In this document: piece after piece, positions 1-45,119 of the stretch
How the letters are laid out: every line of letters starts with the position of its first letter
Position numbering within the stretch: position 1 is the first letter of the stretch
NCBI GenBank assembly: GCA_009786685.1
Contig: WQRQ01000010.1
Location: 1 to 45,119 of the forward strand
Direction of reading: 5' to 3'
Origin: Defluviitaleaceae bacterium
GTDB lineage: Bacteria; Bacillota; Clostridia; Lachnospirales; WQUN01
Length of the DNA stretch: 45,119 nt
Program-made: the position numbers and the translations under genes
The notes under the pieces: generated by a model
Databases searched by the model: none
The model's input: only the letters and a program-made list of their open reading frames with translations
Told to the model about the DNA's origin: nothing

Positions 1-477
1 CTTGAAACAGCAAGGGTTGTCAATAAATGCTATAACCTAACAACACCTGAAATGCCTCTTGAAGTTTATAAGGATTTTACAAATTTCAAGCTATATATGA
101 GCGATACGGGACTTTTAACAATGACCAGCCGAACCCCGCAAGAAATTATTTTGAATCTTACCGAAACGGATAACAGGTTCTTGGGTGCTATAGCCGAGAA
201 TTATGTTGCACAGCATTTTGCCGCCCGTGATAAGAGCTTGCTTTATTGGAGGAGCGAGAGCAAAAGCGGAGGTCAGGCAGAAATCGACTTTGTATTGCAA
301 GAGGGCGCGAACATCATTCCTGTTGAGGTTAAAGCCGGAGAGCGTGTGGCTTCACGCAGTTTAAGTGTATTTGTCAAAAGATTCAAACCTCCGTACTCCA
401 TCAGAATTTCCGCCAAGAATTTCGGATTCGAGAACGAAATAAAATCAATACCGCTGTACGCAGCGTTTTGCATTTGA
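1..477 (+). CDS. C-terminal part of AAA ATPase / DUF4143-type protein (gene starts before the window)
   Basis: Frame 1 is open from base 1 (LETARVVNKCYNLTTPEMPLEVYKDFTNFKLYMSDTGLL...EIDFVLQEGANIIPVEVKAG). The YMSDTGLL and E(I/V)DFVL...PVEVKAG motifs are typical of DUF4143. Confidence 0.82.
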   Translation, partial: LETARVVNKCYNLTTPEMPLEVYKDFTNFKLYMSDTGLLTMTSRTPQEIILNLTETDNRFLGAIAENYVAQHFAARDKSLLYWRSESKSGGQAEIDFVLQEGANIIPVEVKAGERVASRSLSVFVKRFKPPYSIRISAKNFGFENEIKSIPLYAAFCI

Positions 478-487
478 CGACAAATAC

Positions 488-519
488 CACAAGAGCCGTC
501 CATATGGACGGCTCTTGTG
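488..519. terminator. Perfect 32-bp palindrome, probable bidirectional terminator between convergent genes
   Basis: CACAAGAGCCGTCCAT/ATGGACGGCTCTTGTG, followed by a T-rich stretch. Confidence 0.6.
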
Positions 520-522
520 ATG

Positions 523-1005
523 TTATTTTTGACTTCGCCAAACTTCAAAACTTTCCAATATTTCCCTGTACGCATCTGAATCGCTGCTAAGAGCAAGAAA
601 CCTATGCGTGGCAACGAACTCAAATAGGTACGGCTTTGGAATCAGATGCTTAGGGCTACTGGAGATTGATTTAATGTGTCCGGCTTCCAGCATCTTTAAG
701 ATGGTGGATTTGCCTATTCCTATAATCGTTACAATATCAGCAACAGTAAGGACATCGGGGTGGTCAGTGGTGAGATGCTGGAAGAATGCCACAACCTCGT
801 TCTCCTGCCCCAATGTCACCAACCGCGAAAATGATGCGCGGGTACTGGGTTCACGCTGACCTGATTTGAGCAGACCGGTTGGTATCATGCTCCCTTCACG
901 GTCACGGCGGCGTAGATACGCAATAACATCTTCAATGGCAATCTGGTATCTATGTGTTTTCTTACCAGAGTCGATTGCGGGGATGATTCTTCTTTTTTGT
1001 TGTTT
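523..1005 (-). pseudogene. 5'-truncated excisionase/HTH_17-like DNA-binding protein remnant
   Basis: ORF 523..888 extends in frame upstream to a TAG at 1008-1006 with no plausible early start: ...IIPAIDSGKKTHRYQIAIEDVIAYLRRRDREGSMIPTGLLKSG.... The N-terminal piece matches only the second half of an excisionase HTH. A second HTH-like segment follows (VLTVADIVTIIGIGKSTILKMLEAGHIKSI). Confidence 0.55.
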
Positions 1006-1056
1006 CTAGCGGTAAAATTAATTTGATAATTTACAGCCCATAGTATATTATTAAAC

Positions 1057-1900
1057 ATGATAGTAATACATATTTGTTGCGGGGGTGGACAGGCAGTGGA
1101 CATATGTAAAATTGATGACTTTCTTATTAATACAGGCTTGTATAGGTACGTATCTTTTTCTGACGATGAATGTGGGGAGTTAGCAACTCTTTTGTGTATA
1201 GGTGAACACTCCTATAATCAGAGGCAAATACTTCATAAATTCGATGCATTCTGTCCTTTATGTAAAAAAGAAACCGTATATACTCTCTTAGCAGATAGCA
1301 TTGCCCCGTACAGTCATGTATCAGAGCTACGCAATAGAAGGCGAATTGTTTATTCGGCTTGTTCAAGGGATAATTCACACAGGATTACTTTTTGGTTGCA
1401 TTCATCAGATAAAGGAGTTGCAAAAATAGGGCAAGACCCATCGGTTAAGGAAATTCTTACTAGCAGCATTTCTCGTTACAGAAAACTCCTCGGCAAAGAT
1501 TTAATCGAATTACAAACTGCTATCCAACTTCACTCGCATGGAGTTGGCATAGGTTCGTTTGTGTATTTAAGAAGAATTTTTGAAAACTTGATTATAACCG
1601 CATTTGAAGAAAACAAATTTAAGTATGGATGATGCAGAAAATTTTATGAAGAAGCGTATGGAAGAAAAAATAGACGCAGTAAAATCATTTATCCCATCTT
1701 TTATTACGACAAGTCGTAATATATATGGAATACTAAGTAAGGGTATCCATGAACTTAATGAGGATGAATGTTTAGGTTTTTTTCCTGTACTAAAGGAAAG
1801 TATAGAAATGATATTAGAACAAAAAGTGAAACTTAAGGAAGAAAAACAGAAAGAGGAATCATTAAAAAAAGCGATAAGCAGTATTTCGTCCACGTTATAA
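1057..1900 (+). pseudogene. Uncharacterised protein split by a frameshift near 1604-1632
   Basis: ORF 1057..1632 (frame 1, ends ...LRRIFENLIITAFEENK) and ORF 1604..1900 (frame 2, ...MDDAENFMKKRMEEKIDAVKSFIPSFITTSRNIYGILSKGIHELNEDECLGFFPVLKESIEMIL) overlap. They read as consecutive parts of one protein. Confidence 0.6.
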
Positions 1901-1921
1901 TGACACAGAGGTGTATGCCGT

Positions 1922-2347
1922 ATGCGTATATATTTAGACAACTGTTGCTTTAATCGCCCATATGACAATCAACGTCATTTGAAGATAGAGTTGGAAACAA
2001 AAGCAAAGCTAAAAATTCAAGAAATGATAATAGATGGTGAACTAGAGTTGGTTACTTCATATGTTCTTGAACATGAAAATGATGAAAACCCATATGATGA
2101 GCGTAAAATTGCTATTGAGGCGTTTTTGAAATATGCGATTGTAGATGTTGATGAAACCTTTGAAATTATTAAAATAGCAAGCATTGCAATGGGAAGTGGA
2201 TTAAAGATAAAAGATTCCTTGCATGTTGCTTGCGCTATCGCTTCAAAGTGTGACTATTTGCTAACCACAGACAAGAGATTCTTGAAACACAAAGACAGCA
2301 GGATAAAAATAATAAATCCAATGCAATTTTTACTGGAAATGGAGTGA
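1922..2347 (+). CDS. PIN-domain-like protein, probable toxin
   Basis: MRIYLDNCCFNRPYD start with conserved acidic residues; IKDSLHVACAIASKCDYLLTTDKRFLKH is a PIN C-terminal signature. Confidence 0.72.
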   Translation: MRIYLDNCCFNRPYDNQRHLKIELETKAKLKIQEMIIDGELELVTSYVLEHENDENPYDERKIAIEAFLKYAIVDVDETFEIIKIASIAMGSGLKIKDSLHVACAIASKCDYLLTTDKRFLKHKDSRIKIINPMQFLLEME

Positions 2348-2354
2348 TAAAATT

Positions 2355-2567
2355 ATGACTGACGCCGTATTAAAACAATCCGTGTTAAAGCATTTTATTG
2401 ACAGCTTTGGACACGTTCAAACTGAGAGATTTATTTCCCTTATCAATAAAGAGCCTTTCGATTATACCGAATGGCAAAGGGATTTGTTTGAAGGTATGAC
2501 CATTGAGGAATTATCAAGCAATGCTATGGAAAACAGACGGCGCAAGCGTGCCGCTCAAACAAATTGA
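2355..2567 (+). CDS. Small partner of the PIN protein, putative antitoxin
   Basis: 70 aa, 7 nt downstream of the PIN gene: MTDAVLKQSVLKHFIDSFGHVQTERFISLINKEPFDYTEWQRDLFEGMTIEEL. Confidence 0.55.
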   Translation: MTDAVLKQSVLKHFIDSFGHVQTERFISLINKEPFDYTEWQRDLFEGMTIEELSSNAMENRRRKRAAQTN

Positions 2568-2658
2568 ACAGAGCCGTTGGTCGGCAAACCGTCGGCGCGG
2601 AGATTCCGAAACTGTCCTCGTTGCCTTAATTTCACTAGGATTGTGAAAACACGTTCGG

Positions 2659-2715
2659 GCTTCTTGAAAACCGTAGACCTGAAAGGGTCCAGGGGTTCGA
2701 ATCCCTTGCTATCCG
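2659..2715 (+). other. 3' fragment of a tRNA-Ser(UGA) gene (anticodon loop to discriminator base), att-site-like
   Basis: CTTGAAAACCG (loop CTTGAAA, anticodon TGA); long variable-arm hairpin GACC-TGAAAG-GGTC; T-arm AGGGG-TTCGAAT-CCCTT; 3' acceptor strand GCTATCC + G. No matching D-arm or complete 5' half upstream. Confidence 0.6.
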
Positions 2716-2722
2716 TGGACAG

Positions 2723-2771
2723 GAAAAAACGAAGGATTGAGTCTGCAAATGGCTCAATCCTTCGTTTTTTC
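2723..2771. terminator. Strong Rho-independent (bidirectional) terminator
   Basis: 19-bp perfect stem GAAAAAACGAAGGATTGAG / CTCAATCCTTCGTTTTTTC with an 11-nt loop, directly after the tRNA fragment. Confidence 0.85.
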
Positions 2772-3048
2772 TAGCTACATATGATAATTGGAGATTTTGA
2801 AATTAGTTGCAAGTTCTTTCAGTTAATTTGCGTTAGTTGCTATTATTATGCCGTCACAATGGGCGGCATGGGGGAAAATTGATTGTACATAGTAAGTTTT
2901 TTCATACCTTCGGACGGCGAACGTCGGCGGTGGGGATGGGTGACTGGTTGCTATATTGTTGATGTGCTGTATTACGGTATATGTTGCGAAGATACTTATT
3001 CATTGTTACTATGTAGAAGTGGATTAATCGGACAGGCAACGTAAGAGT

Positions 3049-3129
3049 ATGAGCAGTATCTTTCTTTTTATTTCCATAGTCCTAAACGTCCTTTTGCTGA
3101 TATTTTTGTTTTTTATGCTAGGGGGTTAG
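3049..3129 (+). CDS. 26-aa single-pass membrane micro-ORF
   Basis: ATG...TAG reads MSSIFLFISIVLNVLLLIFLFFMLGG; almost entirely hydrophobic. Its stop abuts an ATG at 3131. Confidence 0.35.
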   Translation: MSSIFLFISIVLNVLLLIFLFFMLGG

Positions 3130-3164
3130 CATGAGTTCAATCTTGATTGATAACTGGACAATAA

Positions 3165-4091
3165 GTTCCTATTTCGAGCATTTATTTACTCCGTCAAAAG
3201 TTATGCCAACTTATTCGCCAATATCATGTAGGGTTACTTTATTTAACAGCTTTAATTTTATGGGATGAAATAGATATTATTTCACGGTGGTATACCTCTC
3301 TTCCTCGCGACAATTACTTAGCACAACAGCTTTTGGATTTATGTAACGATAGGCGTTCTGATAAGTTTTTAGATTCAGAAGTTGTACGATTACCTGAGTA
3401 CACAAAAGAGCCATCAGGACTTACAAGATTTGATTTTAACAATGAGCTAAGTTTTAAGGATTGGTATAAGCAGTATTCCCCGCTATTGCTCAATAGGGCA
3501 GAGATGTATATAGATGTTGCAGAAGAAATTGGTGCAAATTACTTTCCGCACCCTAATAGAGCAGAGCATTTGTTAAACAGCAGCTTACTCAAAGGACGTT
3601 TCAATAGATACAAATTATTGGAAATGGTGGATAAGTCATTAATTGAATATTATGATGAACTTGATAAAGAGTATGAAACTGGCATACTTAAATTTGATTA
3701 TCCTGTTCTTTATGACTATATAACAAACAATGCAACTACTCCAACAGAAGAATTGAAAGTCGCTTTGGAGATGCGTTATGATAAAGATGTGATTGCATTT
3801 AGGCAGAGCCTAAATTCTTTTGAAGAAGGGCTAAATAATGCAAATAGACGCAAGAGGTTGGAAGCACACAGACAAATTCGTGAACTTACACAATCAATAT
3901 CCAATGATTTTTCAGTTAAAGGCAATTCCTTAAAAATTCGTGAAATAAAGGTCGGTCTTTCTTCGCCATTGGGAATAAATGTTGGTTTAGAAAAACCCAT
4001 TAAATTATCCCTTGGCGGAAGTGACAGAGTGTTGAATTTAACTTTCTTGACTCGATTGCGCGACTTTGGATTAGGAAAGGTGATTAATTAA
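3165..4091 (+). CDS. Uncharacterised protein; 5' end unclear
   Basis: The supplied ORF (3333..4091) stays open upstream to 3165: VPISSIYLLRQKLCQLIRQYHVGLLYLTALILWDEIDIISRWYTSLPRDNYLAQQLLDLCND.... No ATG in that extension; an ATG at 3131 is in another frame. Confidence 0.5.
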   Translation, partial: VPISSIYLLRQKLCQLIRQYHVGLLYLTALILWDEIDIISRWYTSLPRDNYLAQQLLDLCNDRRSDKFLDSEVVRLPEYTKEPSGLTRFDFNNELSFKDWYKQYSPLLLNRAEMYIDVAEEIGANYFPHPNRAEHLLNSSLLKGRFNRYKLLEMVDKSLIEYYDELDKEYETGILKFDYPVLYDYITNNATTPTEELKVALEMRYDKDVIAFRQSLNSFEEGLNNANRRKRLEAHRQIRELTQSISNDFSVKGNSLKIREIKVGLSSPLGINVGLEKPIKLSLGGSDRVLNLTFLTRLRDFGLGKVIN

Positions 4092-4167
4092 TTTTGCAGT
4101 ATAAACGCTATGAACATTCAAGTGCCACCTGTTTTGACGAAGTAACGAGCTAAAATAGGCAGTGTAC

Positions 4168-4227
4168 TTTTTGCCTTACGGCAAAAACCATTCCGCAAAA
4201 AACGCGTTAATGACCGCGATTTTTTGC
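4168..4227 (+). repeat. Twin-hairpin repeat, copy 1
   Basis: TTTTTGCC-TTAC-GGCAAAAA, then GCAAAAAACGCG-loop-CGCG(A)TTTTTTGC. Same architecture at 44525..44589. Confidence 0.6.
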
Positions 4228-4249
4228 TACATTGTATGAGGTGAGTAAA

Positions 4250-5182
4250 ATGTTTTCTGTAGTAGTACCGGTATTTAACGAGGAAGAAGTAATAACGGAG
4301 ACGTACAAGCGGCTGAGCGGTGTAATGCAAGGCATGGCGGAGCCGTACGAATTAATTTTTGTAAACGACGGTAGTCGCGACAAAAGCGCGGCTATTATTG
4401 CGGGGTTTTGTGAGGCGGACAAAAATGTGCGGCTTATAAATTTTTCTCGTAATTTTGGACATATGTCTGCGATAACTGCGGGTATGGAATACGCAAGCGG
4501 CGACGCGATTTTTATAATAGACGCGGATTTACAAGACCCGCCGGAGATTTTCCCGCAGATGGCTGATAAATGGCGGGAGGGCTACCACGTAGTATACGGC
4601 CAGCGCAAAAAGCGCGAGGGCGAGACCTTTTTTAAAAAAGCCAGCGCGAAAATCTTCTATCGCTTCATAAAAAGAATGACGCACATAGAAATGCCCGTAG
4701 ACACAGGCGAGTTTAGGCTGATAGACAAAACAGTAAACGACGCGGTAAAAAAATTACCGGAAAAAAGCAGATATATCCGAGGTCTGGTAAGCTGGGTAGG
4801 CTTTAAGCAAACGGCAATCATGTACGTGCGAAACGAACGCTTTGCCGGGCAGACAAAATACCCGCTTGGAAAAATGGTCGCCTTTGCCATGGACGCGGTG
4901 ACTGCGTTTTCTTACAAGCCGCTGAAAGCCGCCACTACTCTTGGGTTTTTGATTTCTATTGCAAGCTTTATTTATATCGCTGTGATTCTTTTTCAGGGTC
5001 TTTTTACCGATACCACCGTGGATGGGTGGGCTTCTACCATGGGCGTGATTTTGTTTACGCAGGGCATTACCATGATGATTTTAGGCCTAATGGGCGAGTA
5101 CATCGGCAGGATATACGAAGAATTAAAAAACAGACCCGTTTATATAGTGCAGGAGACATTGGGATTTGATGAGAATCACTAA
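4250..5182 (+). CDS. Glycosyltransferase family 2 (DPM1/GtrB-like, C-terminal TM helices)
   Basis: FSVVVPVFNEEEVI, FVNDGSRDKS, DADLQDPPE, followed by two hydrophobic helices. ATG at 4250 preceded by GAGGTG. Confidence 0.9.
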   Translation: MFSVVVPVFNEEEVITETYKRLSGVMQGMAEPYELIFVNDGSRDKSAAIIAGFCEADKNVRLINFSRNFGHMSAITAGMEYASGDAIFIIDADLQDPPEIFPQMADKWREGYHVVYGQRKKREGETFFKKASAKIFYRFIKRMTHIEMPVDTGEFRLIDKTVNDAVKKLPEKSRYIRGLVSWVGFKQTAIMYVRNERFAGQTKYPLGKMVAFAMDAVTAFSYKPLKAATTLGFLISIASFIYIAVILFQGLFTDTTVDGWASTMGVILFTQGITMMILGLMGEYIGRIYEELKNRPVYIVQETLGFDENH

Positions 5183-5270
5183 GCACATGAAAAAGGGGAA
5201 GCGTCAATGCCACAGGAAATGTGGGTATGTCATCGCGTTTAACAAAATAATATTAGAAAGAGATGATATC

Positions 5271-5798
5271 TTGCGGCAACTTCTAAATAATTGCATTCCT
5301 GTTTTGTTGCTTTATCTCTTGGTTGGATGTGCCAATAGTCACGAAATCATGCCGTTGGAAGAAATTAGTGTGCATGATAATTTTACGATGACCGTCTCCT
5401 CTCCTCAAAGTGTGTGGTGCGCTTCCGAGATTACGGAAAATAATCCACTGGTGTTTGAAGTTAGTCTTGTATATCATGGAGATAAGCCCGAGGTACACGC
5501 CTACCATCGTTTACCGTTTTATTCCTTTGGGGTAAAGTTTCCAAGCGGAGAAGGCAACTTTAGTAATACGCAATTAGATAAGCGCGTGTCTACTGCATTC
5601 CGATATGGTGAGCCTTATGTATGGAGCTTTAAGTGGCACGAGAAACCCATTGTATTAGAAGATTATGAAGTAGTATGGATGCCTTGGGTTCCTATTAAAG
5701 CGGGAAATTTATATTTTATGTTTAGTGCAGAGTTAAGATTTGAATGTGGTTTGCCTGATTTTGATTGCATTATTTGGTTGCCGTTTTCAATTGTGTAA
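5271..5798 (+). CDS. Putative lipoprotein of unknown function
   Basis: TTG start gives LRQLLNNCIPVLLLYLLVGC-ANS, a lipobox signal peptide. The longer ORF in the track (from 5166) lacks a good N-terminus. Confidence 0.55.
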   Translation: MRQLLNNCIPVLLLYLLVGCANSHEIMPLEEISVHDNFTMTVSSPQSVWCASEITENNPLVFEVSLVYHGDKPEVHAYHRLPFYSFGVKFPSGEGNFSNTQLDKRVSTAFRYGEPYVWSFKWHEKPIVLEDYEVVWMPWVPIKAGNLYFMFSAELRFECGLPDFDCIIWLPFSIV

Positions 5799-5816
5799 GA
5801 TTCCATTATAAAAAAC

Positions 5817-5847
5817 AATACGGCGTAGCTTGTCGCTACGCCGTATT
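5817..5847. terminator. Bidirectional terminator
   Basis: AATACGGCGTAGC-TTGTC-GCTACGCCGTATT with T-rich flanks on both strands. Confidence 0.8.
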
Positions 5848-5853
5848 ATTTAC

Positions 5854-5976
5854 TTACTTGTTTTTCTTTTGATTGTTTGTGTTGTTAGAAGCGTTGTTGT
5901 TCATTTCGTTTCCAAATTCTGTGTTTGTTTGTTTGTTTGTTGTATTTGTTGATTGGCTTGTTTTTTTGTTATCCAC
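5854..5976 (-). CDS. 40-aa Asn/Gln/Lys/Thr-rich protein, possibly gamma-type small acid-soluble spore protein-like
   Basis: GTG start with GGGAGG 9 nt upstream: (M)DNKKTSQSTNTTNKQTNTEFGNEMNNNASNNTNNQKKNK*, followed by the terminator. Below the ORF-track length cutoff. Confidence 0.5.
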   Translation of the reverse strand: MDNKKTSQSTNTTNKQTNTEFGNEMNNNASNNTNNQKKNK

Positions 5977-6085
5977 GTTAGTCTGCCTCCCTTCGTCACC
6001 CGCCAAGCTTCGGCGGCGATGGTAAGTAATTCAAGTGCTATGAGTACAGTATTGGCAGATTTGAGAGAATTATACATATTTTTTT

Positions 6086-7171
6086 TTAAAAGTTTGCGAT
6101 TGTGTCGGCTATGGTCTGCGCGATTAAAAGCTGCACGTAGGGGTCGGCCAGTCGGGCGGCTTCTGTCGGGTTGCTTTGGAAGAGGAGTTCCAGGATAACT
6201 ACGGGGATTTGTGACTCGCGTAAAATATGAAATTGCGGGGCGTAGTGGATACCACGGTCGGGGCTTTGCAGCGCGGATACCAGCGCGTCTTGGAAGGTGC
6301 GTGCCAAGTCGTAGCTGCCGTCTGCTGTGCCGTACAGCATTAGCGTGCCGTTGGAACGGCTGCTGCGGGCGTCGGCATTGCAGTGGATGGAGACAAAGTA
6401 GTCCCCGATGGAATTTGCGATACGAGTACGCGCCCTCGTGGACAAGAAATAATCACAGGTACGGGTGGGAATTAACAAAATATCGGAGTGCGCTTGGTCG
6501 AAGATTTCCAGTATCTTTTGTGAAATGTTTAGTACGATTTCTGCTTCGCTTGGGCCGTTTCTTAGTGCCGACGGTGCGCCCGGGTCGTGACCGCCGTGGC
6601 CGGGGTCTATTACTACTACGGTACGATAGCGTTCTCGCGGGTCTATTATTTGTATGTAGCTTTGGCCGTACTCCGTTAACGCGCCTCGGCGGGTACGGAT
6701 TTGTATGCGGTTATCTTCTGCCAGTAGGCGCATTGGTAAAATATTGTACGGCAAAAGCGGAAAACTGCGACGCGGTAAGTACAGGTCTTCAAATACAACT
6801 GTGTGTTCGCGGTAGTAATAATTATGCTCCACCTCAAACGCACCCAAATCATCAGGAAAAAACAACGTACTCGTATATGTATCAAAAAAAATCCCCACTC
6901 CCCATTGTACAGGAATAATCGGAGGCATGTCCAACCGCTCGACAGCCCCCGCAAGCGACAAAATCTGCGGCGTCTGCGGTGCAGGCACAAAAACAGGCAC
7001 GGCCTCGGCGTAGGCAACGACGGTGACATTTTGCCGTACATACAAAAAACACGCCCCCGCCAAAATAAGCGCGAGCGCGGTAAACCCTGCTAAAAACAAC
7101 GCAGGTTTTTTTAGCTCATTTGCTTCCTTTATGTAATTACGATACCCACGCTCGCCTCTGTATTTTTTCAT
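6086..7171 (-). CDS. N-acetylmuramoyl-L-alanine amidase (amidase_3)
   Basis: VVVIDPGHGGHDPGA...EAEIVLNIS...R...FVSIHCNAD...ILELLFQSN; N-terminal TM anchor. Confidence 0.92.
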   Translation of the reverse strand: MKKYRGERGYRNYIKEANELKKPALFLAGFTALALILAGACFLYVRQNVTVVAYAEAVPVFVPAPQTPQILSLAGAVERLDMPPIIPVQWGVGIFFDTYTSTLFFPDDLGAFEVEHNYYYREHTVVFEDLYLPRRSFPLLPYNILPMRLLAEDNRIQIRTRRGALTEYGQSYIQIIDPRERYRTVVVIDPGHGGHDPGAPSALRNGPSEAEIVLNISQKILEIFDQAHSDILLIPTRTCDYFLSTRARTRIANSIGDYFVSIHCNADARSSRSNGTLMLYGTADGSYDLARTFQDALVSALQSPDRGIHYAPQFHILRESQIPVVILELLFQSNPTEAARLADPYVQLLIAQTIADTIANF

Positions 7172-7175
7172 TTTT

Positions 7176-7246
7176 GATGGGGGCTACGCCCCCAAGCCCC
7201 CTCGCTACACAGGGCAAAGCCCTTCTCCACTCCGCTGCCGCGTTCG
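7176..7246 (-). repeat. Dispersed palindromic repeat, copy A
   Basis: Reverse complement CGAACGCGGCAGCGGAGTGGAGAAGGGCTTTGCCCTGTGTAGCGAGGGGGCTTGGGGGCGTAGCCCCCATC aligns to 31087..31153. Confidence 0.7.
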
Positions 7247-7321
7247 GATGTACTATATCAAAACGCAATGGGGTTTTGCAAGTGTTTATGCGGGCTGGAA
7301 AGCTTTTGACCAAAAAAACAT

Positions 7322-8230
7322 TTAAAATCCGGTGGGGTTTTCGATATAGCGCAGCAGGGGGTAGGGGTTTATCCAAAAATTGCCTCGTGTAAACGTAACG
7401 TCGGGGGAGATGGCAAGGTGCAAATGCACGGGAAAGCTGCGCCCGTCACGTCCGCCGCCGCTGTTTCCCATTTGGCCGAGGAGTTGCCCTGCGGTGATAT
7501 TCTGCCCTGCGGCTATTCCCGTGGCAATGCGGTCCAAGTGTGCGTATAGATACAGCGTGTTGTTTTCCGTCACGACACTCACAAAATACCCGAGGTTATT
7601 ATCCCAGCCCGCCTCGCGTACCGTTCCGCGTGTCATGCTGGATACAGGTACGCGTCCGCGGATATTTTCGCGGTCTATGATTGCCGTACCCATGTGCATT
7701 CGATTCCCTTGGAAATTATGCTCAACCCCCCACGAGTCCCCAAACATTATCGAAGGGTCGTACTCATACCAGCCCGCAGGTATCGGAAACGCCTCGATTT
7801 CCGTAAAAAGGCTTTCAAACATGGCTATATAAGGTGCGATACTGCGCGAGTTATACTGTCTGGAAAGCCGCTTAAAATCCGATACATACAGCCGCTCGAT
7901 TGCACTAAGGTCGTAAACGGCACGCTTCTCCGGGAAGAAATCATTTTGGGCATTAAACACGGCAAAAAGCTCCGGGAAGGAAATCCCGTTGCGTGCCGCA
8001 TATACCCGCAGCATTCCGATAGCCCTGTGAGGCACACGGAACGCCGCCACAGTATCCGCGTCCACCCGTACCCTGATACCCGGCCGCAAAAGGCTAAAAA
8101 TGCCGCCGATAATTAACAAAAAAACCGCAAGCACGCATAGCTTAAAAAAATAATCCTTTACAAGCCCCGGTCTAAAGCCGTTGAGCTTCCTTTTAATTCC
8201 AACCCTGCGTTTTATGTCGCGGCTTCGCAT
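7322..8230 (-). CDS. M23/LytM-family metallopeptidase, membrane anchored
   Basis: MGTAI...VSSMTRGTVREAGWDNNLGYFVSVVTENNTLYLYAHLDR...GQLLGQMGNSGG...VHLHLAI. Confidence 0.85.
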   Translation of the reverse strand: MRSRDIKRRVGIKRKLNGFRPGLVKDYFFKLCVLAVFLLIIGGIFSLLRPGIRVRVDADTVAAFRVPHRAIGMLRVYAARNGISFPELFAVFNAQNDFFPEKRAVYDLSAIERLYVSDFKRLSRQYNSRSIAPYIAMFESLFTEIEAFPIPAGWYEYDPSIMFGDSWGVEHNFQGNRMHMGTAIIDRENIRGRVPVSSMTRGTVREAGWDNNLGYFVSVVTENNTLYLYAHLDRIATGIAAGQNITAGQLLGQMGNSGGGRDGRSFPVHLHLAISPDVTFTRGNFWINPYPLLRYIENPTGF

Positions 8231-8355
8231 AAAAAAACACCCCTTCGTTTGAGGATATTCACAAATCGGAGGTTTAATGCTTGCAAATAAACAATTTAAC
8301 CACTACAATCAAACAGAATTCAACATTACTATAATAGAGCAGAGGAGAATTGTGC

Positions 8356-10623
8356 ATGAAAAACATGAAAATCAGAAGTAGGCTGTTTTTGGGATTTATC
8401 TTGGTTTTGGTAATCACTGCCATCATTGCAATATACGGCGGAAACCGCATATTACATGTGGACGACGAGTACACGTATGCATTGAGTTTTCCCATGGAGC
8501 GATGGGATATACTCAATCAGATGTCACGTGAACTGGTGGATTCCAGACGGGTGCTTAACCGCGCCGTCATGTATATCTTTGACCCGGATATAATGCACGA
8601 GCGTCTCGGAAACAGAGAAGCCGCCATGCAACGCAGCCGTGCAAACATAGACGCCCTTATCGTTCGGTATCGAGATAATATAAACGACGACCCCCGCTTG
8701 GAGCAGGCACGAAAAACAGAACTGCTCGGCATAATATCCTCCTATGAGGCGGCCGTTCATCATTATTTTAATCATTATGTGCCGGTGGTGTTTGCTGCCA
8801 TCAGGGATTTGGACGGCCCTACTGCAAGAGCCGGTGCAGATGCACTTTCGGGGCAAATTGCTACAGCTACAGGGTATTACAGCACCTTGATGGACGCTGC
8901 CTCGGAGTATATGGCTACAATCAGTGACGACCTTACTATAGTGACAATGTCAACACTGTATATGCTCATCGGGTTTGCGGTTGTTGGTGTTCTGCTTGGT
9001 GTGTTAATTGCTTATTTTATTTCCGGCTCGATTACAAAACCGATAAACAGGGTTTTAACAGCCTTAAAATACGTATCAAGGGGCAATCTTAACATTAACA
9101 TCGACAGGTCTGACATATCCAAAGACGAAACAGGGGTACTAACCCAAGATATTTGCAGTCTGGTGGACATAATCCGCGCCATGGTGGACGATTTGATAAA
9201 ACTCGACCACGAGTACAATACAGTCGGTGATATCGACTACAGGATTGACGTCTCCAAATACGAAAATTCTTTCAGAGAAATGGTAGAAGGCGTAAACAAC
9301 ATCCCGGACAATATAGTGCGCGATATAATGGAACTCCTAAACGCGCTGGGAGAATTAAACAAAGGTAACTTTAACGCCGACTGCAAAGACTTGCCCGGCA
9401 AAAAAATGGTTTTACCAAACTCTGTACGTGCCACCATCGCAAATATCAAGGGTGTAAGCACCGAGGTAAACGCAATGATAAATGCCGCCGCAGTAAAAGG
9501 CGAACTCAGCTTTAAAATTGACGCAAACAAATACGAAGGCGGCTGGCGCGAAATAATGACAGGGCTTAACAGCATTGCCCAAGCAGTTGACGCACCGCTT
9601 TCGGAGATTAAAAATGTAATGGACAAGCTTTCGCACGGTGATTTTTCTACCACGGTAACGGGCAACTACGCAGGCGATTTCAAACAAATCAAGGAATCCG
9701 TAAACTCCACGATTTCTACGCTTTCTGTTATCATAGAAGAAATTTCCAGGGACTTGCAGGCGATTTCTTCCGGAGACTTAACCACCTCCATCACACGCGA
9801 CTTTGTAGGCAGCTTTGGCGCAATTAAGGAATCGCTTAACAATATTTCATCGTCGCTGCACAAGACCATGTCGGAGATTTCTTCTGCCTCGGCTCAGGTG
9901 CTTTCCGGTGCAAAGCAGATTTCTTCCAGCTCCATGGACTTGGCAAACGGAGCGCAAACCCAGGCAAGCTCTGTTGAAGAGCTTAATGCGTCCATCGACG
10001 TCATCACACAGCAAACCAAACAAAACGCAGACGATTCTTCCACGGCAAACCAGCTTTCCGGCCGCTCTACCGCAAACGCAAAAGAGGGCAACGAATCCAT
10101 GAAGCACATGCTCACCGCCATGGAGCAAATAAAAGACGCATCCAACAATATTTCAAAAATAATAAGAGCGATACAAGACATCGCCTTCCAAACAAATCTG
10201 CTCGCGCTTAATGCCGCAGTAGAAGCCGCCCGCGCAGGAGAACACGGCAAGGGCTTTGCCGTAGTAGCAGAAGAAGTACGCAGCCTAGCCGCCCGCAGCC
10301 AATCCGCCGCCACCGAAACCACAGGCCTAATCCAAGAATCCATCACCCGTGTGGAATCCGGCTCGGAAATCGCGGTATCCACCTCAAACTCACTGGACAC
10401 AATAGTAAACGGCGCAGGCGAAATATCCGACATCATCAGCAGAATCTCCGAGGCCTCCAAAGAACAGGCCGAAGCAATATCACAGGTAAGCTTAGGCATA
10501 GCCCAGATATCGCAGGTAGTACAAAGCAACTCCGCAGTATCGGAAGAAACCGCCGCCGCCGCAGAAGAATTAAATTCGCAGGCAGAGTTGCTTCAGCAGT
10601 TGGTATCGTATTTCAAACTCTAG
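8356..10623 (+). CDS. Methyl-accepting chemotaxis protein with extended HAMP-like region
   Basis: Two TM helices and a periplasmic four-helix-like domain; conserved signalling tip [41 protein letters not shown] at 8356 after AGAGGAG. Confidence 0.93.
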
Positions 10624-10643
10624 CACTATCATAATTAACGATT

Positions 10644-10677
10644 AAGCGTGTCGTATAACCTGCGACACGCTTTTTTT
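10644..10677 (+). terminator. Rho-independent terminator of the MCP gene
   Basis: AAGCGTGTCG...CGACACGCTTTTTTT. Confidence 0.85.
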
Positions 10678-10715
10678 GCTTGACGTGTCTCGTTACTGCC
10701 TATAGAATGAACTTG

Positions 10716-10736
10716 GACATTTTCCAAGAAAATGTC
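10716..10736. promoter_or_regulatory. Operator-like inverted repeat upstream of the isomerase-like gene
   Basis: GACATTTTC-CAA-GAAAATGTC, a perfect 9-bp dyad 26 nt before the ATG. Confidence 0.5.
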
Positions 10737-10761
10737 ATAACTCGAAAAGGAGCGGACGCGC

Positions 10762-12240
10762 ATGAAAAATGTACCTGTAGTAAAACTTGGTATCGTAGCC
10801 GTTAGCCGGGACTGTTTCCCGATTACGCTGTCGGAAAAACGCAGGGAAGCCGTAATGGACGCGGCAAAAAAAGCAAACTTACAGCTCACGGAAATTAAAA
10901 CAACGGTGGAAAACGAAAAAGACGCAATGAAGGCCTTAGACGAGCTAAAAGCAGCGGGTTGTAACGCCCTTGTTGTGTACTTAGGCAACTTCGGGCCGGA
11001 AGGGCCGGAGACAATGCTTGCACAAAAATTCTGCGGCCCCGTAATGTTTGTTGCAGCAGCCGAAGAAACAACAAGCGACCTCATCCAAGGCCGCGGCGAC
11101 GCCTACTGCGGAATGCTTAACGCCTCCTACAACCTGGGGCTGCGTGGCGTAAACGCCTACATCCCCGAGTACCCCGTAGGCAAAGTTAACGAAGTAGCAG
11201 AAATGATTGCAGAGTTCCTCCCCATTGCAAGAATCGTTATCGGTATTAAAAAACTAAAAATATTTGGCTTTGGGCCGCGTCCGTTCGACTTTGTTGCGTG
11301 CAACGCGCCCATTAAACCGCTCTTTGACCTAGGCGTGGAAGTACAAGAAAACTCCGAGTTGGACCTCTTTGCCGCATACAACGCCCTCGAAGGCGACAAG
11401 CGCATAGACGGCATTGTAAAAGAAATGACAGACGAACTCGGCGGCGGCAACAAACAAGCCGGTATCCTGCCAAAGCTCGCACAGCTTGAGCTTGCTCTCG
11501 TTGACTGGGCAGAAAAAAACGCGGGCGCGTCGGAATTTGTTGCATTCGCAAACAAATGCTGGCCTGCATTCCAAACACAATTCGGCATGGTTCCCTGCTA
11601 TGTAAACAGCCGCCTAACAGGCCGCGGAATCCCCGTAGCCTGCGAAACCGACATCTACGGCGCGCTCTCCGAGTATATTCTCACCTGCGCAACAGCCCTT
11701 CCGCCGACACTCCTCGACATCAACAACACCGTACCCGACGACATGTACCTCGCCAACAGCGCGAAATTCGAAGGCTACAAAACCAGCGATATTTTCATGG
11801 GCTTCCACTGCGGAAACACCCCCATCTCCCTTCTCAAAAATCCCGAAATGAAATACCAACTCATAATGAAACGCCTGCTCGAACCCGACGGTGACCCAAA
11901 TATCACACGCGGTACTCTCGAAGGCGCGCTAAAATCCGGCGACATCACACTCTTCCGGCTACAGTCTACTGCCGACTGCACCCTTCGCTCCTACATCGCC
12001 CAAGGCGAAACAATCGACGTAGACCCACAAACCTTCGGCAGCGTAGGCGTTATCGCCATCCCCGAAATGGCTCGCTTCTATCGTCACGTTCTCATTGCAA
12101 AACGCTATCCTCACCACGCAGCAATGGGATATGGACATATTGGCAAAACCTTGTTTGCCGCCCTTAAAATGCTGGGTATTTGTGACGTAGCATACAACCA
12201 ACCTGTCGGAAGGCTGTACTGTAACGAGAATCCTTTCTGA
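10762..12240 (+). CDS. L-fucose/L-arabinose isomerase family protein
   Basis: Overall sequence resembles the fucose isomerase superfamily (IVGIKKLKIFGFGPRPFDF, CYVNSRLTGRGIPVACETDIYGALSEYIL, FHCGNTP). Confidence 0.75.
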   Translation: MKNVPVVKLGIVAVSRDCFPITLSEKRREAVMDAAKKANLQLTEIKTTVENEKDAMKALDELKAAGCNALVVYLGNFGPEGPETMLAQKFCGPVMFVAAAEETTSDLIQGRGDAYCGMLNASYNLGLRGVNAYIPEYPVGKVNEVAEMIAEFLPIARIVIGIKKLKIFGFGPRPFDFVACNAPIKPLFDLGVEVQENSELDLFAAYNALEGDKRIDGIVKEMTDELGGGNKQAGILPKLAQLELALVDWAEKNAGASEFVAFANKCWPAFQTQFGMVPCYVNSRLTGRGIPVACETDIYGALSEYILTCATALPPTLLDINNTVPDDMYLANSAKFEGYKTSDIFMGFHCGNTPISLLKNPEMKYQLIMKRLLEPDGDPNITRGTLEGALKSGDITLFRLQSTADCTLRSYIAQGETIDVDPQTFGSVGVIAIPEMARFYRHVLIAKRYPHHAAMGYGHIGKTLFAALKMLGICDVAYNQPVGRLYCNENPF

Positions 12241-12260
12241 TAACCGTAAAGAGGAAAACC

Positions 12261-12300
12261 TTGGGGGAAAACTTTTTCTGAAGAAAAAGCTTTCCCCCAA
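12261..12300. repeat. Long hairpin, terminator-like or dispersed repeat
   Basis: TTGGGGGAAAACTTTTTCTGAAGAAAAAGCTTTCCCCCAA. Confidence 0.6.
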
Positions 12301-12344
12301 ACCCCCTTTCAAAAAGACTTTAATATTTGGATGGTGACATTGAC

Positions 12345-12851
12345 GTGTTACAGATTAACGATTATTCGAACCGCAGGGGCGTGATTGTGCAGTTTTTGCC
12401 TAAGATACACGCGCTTTTGAAGGAGAATGCGGAGCGTAACCCGCAGGCGGGGCTTGAGCCGCCTGAGCATGTTATACGATGGCAGCAGAAAATGCGTAGT
12501 GTGCTGATTGATATTAACCGGAGGTTTTTTGTGGCATTGGACGGTAATAACCTTGCGGGGATATTTTTTTACAGATACGACGGGGATAAAATTTTAGTCG
12601 AAGATGTGCAAACCGCGTGGTCGTATAGAAATAATCCTAATGTTATAGATGGCTTTTTGAAGAGGCTGGAGTACGACCAGGGTGCAAAAGACGCGACATT
12701 TTATGCGGGTGAACGGGTAAAGCTGGATGCGGATAAGGAGCTTCTTGCTAATAAGGGCTTTAAGGATACGCATGAGGGTGGCTTCGAAAAGCTTGGCACA
12801 TTGTCACAGGCAGCGGGCGCGCTAAAGCTACGCTACAACAGAGGTGCATAG
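12345..12851 (+). CDS. Uncharacterised protein, possibly GNAT-like
   Basis: 168-aa ORF from GTG 12345 (the track starts at TTG 12327); overlaps the next gene. Confidence 0.45.
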   Translation: MLQINDYSNRRGVIVQFLPKIHALLKENAERNPQAGLEPPEHVIRWQQKMRSVLIDINRRFFVALDGNNLAGIFFYRYDGDKILVEDVQTAWSYRNNPNVIDGFLKRLEYDQGAKDATFYAGERVKLDADKELLANKGFKDTHEGGFEKLGTLSQAAGALKLRYNRGA

Positions 12852-14019
12852 CTTCGAAAACATAGTGGAAGTATTGGGCAGGCATGATAATCATGTAACT
12901 ATCGTGGTTGTCTATTTGTCTTTTTCGGCAGTAGTAATTTTACTTAGAATTTTTGCGCATTTACATTTCCGTGGGGTGCTGCTTTCGTTTTGGCATACGG
13001 CGGATAAGGCGATTAACGATAAAAAAGAGGTAAAGGAAATCAAGCATTCTGTTTTGAAAAAGGCCTGTGCGGAGTATGTACGTGTGGCAGAGCGGGCGGT
13101 TACGGCTGTGCCTACTTCGCAAATCGTGGAACGTGCCGTGGCGGGCATGGGCTTTTTTGGCTGGAAATACACGGGCTTGTTGCCATTTATCGAGGGCATG
13201 GAAATTGGTCTTTTGGGCATTGGTTTTGTTTTGGCTGTAGTCTTTGGCGATAATGCTGCGGTTTATGGCTTGCTTGCGGTTATTGTTTTTGTTGCTTGTC
13301 GTTTGTCGGCGGCTTTTTTTAATGTGCGGGCGGCGCGGGAGCGGCTTTGTGACGAGATGGTGTTGTTTATCGAGCGCGAGGTGGGGCGGTTTTTTGCCGC
13401 CGATACGGGTGGGGCGTTGCTTCGTTTGAAAAATGATTTGACTGACGCAATCGGACGGCAGGGAGAATTATTTAAAACAACGATGAAATCCATATCCGAA
13501 AGCATGGTAAATGCGGCAAATTCCATCGGGCCGATTGTAGCAAAGGCCATGGACGAAAAATTAATTAACTTGAATGACACCTTAACAAAAACTTTGTTGG
13601 ACTGGGAAAACGCGTTGATAAAGGCCTCAGAAATCCAAACTGCGATAAACACGGGAGCGGAGCGGTTTTCGCAGGCAAGCACAAAAATACAATCCGCGTC
13701 GGATTTGTTATCTACGCATATGCAAGGCCATAGCAACGCTTTGTCCGAGCAGCTTGTGGCACTCGTATCAGCGATAAATGAATTAAAAGAAACCCAAAAA
13801 GCCCTAACAATAACCGCGGGCTTTGTAGAAAAAAATCAGCACGCACTGGAAACATCCTTGACCTCATACGAAGCCTCCCTGCAAAGTCTTACGCAATCCA
13901 TAGGAGACGGTCTGGGTGCGTTTATAAATCTACACGCCCAAACAAGCGCGCAAACCATAAACGACGCTATGAAGGCCAATATTGACAAGATGATGAATGC
14001 TGCACAGGGAGGCATGTAG
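12844..14019 (+). CDS. Membrane protein with long C-terminal helical/coiled-coil tail (MotA/TolQ/ZorA-like topology only)
   Basis: Three to four hydrophobic segments in the first ~170 aa, then ~200 aa of heptad-like Ala/Ser/Leu-rich helix. Confidence 0.5.
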   Translation: MHSFENIVEVLGRHDNHVTIVVVYLSFSAVVILLRIFAHLHFRGVLLSFWHTADKAINDKKEVKEIKHSVLKKACAEYVRVAERAVTAVPTSQIVERAVAGMGFFGWKYTGLLPFIEGMEIGLLGIGFVLAVVFGDNAAVYGLLAVIVFVACRLSAAFFNVRAARERLCDEMVLFIEREVGRFFAADTGGALLRLKNDLTDAIGRQGELFKTTMKSISESMVNAANSIGPIVAKAMDEKLINLNDTLTKTLLDWENALIKASEIQTAINTGAERFSQASTKIQSASDLLSTHMQGHSNALSEQLVALVSAINELKETQKALTITAGFVEKNQHALETSLTSYEASLQSLTQSIGDGLGAFINLHAQTSAQTINDAMKANIDKMMNAAQGGM

Positions 14020-14021
14020 TT

Positions 14022-15065
14022 GTGTTAATAAATAACAGTAATTATTTTACTGCATTGGAAAACATAAAAAGGCGAATAAGAATAACACAATACAGAGCAG
14101 CCTTGGGTGCAAACAAGGAGCTAATTGAGTTGTATTGGCAAATCGGAAAAGTTATTATAGAAAACACAAAATACGGAGCAAAGTTTGTCGAAAATCTTTC
14201 AAAGGATATATTATCGGAGTTCCCGGAAATACAGGGATTTTCTCCCAGAAATTTAAAATATATGCGTAAATTTGCGGGGACATATCCCGACTTTACAAAA
14301 GTGCAACACGTCGTTGCACTTTTGCCTTGGCGTAATAATTTGACGTTAATTTCCAAAATAAAAGATGAATCCGAGCGGCTATGGTACATTGAGCAAAACA
14401 TAGAAAACGGCTGGAACAACAACACATTAACGCATAATATAGAAACAAAATTATTTCAACGTCAAGTAGAGGCTAAGAAAACAGCAAATTATCAACGAGT
14501 ATTGGAGATGCCTTTTAGCGAGCTGGCAGAAGAAACATTAAAAAGCCCTTATGTATTTGATTTTGTGCAAAAAAGAAAAGGAATAATCGAGCGCGAGATA
14601 GAAAAAGAGTTAGTTGCAAATATTGCAAAAACGATAATGGAGTTAGGCACAGGCTTTGCATTTGTCGGCAACCAGTATCACATAGAAGTAAGCGAAAAAG
14701 ATTATTACATCGACCTATTATTTTACAATACAAAACTACGTTGCTATGTAATAATTGAATTAAAAAACACAGAATTTAAACCGGAGTATGCAGGAAAGCT
14801 TAATTTTTATCTTTCCGCTATAGATGACACGCTAAAACATGAAACGGATAACCCTTCAATTGGAATAATGCTTTGCCAAACAAAAGATAAATTAACGGCA
14901 GAATATGCGTTAAAGGATATAAATAAGCCAATTGGCGTTAGTGAATATAAGCTATCCGACTTTGTTCCTTCGGAATTTATTGACACACTGCCGAGCGCAG
15001 AAGATATAGAAAAACGAGTAAAGCTTGAATACGATGTTGAAGGGGATGTATTTAATGAGCGATAA
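14022..15065 (+). CDS. yhcG: YhcG/DUF1016-family PD-(D/E)XK nuclease
   Basis: ELYWQIGKVI...GFSPRNLKYMRKFA...LLPWRNNLTLISK...WYIEQNIENGW...GTGFAFVGNQYHIEVSEKDYYIDLLFYNTKLRCYVIIELKN. Confidence 0.9.
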   Translation: MLINNSNYFTALENIKRRIRITQYRAALGANKELIELYWQIGKVIIENTKYGAKFVENLSKDILSEFPEIQGFSPRNLKYMRKFAGTYPDFTKVQHVVALLPWRNNLTLISKIKDESERLWYIEQNIENGWNNNTLTHNIETKLFQRQVEAKKTANYQRVLEMPFSELAEETLKSPYVFDFVQKRKGIIEREIEKELVANIAKTIMELGTGFAFVGNQYHIEVSEKDYYIDLLFYNTKLRCYVIIELKNTEFKPEYAGKLNFYLSAIDDTLKHETDNPSIGIMLCQTKDKLTAEYALKDINKPIGVSEYKLSDFVPSEFIDTLPSAEDIEKRVKLEYDVEGDVFNER

Positions 15066-16224
15066 ATACGAACACCCCAAACCAATCCTGTCCACAGACC
15101 TCGCCTCCCTCGAAATAGAAACCAAAGACAGCCACAGCGGCAAATTTTTGGTAAAAAACATCGGCGGTGGGGTGATAAAATGCGCGATTCTTTCGCGTTG
15201 CAAGGGGTTGGTGTTTTCACCTGCGGAGTTTGAGGGTAACTCTCAGGAGGTTAGCTTTACTTTTAATGCGCAGGCTGCGGGCTTGGGTATTGGCGAAACG
15301 CTGAATTCTCGGTTTTTTATCACTTCTAATGGCGGAGAGAAGGAGATTCCTGTCACAGCAAAGCTTATTAAAATGTCCATTGCCACACCCGACGGCCATA
15401 TCATCGCCAATATCCAAGATTTTTACGAATACTCGATAAAGTATCCTTCGCAGGCGCGGCGGTTGTTTATCGACAGTGAGTTTTACATGCTGCTGCTGGC
15501 GGGCGGTTACGAATTTATGGAGGTATACGAATCTCTCCACAAAGACGCAAACCGCGAGCGTGCCATGGATAATTTTTTTATTTTGTCGGGGCTAAAAAGC
15601 AAAACCGAGATTTCTGTTATTGGGGACACTACATTGGAGTTTTCCCATGCGCCGGGTAACTCCGCCCTTATCAACGGCAGTTTTCAGGTGCAAAAATCCG
15701 ACGCAGGCTATGCAGAATCCACTCTAACGCTTTGCAACGAAGCCCCATGGCTAAAGCTTTCGTCGGGCAAGCTGGGTACTGCCGATTTTGACGAAAATAA
15801 TACAGCCACGATAAGCTTTACGCTTGACCCCACGCTCATAGAAAACACCTTTGCGCGGGAGCAGATTTCCATTGCCGACCACACTATCGAAATCGTATAC
15901 CGCCGCCTTCCGCCGCTGATTTTAAAGCTAAACCGCGACACCTACCGTTACACCGACCGCGGTACAATCGAGGTAATAAACAACACAGGCGCGACCATGC
16001 AGGTAGGCGTCTTCTGCCCGGAGAATTACATTCGTTTTGCGGCGCGGTCTTTCCCGATAGAAGCGCGGGGCGTAATCCCCTTCGAAGTAAAGCTGTCGGC
16101 GTTTATGAACGCACAAATGCTTTTCCGAAAACTGCCGTACATGCAAACCACCATAGAAATTAACGCAACGATTCCGGGGCAAAAGCATAAAAAAACACTG
16201 CCAATTACTATCGGGGAGTGGTAG
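15055..16224 (+). CDS. Ig-like/beta-rich protein, resembles the N-terminal part of DUF5717-type proteins
   Basis: ATG 15055 overlaps the yhcG stop (ATGAGCGATAA). Sequence has repeated beta-sandwich-like character (SGKFLVKNIGGGVIKCAI..., LTLCNEAPWLKLSSG...). Confidence 0.5.
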   Translation: MSDKYEHPKPILSTDLASLEIETKDSHSGKFLVKNIGGGVIKCAILSRCKGLVFSPAEFEGNSQEVSFTFNAQAAGLGIGETLNSRFFITSNGGEKEIPVTAKLIKMSIATPDGHIIANIQDFYEYSIKYPSQARRLFIDSEFYMLLLAGGYEFMEVYESLHKDANRERAMDNFFILSGLKSKTEISVIGDTTLEFSHAPGNSALINGSFQVQKSDAGYAESTLTLCNEAPWLKLSSGKLGTADFDENNTATISFTLDPTLIENTFAREQISIADHTIEIVYRRLPPLILKLNRDTYRYTDRGTIEVINNTGATMQVGVFCPENYIRFAARSFPIEARGVIPFEVKLSAFMNAQMLFRKLPYMQTTIEINATIPGQKHKKTLPITIGEW

Positions 16225-16303
16225 CGGCACAGCCGCTTTTCGCCGACTGTGGCGTGGTGGGAATATCATCTCGAGCCTATATTTTTAAAGGGGTGTGTTG
16301 CCC

Positions 16304-19033
16304 GTGATTAACATTTTAAACCATATAAATAAGCTGGAAAGCCGCCATAAACATGATGCGGACGGTACGATTGCGCTCGCGTTGAGGTGCTGGCAGGCCT
16401 ATCGCTTTCTTGAGCCGGAGCATGAAATGCGGATTCATCTGCAACGTGCAAACCACGCGGTGATTGCCGCGCATAGGCGAAACGTCGTGCATATCGAGCT
16501 GTACATGCTCACCATTTTCATCGCAATAGAATCCGGCCACTACGACAACGCCAACGAAATGCTGGATAAGGCGATTAATTACAAATCGTTTTTAAAATCC
16601 TCCGAGCCGTTTTATTACGGTGTTTTGTGTTTTCTTTATGCGTATCTGGAGCTTAACCAGCGGCGTATCCGCTCAGCAAAAAAGCATCGTCGCGCACTTG
16701 CCGATCATATCAAAAATGCCGCGCCCTCGCCGCATTATACGGTTATGCTGGGGCTGCTTCACCTTGCCGCAAACGAATTCCCGGAGGCGTATAAATATCT
16801 TACGGAGGCTTTGCTTGCGGGGGTAAACAGCATCTTTTTGTACGAAGGGCTTTATCGCTATTACAAAAACGCGTCGAGTGGCTTTGAAGGAATGAGCATT
16901 CTGCCCGTACTCACCTACGCCGCAGGGCGTGGTGCAGAAATCGGACTTGTAGCCGCAAAATACGCGGATACCCTATCCGCCGCGATAGCCGAAAACCCCG
17001 CCGCAGGCGAAAAGCTCTACGAAGTCAGCAAATACCCGCCGATTCTCAAGGACATATGCAAGCATCGCATAATAAAACGCGACATGAGCCGCGAGGCATA
17101 CGCCTACTACCGCGAGGCGGAAAAAAAGCAGATTTTTACGCAGGAGCTTTTTACCGCGCTTATCCGAGCCGCATATGAGAATAACGTACAAAAATTAAAC
17201 CATTACCCCATCAAAAAATTCCTGGCGAATTTGCCGCCCGACGGCATACAAGACGCGGAGTTTGCTGTGTATGTATATCACTTCCTGCTTTCCGACCCTG
17301 CGCTGTCGGACATTTTGCCCGAGGCGCAAACTAAAATCCTACAACTCGGCACGCGCTGTCTGGAAAATAACGTGCGCGGGCGCGAGGCAAACAGCATATA
17401 TTATTTTCTGTGGAGCAGATTTCGTGCGTTGGGTATCCAAGGGGCGCAGCTTTTGCAGGCGGAGGAGATTTTGCGCGAAAACCTCACGCTTTTTGAGCTG
17501 CGTACAGAAGAAAACTCCGCCGTCCGCTTTATATACATCACAGAGCCGGAAAAACGTGGTATGACAGTATATGAACTGACACGCACAAGCGTGGGGGCAG
17601 AGCCCCCATTGATAATCGAAGCCGTAAGCGCGCAAAACATAAACTACACATGCCTAGGCGCGGGCCAACGTACAATCATAGACGAAGAAATAACAATCCG
17701 CCCGATGATAGAAAATATCACCCATGAGTTAAATTTATATTTCTTCCAAAAAGGCGACCGCCGTTTTAATCTGTTGGCCAACCTCGCCAATTACTACCTT
17801 TCGCTGGAAATCCCCCCCGACGAGGCCGCCCCCGTACTGGAAGCCGTTCTGCAAGAAAAAACCATAAAAAAGCCGTACAAAATGCGTATTCTCATAGCCC
17901 TTGGCCGCTTGCATTACAACGCCTTCAGCTTTGAGCAAGCCCTCGAATGCTACGGCGAGGTGGAAGAGGACGAAATAAGCAACGAGTTTATAGAGCAGGT
18001 TCTCACCGTCTACCTGCAAACCCGCGAGTATGCCCGCGCCGCAAAATTAATTTCAACAAAGCACAAAAGCATCTCAAACGAAGTCCTGTTCGACGCACTA
18101 AACACCCTAATCACAAAAAAAGAAAAAGCAATTTCTGCCACCCCGGAAATCAGCTACAACCTGCTAATGAATAACTTCTACAGCGAAAAGCTGCTCGCGT
18201 ATGTATTAAAAAACCATATCGCAAGCTACAGTGAGTGGGCGGAGCTTTCCCGCTTGCTCGACGAAGAAAACCACAGCGCGACCAGCCTGGACGCCCGTGT
18301 ACTGGAGACCGCACTCTATATGTCATCCTTCGACCAAATGGCCCAAAAAGCTTTTACGCGCCTATACAATGCCGACCCAACAAACAATCTAATCACCGAG
18401 TTTACAGAGCTTGCCACCTTCGAAATGTTGGCAAACCACACCCGCCCAAGCTACGATGTCATCGGCATTTTAGAAAAAATTTATCTGGAATCCGAAAAAC
18501 CTCCTGTTCTGTTGGCATGGGGGCTTTCCACGGTGTACCTTAGCCACAATATCACCACCTTTAAATCCGAAGAAATAACAAATCACGCCGTCTCCGCATT
18601 GGAAAGCGAAGGCATCCTTTTCCCTATTTTCAAAGAGAGTAAATCTTCGCCGTTTATCAAAAAATTCCAACCCTTTTTGTATAAAAGCTTGCCGAACAAG
18701 GATTGTTGGTTGTATTATCGTATTGACGGTGCGACGGCCTTTACCGCCGTACCAATGCAGTACGTTCGCTACGGTTTATACGTGGCTGCCTTACCCATGT
18801 TTTACAACGAGACCTTCACCTACTATTTTAGCGAAGAAATGGCGTCCGGCAGCATAACCACCCGAGAAGAAAGCGTAAAAAACAACAAGCCCTTTTTGCA
18901 TGAGGACACCGACGAGTATTTTACGATAAACAACGCCATCATCTACGAGCAAATGTTTAAGCACGACCAAGTCGAAAAGCTAATCTCCCGTCTTGTAAAA
19001 GACGTCCGCCCTGTGAGGAGCCAACTACTATGA
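16304..19033 (+). CDS. Large TPR-like helical repeat protein, resembles the C-terminal part of DUF5717-type proteins
   Basis: ~910-aa ORF with many TPR-like helices. GTG 16304 has AAAGGGG at suitable spacing. Confidence 0.55.
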   Translation: MINILNHINKLESRHKHDADGTIALALRCWQAYRFLEPEHEMRIHLQRANHAVIAAHRRNVVHIELYMLTIFIAIESGHYDNANEMLDKAINYKSFLKSSEPFYYGVLCFLYAYLELNQRRIRSAKKHRRALADHIKNAAPSPHYTVMLGLLHLAANEFPEAYKYLTEALLAGVNSIFLYEGLYRYYKNASSGFEGMSILPVLTYAAGRGAEIGLVAAKYADTLSAAIAENPAAGEKLYEVSKYPPILKDICKHRIIKRDMSREAYAYYREAEKKQIFTQELFTALIRAAYENNVQKLNHYPIKKFLANLPPDGIQDAEFAVYVYHFLLSDPALSDILPEAQTKILQLGTRCLENNVRGREANSIYYFLWSRFRALGIQGAQLLQAEEILRENLTLFELRTEENSAVRFIYITEPEKRGMTVYELTRTSVGAEPPLIIEAVSAQNINYTCLGAGQRTIIDEEITIRPMIENITHELNLYFFQKGDRRFNLLANLANYYLSLEIPPDEAAPVLEAVLQEKTIKKPYKMRILIALGRLHYNAFSFEQALECYGEVEEDEISNEFIEQVLTVYLQTREYARAAKLISTKHKSISNEVLFDALNTLITKKEKAISATPEISYNLLMNNFYSEKLLAYVLKNHIASYSEWAELSRLLDEENHSATSLDARVLETALYMSSFDQMAQKAFTRLYNADPTNNLITEFTELATFEMLANHTRPSYDVIGILEKIYLESEKPPVLLAWGLSTVYLSHNITTFKSEEITNHAVSALESEGILFPIFKESKSSPFIKKFQPFLYKSLPNKDCWLYYRIDGATAFTAVPMQYVRYGLYVAALPMFYNETFTYYFSEEMASGSITTREESVKNNKPFLHEDTDEYFTINNAIIYEQMFKHDQVEKLISRLVKDVRPVRSQLL

Positions 19034-20367
19034 TGACTGAGCATGAATTTGAACCCACCGTTACACACGCTACATTAAAACAAATAATAGACAATGTGCC
19101 AATGCCATGCATACTGCGCGACGCAGAATGCACTATGTTGCACCACAACAAGGCAGCGGCAAATATGTTTGCCTGCGAAGCAGACGAAACCGATTTTACG
19201 GGAGAATACGAAGAGCTTTCGCCGCCCTTCCAGCCCGACGGAAGCCCTTCCATGCGCAAATACCTTGTGCTTATGCGCCACATTCTGGAGCAAGGCCAGC
19301 CCATAAAATTAGAATGGCTATACTGCCGAAGGGACAAAGAGCTAATCCCAACGGAAGTAACTTTAATGCGCGTAGAAGTAGGCGGCGAACCGCACGTCCT
19401 TGAGTTTCTGCAAGACCTGCGCGAGTCCTACCAGGCTCGCCTTGCCGAGCGCGAAGTAAAACAACGCCTACAGGTAATGATGGATTCTTGCCCCGTAACC
19501 TGCGGCATAGTAGACGCCCACTTTAACGTACTCGAAGTAAACAACGTAGTAATGAGCCTATTTGGCATCCTAAACAAGCAGACCTTCTTGGACCGTTTCT
19601 TCGAACTCTCTCCGGAATACCAGCCCGACGGCCAGCTATCCCGCCGCAAAGCCCTCGACAAGCTAAAGCAAGCCTTTGAGGCAGGCCGCGTACACTACGA
19701 GTGGCTTCACCAGTCCATCTACGGCGAACAAATCCCCTGCGAAGTCACCCTCGTCCGCGTACAGCTAAGCGAACAAAACATGGCAATCATCTACATTCAC
19801 GACCTCCGAGAAATAAAAAAATCCATCGAAATGATGGAAAAAATGGAATCCATAGCCTATACCGACGAGCTGACAGGCTTGTTTAGCCGCCGCTATTTCG
19901 TAGAAAACGCCACCGCCGCTCTGGAACGCGCCAAAGCCAACAAAGAACCCTTCCACCTGATAATGGCAGACCTCGACCACTTCAAGGCCGTAAACGACAC
20001 CTACGGCCACCCCATAGGCGACGAAGTCCTAAAAATCACCGCAAAACGCATGACAGGCGTAACCCGCCAAGGCAGCATAATAGCCCGCTACGGCGGCGAA
20101 GAATTTATCGTAATGCTAACAGGCATGTCCCACGACGCCGCCCTAAAAACCGCCCAACGAATCCAAAAATCCATGGAAGAATCCGCAATCACCATAAAAG
20201 GCATGTCCCTAAACGTAACAGTATCTCTAGGAATAGCCTCCCACTCCGACCCCACAGAATCCCTAGACGACATAGTCCACAAAGCCGACGTAGCCCTATA
20301 CGGCGCAAAACGCACCGGCCGCAACAAGGTAATGGAGTATGAGAATGCGAAAGACCTTAAATGGTGA
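19030..20367 (+). CDS. PAS-PAS-GGDEF diguanylate cyclase
   Basis: Two PAS-like segments (both ...FELSPEYQPDG/YEELSPPFQPDG...) and YTDELTGLFSRRYF...ADLDHFKAVNDTYGH...ARYGGEEF. Confidence 0.93.
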   Translation: MMTEHEFEPTVTHATLKQIIDNVPMPCILRDAECTMLHHNKAAANMFACEADETDFTGEYEELSPPFQPDGSPSMRKYLVLMRHILEQGQPIKLEWLYCRRDKELIPTEVTLMRVEVGGEPHVLEFLQDLRESYQARLAEREVKQRLQVMMDSCPVTCGIVDAHFNVLEVNNVVMSLFGILNKQTFLDRFFELSPEYQPDGQLSRRKALDKLKQAFEAGRVHYEWLHQSIYGEQIPCEVTLVRVQLSEQNMAIIYIHDLREIKKSIEMMEKMESIAYTDELTGLFSRRYFVENATAALERAKANKEPFHLIMADLDHFKAVNDTYGHPIGDEVLKITAKRMTGVTRQGSIIARYGGEEFIVMLTGMSHDAALKTAQRIQKSMEESAITIKGMSLNVTVSLGIASHSDPTESLDDIVHKADVALYGAKRTGRNKVMEYENAKDLKW

Positions 20368-20412
20368 AAAACCGCCGTTGAGCTGAAATTTCGGAAGCAA
20401 CGGCGGTTTTGC
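20367..20412 (+). terminator. Rho-independent terminator
   Basis: AAAACCGCCGTT...AACGGCGGTTTT at the GGDEF stop codon. Confidence 0.8.
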
Positions 20413-20444
20413 CCGAGCGCAGAAAGCGAAGCGCACGCGCTCAG

Positions 20445-20948
20445 GCGGGCTTAGTGGCTCGTGTGCCATATGTAATATCGTGCGCGTCCGTCACGGGGAT
20501 TTCCCCCCACTGCTAGAACCTTCGGCCAAACGCTGTGGGGGGAAATCCCCGCGCCGAACTACATATATTAACGACGACCACCAAGGACGGCAAAACCACC
20601 GTCGCTTCCTTACAGCGTACGTAGATGTTTTTGGATTAACCGCTCCAGCCCGCATAAATACTGGGTTTCGGACGATAAAACATACGGGTCGGCAAGCCGC
20701 CGTTTGCCAACATCGCACTAGCCAAAGGAAGCTGTATCGGTTTAGCCCTCCCTCGTGGTCGCCCGATAATCCATGTAGTTCATCGCGGGGAATTCCCTCC
20801 GCAGCGGTTGGCCGAAGGTTATAGCAAGGTCGAGCGAAGTGCGCTCGACATAGCGGAGGGATTTCCCCGCGATGGACGCGCACGATGCTATAGCGGGCGT
20901 ACGAGCCAAAAAGCCCGCCAAGGCTAAACCGATACAGCTTCCGATATT
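20445..20948. repeat. ~500-bp non-coding element with two inverted, structure-conserved arms (MITE-like or structured-RNA-like)
   Basis: Left arm ATCGTGCGCGTCCGTCACGGGGATTTCCCCCCACTGCTAGAACCTTCGGCCAAACGCTGTGGGGGGAAATCCCCG...GAACTACAT...CGACCAC recurs inverted on the right. A perfect 21-bp repeat GGAAGCTGTATCGGTTTAGCC occurs at 20727-20747 and inverted at 20922-20942. Confidence 0.75.
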
Positions 20949-20972
20949 TAGCTCCGATGTTTACCCCGCTGT

Positions 20973-22145
20973 TTACTCCGCAGTATAGTCGTCGAAGTAA
21001 CCACGTACGAGTATCACAGGCGTTCCTTTGTCGCCGCTGCCGCCCATTAGGTCGCATAGGCTGCCTACGAGGTCGGCGTATTTGCGGGGGGTTGTGCCTT
21101 CGCGGTAGGCGTTGGGGGTGGAGGCCTTTTGTTTTATCAGGTTGGAGACGGCTTCGCGTTTTTGGTCACCGCGTAGGTCTCCGAATACGGCGTCTGCTAC
21201 CAGCTTTATTTTTATTTCCATGGGTTGTAGTCCAAGGCGGGTGGTGTAGCCCGGGGATACTACGGGGTCGGCAAGTTCCCATATGCCGCATATGGGGTCT
21301 TTGAATGCGCCGTCGCCGTATACCATTACTTCCGGTGCTACGCCTGTTTTTTCTTCCAGGCGGTTTTGAACTGCCAGTACAAAGTCTTGGGCTTTGGCCG
21401 GGAATAGCTTTAGGGTGTCTTCTGTGGAGAGGTTTGAGCCTAGTACGCCATAGTCGGGGTTGTGGCCGCTTCCGTTTATTGGAGAGCTAAGGATGTCGGA
21501 TAGGGTGTATACTTTTTCCGCGCCCGCTTTTAGAAGGCGTTCTTTTGTGCGGTTGCGGTTGTGGATTTCTGCTACGAGGATGTTTTTGGTTAGCTTCAGG
21601 ATGTCGCGGGGGTCGTTTGAAAAGTAGATTTTTATGTTGTCGCTTACGCTTTCGTAAAGTTTTACGTAGTCTACATCGGTGAAATTATGCTTGTATTTGC
21701 CTGCTGCCGCTTCAAATTCGCTTGCCATTACCATACGGCCGTTTAGCTTGTCCATTACCTCGTCGAGTTTTTCTATGTCCATGATGGGATTGCCCACCTC
21801 GTCGTGCGGGTAGCTTAGCAGAATATGGACTTTTTTCGCACCGGCGGCTATTCCTTTTAAAATGTTAAGGAAGCGGTTGCGCGAAAGTATGGGGTAGACG
21901 AGACCAATTTCCGCGTCACCAAATTTGTTTTTTACGTCGGCAGAGACGGCGGATACCTTTGCAAAATTGCCTTCGGCTTTTGCTACTATGGCCTCGGTGA
22001 CGGCCACGATGTCATTTTCGTTTAACTTGCTGTTTTGTTGGTTTATTACGTCTATGATGTGGTCTGCAACCATGCTCACGAGGTCGTCACCGGGGCTGAT
22101 AATCGGCAACCTTACGCCCACTGCTGTTGTTCCTGTTAAACGCAT
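20973..22145 (-). CDS. Coenzyme F420-0:L-glutamate ligase-like (CofE-like) protein
   Basis: VRLPIISPGDDLVSMVADHI...NENDIVAVTEAIVAKAEG...GLGSNLSTEDTL-type sequence and C-terminal DPICGIWELADPVVSPGYTTRLGLQ. Confidence 0.72.
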   Translation of the reverse strand: MRLTGTTAVGVRLPIISPGDDLVSMVADHIIDVINQQNSKLNENDIVAVTEAIVAKAEGNFAKVSAVSADVKNKFGDAEIGLVYPILSRNRFLNILKGIAAGAKKVHILLSYPHDEVGNPIMDIEKLDEVMDKLNGRMVMASEFEAAAGKYKHNFTDVDYVKLYESVSDNIKIYFSNDPRDILKLTKNILVAEIHNRNRTKERLLKAGAEKVYTLSDILSSPINGSGHNPDYGVLGSNLSTEDTLKLFPAKAQDFVLAVQNRLEEKTGVAPEVMVYGDGAFKDPICGIWELADPVVSPGYTTRLGLQPMEIKIKLVADAVFGDLRGDQKREAVSNLIKQKASTPNAYREGTTPRKYADLVGSLCDLMGGSGDKGTPVILVRGYFDDYTAE

Positions 22146-22202
22146 AATTTTTGCTCCCTTTGTTGGATTTTTTTGCGCGCATATTATACACTATATAAGA
22201 GA

Positions 22203-22240
22203 AAAAAACCAACTGACGATTTTTCATCAGTTGGTTTTTT
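22203..22240 (-). terminator. Rho-independent terminator overlapping the stop codon of the small ORF
   Basis: AAAAAACCAACTGA...TCAGTTGGTTTTTT. Confidence 0.8.
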
Positions 22241-22412
22241 GTTTTTCCCACCGTATCAGCTCTTGCATCCATTGTTCAAGATTGTCTTTACACGGCATAC
22301 AAACGCGTTTTCCCTTGAATTCACATTGTTTATCGTGAGGGTATTTAGGTATTATTGCACCGCATTCTTTGCAACAATCAATTATTTGTTCATTTGCAAA
22401 TTCTGTATACAA
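22227..22412 (-). CDS. 61-aa Cys-rich (CxxC...CxxC) zinc-ribbon-like protein
   Basis: TTG start with AGGGGG 6 nt upstream: MYTEFANEQIIDCCKECGAIIPKYPHDKQCEFKGKRVCMPCKDNLEQWMQELIRWEKQKTN. Confidence 0.55.
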   Translation of the reverse strand: MYTEFANEQIIDCCKECGAIIPKYPHDKQCEFKGKRVCMPCKDNLEQWMQELIRWEKQKTN

Positions 22413-22488
22413 GATAATCCCCCTAATCAAAGCAACACCTGCGGTGGAAGTGTTTGAAACTTCGCACCGCGGGGTGCGCCTGCAATAC

Positions 22489-22538
22489 AAAAAGGTGTGC
22501 AGGGACGGCGGAAAACCGCCATCGTCCCAACACACCTT
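22489..22538 (-). terminator. Long hairpin plus T-run on the minus strand
   Basis: Minus strand AAGGTGTGTTGGGACGATGGCGGTTTTCCGCCGTCCCTGCACACCTTTTT. Confidence 0.7.
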
Positions 22539-22632
22539 GGATAATCCAAGCAAATTAAACAAACTTACCGCCAAGCCACAACAAGGCATACACAAACAAA
22601 GCCTATTCCGCACAATGTTGAAATAGAATTGA

Positions 22633-22756
22633 AACAGTGCTACACTGTTATTACGTAGTGGCAGGCGCAAGCCTGTGTGTGTTAGGTGATGTCGAGAAAT
22701 CCCTACACTCGCCGTGGGGTGTTTGGCGACGCCTCACGGTTGCTACGGTTTTTTTG
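22633..22756 (+). ncRNA. Candidate structured RNA or palindromic element
   Basis: Hairpin AACAGTG-CTA-CACTGTT; closing pair CGTAG...CTACG enclosing CAGGC-GCAA-GCCTG and CCGTGGGG...CCTCACGG; ends in GTTTTTTTG. Confidence 0.3.
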
Positions 22757-22787
22757 TTGCCAAGAGCATTCTAACACACATATACAG

Positions 22788-23186
22788 TTAGACGCAAATT
22801 TTCTTTTTCAATAAAATAACAGGCGAGGGGTAATTTGCCAATACACTGTCGAAGGTTAATAATGTTATTTCTTCTGCCATGGCTTGCGCTAGGAGGATTC
22901 TGTCAAATGGGTCTTTGTGGATATTTGGCAACATGTCAATCATTAATGTGTGCCTTGCGGTAATATCAATCTGCGAATATCCATTTAACAAAAGACCGTT
23001 ATACAGCAGATGTGGGTCTATATTAAAATCAGGGCGATTTTGCCCTTTTTTTATTACGATTTCCCATATGCTTGCAGGGCTAAAAAGCAAGTGGTTTGTT
23101 TCGTCGGTAATATAGGGCGCGGACGCAGGCGGCAATTTATCCAACGCAGCCCATATCAGTATTTATGTATCGAGTAACAGCTTCAT
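22788..23186 (-). pseudogene. VapC-like PIN toxin with an in-frame nonsense codon at codon 8
   Basis: From ATG 23186: MKLLLDT*ILIWAALDKLPPASAPYITDETNHLLFSPASIWEIVIKKG...DPFDRILLAQAMAEEITLLTFD. The TAA at 23165-23163 sits where VapC has a conserved H after LLDT. Confidence 0.75.
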
Positions 23187-23434
23187 GCTGTACCCTCGAA
23201 CAGTGATATAATTTCTTCTTCTCCCATACGGTCAAAATCATCGGGTACTTCGTATTTTCCTTTTAAAAAACCTACCCTGCTTTGTTGTTTTTGCGGCAAT
23301 ACATAGGGGATAACCTTTACCATCGGCTTTCCTGCTTTTGCTATTATAAAGGGCTCGCCTTTTGCCGCATATTCTACCAGCATAGATAAGCGGGTTTTGG
23401 CTTCGTGCATATTAACCTGCAACATAAACATCAC
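23183..23434 (-). CDS. Phd/YefM-type antitoxin
   Basis: MLQVNMHEAKTRLSMLVEYAAKGEPFIIAKAGKPMVKVIPY; TGA overlaps the VapC ATG. Confidence 0.85.
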   Translation of the reverse strand: MMFMLQVNMHEAKTRLSMLVEYAAKGEPFIIAKAGKPMVKVIPYVLPQKQQSRVGFLKGKYEVPDDFDRMGEEEIISLFEGTA

Positions 23435-23555
23435 CTTTCCGACTTAGCCTGCAAACTTAGTTTATCAACCGGGATTTGTTGCGTCAAGCCGTCGGATATT
23501 GTACAATGACAAAGTATTGGAAAATGTTTTACATAACAAGAAAGGGATGGTCAGT

Positions 23556-24021
23556 TTGACAAGCGAGTATAAAAGGCTTGAAGAATTTATAGAAAACTTA
23601 CCAACAAAAAAAGGTGCATTGATTGCGGTGTTGCACCACGCGCAAGAGGTATTCGGCTACCTGCCCGTGGAGGTGCAGGATTTTGTCGCAGAAAAGTTAG
23701 AGATTTCCGCCGCAAAGGTTTACGGTGTTGTTACGTTTTATTCATTTTTCACAATGCAAAAAAAGGGGCAGTTCCGCATAAATGTGTGCATGGGGACTGC
23801 CTGTTTTGTAAAGGGCGCGGAAGGTATTTTAGAAGAATTTAACACCCTGCTCGGCACAGAAACCGGAGGCGTTACAGAAGACGGCCTATTTTCCGTGGAC
23901 GCGCTGCGCTGCATAGGCGCGTGTGGGCTTGCGCCGGTTATCACGGTAAACGGAAAATACTACGGCAGAATAAAAAAAAGCGACGTTAAAGGCATAATCT
24001 CCGAACACAAGGAGGCGAAAA

Positions 24022-24029
<8 letters not shown>
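23556..24029 (+). CDS. NuoE/HndA-like 2Fe-2S subunit
   Basis: ALIAVLHHAQEVFGYLPVEVQDFVAEKL...YGVVTFYSFF...CMGTACFVKGAE...CIGACGLAPVITVNGKYYG. TTG 23556 or ATG 23547 start. Confidence 0.9.
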
Positions 24030-25764
<1,735 letters not shown>

Positions 25765-25781
25765 TTTAGCGAGGTAATCAC

Positions 25782-26900
25782 GTGGAAAAAATCATGCCTT
25801 ATCAAACGATTGGAATAATTGGCGGTGGACAGCTTGGCAGAATGATGAGCATAGCCGCCAAAGCAATGGGGTACAACGTGGCGGTTTTAGACCCTACACC
25901 AAACTGTCCTTGTGCGCAGGTATCCGACATCGAGATAACTGCGGAGTACAACAACCTCGACGCGATAAAAAAGTTGGCCTCTATCAGCGACGTAATCACT
26001 TACGAATTTGAAAACATCGACTACGAGGCTCTACTATGGCTAAAAGAAAACGCCTATCTGCCGCAAGGCAGCGAGGTGTTAAAAATCACCCGCCACCGTT
26101 ATCTGGAAAAATCGACAATAGCAAATATGGGAATCCGCGTAGCAGATTTCCACCTAATAGAAAACGCCGACGACTTGCAAAAACACGTAACCTACCCGAG
26201 TGTCTTAAAAACCACAACAGGCGGCTACGACGGCAAAGGTCAAATTGTACTGCGTACCGAGGCAGACCTGCCCCGTGCCATCGACCTCGCCGCCGCGCAG
26301 GAATGTATTCTCGAAAAATTCGTGCCCTTTTCAAAAGAAGTCTCCGTAATCGTAGCCCGCAGCACCACAGGCGAGGTAAAAACCTTCCCCGTTGCGGAAA
26401 ATATCCACGTAAATAACATACTGCACCAAAGCATAGTCCCCGCCCGCATTTCCCCTGCGGTAGAAAAACAAGCCATAGAGTACGCACTAAAAATAGCCGA
26501 GGGCTTAGACGCCGTCGGCATTCTGGGCATAGAAATGTTTGTAGTAGATGACGACATAGTCATCAACGAGCTTGCACCCCGCCCGCATAACTCCGGCCAC
26601 TACACGATAGACGCCTGTGTCACCAGCCAATTTGAGCAACACGTCCGCGCAATCTGCGGCCTTCCCCTTGGCGACACCACACAACACACCCCTGTAGTGA
26701 TGGTAAACATACTGGGTGACCACATGGACAAACAAACCATTCACAACCTAACCCCATACCTCCCCCTACTTGAAAACGGAAAAATCCACCTATACGGCAA
26801 AGCCCAAGCCGTAGACAAGCGAAAAATGGGACACATAAACATTTTAGGCCATTTTGATGAAGCTTTAAAAGCCATAGACGTTACAAAAATATGGGGGTAA
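25782..26900 (+). CDS. purK: N5-carboxyaminoimidazole ribonucleotide synthase
   Basis: IGIIGGGQLGRMMSIAAKAMGYNVAVLDP; ATP-grasp core; NELAPRPHNSGHYTIDAC. Confidence 0.93.
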   Translation: MEKIMPYQTIGIIGGGQLGRMMSIAAKAMGYNVAVLDPTPNCPCAQVSDIEITAEYNNLDAIKKLASISDVITYEFENIDYEALLWLKENAYLPQGSEVLKITRHRYLEKSTIANMGIRVADFHLIENADDLQKHVTYPSVLKTTTGGYDGKGQIVLRTEADLPRAIDLAAAQECILEKFVPFSKEVSVIVARSTTGEVKTFPVAENIHVNNILHQSIVPARISPAVEKQAIEYALKIAEGLDAVGILGIEMFVVDDDIVINELAPRPHNSGHYTIDACVTSQFEQHVRAICGLPLGDTTQHTPVVMVNILGDHMDKQTIHNLTPYLPLLENGKIHLYGKAQAVDKRKMGHINILGHFDEALKAIDVTKIWG

Positions 26901-27391
26901 AACTGACAGAACACGACATCCGCCCACTATCGGCAAAACATCTCCCCATATACGCAGAGGTAATCCGCAAAAGCTTCGCCACAGTAGCAAAAGATTACGG
27001 CTTAACAATTGAAAATTTTCCCAATCATTGGAGCTTTGCTACAAACGAACGGTTAGCGGAAAAAATCAAAGACGGCTACCATCCCTTTGGATATTTTGCC
27101 GGCGAAAAACTGGTAGGTTTTGTTTCTCTGACGGACAAGGGTGAAGGTATCTACGAGATGGGTAAGATTTCGGTTTTGCCGGAGTATCGGCATTTAGGAT
27201 ACGGGAAAGCATTGCTCGATTTCTGCAAAGAAAAAATTAAGGAATTAAGCGGGAGCAAAATAGTTATCAGCCTGGTGGATACACACACTATCCTTAAAGA
27301 GTGGTATCTCGCCAACGGCTTTATATACACAGAAACAAAAAAATTCGAGCATATACCACTTCCCATAGGCTACATGGAGTGGACACTCTAA
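26891..27391 (+). CDS. GNAT-family N-acetyltransferase
   Basis: MGKISVLPEYRHLGYGKALLDFCKEKIKE acetyl-CoA-binding motif. Confidence 0.85.
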   Translation: MGVKLTEHDIRPLSAKHLPIYAEVIRKSFATVAKDYGLTIENFPNHWSFATNERLAEKIKDGYHPFGYFAGEKLVGFVSLTDKGEGIYEMGKISVLPEYRHLGYGKALLDFCKEKIKELSGSKIVISLVDTHTILKEWYLANGFIYTETKKFEHIPLPIGYMEWTL

Positions 27392-27406
27392 CCGAAAGGA
27401 GCTTCT

Positions 27407-27715
27407 ATGGCGACAATAACAGAAATAAAGGATATCGTTTCGGAAACAGCTAAAAAATACGGCGTGGCAAAAGCCTATTTATTCGGCTCATATGCAAACG
27501 GCACTGCTGACGAAAACAGCGACATAGACCTCCGCATAGACAAAGGAAATCTGCGCGGCTTATTCCAGCTATCGGGCTTTAGGCTGGATTTGCAAGAACG
27601 CCTCGGCACACCCGTAGACGTAGTAACGACCCAAAGCCTTGACGCGGCTTTTCTTAACGCAATCCGCAATGAGGAGGTTGTTTTGTATGAACAAAAGCCT
27701 GCCGGCGTCAAATAA
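27407..27715 (+). CDS. Minimal nucleotidyltransferase (MNT-type)
   Basis: AYLFGSYANGTADENSDIDLRI: GSx10DxD motif. Confidence 0.85.
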   Translation: MATITEIKDIVSETAKKYGVAKAYLFGSYANGTADENSDIDLRIDKGNLRGLFQLSGFRLDLQERLGTPVDVVTTQSLDAAFLNAIRNEEVVLYEQKPAGVK

Positions 27716-27796
27716 AAGGAATGCGCAAAATGCAATCGGACATCCCCGCACTACGAAAATACTGCCAAAATATAAAATAAAAGACGGTGAAAAAAA

Positions 27797-28669
27797 ATGA
27801 CCTTCCAAACCTACAAAAACATAAAAACCTTCCACACAGCCGTCATTGACATACTCAAACGTGACGAGGTACAAAACCTTATCCCGCTGGGCAATGTAAT
27901 CATCGGCTATGAGGGCAAGGACAAAACCGAGTGGCGCGACCCTGCAAATTGGTTTATGGCGACGGTATCGGACGGTGACGAGATTCTTCTCACGGCACTT
28001 ATGACCCCGCCGTTTAATCTGACGCTTTACATGACCGACAACATAAAAAACGAAGCCGCCCTCGACACACTAATCGCCGGTCTCATTTCGGAAAACATAA
28101 CAATCCCCGGCGTAGGCACAGAAAACTCCCTCGCACTGGAATTCGCAGAAAGATACACCCGTGCAACAGGCAAAGCCCACAGGATAAACATGAAACTGCG
28201 CGCATACGAATTGAACAAAGTTAACCCACAGCCAAACCAAACAAACAAAATCCGTTTAGTAAATGAAAACGACATGGATTTCTTCCCATTTTGGGTGGAA
28301 TGCATGAACTATGACTTTTTTGAAACGCCCATTCAAATAAACGACGATATCGAAAAATACCTGCACCTGATAAACCAAAAAATGTGTTACATCTTAGAAG
28401 ACAACGGCGTCCCCGTTACGATAGCAAAAGCCAACAGACCAATGCTAAATGTATACGGAATCGCCGCAGTTTACACACCGCCATATTTTCGCAGAAGGGG
28501 TTATGCTACCTCATGCGTAGCACAACTAAGCCAACTCTTGCTGGACAAGGGCTTCAAACAATGCGCACTTAACACCGATTTGGCAAACCCTATTTCCAAC
28601 AGCATTTACAAAAAAATCGGATACACCCCCGTTTGCGACACGCTGGACATAAAATTTGAGGAGGCATAA
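27797..28669 (+). CDS. GNAT-family N-acetyltransferase
   Basis: NVYGIAAVYTPPYFRRRGYATSCVAQLSQLLLDKG...NPISNSIYKKIGYTPV. Confidence 0.82.
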   Translation: MTFQTYKNIKTFHTAVIDILKRDEVQNLIPLGNVIIGYEGKDKTEWRDPANWFMATVSDGDEILLTALMTPPFNLTLYMTDNIKNEAALDTLIAGLISENITIPGVGTENSLALEFAERYTRATGKAHRINMKLRAYELNKVNPQPNQTNKIRLVNENDMDFFPFWVECMNYDFFETPIQINDDIEKYLHLINQKMCYILEDNGVPVTIAKANRPMLNVYGIAAVYTPPYFRRRGYATSCVAQLSQLLLDKGFKQCALNTDLANPISNSIYKKIGYTPVCDTLDIKFEEA

Positions 28670-28674
28670 ACACA

Positions 28675-28863
28675 ATGACACTTTTCGGTATATTTATCTT
28701 ACTCCTAGGCACTGCAATCAGCATAATCATCACATATTTTGTGATAAGGACAGCGGTATTCGACGGAATGCGTGACGCGATAAAATCCCTCGACCCCGGC
28801 AGAAATTACCTAAAATCCATTATAAAAGACGCAATAAAAGAATCAAAGGAGGAACAAGAATGA
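28675..28863 (+). CDS. 62-aa single-TM protein
   Basis: [43 protein letters not shown]...; overlaps the purL start by 4 nt. Confidence 0.65.
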
Positions 28864-31085
28864 TAGCACCACAACAAATAGAAGACCAAAAAATTTATGC
28901 CCAAATGGGAATGACAACACAAGAATATGACAGAGTAAAGATAATTTTAGGCCGCCAGCCAAACTACACAGAAATCGGACTTTTTTCGGCAATGTGGAGC
29001 GAGCATTGCTCCTACAAAAATTCCAAGCCCGTATTGCGAAAATTCCCGACCAAAGGCGAGCATGTTTTGCAAGGGCCGGGCGAAGGCGCGGGTGTCGTGG
29101 ATATCGGTGACGGGCTTGCGGCGGTTTTCAAAATAGAATCCCATAACCACCCTTCGGCGGTAGAGCCTTATGCGGGCGCGGCTACGGGCGTGGGCGGTAT
29201 TCTGCGCGACGTGTTTAGCATGGGAGCTACGCCTGTGGCTTCGTTAAACTCGTTGCGATTTGGTGAGTTGGATAACGAGCGGACAAAATTTCTTTTTAAA
29301 GAAGTGGTACGCGGTATTGCCGATTACGGAAACGGCGTTGGTGTGCCAACCATAGGCGGCGAGGTTTGTTTCGACCCTTGCTACGCGGGTAATCCGCTTG
29401 TTAACGCAATGGTTGTGGGTATTGTAAAGCACGGCGGCATAAAAAAAGGCATCGCAAAAGGCGTGGGCAATCCCGTCCTGTACGTGGGCGGTGCAACAGG
29501 GCGCGACGGCGTACAGGGAGCGTCCTTCGCTAGTACGGAGCTTTCGGAAGAATCCAAAAAAATCAGTTCGTCCGTACCCGAGGGCGACCCCGCCCTTGAG
29601 AAAAAACTTATCGACGCATTCCTTCAAATAATGGACAACAGAAACGTCGTAGGCATACAAGACATGGGCGCGGCAGGGCTGATTTCTTCCTCCTGCGAAA
29701 TGGCCTCCAAAGGCGGCACAGGAATGGAGCTAAACCTGGACAAAGTCCCCCAGCGCGAACAAAACATGACCTCCTACGAAATGATGTTATCGGAATCCCA
29801 AGAGCGCATGTTAATGGTAGTAAAGCAAGGCACGGAGCAAGAGTTTATCACCCATTTTGAAGAATTTGGCCTAACAGCCGTAGTAATCGGCACGGTAACG
29901 GACGACGGACTAATGAAAATCTACCACAAGGGCAATCTAGAAGCCGAAGTACAAGCGGACGCCCTTGCACAATCCGCCCCCGAGTACAAAAAACCGGCCA
30001 AAGAAGCCGCCTACTACAGTGAAACAAAATCCCGCGACGCAGAAATCAACGTAACCGACTTTAACAAAACCCTGCTAAATCTACTCGGACAACCCACAAT
30101 CGCAAGTAAACAATGGGCATACAAGCAATTTGATACGGACAAAAACACCGCAGTCCCCGCAGGCTCCGACGCAGGGGTCGTACTTGTAGAAGGCACAAAC
30201 AAAGCACTCGCGGCGACCACCGACTGCAACGGCCGTTACGTCTACCTAGACCCCTTCGTGGGCGGAAAAATCACCGTCGCAGAAGCCGCCCGCAATATCG
30301 TAGCAAGCGGCGCAAAGCCCCTCGCAGTGACGGACAACCTAAACTTCGGCTCACCGGAAAATCCCGAGATTTTCTGGCAGTTAGAAAAAGCCGCCGAGGG
30401 TATTTCCGAGGCCTGTCTAACATTCGAGACACCCGTAATCGGCGGAAATGTGTCGCTGTACAACGAGCATAGCGGCACGGCAATTTACCCCACGCCGATT
30501 ATCGGCATGGTTGGTCTCATAGAAGACACAAAACATATCACGACCCAGCATTTTAAAAATGCGGGCGATTTTATTTATCTACTGGGCGACACAAAGCCGG
30601 AATTCGGCGGCAGCGAGCTGCAAAAGCTCACCCATGGCGAAATCTTTGGCAAGCCCCCACAAATTAATCTCGAAAAGGAGAAGGAAGTACAAGACCTCGT
30701 GCTTTCTGCCATCCAAAAGGGGCTTATCGCCTCGGCGCATGATATTTCCGAGGGCGGCTTTGCGGTTGCCATTGCGGAGTGCCTTATGCCGATTGACGGC
30801 GACCATTCTCTCGGCGCGGATGTTTTTGCCGATGTTTTTACCGCGGGAGAAAATGTTACACCCACGGCATTCCTTTTCTCGGAGACGCAGTCGCGCTTTA
30901 TCGTCAGCGTTTCGCCAAAGCATAAGGACGTATTCGAAGAACTCGCGGGCGGTATCCATCCCATAGGCAGCGTATCAAGCGACGGCACATTGGACATAGA
31001 GCTAAACGAAGAAAAAGCGATAAGTATTCCCGCTAAAATATTGCACGACATCTGGGGAGGGGCAATTTCATGTCTTCTTTCGTGA
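28860..31085 (+). CDS. purL: Phosphoribosylformylglycinamidine synthase, small-type PurL subunit
   Basis: 741 aa, [58 protein letters not shown]. Confidence 0.96.
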
Positions 31086-32536
31086 GCGAAGCGAACGGAG
31101 TGGCAGTGGGCTTTGCCCACTGTAACGAGGGGGCTTGGGGGTGTAACCCCCATTCAGACGGGATAAAACACGAATGCGGCTTATTCGGAATTTGGAAGCA
31201 TGACAATGCGCCGCAGCTCACGTACTACGGGCTGCACAGCTTGCAGCACCGTGGACAGGACGCGGCGGGTATCGTCGTAAAAAAAGGGGACAAGCTCACG
31301 CGCACACGCGGCACGGGTTTGTTAACCGAGGTATTTAACAGGGATTTGCTGGCGGATATGGAGGGCGACGCCGCCATCGGGCATGTGCTTTACGCCACCG
31401 GCGGCATGAAAAGCAATACAAGTGCGCAGCCCTTACTCTTCTATGAGCAACGTAACAATGCAAGCCTTGCGGTTTGCCATAACGGGGCGTTTGTAAATTC
31501 TGCGAGCCTGCGCAATAAGCTGGAAGACTTAGGAAGTATTTTTCATACGACCTGCAACTCGGAGATTTTGGCGCACCTTACCAAACGTGCGGGGCAGGAC
31601 AGCTTTAACGAAAACTTAAAATATGCGTTGTCACAAATGTACGGCGGTTTTGCATTCCTTTTAATGACGCAACGCGGAATGTTTGCCGCACGCGACCCGT
31701 ACGGAATTAGGCCGCTGGTTATCGGAAAAATCGGCAGCTCGTTTATCATAGCAAGCGAAACCTGCGCCTTAGAAAACGTAGGCGCGGTCTATGTACGCGA
31801 CGTCGCACCCGGTGAGATGGTGATTATTAACGACAGCGGTTTAGCTTCGGGTTTTTTTACCGACGAGAGCGGTTTAAATGTTTGCGGCATGGAATACATC
31901 TACATCGCCCGCCCGGATTCCGATATCGAGGGCGTAAACGTGCATACCTCGCGCAAAAACGCAGGGCGCATTTTGGCAAAAGAATCACCGACCCACGCCG
32001 ATGTAGTAATCGCCTCGCCCGACACGGGGATTTCTGCGGCGATAGGCTACGCCGAGGCCATGGATATTCCGTACGAAATCGGCTTGATAAAAAATCGCTA
32101 TATAGGGCGTACATTTATCGCGCCTGCACAAAGCCTTCGCGAGCAGGGCGTTAAAATGAAGCTATCCGCCGTGCGTTCCATCGTGGAGGGCAAATCCGTT
32201 GTGCTGGTGGATGACTCCATGGTGCGCGGCACAACCATGCGCCATATCACAAGGCTGCTAAAAGAAACAGGCGCACGCGAGGTACACATGAAAATCGCCT
32301 CGCCGCTTTACAAATACCCATGCTACTACGGTATCGACACGCCCTCGCCCCGCGAGCTAATCGCCCATAAGCGCACCGCTGAAGAAATCGAGACGATTTT
32401 GGGCGTGGATTCGCTGGCATTTATCAGCGAAGAAGGCCTAACAAACGCCGTAGGCCGAAGCCTATGCATGGCATGTTTTAACGGGGATTATCCCACACAT
32501 TTACAAGATTTTGCTGGAGAAGTAGTGCCGCGCTAA
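31070..32536 (+). CDS. purF: Amidophosphoribosyltransferase
   Basis: [54 protein letters not shown]. Overlaps the purL 3' end. Confidence 0.96.
31087..31153 (+). repeat. Dispersed palindromic repeat, copy B, within the 5' end of purF
   Basis: CGAAGCGAACGGAGTGGCAGTGGGCTTTGCCCACTGTAACGAGGGGGCTTGGGGGTGTAACCCCCATT aligns to the reverse complement of 7176..7246. Confidence 0.75.
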
Positions 32537-32562
32537 GCGCGACGCAGTAGGAGGTAACGGAA

Positions 32563-33591
32563 ATGGCCGATAGCTATAAAAAAGCAGGTGTAGACATCCA
32601 CGCAGGCTACGAAGCCGTATCACGGATAAAAAAGCACGTGGAGCGCACAAAAATCCCCGGCGTAATAGGAGGGCTTGGCGGCTTTGGCGGCCTGTTTGAC
32701 CTCGCCGCCGCTGGCAAATACGACGAGCCTGTACTTGTAAGCGGCACAGACGGCGTAGGCACAAAGCTGGTCCTGGCCTTCGAATTAAACAAGCACGATA
32801 CAATAGGCATAGACGCCGTAGCCATGTGTGTAAACGACATAATCACCGTAGGCGCGAAGCCACTGTTTTTCTTGGACTATATAGCCTGCGGAAAGGTAAT
32901 CCCCCATGTAATGGAAGAAATCGTCGCAGGCATAAGCGAAGGCTGCGTACAATCCGGCTGCGCGCTGATAGGCGGCGAAATGGCCGAACATCGAGGTCTA
33001 ATGCCCGACGAAGAGTACGACATAGCAGGCTTTTGCGTAGGCATAGCAGAAAAAAATAAAATGCTCACGGGCGAAAAAATAAAAGAGGGCGACGTCCTGA
33101 TAGGCCTTGCCTCATCGGGGGTACACTCCAACGGATTTTCCCTAATACGCAAAATCATCGCCGACAATAAATTGGACTATAACGAAGCATTTGATGTTTT
33201 TGGCGGAACCTCTCTAGGCAGCATATTACTTGAGCCGACAATGATTTACGCAAAGTCCCTCACCAAGCTAAACGAAAGCCTAAGCCCACTGGGAATGGCA
33301 CACATAACAGGCGGCGGTTTTATAGAAAACATCCCGCGCATTCTGCCGCAAGGCTTGGGCGCGGAAATCAAACACGGCTCATGGCAAATCCCGCCGATAT
33401 TCACCTTCTTACAAAAGCACGGCACAATCACCGACAGCGAAATGTACAACATCTTTAACATGGGCGTCGGTATGGTAATCGCAATCTCCCCCGACGAAGC
33501 CGCCGCCGCCGTAAAACTCCTAACCCAAAGCGGCGAAACAGCAACGATTATCGGCAAGGTAGTCAAATGCGAAGGCGTGGAGTTTGTATGA
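32563..33591 (+). CDS. purM: Phosphoribosylformylglycinamidine cyclo-ligase
   Basis: YKKAGVDIHAGYEAV, SGTDGVGTKLVLAFELNKHDTIGIDAVAMCVNDI. Confidence 0.96.
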   Translation: MADSYKKAGVDIHAGYEAVSRIKKHVERTKIPGVIGGLGGFGGLFDLAAAGKYDEPVLVSGTDGVGTKLVLAFELNKHDTIGIDAVAMCVNDIITVGAKPLFFLDYIACGKVIPHVMEEIVAGISEGCVQSGCALIGGEMAEHRGLMPDEEYDIAGFCVGIAEKNKMLTGEKIKEGDVLIGLASSGVHSNGFSLIRKIIADNKLDYNEAFDVFGGTSLGSILLEPTMIYAKSLTKLNESLSPLGMAHITGGGFIENIPRILPQGLGAEIKHGSWQIPPIFTFLQKHGTITDSEMYNIFNMGVGMVIAISPDEAAAAVKLLTQSGETATIIGKVVKCEGVEFV

Positions 33592-34169
33592 CGAGCGACA
33601 TAAAAAACATAGCCGTATTCGCGTCCCATGGAGGCTCGGATTTACAGGCAATAATCGACGGCTGCAAAGCGGGCAAAATAAACGCCCGCGTTTGTGTTGT
33701 AATAAGCAACAACAGCGGCTCCCTCGCCCTACAGCGCGCCCGAGACGAAAACATCCCCGCCATCCACATTAGCGAAAAAACAAGTTTAGGCAATTTGGGC
33801 GAAACCTTATTTAAAACCTTGGTACAATACCAAACCGACGTCGTCTTCCTAGCGGGCTACATGAAAAAAATCCCACTTAACGTACTTTCCGCCTACCGCA
33901 ACAGAATTTTCAATATCCACCCCGCCCTGCTTCCAAAGCACGGCGGAAAGGGAATGTACGGCATAAACGTCCACAAAGCCGTCCTGGCCGCAGGCGACAC
34001 CGAAACCGGAATCACCATCCACCGAGTAACGGAAGAATACGACGCAGGCAGCATACTGGAGCAGCGCAAAGTCCCCGTACAAGCAGGCGACACCCCGGAA
34101 ATCCTAGCAGCAAGAGTGCTGGAGCAAGAGCATATCTTCATCGTAGAATTCCTATCAAAAATCCTATAA
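33588..34169 (+). CDS. purN: Phosphoribosylglycinamide formyltransferase
   Basis: IAVFASHGGSDLQAIID, VFLAGYMKKIP, RIFNIHPALLPKHGGKGMYG. ATG overlaps the purM stop. Confidence 0.94.
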   Translation: MTSDIKNIAVFASHGGSDLQAIIDGCKAGKINARVCVVISNNSGSLALQRARDENIPAIHISEKTSLGNLGETLFKTLVQYQTDVVFLAGYMKKIPLNVLSAYRNRIFNIHPALLPKHGGKGMYGINVHKAVLAAGDTETGITIHRVTEEYDAGSILEQRKVPVQAGDTPEILAARVLEQEHIFIVEFLSKIL

Positions 34170-34182
34170 AAAGAGGCGCGAC

Positions 34183-34842
34183 ATGTCCTGGACAATGACA
34201 CACTTGGCCGTAGCAAAAGCAGTAAACGACAAAATCGGCATAGCACACGATACCACCCAATATTACATGGGAGCGATTGCCCCCGACAGCGTCCATTTTA
34301 GAGCAAACTACACCGGTGAAATGAAAAAAAATTCGCATTACCTCGCATACAACAAACCATGGGGCAAGGTTGACTGCATAAAGGAATGCGACGACTGGCT
34401 CCGTGATGTTCTTGCAAAAACAGAGCCGGCAAAATTTCAAAAATACAGCGATTTTTACAAGGGTGTACTTGTGCATATTCTTACGGATATATGCAACACA
34501 AAAACCTTTTATGTACCATTTACACAGTGGTACAAAAGCGAAAACAGACCACAAGAGCAATTCCGCGATGCATACTACGGCGACTGCAAACAAATAGACA
34601 CAGAGCTATACAAAAACTCACCATGGACACAAGAAATCTGGTCACTCCTGCTAAAAGCAAAATGCGAAAGCATAGACAACATAATAAATGCAACAGAAGC
34701 AGAAGAACACAGGACATCCCAGTATAATTATTACAATAACGAAAAATACGAGCCGGGCAAACCCCAACGGTTTATATCAATCGAAGATAATTATAAATTG
34801 ATAAAAGACGCAACCGACGAAATTGTTCACTTATTAAAATGA
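34183..34842 (+). CDS. Zinc-dependent phospholipase C-like protein
   Basis: MTHLAVAKAVNDK...YYMGAIAPDSVHFR...YKGVLVHILTDI. Confidence 0.65.
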   Translation: MSWTMTHLAVAKAVNDKIGIAHDTTQYYMGAIAPDSVHFRANYTGEMKKNSHYLAYNKPWGKVDCIKECDDWLRDVLAKTEPAKFQKYSDFYKGVLVHILTDICNTKTFYVPFTQWYKSENRPQEQFRDAYYGDCKQIDTELYKNSPWTQEIWSLLLKAKCESIDNIINATEAEEHRTSQYNYYNNEKYEPGKPQRFISIEDNYKLIKDATDEIVHLLK

Positions 34843-34863
34843 CGAGGCAAGGAATGTTTCCGG

Positions 34864-35115
34864 ATGAGTAAAAAAGAAAAACTTATAAAAAGGCTAAAGT
34901 CAAAACCAAGGGATATGTCATACCATGAAATTGAGACACTTCTTATTTCTTTAGGCTTTTGGCTATCCAATACGGGCAAAACAAGCGGGTCGGCTGTTTT
35001 GTTTGATAATGGATATATTAAGATTAGATTTCATAAACCGCATGGCGGTAGGGCGTTTAAAATGTATCAATTAAGGGATATCATGGACGAACTAATAAAC
35101 GGAGGGTTAATATGA
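34864..35115 (+). CDS. hicA: HicA-family toxin
   Basis: KEKLIKRLKSKPRDMSYHEIETLLISLGF...GSAVLFDNGYIKIRFHKPH...YQLRDIMDELI. Confidence 0.8.
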   Translation: MSKKEKLIKRLKSKPRDMSYHEIETLLISLGFWLSNTGKTSGSAVLFDNGYIKIRFHKPHGGRAFKMYQLRDIMDELINGGLI

Positions 35116-35336
35116 CACTAAGTAATGAAATTTACTACAAAGGATTTACCGGAACGATTGACTATTGCAACCAAGACAATATCCTCTACGGAAAAGTAAT
35201 AGCGGGTGTCCCTAAAGGTACATTAATCATGTATCATGGTGATACGATTGAAGAATGCAAAGCGGCCTTTCAGGATTTAATTGACAGCCATACTATGGAC
35301 GAATCATACTCTAAAGACATAGTTCTTTCTGCTTAA
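35112..35336 (+). CDS. hicB: HicB-family antitoxin, short form (74 aa)
   Basis: YKGFTGTIDYCNQDNILYGKVIAG...ITYHGDTIEECKAAFQDLID-like core; overlaps hicA by 4 nt. Confidence 0.75.
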   Translation: MTLSNEIYYKGFTGTIDYCNQDNILYGKVIAGVPKGTLIMYHGDTIEECKAAFQDLIDSHTMDESYSKDIVLSA

Positions 35337-35385
35337 TCTTAGAACAAAGTCCCGGCATAAAAAACCACACAAGGATGTGTTTCCA

Positions 35386-36369
35386 ATGAAAAACTATGAC
35401 GATTTCGTAAGCGACGGCTTTAACGGCGTAGTATCCATCAGCAAAGGCGGCAAGAGTATTTTCAAAAAGGCCTATGGCTACGCCGATCTGCAAAACCGCC
35501 GCGAAAACCGACTAAGCACAAGCTTTGGCACGGCTTCTGCGGGCAAGGTATTTGTGGCTACGGCTGTGCTAAAGCTTATTTCCGAGGGCAAGCTCTCCAT
35601 GGACGAGACCATCGGCGGGCTGCTGGATTTTAACCTTAACCAGATTTCGCCCGACATTACCATTCGGCAGCTACTAAACCATACTTCGGGCATTCCCGAT
35701 TATTTTGACGAGGCGGAGATGGACGAGTATGCGGAGCTTTGGGTTAACTTCCCAAACTACAAAATCAGAAAATCATCCGACATCACGCCGCTGTATATCT
35801 TCAAACCAATGATGTACAAGCCCGGCGAGCGATTTAAATACAACAACACGGGCTATGTAGTCCTGGGGCTTGTAATCGAAAAAATCACAGGCATACCCTT
35901 TGACAAATACCTCGAAGAAGCCATCTTCCGCCCCTGCGGGATGGTAGGTACAGGCTACTACGAGCTGGACTGCCTGCCCGCAAACTGCGCAAACGCCTAC
36001 ATCTACGACGAAAAGCGCAACCTATACTACACAAACATCTACAGCATAGACGCAAAAGGTACGGGCGCAGGCGGCGCGTTTACCACCGCCGACGATATCG
36101 AGCGTTTTTGGGGCGACCTGCTTGCAGGAAAAATAATCAAAAAAACTATAGTAAAAGAAATGACCTCGCCGCAGGTAGAAACAGGCGAGTACGGGTACGG
36201 CTTTTGGATAGACGAAGACCATCACGTCCCTGTCCCGTACTTCGAAGGCTGCGACCCCGGTGTAAGCTTCAAATCCTCGTACGCAGAAGATATTTTTGTG
36301 TGCGTAATCAGCAACTTTGGTGACGACGTATGGACAATCCACAATAATTTACGAAAAGGGGTACATTAG
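35386..36369 (+). CDS. Serine hydrolase, beta-lactamase/class C-like
   Basis: [18 protein letters not shown] (SxxK), [32 protein letters not shown]. Confidence 0.9.
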
Positions 36370-36370
36370 A

Positions 36371-37885
36371 ATGAAAAAACGGGCATTAATCAGCGTCTCC
36401 GACAAAGCAGGCGTATTGGAATTTGCCAAGGGTCTCGTAGCCCACGGCTACGAAATCGTATCTACAGGCGGCACATACGACCTGTTAAAGCAGGCAGGCG
36501 CGATAAACATATCGGAAGTAACAGGCTTTCCGGAAATCATGGACGGCCGCGTAAAAACTCTGCACCCGGCCATCCACGGCGGCCTGCTCGCCGTACGAGA
36601 AAACCCCGCCCACATGGCGACCCTTGCCGAGCATAAAATCGCACCCATAGACATAGTGGCGGTAAACCTCTACCCATTCAAAGAAACAATCCAAAAGCCG
36701 AGCGTAACCGAAGACGAAGCAATAGAAAACATAGATATAGGCGGCCCGTCGATGATTCGCTCCGCTGCAAAAAATCACAAAAGCGTAGCGATAGTGGTAG
36801 ACCCCGCCGACTACGAGCGCGTTCTCTCGGAAATCGCCCAAGGCGGCGTTTCCGCCCCCACAAAAAAAGAGCTCGCGGCAAAGGCATTCCGCCATACAGC
36901 GGCCTACGACGCACTTATCGCCGCCCATTTTACAAGAGAGCCATTCCCGGAAAAGCTAACACTAACATACGAAATAAAACAACCCATGCGCTACGGCGAA
37001 AACCCCCACCAAGCGGCCGCACTGTACAGCGACCCCGTTCCCGCGCAAGGCTCGATAATCGCCGCAAAACAGCTCCACGGCAAAGAGCTTTCCTACAATA
37101 ATATAGCCGACGCGGACATGACCCTTTCCATGGTAAAGGAATTCTCCATGCCCGCCGCCGTAGCCGTAAAGCACCAAAACCCCTGCGGCGTAGGCATTGG
37201 CGAAAATATAACAGAAGCCTACACCCGCGCCTACGAAGCCGACCCCGTCTCCATCTTCGGCGGCATAATCGCCCTTAACCGCGAAGTAGACGCCACATGC
37301 GCCGCAAAACTCAGCGAAGTTTTCTTGGAAATTATAATCGCGCCCTCTTTCTCCGAGGACGCGTTAGCCATTCTCACCAAAAAGAAAAATCTACGCCTAT
37401 TGCAGTCCTCCATGTCCACCGACACCGCAGCCACCAAAACCTCCGCAGTAAACGGCGGACTGCTTATCCAACAAACCGACACAGCAAACTTTGATATCGC
37501 GGAGCTTACCTTCCCCACCAACCGCAAACCCACCGACGCCGAGCTTAAAACCGCAAAATTTGCATGGACATGCGTAAAATATGTAAAATCTAACGGTATC
37601 CTCATAGCACGCGACAACATGACCGTAGGCATAGGACCCGGCCAAACAAACCGCGTAGGCGCGGCAAAAATAGCCATAGGCGACGCCGCCGACCGCGCAA
37701 AAGGCGCAGTCCTGGCCTCCGACGCCTTCTTCCCCATGCCCGATACCGTAGAGCTGGCCGCTGCCGCAGGCATACAAGTCATCATCCAACCGGGCGGCAG
37801 CGTAAAAGACCAAGATTCCATTGACGCTTGCAACAAGCACAATATCGCAATGATTTTTACAGGCATACGTCACTTTAAACACTAA
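36371..37885 (+). CDS. purH: Bifunctional AICAR transformylase/IMP cyclohydrolase
   Basis: [58 protein letters not shown]-type [11 protein letters not shown]. Confidence 0.97.
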
Positions 37886-37904
37886 ACGCCGGGAGGGGTT
37901 TTAG

Positions 37905-38687
37905 ATGATAAAAAAATGTACACTGCTCATCCTTCTTTTTTTAGGGTTGACGGTACAGCGCGTTTACTCCGCACCGCAGGATTTTCTCATAAGCACCTAC
38001 CGCATAGAAATCTCGGTAGAGTGTCTGGACACGACACTCCCCAGATTTTTAACCATGCAAGGTATCGCGCTGCAAAGCGAGTTTAATATCCGTACGGGCA
38101 GGGGGCGTATCGAGCAGCTTGTAAACAATCACGAGCTAAACGCGACACTCACCACCCTACGCGGGCTTGGGAATGTAACCGCAACCAGCTCATCCACACG
38201 CAACGAGTTTGCGCAATTTCACGCATTGCAGTCGGAGCTGCGCATTCGCAACGAAGAATACCGCAACCTAAACGAACTCCTTCTGCAAGCGCAAACCCTC
38301 GCGGACTTCCGCATAGTAGAAGGCCGCCTCGTAAACCTCATAGCAGAAATAGAACGCCTTCGCGGCAGAATAAACTTCCTAAACTCCGAAATAGGCACAA
38401 CACGCATACACATATCAATAGCAACAATCCCCCCGGAGCCGGAAGAACCCGACCCCACCCCAGAACCGGAACCCGAGCCGGAGCCCGAACCCCCCGGTAC
38501 ATTTGCGCGGATAGGCAACGCATTTTTGTTATCCGCCGGTGCGACGCTTTCTGTTGTGCAGGGGCTGGTTTTATTTTTGGCATATGCGAGTATTCCGTTG
38601 GCGGTTATGCTTGCGATAGGGGCAGTCGTTTGGCGGATTGTAAAAAGAAAACCTAAAGGCGGTGACAAAAATGAAGAAAATTCTTAG
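37905..38687 (+). CDS. DUF4349-like membrane protein
   Basis: Signal peptide, EFAQFHALQSELRIRNEEYRNLNELLLQAQTLADFRIVEGRL coiled core, (EP)n linker, C-terminal TM. Confidence 0.6.
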   Translation: MIKKCTLLILLFLGLTVQRVYSAPQDFLISTYRIEISVECLDTTLPRFLTMQGIALQSEFNIRTGRGRIEQLVNNHELNATLTTLRGLGNVTATSSSTRNEFAQFHALQSELRIRNEEYRNLNELLLQAQTLADFRIVEGRLVNLIAEIERLRGRINFLNSEIGTTRIHISIATIPPEPEEPDPTPEPEPEPEPEPPGTFARIGNAFLLSAGATLSVVQGLVLFLAYASIPLAVMLAIGAVVWRIVKRKPKGGDKNEENS

Positions 38688-39714
38688 TGTCGTACTTCTG
38701 CTGGTGCTTGTAACCGTAACGGCTTGCGGCGGAGGCGGTAACGACAGCGAAAACGTAGGACAACGCGCACCCATGGCCGCAGGTGGTGCGGCAGCGGGCG
38801 GCGACGTGTTTACACAAGCCGACCAAGGAGTAGCCCCCACAGCCGAAGCCGCATGGGAATCATGGGACGATTGGGCAGAAGAAGAAGCCTTCGCGCCGAT
38901 GATAGAAGCCACTGAATCCCTACCCGCCGACGCAGAATTAACCACATGGGAAACCCCCGACATTCCACAGCCCGCGGCCGTAGAGCGTCGAGTAATCCGC
39001 AATTCCGACATCTCCGTAGAAACATTGGACTTCGAAGATACCGTAGCAAGGCTGGAGCGCATAGTAGACACAAGCGGCGGCTTTGTAGAAAACTCTGCCC
39101 ACAGAAGCATAAGAAACCACGAAGAGCTTCTATGGGTGGCAGAATACGTAATCCGCGTACCCGTAGCACGTTTCGACGCTGTAAACAGCGAAATCACAAG
39201 ACTAGGAAACGTCACTCACTTTACGACATCCAGCGAAGACGTCACCATGATGTTTCTAGACCTGCAAAGCCGCCTAAGCATCCGCGAAGAAGAAGAACGC
39301 CGCGTAGAAGCCATGCGCGACGCCGCCACAGAGCTTCGCGACATACTAACCCTTGAGCGCGAGCTATCCGACCTACGCGTAGTAGTAGACAGATACCGCC
39401 GCCGCATGACAGAAATAGACCAACTGGCCGCATTTTCCACCATCCGCCTGCTAATCATAGAAGTAGAAGAGCCAACGGAAGAGGAAGATGAGGAAGAGCA
39501 GTACATCCCTGCCACGCCCATCATAGACCCACCCGATGACGGATTTGGCACACGCATAGCGGAGGCATTTAGGGCGTCGGTAAACTTTAGCGCGGTGCTT
39601 TTCGAGGTCTTAGCCATTGTTGTCGTTTCGTTAATACTACCGCTGGCAGTGTTGGCCATACCGATATATGGCGGATATATTATTTACAAGAAAAAAGTGA
39701 GGGGAAAAGTGTGA
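38671..39714 (+). CDS. DUF4349 domain lipoprotein
   Basis: LVTVTAC lipobox; RRVIRNSDISVETLDFEDTVARLERIVDTSGGFVENSA...YVIRVPVARFDAVNSEI...SSEDVTMMFLDLQSRLSIREEEERRVEAM; C-terminal TM. Confidence 0.85.
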   Translation: MKKILSVVLLLVLVTVTACGGGGNDSENVGQRAPMAAGGAAAGGDVFTQADQGVAPTAEAAWESWDDWAEEEAFAPMIEATESLPADAELTTWETPDIPQPAAVERRVIRNSDISVETLDFEDTVARLERIVDTSGGFVENSAHRSIRNHEELLWVAEYVIRVPVARFDAVNSEITRLGNVTHFTTSSEDVTMMFLDLQSRLSIREEEERRVEAMRDAATELRDILTLERELSDLRVVVDRYRRRMTEIDQLAAFSTIRLLIIEVEEPTEEEDEEEQYIPATPIIDPPDDGFGTRIAEAFRASVNFSAVLFEVLAIVVVSLILPLAVLAIPIYGGYIIYKKKVRGKV

Positions 39715-40961
39715 GCAAAGTTTTAATAATAGGAAGCGGCGGCCGAGAACACGCCTTGGCATGGAAATTTGCCCAATCGGAGGAAGTAGAAAAAATCTAC
39801 GCAGCACCCGGCAATCCGGGCATAGACGAAATAGAAAAATGCGAAAGCATAGCCATAGAAATCTCCAACCACACCGCGCTGGCCGAGTTTGCAAAGGAAA
39901 ACGAAATCGCACTAACCTTCATCGGGCCGGAAGCCCCGCTGGTAGACGGCATTGTGGATTTTTTTGAGCAAGAAGGCCTTACCGTATTCGGCCCACGGGC
40001 AAACGCCGCCATTATCGAAGGCAGCAAAAGCTTCGCCAAGGAGCTTATGAAAAAACACGGCATTCCCACGGCGGGATACGAGGTTTTTACAAGCTTTGCC
40101 GACGCCGCAAAGTACATTAAAATTAAACGCCCACCCTTTGTCCTAAAAGCCGACGGGCTGGCAGCAGGCAAGGGCGTAGTAATCGCCGAGACCCACGAGG
40201 AGGCGTACTCTGCACTGGCCGAGATGTTACAAAACAAACGCTTTGGCGCGGCGGGCAATACCGTCGTTATCGAGGAATTTCTCACGGGGACGGAGTTTTC
40301 CTATATGGCATTTGTAAACGGCGAGGACGTTTACCCCATGGTGATTGCCAAAGACCACAAACGCGCCTTCGACGGCGACAAAGGGCCTAACACCGGCGGA
40401 ATGGGAGCGTATTCGCCCGTGCCGCAGATTTCCGACGAAATCATCGAAAAAGCACGACAAGAAATCCTAATCCCCACCGCAAAAGCCATGGTAGCCGAAG
40501 GCCGCCCCTTCACAGGAATCCTATACGCAGGCCTTATCGCCTCCAAAGCAGGCGCGAAGGTAATAGAATTTAACGCCCGCTTTGGCGACCCCGAGACAGA
40601 AGTAATTCTACCGCGCTTAGAAAGCGACTTATACACCGCACTAATGGACATCCTAGACAAAAAAGACCCCAACCTCGAATGGAGCGAAGAAGCCGTACTT
40701 GGCGTAATCCTAGCCTCCAAAGGCTACCCCGACGACTTTGAGAAAGGCGCGGAAATAAAAGGCCTCGACAAAGTAAACTCACAAACCCTAATCTTCCACT
40801 GCGGCACAGCCAAAAACGAAGCAGACAATTTTACAACAAACGGCGGCCGCGTACTACTCGCCGCCCGCAAAGCCGAAACCCTCGACGCCGTAAGAAAAGA
40901 ACTCTACCGCGACATAAAAAATATAAAATGCACAAACTTGTTCCACAGGAGCGACATATGA
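39711..40961 (+). CDS. purD: Phosphoribosylamine-glycine ligase
   Basis: KVLIIGSGGREHALAWKFAQS, FIGPEAPLVDGIVDFF, FVLKADGLAAGKGVVIAET. Confidence 0.97.
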   Translation: MSKVLIIGSGGREHALAWKFAQSEEVEKIYAAPGNPGIDEIEKCESIAIEISNHTALAEFAKENEIALTFIGPEAPLVDGIVDFFEQEGLTVFGPRANAAIIEGSKSFAKELMKKHGIPTAGYEVFTSFADAAKYIKIKRPPFVLKADGLAAGKGVVIAETHEEAYSALAEMLQNKRFGAAGNTVVIEEFLTGTEFSYMAFVNGEDVYPMVIAKDHKRAFDGDKGPNTGGMGAYSPVPQISDEIIEKARQEILIPTAKAMVAEGRPFTGILYAGLIASKAGAKVIEFNARFGDPETEVILPRLESDLYTALMDILDKKDPNLEWSEEAVLGVILASKGYPDDFEKGAEIKGLDKVNSQTLIFHCGTAKNEADNFTTNGGRVLLAARKAETLDAVRKELYRDIKNIKCTNLFHRSDI

Positions 40962-41530
40962 CAAAACTAGAAACAGAACGCCTAATCCTACGCACCTACA
41001 AAGAAACCGACCTGCCCGAAATGCACCGCCAATGGTCGGACAGGGCGATTATGTACTACCTGGACGATATCCTTTGCCACAGCATTGAGGACACAAAAAA
41101 ATACCTAAAAACCGGCATGGAAAACTCCGATGGTCATTATTTTTGCATTACAGAAAAACCGCACGACGACTTTATCGGGAGCATTGGCTATACGATTTCC
41201 GACACCACGTCGCTAGGCAAAATCGTCCACATGGGCTACATGATGTTCCCGGAGTACCACGGGCGCGGCTACATGACAGAGGCAGTTAAGGCGGTAATCG
41301 ACTTCGCATTTACCCGCGACAATGTTATCCGCATAACCACAGGCTGCCACGCAGAAAACATAGCAAGCCGCAGAGTAATAGAAAAATCACGCTTCCGAAA
41401 AGAAGCCGAAAAAATAAAAGCCGTCTACCACGACGGCAAAATGAAAGACAGGCTGGAGTACGCGATAAATAAAGATGATGTAAAGGAGTTAAAGTCATGG
41501 AACAATTCCCAAAAATATCACACGACATAA
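40958..41530 (+). CDS. GNAT-family N-acetyltransferase (RimJ/RimL-like)
   Basis: LETERLILRTYKETDLPEM; GYMMFPEYHGRGYMTEAVKAVIDFAF. Confidence 0.87.
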   Translation: MTKLETERLILRTYKETDLPEMHRQWSDRAIMYYLDDILCHSIEDTKKYLKTGMENSDGHYFCITEKPHDDFIGSIGYTISDTTSLGKIVHMGYMMFPEYHGRGYMTEAVKAVIDFAFTRDNVIRITTGCHAENIASRRVIEKSRFRKEAEKIKAVYHDGKMKDRLEYAINKDDVKELKSWNNSQKYHTT

Positions 41531-41721
41531 ATATTATGGGCGGCAAAGCCTGCATAAAAGGCACTCGTGTAACGGTCGGTATGATAATGGCGCAATTAAG
41601 CGGAGGAAAAACCGCTGACGCCCTCGTAGGAGAGTATCCATATCTTTCGCATGGTGACATCTCGGAAGCGTTACGTTATGCCGCATGGCTTGCCGTTATA
41701 AAAAACTCACCTCACCGTTGA
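41497..41721 (+). CDS. DUF433 domain protein (putative antitoxin)
   Basis: ISHDINIMGGKACIKGTRVTVGMIMAQLSGGKTADALVGEYPYLSHGDISEALRYAAW. Confidence 0.85.
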   Translation: MEQFPKISHDINIMGGKACIKGTRVTVGMIMAQLSGGKTADALVGEYPYLSHGDISEALRYAAWLAVIKNSPHR

Positions 41722-41801
41722 ATTTTTGTAAACTTCAAATACACGGTTATTGTCTTACGCCTTCCGCCGCCGCATAATATCCACAGAGAGGCGGAGATAA
41801 T

Positions 41802-42623
41802 ATGCGCGAAATCCTATCAGGCAACATAGCAAGATACAGAAAAGACCAGCACCTAACCCAAGAAGCCTTGGCCGAGCAATTAGGCATAACCTTCCAAGCC
41901 GTAAGCAAATGGGAAACAGGCCAAACCGTCCCCGACACGGTGCTACTACCAAAACTCGCACACGCGCTGGGCGTGAGTGTGGATAAACTACTGGGCTACA
42001 CGGCCTTTGGCGACGACGCGTCATACTACGAGGACGACTACAAAAAAGACGAGTACTACTGGGGAGTACAGCCGTCAAGGATGTGTCTGAAAGTCTTGGA
42101 GCTAATACCGCCTACTCGTCCGCTAAAGGTGATTGATATCGGGTGCGGCGAGGGCAAAGACGCCGTATTTTTCGCAAAGTGCGGCTATGATGTTACGGCC
42201 TTTGATATTTCGGAGGCGGGGCTGGACAAAACAAAACGCCTTGCAGATAAAGCTCGCGTAAACGTACGCGCATTCCGCGCAAATATTTGGGATTATCGGT
42301 TGGAAGAAAACTACGACATCCTGTTCTCCAGCGGCGCGCTCCATTACATCAAGCCAAAACTACGTGACGAAATCATGCAAAATTACAAATCCCACGTAAA
42401 CCAAAACGGACTGGTCGCATTCCACGTTTTCGTAAAAAAACCGTTCATCACAGCAGCACCCGAAAAAGAAAACCATTCCCACGAATGGAAATCTGGACAG
42501 CTTTTCACATATTTCCACGACTGGTATATCGAGGATTGCATGGAGTATGTATTTGACTGCAACTCGTCCGGCATACCACACCAACACGCAGCAAACCGAC
42601 TTTTTGCGAAAAACAAAAAATAA
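41802..42623 (+). CDS. XRE-type HTH fused to SAM-dependent methyltransferase
   Basis: N-terminus IARYRKDQHLTQEALAEQLGITFQAVSKWETGQTVPDTVLLPKLAHALGVSVDKLLG; C-terminus KVIDIGCGEGKDAVFFAKCGYDVTAFDISEAGLDKTK. Confidence 0.9.
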   Translation: MREILSGNIARYRKDQHLTQEALAEQLGITFQAVSKWETGQTVPDTVLLPKLAHALGVSVDKLLGYTAFGDDASYYEDDYKKDEYYWGVQPSRMCLKVLELIPPTRPLKVIDIGCGEGKDAVFFAKCGYDVTAFDISEAGLDKTKRLADKARVNVRAFRANIWDYRLEENYDILFSSGALHYIKPKLRDEIMQNYKSHVNQNGLVAFHVFVKKPFITAAPEKENHSHEWKSGQLFTYFHDWYIEDCMEYVFDCNSSGIPHQHAANRLFAKNKK

Positions 42624-42635
42624 AGGAGTACAAGC

Positions 42636-43319
42636 ATGAAACCAATCTACGAAGGCAAAACAAAAAACGTATACGAAAACCCAAACGGCACGCTTACCCT
42701 AAAATTAAAAGACGACGCAACAGGCAAAGACGGCGTTTTCGACCCGGGCGAGAACGCCGTAGGCTTGAGTATAGAAGGCCTGGGGCGCGAATCTCTTAGG
42801 CTTTCGGTATACTATTTTGAGCTACTTGCGGCGCAGGGGATTCCTACGCACTATATCGCAAGCGACATTGCCGCTGCAACCATGGATGTGCGCCCCGCCG
42901 TCATATTTGGCAAGGGCATAGAATTTGTATGCCGACGCAAGGCCGACGGCAGCTTTATCCGCCGCTACGGCGCGTATACAAAATCCGGCGACGACCTAGA
43001 CTACTTAGCAGAAGTAACCCTAAAAGACGACGCCCGCCAAGACCCACCCATCACAAAAGAAGCCCTAGTAACCCTAAAAATCCTAACAGAAGCCGACTAC
43101 AAAGCCTGCATTACCCTAACCAAAAAAGCAGCAAAAATAATAGCCGCCGATCTGGAGAAAAAAGGCCTACAGCTATACGACCTAAAATTCGAGTTTGGCA
43201 AAAGCGACGGCGAGGTTATCCTGATAGACGAAATCTCCGCAGGCTGTATGCGTGTCTACAAGGACGGCAAAATAGTACCCCCAATGGAACTCGGCGCGCT
43301 GATACTCGGGGGTGCATAA
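42636..43319 (+). CDS. purC: SAICAR synthetase
   Basis: PIYEGKTKNVYENPNGTLTLKLKDDATGKDGVFDPG; LYDLKFEFG, LIDEISAGCMRVY. Confidence 0.95.
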   Translation: MKPIYEGKTKNVYENPNGTLTLKLKDDATGKDGVFDPGENAVGLSIEGLGRESLRLSVYYFELLAAQGIPTHYIASDIAAATMDVRPAVIFGKGIEFVCRRKADGSFIRRYGAYTKSGDDLDYLAEVTLKDDARQDPPITKEALVTLKILTEADYKACITLTKKAAKIIAADLEKKGLQLYDLKFEFGKSDGEVILIDEISAGCMRVYKDGKIVPPMELGALILGGA

Positions 43320-43320
43320 A

Positions 43321-43947
43321 ATGCTCCCACCACTTAACATAAGCACATGGAAAGAAGAATCCCTATCCGCTTTGTCAGAAAAAATATTAAGCATGACACC
43401 AACCCCCCTCATACTTATAGACGGCGTGGGCGGCTCGGGAAAAACGACCTTAGCCAAAAAACTTGCAGATATGCTAAATGCAAACATAGTATCCACAGAC
43501 GACGTCGCATGGTACGCAGACCCAATTCACTGGGACGAAGAACTGCTAACAGGCATTATCCACCCATGGCAAAACGGAGAAAATATCGCCTACAAGCCAT
43601 CAGGCTGGATTAAAAAAAACCGCAACGGATGTATCACGGCAGCCCCAAACAAAGCCCTAATAATAGAAGGCAGCGGCGCGTGCAGAAAAACATTGCGCAA
43701 ATCCGCCACATACTCCATCTGGGTAGACACGAAATCGGAAGTTGCCCGAGACAGAGTTATAAGGCGCGACCTAGCCAACGGAGAAAACGGCGGCACACTA
43801 GAATCCGTCACAGAATTCACCGACTGGTGGGATTCCATAGCCGACCCCTTCCTACTGGAAGAATCCGCATGGAAATATGTAAACATAATCATCAGCGGTG
43901 AGCAGTCGGATTTAGCGTCAAATACGGTAAGCACATCACTTCCATAA
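43321..43947 (+). CDS. P-loop nucleoside/uridine kinase-like protein
   Basis: ILIDGVGGSGKTTLAKKLADML Walker A; STDDVAWYADPIHWDEELL. Confidence 0.75.
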   Translation: MLPPLNISTWKEESLSALSEKILSMTPTPLILIDGVGGSGKTTLAKKLADMLNANIVSTDDVAWYADPIHWDEELLTGIIHPWQNGENIAYKPSGWIKKNRNGCITAAPNKALIIEGSGACRKTLRKSATYSIWVDTKSEVARDRVIRRDLANGENGGTLESVTEFTDWWDSIADPFLLEESAWKYVNIIISGEQSDLASNTVSTSLP

Positions 43948-44497
43948 AAGACGGCTCAATAACCTCCGTAACACGCACGGTAAGCGTACAAACATCCGTA
44001 TACTCCACTCCTAAAATCTCCACACCCAGCTTTTCAAAATCATATTTCACCTTGTCAAAATTTGAATACCCACATACCACGCCGTATTCCTTGGAGATTA
44101 CAAGCTCCTCGGGTGCGGCGTTTTCCATCGCGCCTTTTGCGGCGCGGGTGTATGCACGCACAAGCCCACCCGCTCCCAGCAGCGTCCCGCCAAAATACCG
44201 CGTCACCACACATACATAATTAATTACACCCGTTTTCTGAAACACGGTTAACACAGGCATTCCCGCAGTGCCATGCGGCTCACCATCATCACTCATTCGC
44301 ACAACATTGCCCGCCGTGATTTCATACGCAAACACATTATGATTTGCCTTAGGATGCGCGGCGCGGATTTCCGCGATTACCGTACGAGCCGCCTCGTCCG
44401 TACTCACAGGCGCGCAGTACCCCAAAAACTTAGACCGCTTTTCTTCGTATTCAAAAACGCCTTCTTTCGGCAAAATCAGTGGCATATTAACCCTCAT
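43892..44497 (-). CDS. YigZ/IMPACT (UPF0029) family protein
   Basis: KRSKFLGYCAPV...AEIRAAHPKANHNVFAYEI...RMSDDGEPHGTAGMPVLTVFQKTGVINYVCVVTRYFGGTLLGAGGLVRAYTRAAK. Confidence 0.93.
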   Translation of the reverse strand: MRVNMPLILPKEGVFEYEEKRSKFLGYCAPVSTDEAARTVIAEIRAAHPKANHNVFAYEITAGNVVRMSDDGEPHGTAGMPVLTVFQKTGVINYVCVVTRYFGGTLLGAGGLVRAYTRAAKGAMENAAPEELVISKEYGVVCGYSNFDKVKYDFEKLGVEILGVEYTDVCTLTVRVTEVIEPSFMEVMCLPYLTLNPTAHR

Positions 44498-44524
44498 TTT
44501 TTCGCATAATAAATTTCGGAAATC

Positions 44525-44589
44525 TTTTTGCCGTGCGGCAAAAACCGGGAATAAAAAACGCAGTGAAACGTTCGCGATTTTTTATTCCC
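44525..44589 (+). repeat. Twin-hairpin repeat, copy 2
   Basis: TTTTTGCC-GTGC-GGCAAAAA, then GGGAATAAAAAACGC-loop-GCG(A)TTTTTTATTCCC. Confidence 0.65.
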
Positions 44590-44611
44590 TGACTAAAAGG
44601 AGAAATGATAA

Positions 44612-45119
44612 ATGAAAAATATATTTTTATGCGTACTGGCAGCAGTGGCGTGCCTTGGCGTACCCGTTGCGCCGGAAGAAACAAAGCTCCCCGTTATTAT
44701 GTACCATTTGGTAACGGAAAATCAAAAATACATCGGCCCGTTTGGAATCTCACCTACACAGCTACGCCAAGATTTTGAATACATGCAAGCAAACAACTAC
44801 AACACAGTAGTAGTAAGCGACCTGATAGCCTTGGTAAACGAAGGCATCCCCCTACCGCCAAACCCAATAATGCTAACCTTTGACGACGGCAACTACAGCG
44901 AGTATAAATACCTGCTCCCGCTACTCCAAGAGTTCGACCAAAAAGCCGTAGTTTCCATAATGGGCGAAGCCACAGACCGCGCCACAGCCGAAGCCGAAAA
45001 AAATCCCAAAGCCCCACACCCCAACCTAAACTGGGAGCAAGTAACCACCCTACACGAAAGCGGCCACGCAGAAATCCAAAGCCACGCCTACGACCTACAC
45101 CGCCCCCCCCTGGGCAGCG
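44612..45119 (+). CDS. Polysaccharide deacetylase family protein (runs off window end)
   Basis: ATG 44612 after AAAAGGAGA: MKNIFLCVLAAVACLGVPVAPEETKLPVIMYHLVTEN...PIMLTFDDGNYSEYKYLLPLL...GHAEIQSHAYDLH. Confidence 0.88.
   Translation, partial: MKNIFLCVLAAVACLGVPVAPEETKLPVIMYHLVTENQKYIGPFGISPTQLRQDFEYMQANNYNTVVVSDLIALVNEGIPLPPNPIMLTFDDGNYSEYKYLLPLLQEFDQKAVVSIMGEATDRATAEAEKNPKAPHPNLNWEQVTTLHESGHAEIQSHAYDLHRPPLGS

What the first reader, a model, noticed from the sequence alone, without database searches (positions are those of the whole stretch)
20445..20948. ~500-bp non-coding inverted-repeat element with covarying internal hairpins
The left arm (~20448-20580) and right arm (~20748-20920, inverted) align along their length: GGCTCGT..., ATCGTGCGCGTCC, hairpin, AACCTTCGGCCAA, hairpin 3' side, GAACTACAT, CGACCAC. 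The central stems differ yet stay paired: GGGGATTTCCCCCCAC/GTGGGGGGAAATCCCC versus GCGGGGAATTCCCTCCGC/GCGGAGGGATTTCCCCGC (one mismatch). The right arm carries an extra hairpin GTCGAGCG-AAGTG-CGCTCGAC. A perfect 21-bp inverted repeat (GGAAGCTGTATCGGTTTAGCC) brackets the right half. This looks like a MITE-type or structured-RNA element with no identifiable protein.
Basis: seen in the sequence. Interest (0 to 1): 0.65.

Follow-up and report, generated by a model that had tools for sequence, protein, structure and literature searches.

The report
Mobile repeat with two folded ends
A gut bacterium carries about thirty copies of a small gene-less mobile DNA unit whose two ends are long folded structures that keep their shape while their letters change, and a sister species shows the same places empty.

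Summary
The ~500 bp at 20445-20948 is two head-to-head copies of a ~190-217-bp folded module (20393-20609 on -, 20727-20942 on +), each with its own ~21-bp outer stem, separated by a second short repeat. At least 30 places in the genome carry the module. Both main stems stay 93-98% paired although their sequences differ between copies (double changes at 18/21 outer-stem and 23/25 inner-stem positions), while the unpaired ATGTAG and CGCGCA feet stay constant. Modules come as outward-pointing pairs of two types around a middle repeat of fixed polarity. In the nearest relative, eight gene pairs that hold this composite are 1-129 bp apart, against 445-1353 bp here: the composite inserted. Homologues occur in 2 other genomes of 295 sampled from the order. 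No Rfam match; no mover found. Best reading: a new family of non-autonomous mobile element (MITE/BOX/REP-like) whose ends are probably recognised as folded single strands. Insertion is strongly supported; folded-strand recognition is inferred. One copy clearly carries the mark of replication template switching, which may produce part of the covariation without selection. An RNA role is not excluded.

The parts
20393..20609 (-). End module A (type II end), 217 bp; the strand that keeps the fold features is the minus strand
   Evidence: TIR, fold and covariance-model match
20393..20413 (.). Outer stem P1 of module A, first arm (pairs with 20589-20609, two G-U pairs)
20589..20609 (.). Outer stem P1 of module A, second arm
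20415..20442 (.). Extra hairpin GAGCGCAGAAAGCGAAGCGCACGCGCTC inserted next to P1 of module A
   Evidence: sequence; absent at this place in most copies
20486..20510 (-). Inner stem P3 of module A, 3' arm
20511..20534 (-). Cap of P3 in module A (AGCGTTTGGCCGAAGGTTCTAGCA)
20535..20559 (-). Inner stem P3 of module A, 5' arm
20559..20564 (-). Conserved ATGTAG foot of P3 in module A
   Evidence: invariant or nearly so across 3 genomes
20621..20663 (-). Middle repeat (CAGTATTTATGCGGGCTGGAGCGGTTAATCCAAAAACATCTAC), pointing towards module A
   Evidence: dispersed family, fixed polarity relative to the ends
20727..20942 (+). End module B, 216 bp, in the type I position; the strand that keeps the fold features is the plus strand
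   Evidence: TIR, fold and covariance-model match
20727..20747 (.). Outer stem P1 of module B, 5' arm (perfect 21-bp repeat)
20773..20778 (+). Conserved ATGTAG foot of P3 in module B
20778..20802 (+). Inner stem P3 of module B, 5' arm
20803..20826 (+). Cap of P3 in module B (AGCGGTTGGCCGAAGGTTATAGCA)
20827..20852 (+). 26-nt hairpin AGGTCGAGCGAAGTGCGCTCGACATA inserted in the cap; present in 8 copies, its core also alone elsewhere
20853..20877 (+). Inner stem P3 of module B, 3' arm
20878..20887 (+). Conserved unpaired GCGCACGATG downstream of P3
20922..20942 (.). Outer stem P1 of module B, 3' arm
20368..20972 (.). Whole intergenic stretch between the two convergent genes, 605 bp; 8 bp in relative G023
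   Evidence: synteny and empty site
19030..20367 (+). Left flanking gene, PAS-GGDEF (diguanylate cyclase-like)
   Evidence: Pfam PF00990
20973..22145 (-). Right flanking gene, F420-0 gamma-glutamyl ligase family
   Evidence: Pfam PF01996

Best explanation
This is one copy of a multi-copy, non-autonomous mobile element. The unit is [end I, inverted] - one or more middle repeats - [end II]. Each end is a ~190-nt module that folds into an outer stem (P1) and a long inner hairpin (P3) with a conserved ATGTAG foot on one side and CGCGCA on the other. SHOWN: copy number, end pairing with fixed polarity, covarying stems with constant unpaired feet, extra DNA between genes that are nearly adjacent in the sister genome. 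INFERRED: an enzyme supplied in trans, not identified, recognises the ends as folded single strands by shape plus the unpaired feet, which is why stem letters are free to change. Replication template switching between stem arms also helps to keep arms complementary (seen clearly in one copy, probable in another). Copies then decay by hairpin deletion and by nested hairpin insertions.
For: At least 30 places in the genome. Eight syntenic gene pairs in relative G023 have 1-129 bp where this genome has 445-1353 bp holding the composite; G023 and seven other members of the genus have no copy. Patchy spread: G025 of the same genus and G027 of another genus have copies, 292 other sampled genomes of the order do not. 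P1: 98% paired within copies against 71% with arms swapped between copies, 18 of 21 positions with double changes. P3: 23 of 25 pairs with double changes, 0 of 500 shuffles. Wobble cells favour G-U over A-C on one strand: 18 against 1 in P3, 18 against 6 in P1. The middle repeat points away from type I and towards type II ends in 25 of 25 cases. GTAG foot plus hairpin is what TnpA-REP proteins bind, strand-specifically, in known REP systems (PMC8266576).
Against: No recombinase could be linked. The only Y1 transposase match in the genome (C141) is not next to a copy, and G025 (94% complete, 8 or more copies) has none. No clear target-site duplication and no constant terminal sequence. The strand asymmetry rests on related copies, so its counts are not independent; template switching has been proposed to yield asymmetric pair frequencies too (PMC8794818). 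The sister-genome difference could be loss in G023, though absence from most of the genus makes gain likelier.
Confidence: 0.55

Rival explanations
1. A family of structured RNAs (cis-acting leaders, terminators or trans-acting RNA). The modules are transcribed and the fold works at RNA level; dispersal is secondary.
For: Covarying stems, constant unpaired feet and caps, and G-U preferred over A-C on one strand. Some copies lie 10-70 bp upstream of a start codon in the same direction. An apical motif (GAGAGUAUAGC..GCGAUGAG) is shared between two genera.
Against: Copies point at gene 3' ends as well as gene 5' ends, so no single cis role fits. They come as head-to-head pairs of two types inside one insertion. 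No Rfam match. No promoter beyond the shuffle level next to the window copy. Absent from most of the genus.
Confidence: 0.2
2. Decaying palindromic junk: the stems stay complementary only because replication template switching repeatedly copies one arm onto the other; no present function or recognition.
For: Copy C13a has its 3' arm, including the normally unpaired region, replaced by the complement of its 5' arm (33 of 34 nt; 16 of 34 with the usual sequence). C34 looks like the reverse event, less cleanly (34 of 49). Template switching is documented to create and maintain hairpins (PMC8794818).
Against: Template switching also erases unpaired asymmetry, yet the ATGTAG and CGCGCA feet are kept in nearly all copies and in two genera with wholly different stem sequences. 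Fixed polarity and insertion between genes need a mobilisation event.
Confidence: 0.15
3. Giant REP elements mobilised by a RAYT (Y1 tyrosine transposase).
For: GTAG foot plus hairpin, head-to-head heterotypic dimers and intergenic siting resemble GTAG-REPs (PMC3733652); the genome holds one Y1 transposase gene.
Against: No copy flanks that gene; G025 has 8 or more copies but no Y1 match, and G027 (82% complete) none either. Modules are about 5 times longer than REPs and have an outer stem.
Confidence: 0.1

Closest known systems
BOX elements of streptococci (boxA-boxB-boxC; boxE/boxF in S. suis)
   Same: Small intergenic, gene-less units with two different end modules around middle modules of variable number; tightly folded; many copies; MITE-like (PMC3049150)
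   Different: Here each end folds on its own as a ~190-nt module, ends are inverted to each other, stem sequences covary between copies; no clear target-site duplication; likeness is of layout only
GTAG-REPs / BIMEs / REPINs with RAYT transposases
   Same: TGTAG directly 5' of a hairpin, head-to-head heterotypic pairs, intergenic, strand-specific features (PMC3733652, PMC8266576)
   Different: About 200 bp against 20-40 bp, additional outer stem and 3' foot, no RAYT gene found in one carrier genome
bcr repeats of the Bacillus cereus group
   Same: 100-400-bp dispersed repeats with mobile features (PMC6542083)
   Different: bcr mobility is linked to a TTTAT motif; nothing comparable was noticed here; the two-ended composite is not described in that paper
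Integron attC sites
   Same: Structure rather than sequence conserved in a recombination site (established knowledge)
   Different: No AAC/GTT-type core sites seen at the feet; units are inverted pairs, not a same-direction array

Membership tests
MITE (non-autonomous transposable element) | Short, no coding capacity, many copies | tested here: met
   At least 30 places; no Pfam hit in the chance ORF across the copy
MITE (non-autonomous transposable element) | Terminal inverted repeats | tested here: inconclusive
   Ends are inverted modules and each has a stem, but the terminal sequence is not constant
MITE (non-autonomous transposable element) | Target-site duplication | tested here: not met
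   No clear duplication at eight empty-site comparisons; ends may be eroded
MITE (non-autonomous transposable element) | Empty sites in relatives | tested here: met
MITE (non-autonomous transposable element) | Related autonomous element with transposase | tested here: inconclusive
   Only Y1 transposases were searched for; none linked
GTAG-REP | GTAG at one foot of a hairpin | tested here: met
GTAG-REP | 20-40 bp simple palindrome | tested here: not met
   P3 hairpin 74-100 nt inside a ~190-217-bp module
GTAG-REP | Cognate RAYT gene flanked by the repeats | tested here: not met
BOX element | boxA/boxB/boxC sequence modules | not tested
   Comparison is by layout only
Structured RNA | Match to a known family (Rfam 15 gathering score) | tested here: not met
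Structured RNA | Transcription of the module | not testable with these tools
   No RNA data available
Structured RNA | Covariation supporting the fold | tested here: met
   P1 and P3 only; a possible P2 stem shows none; template switching is an alternative source

The most novel reading that the evidence does not exclude
A new kind of mobile element in which the recombination signal at each end is a ~190-nt branched fold read as single-stranded nucleic acid (DNA or RNA), with almost no sequence requirement in its stems and with two distinguishable ends of fixed polarity, moved by an enzyme outside the known REP/RAYT system.
Probability: 0.25. Interest if true: 0.75.

Novelty: new variant of a known kind. 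Interest (0 to 1): 0.5.

Why it matters
It is a dispersed bacterial repeat in which shape is kept while sequence turns over, with a sister genome that shows empty sites and at least one copy that shows template switching. That makes two open questions testable on one system: how gene-less bacterial repeats move, and how much stem covariation comes from mutation rather than selection. It also warns that covariation in multi-copy palindromes is not by itself proof of a functional RNA.

Tried and rejected
Rfam at permissive and gathering thresholds: only microRNA-hairpin noise and a tRNA. Plasmid, phage and viral contig searches: nothing. Pattern scan of GTDB r220 genomes with the main cap: nothing. 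A P2 stem (GUGguCGCCC/GGGCGCAC): 79% paired but no covariation, not claimed. RAYT as the mover: no gene found in a carrier genome, no copy at the gene. Shared insertion sites between G000 and G025: only one pair of loci with homologous genes (G025 C57 / G000 C85), not examined further. Cap-motif hits outside the order (Fimbriimonadales, Holophagae, Pseudoalteromonas, Nitrospirae, Providencia) lack the hairpin context and are probably chance. Weak model hits in G017 and G030 (24-26 bits) were left out as doubtful.

Full report
WHAT IS THERE. The window lies on contig C10 of a 2.93-Mb, 195-contig draft genome. The structure is two copies of one module in opposite orientation: A at 20393-20609 (minus strand) and B at 20727-20942 (plus strand), each bounded by its own ~21-bp inverted repeat. 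Between them lies a 43-bp repeat of another dispersed family (20621-20663).

COPIES. A BLASTN search of the own genome gave 104 aligned pieces, and the covariance model R1 gave at least 30 distinct places on the module strand, a few of them duplicates in a tandem repeat on contig C121. Modules have an outer stem P1 of ~21 bp, a long inner hairpin P3 of ~25 bp with a conserved cap, and constant unpaired feet, ATGTAG before and CGCGCA(C)GA after P3. The predicted fold of both window copies has these stems and is 9-12 standard deviations better than shuffled sequence.

COVARIATION. In 18 copies of this genome P3 is 98% paired, with 11 pairs changed on both sides. In 20 copies from three genomes it is 93% paired and 23 of 25 pairs have double changes; 0 of 500 shuffles reach this, and slid partners fall to 40-58% paired. 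P1 arms differ strongly between copies (mean identity 61%, minimum 19%) yet pair at 98% within a copy against 71% when arms are swapped between copies; 18 of 21 positions show double changes. The caps are modular: a few copies of this genome have quite different caps, one of them shared with G027. On the module strand G-U exceeds A-C (P3 18 to 1, P1 18 to 6), which suggests that this strand matters as a single strand, with the caveat that copies are related. A further stem P2 was tested and is not supported by covariation.

COMPOSITE. Modules fall into two types by P1 sequence (GCCGTGCG-like, I; GGAAGC-like, II). Where two sit together they are head-to-head, with their 3' ends outward next to genes, and in eight of nine cases one is type I and one type II. 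The middle repeat points away from type I and towards type II in 25 of 25 cases. The mobile unit is therefore [I inverted]-middle-[II]. In the window A is the type II end; B is in the type I place but has a type-II-like P1. Some apparently single modules have a degenerate partner: contigs C98 and C90 show remnants at the other end.

INSERTION. Genome G023 is the nearest relative (F420 ligase 90% identical) and syntenic over much of the window part compared. Its GGDEF and F420-ligase genes are separated by 8 bp, against 605 bp here (flanking genes identified by Pfam). Eight gene pairs with a composite here have 1-129 bp between aligned flanks there, against 445-1353 bp here. The absence of copies from G023 and seven other genus members makes insertion in this lineage more likely than repeated loss. 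Some of the extra stretches hold genes: a Phd-YafQ-like toxin-antitoxin pair on C121 and a MazE-like gene on C6. No clear target-site duplication appears; many modules are followed after a few bases by a run of C.

DISTRIBUTION. Model R2 finds the module in this genome, G025 (same genus, 9 matches) and G027 (another genus, 2 copies) among 295 genomes drawn from the order, and in no other of 391 drawn from the class (the stricter filters used there lose weak matches). No plasmid, phage or viral contig match.

TEMPLATE SWITCHING. In copy C13a the 3' side of P3, including its normally unpaired part, is the complement of the 5' side (33 of 34 nt; 16 of 34 with the usual sequence); C34 looks like the reverse event but less cleanly (34 of 49). 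Such events can maintain pairing without selection (PMC8794818). They do not explain the constancy of the unpaired feet across genera.

MECHANISM. Insertion of a two-ended composite is strongly supported. That the ends are read as folded single strands is inferred from covarying stems, constant feet, strand asymmetry and the likeness to GTAG-REPs, whose TnpA-REP binds the GTAG motif and hairpin strand-specifically (PMC8266576, PMC3733652). A RAYT is not supported as the mover because no Y1 gene was found in G025 and the only such gene here has no module beside it. I put the full statement at 0.55, insertion alone at about 0.9.

LIMITS. Draft MAGs; G023 was compared over the 1.44 Mb fetched; E-values of the home-made models are rough; gene positions near copies come from a simple ORF scan; no expression data.

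Noticed in passing
window 22174-23496: Another stretch nearly missing in relative G023 (about 50 bp there); it contains a PIN-domain / Phd-YefM toxin-antitoxin-like pair (22788-23144, 23183-23434).
   Followed up: partly
window 8246-10730, 13997-15053, 26901-27795: Further large stretches present here but almost absent between the same neighbours in G023; not examined.
   Followed up: no
window 7235-7340: A lone, weak match to the middle repeat outside the composite.
   Followed up: no
L052 924-968 (own genome C141): A middle repeat lies beside the genome's only Y1 transposase gene; several lone middle repeats are preceded by GGGGACAG, which fits the TIRtron motif GGGGWSAS of Di Nocera 2013, so the middle repeat may belong to that transposase's family.
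   Followed up: partly
   Followed up: partly
L016 (own genome C121): A 2893-bp unit with a DnaC-like ATPase and a 354-aa gene is repeated in tandem, with module pairs at each junction; could be real or an assembly artefact.
   Followed up: no
L123 around 4880 (Pseudobutyrivibrio sp. ACV-2): Long hairpin with the same apical motif GAGAGTATAGC-GAAA-GCGATGAG and a nearby GTAG, not matched by model R2; the apical motif may be a wider structural motif.
   Followed up: partly
L068 1-270 and L113 1-400 (G025): G025 also carries head-to-head module pairs, with P1 stems unrelated in sequence to each other.
   Followed up: partly
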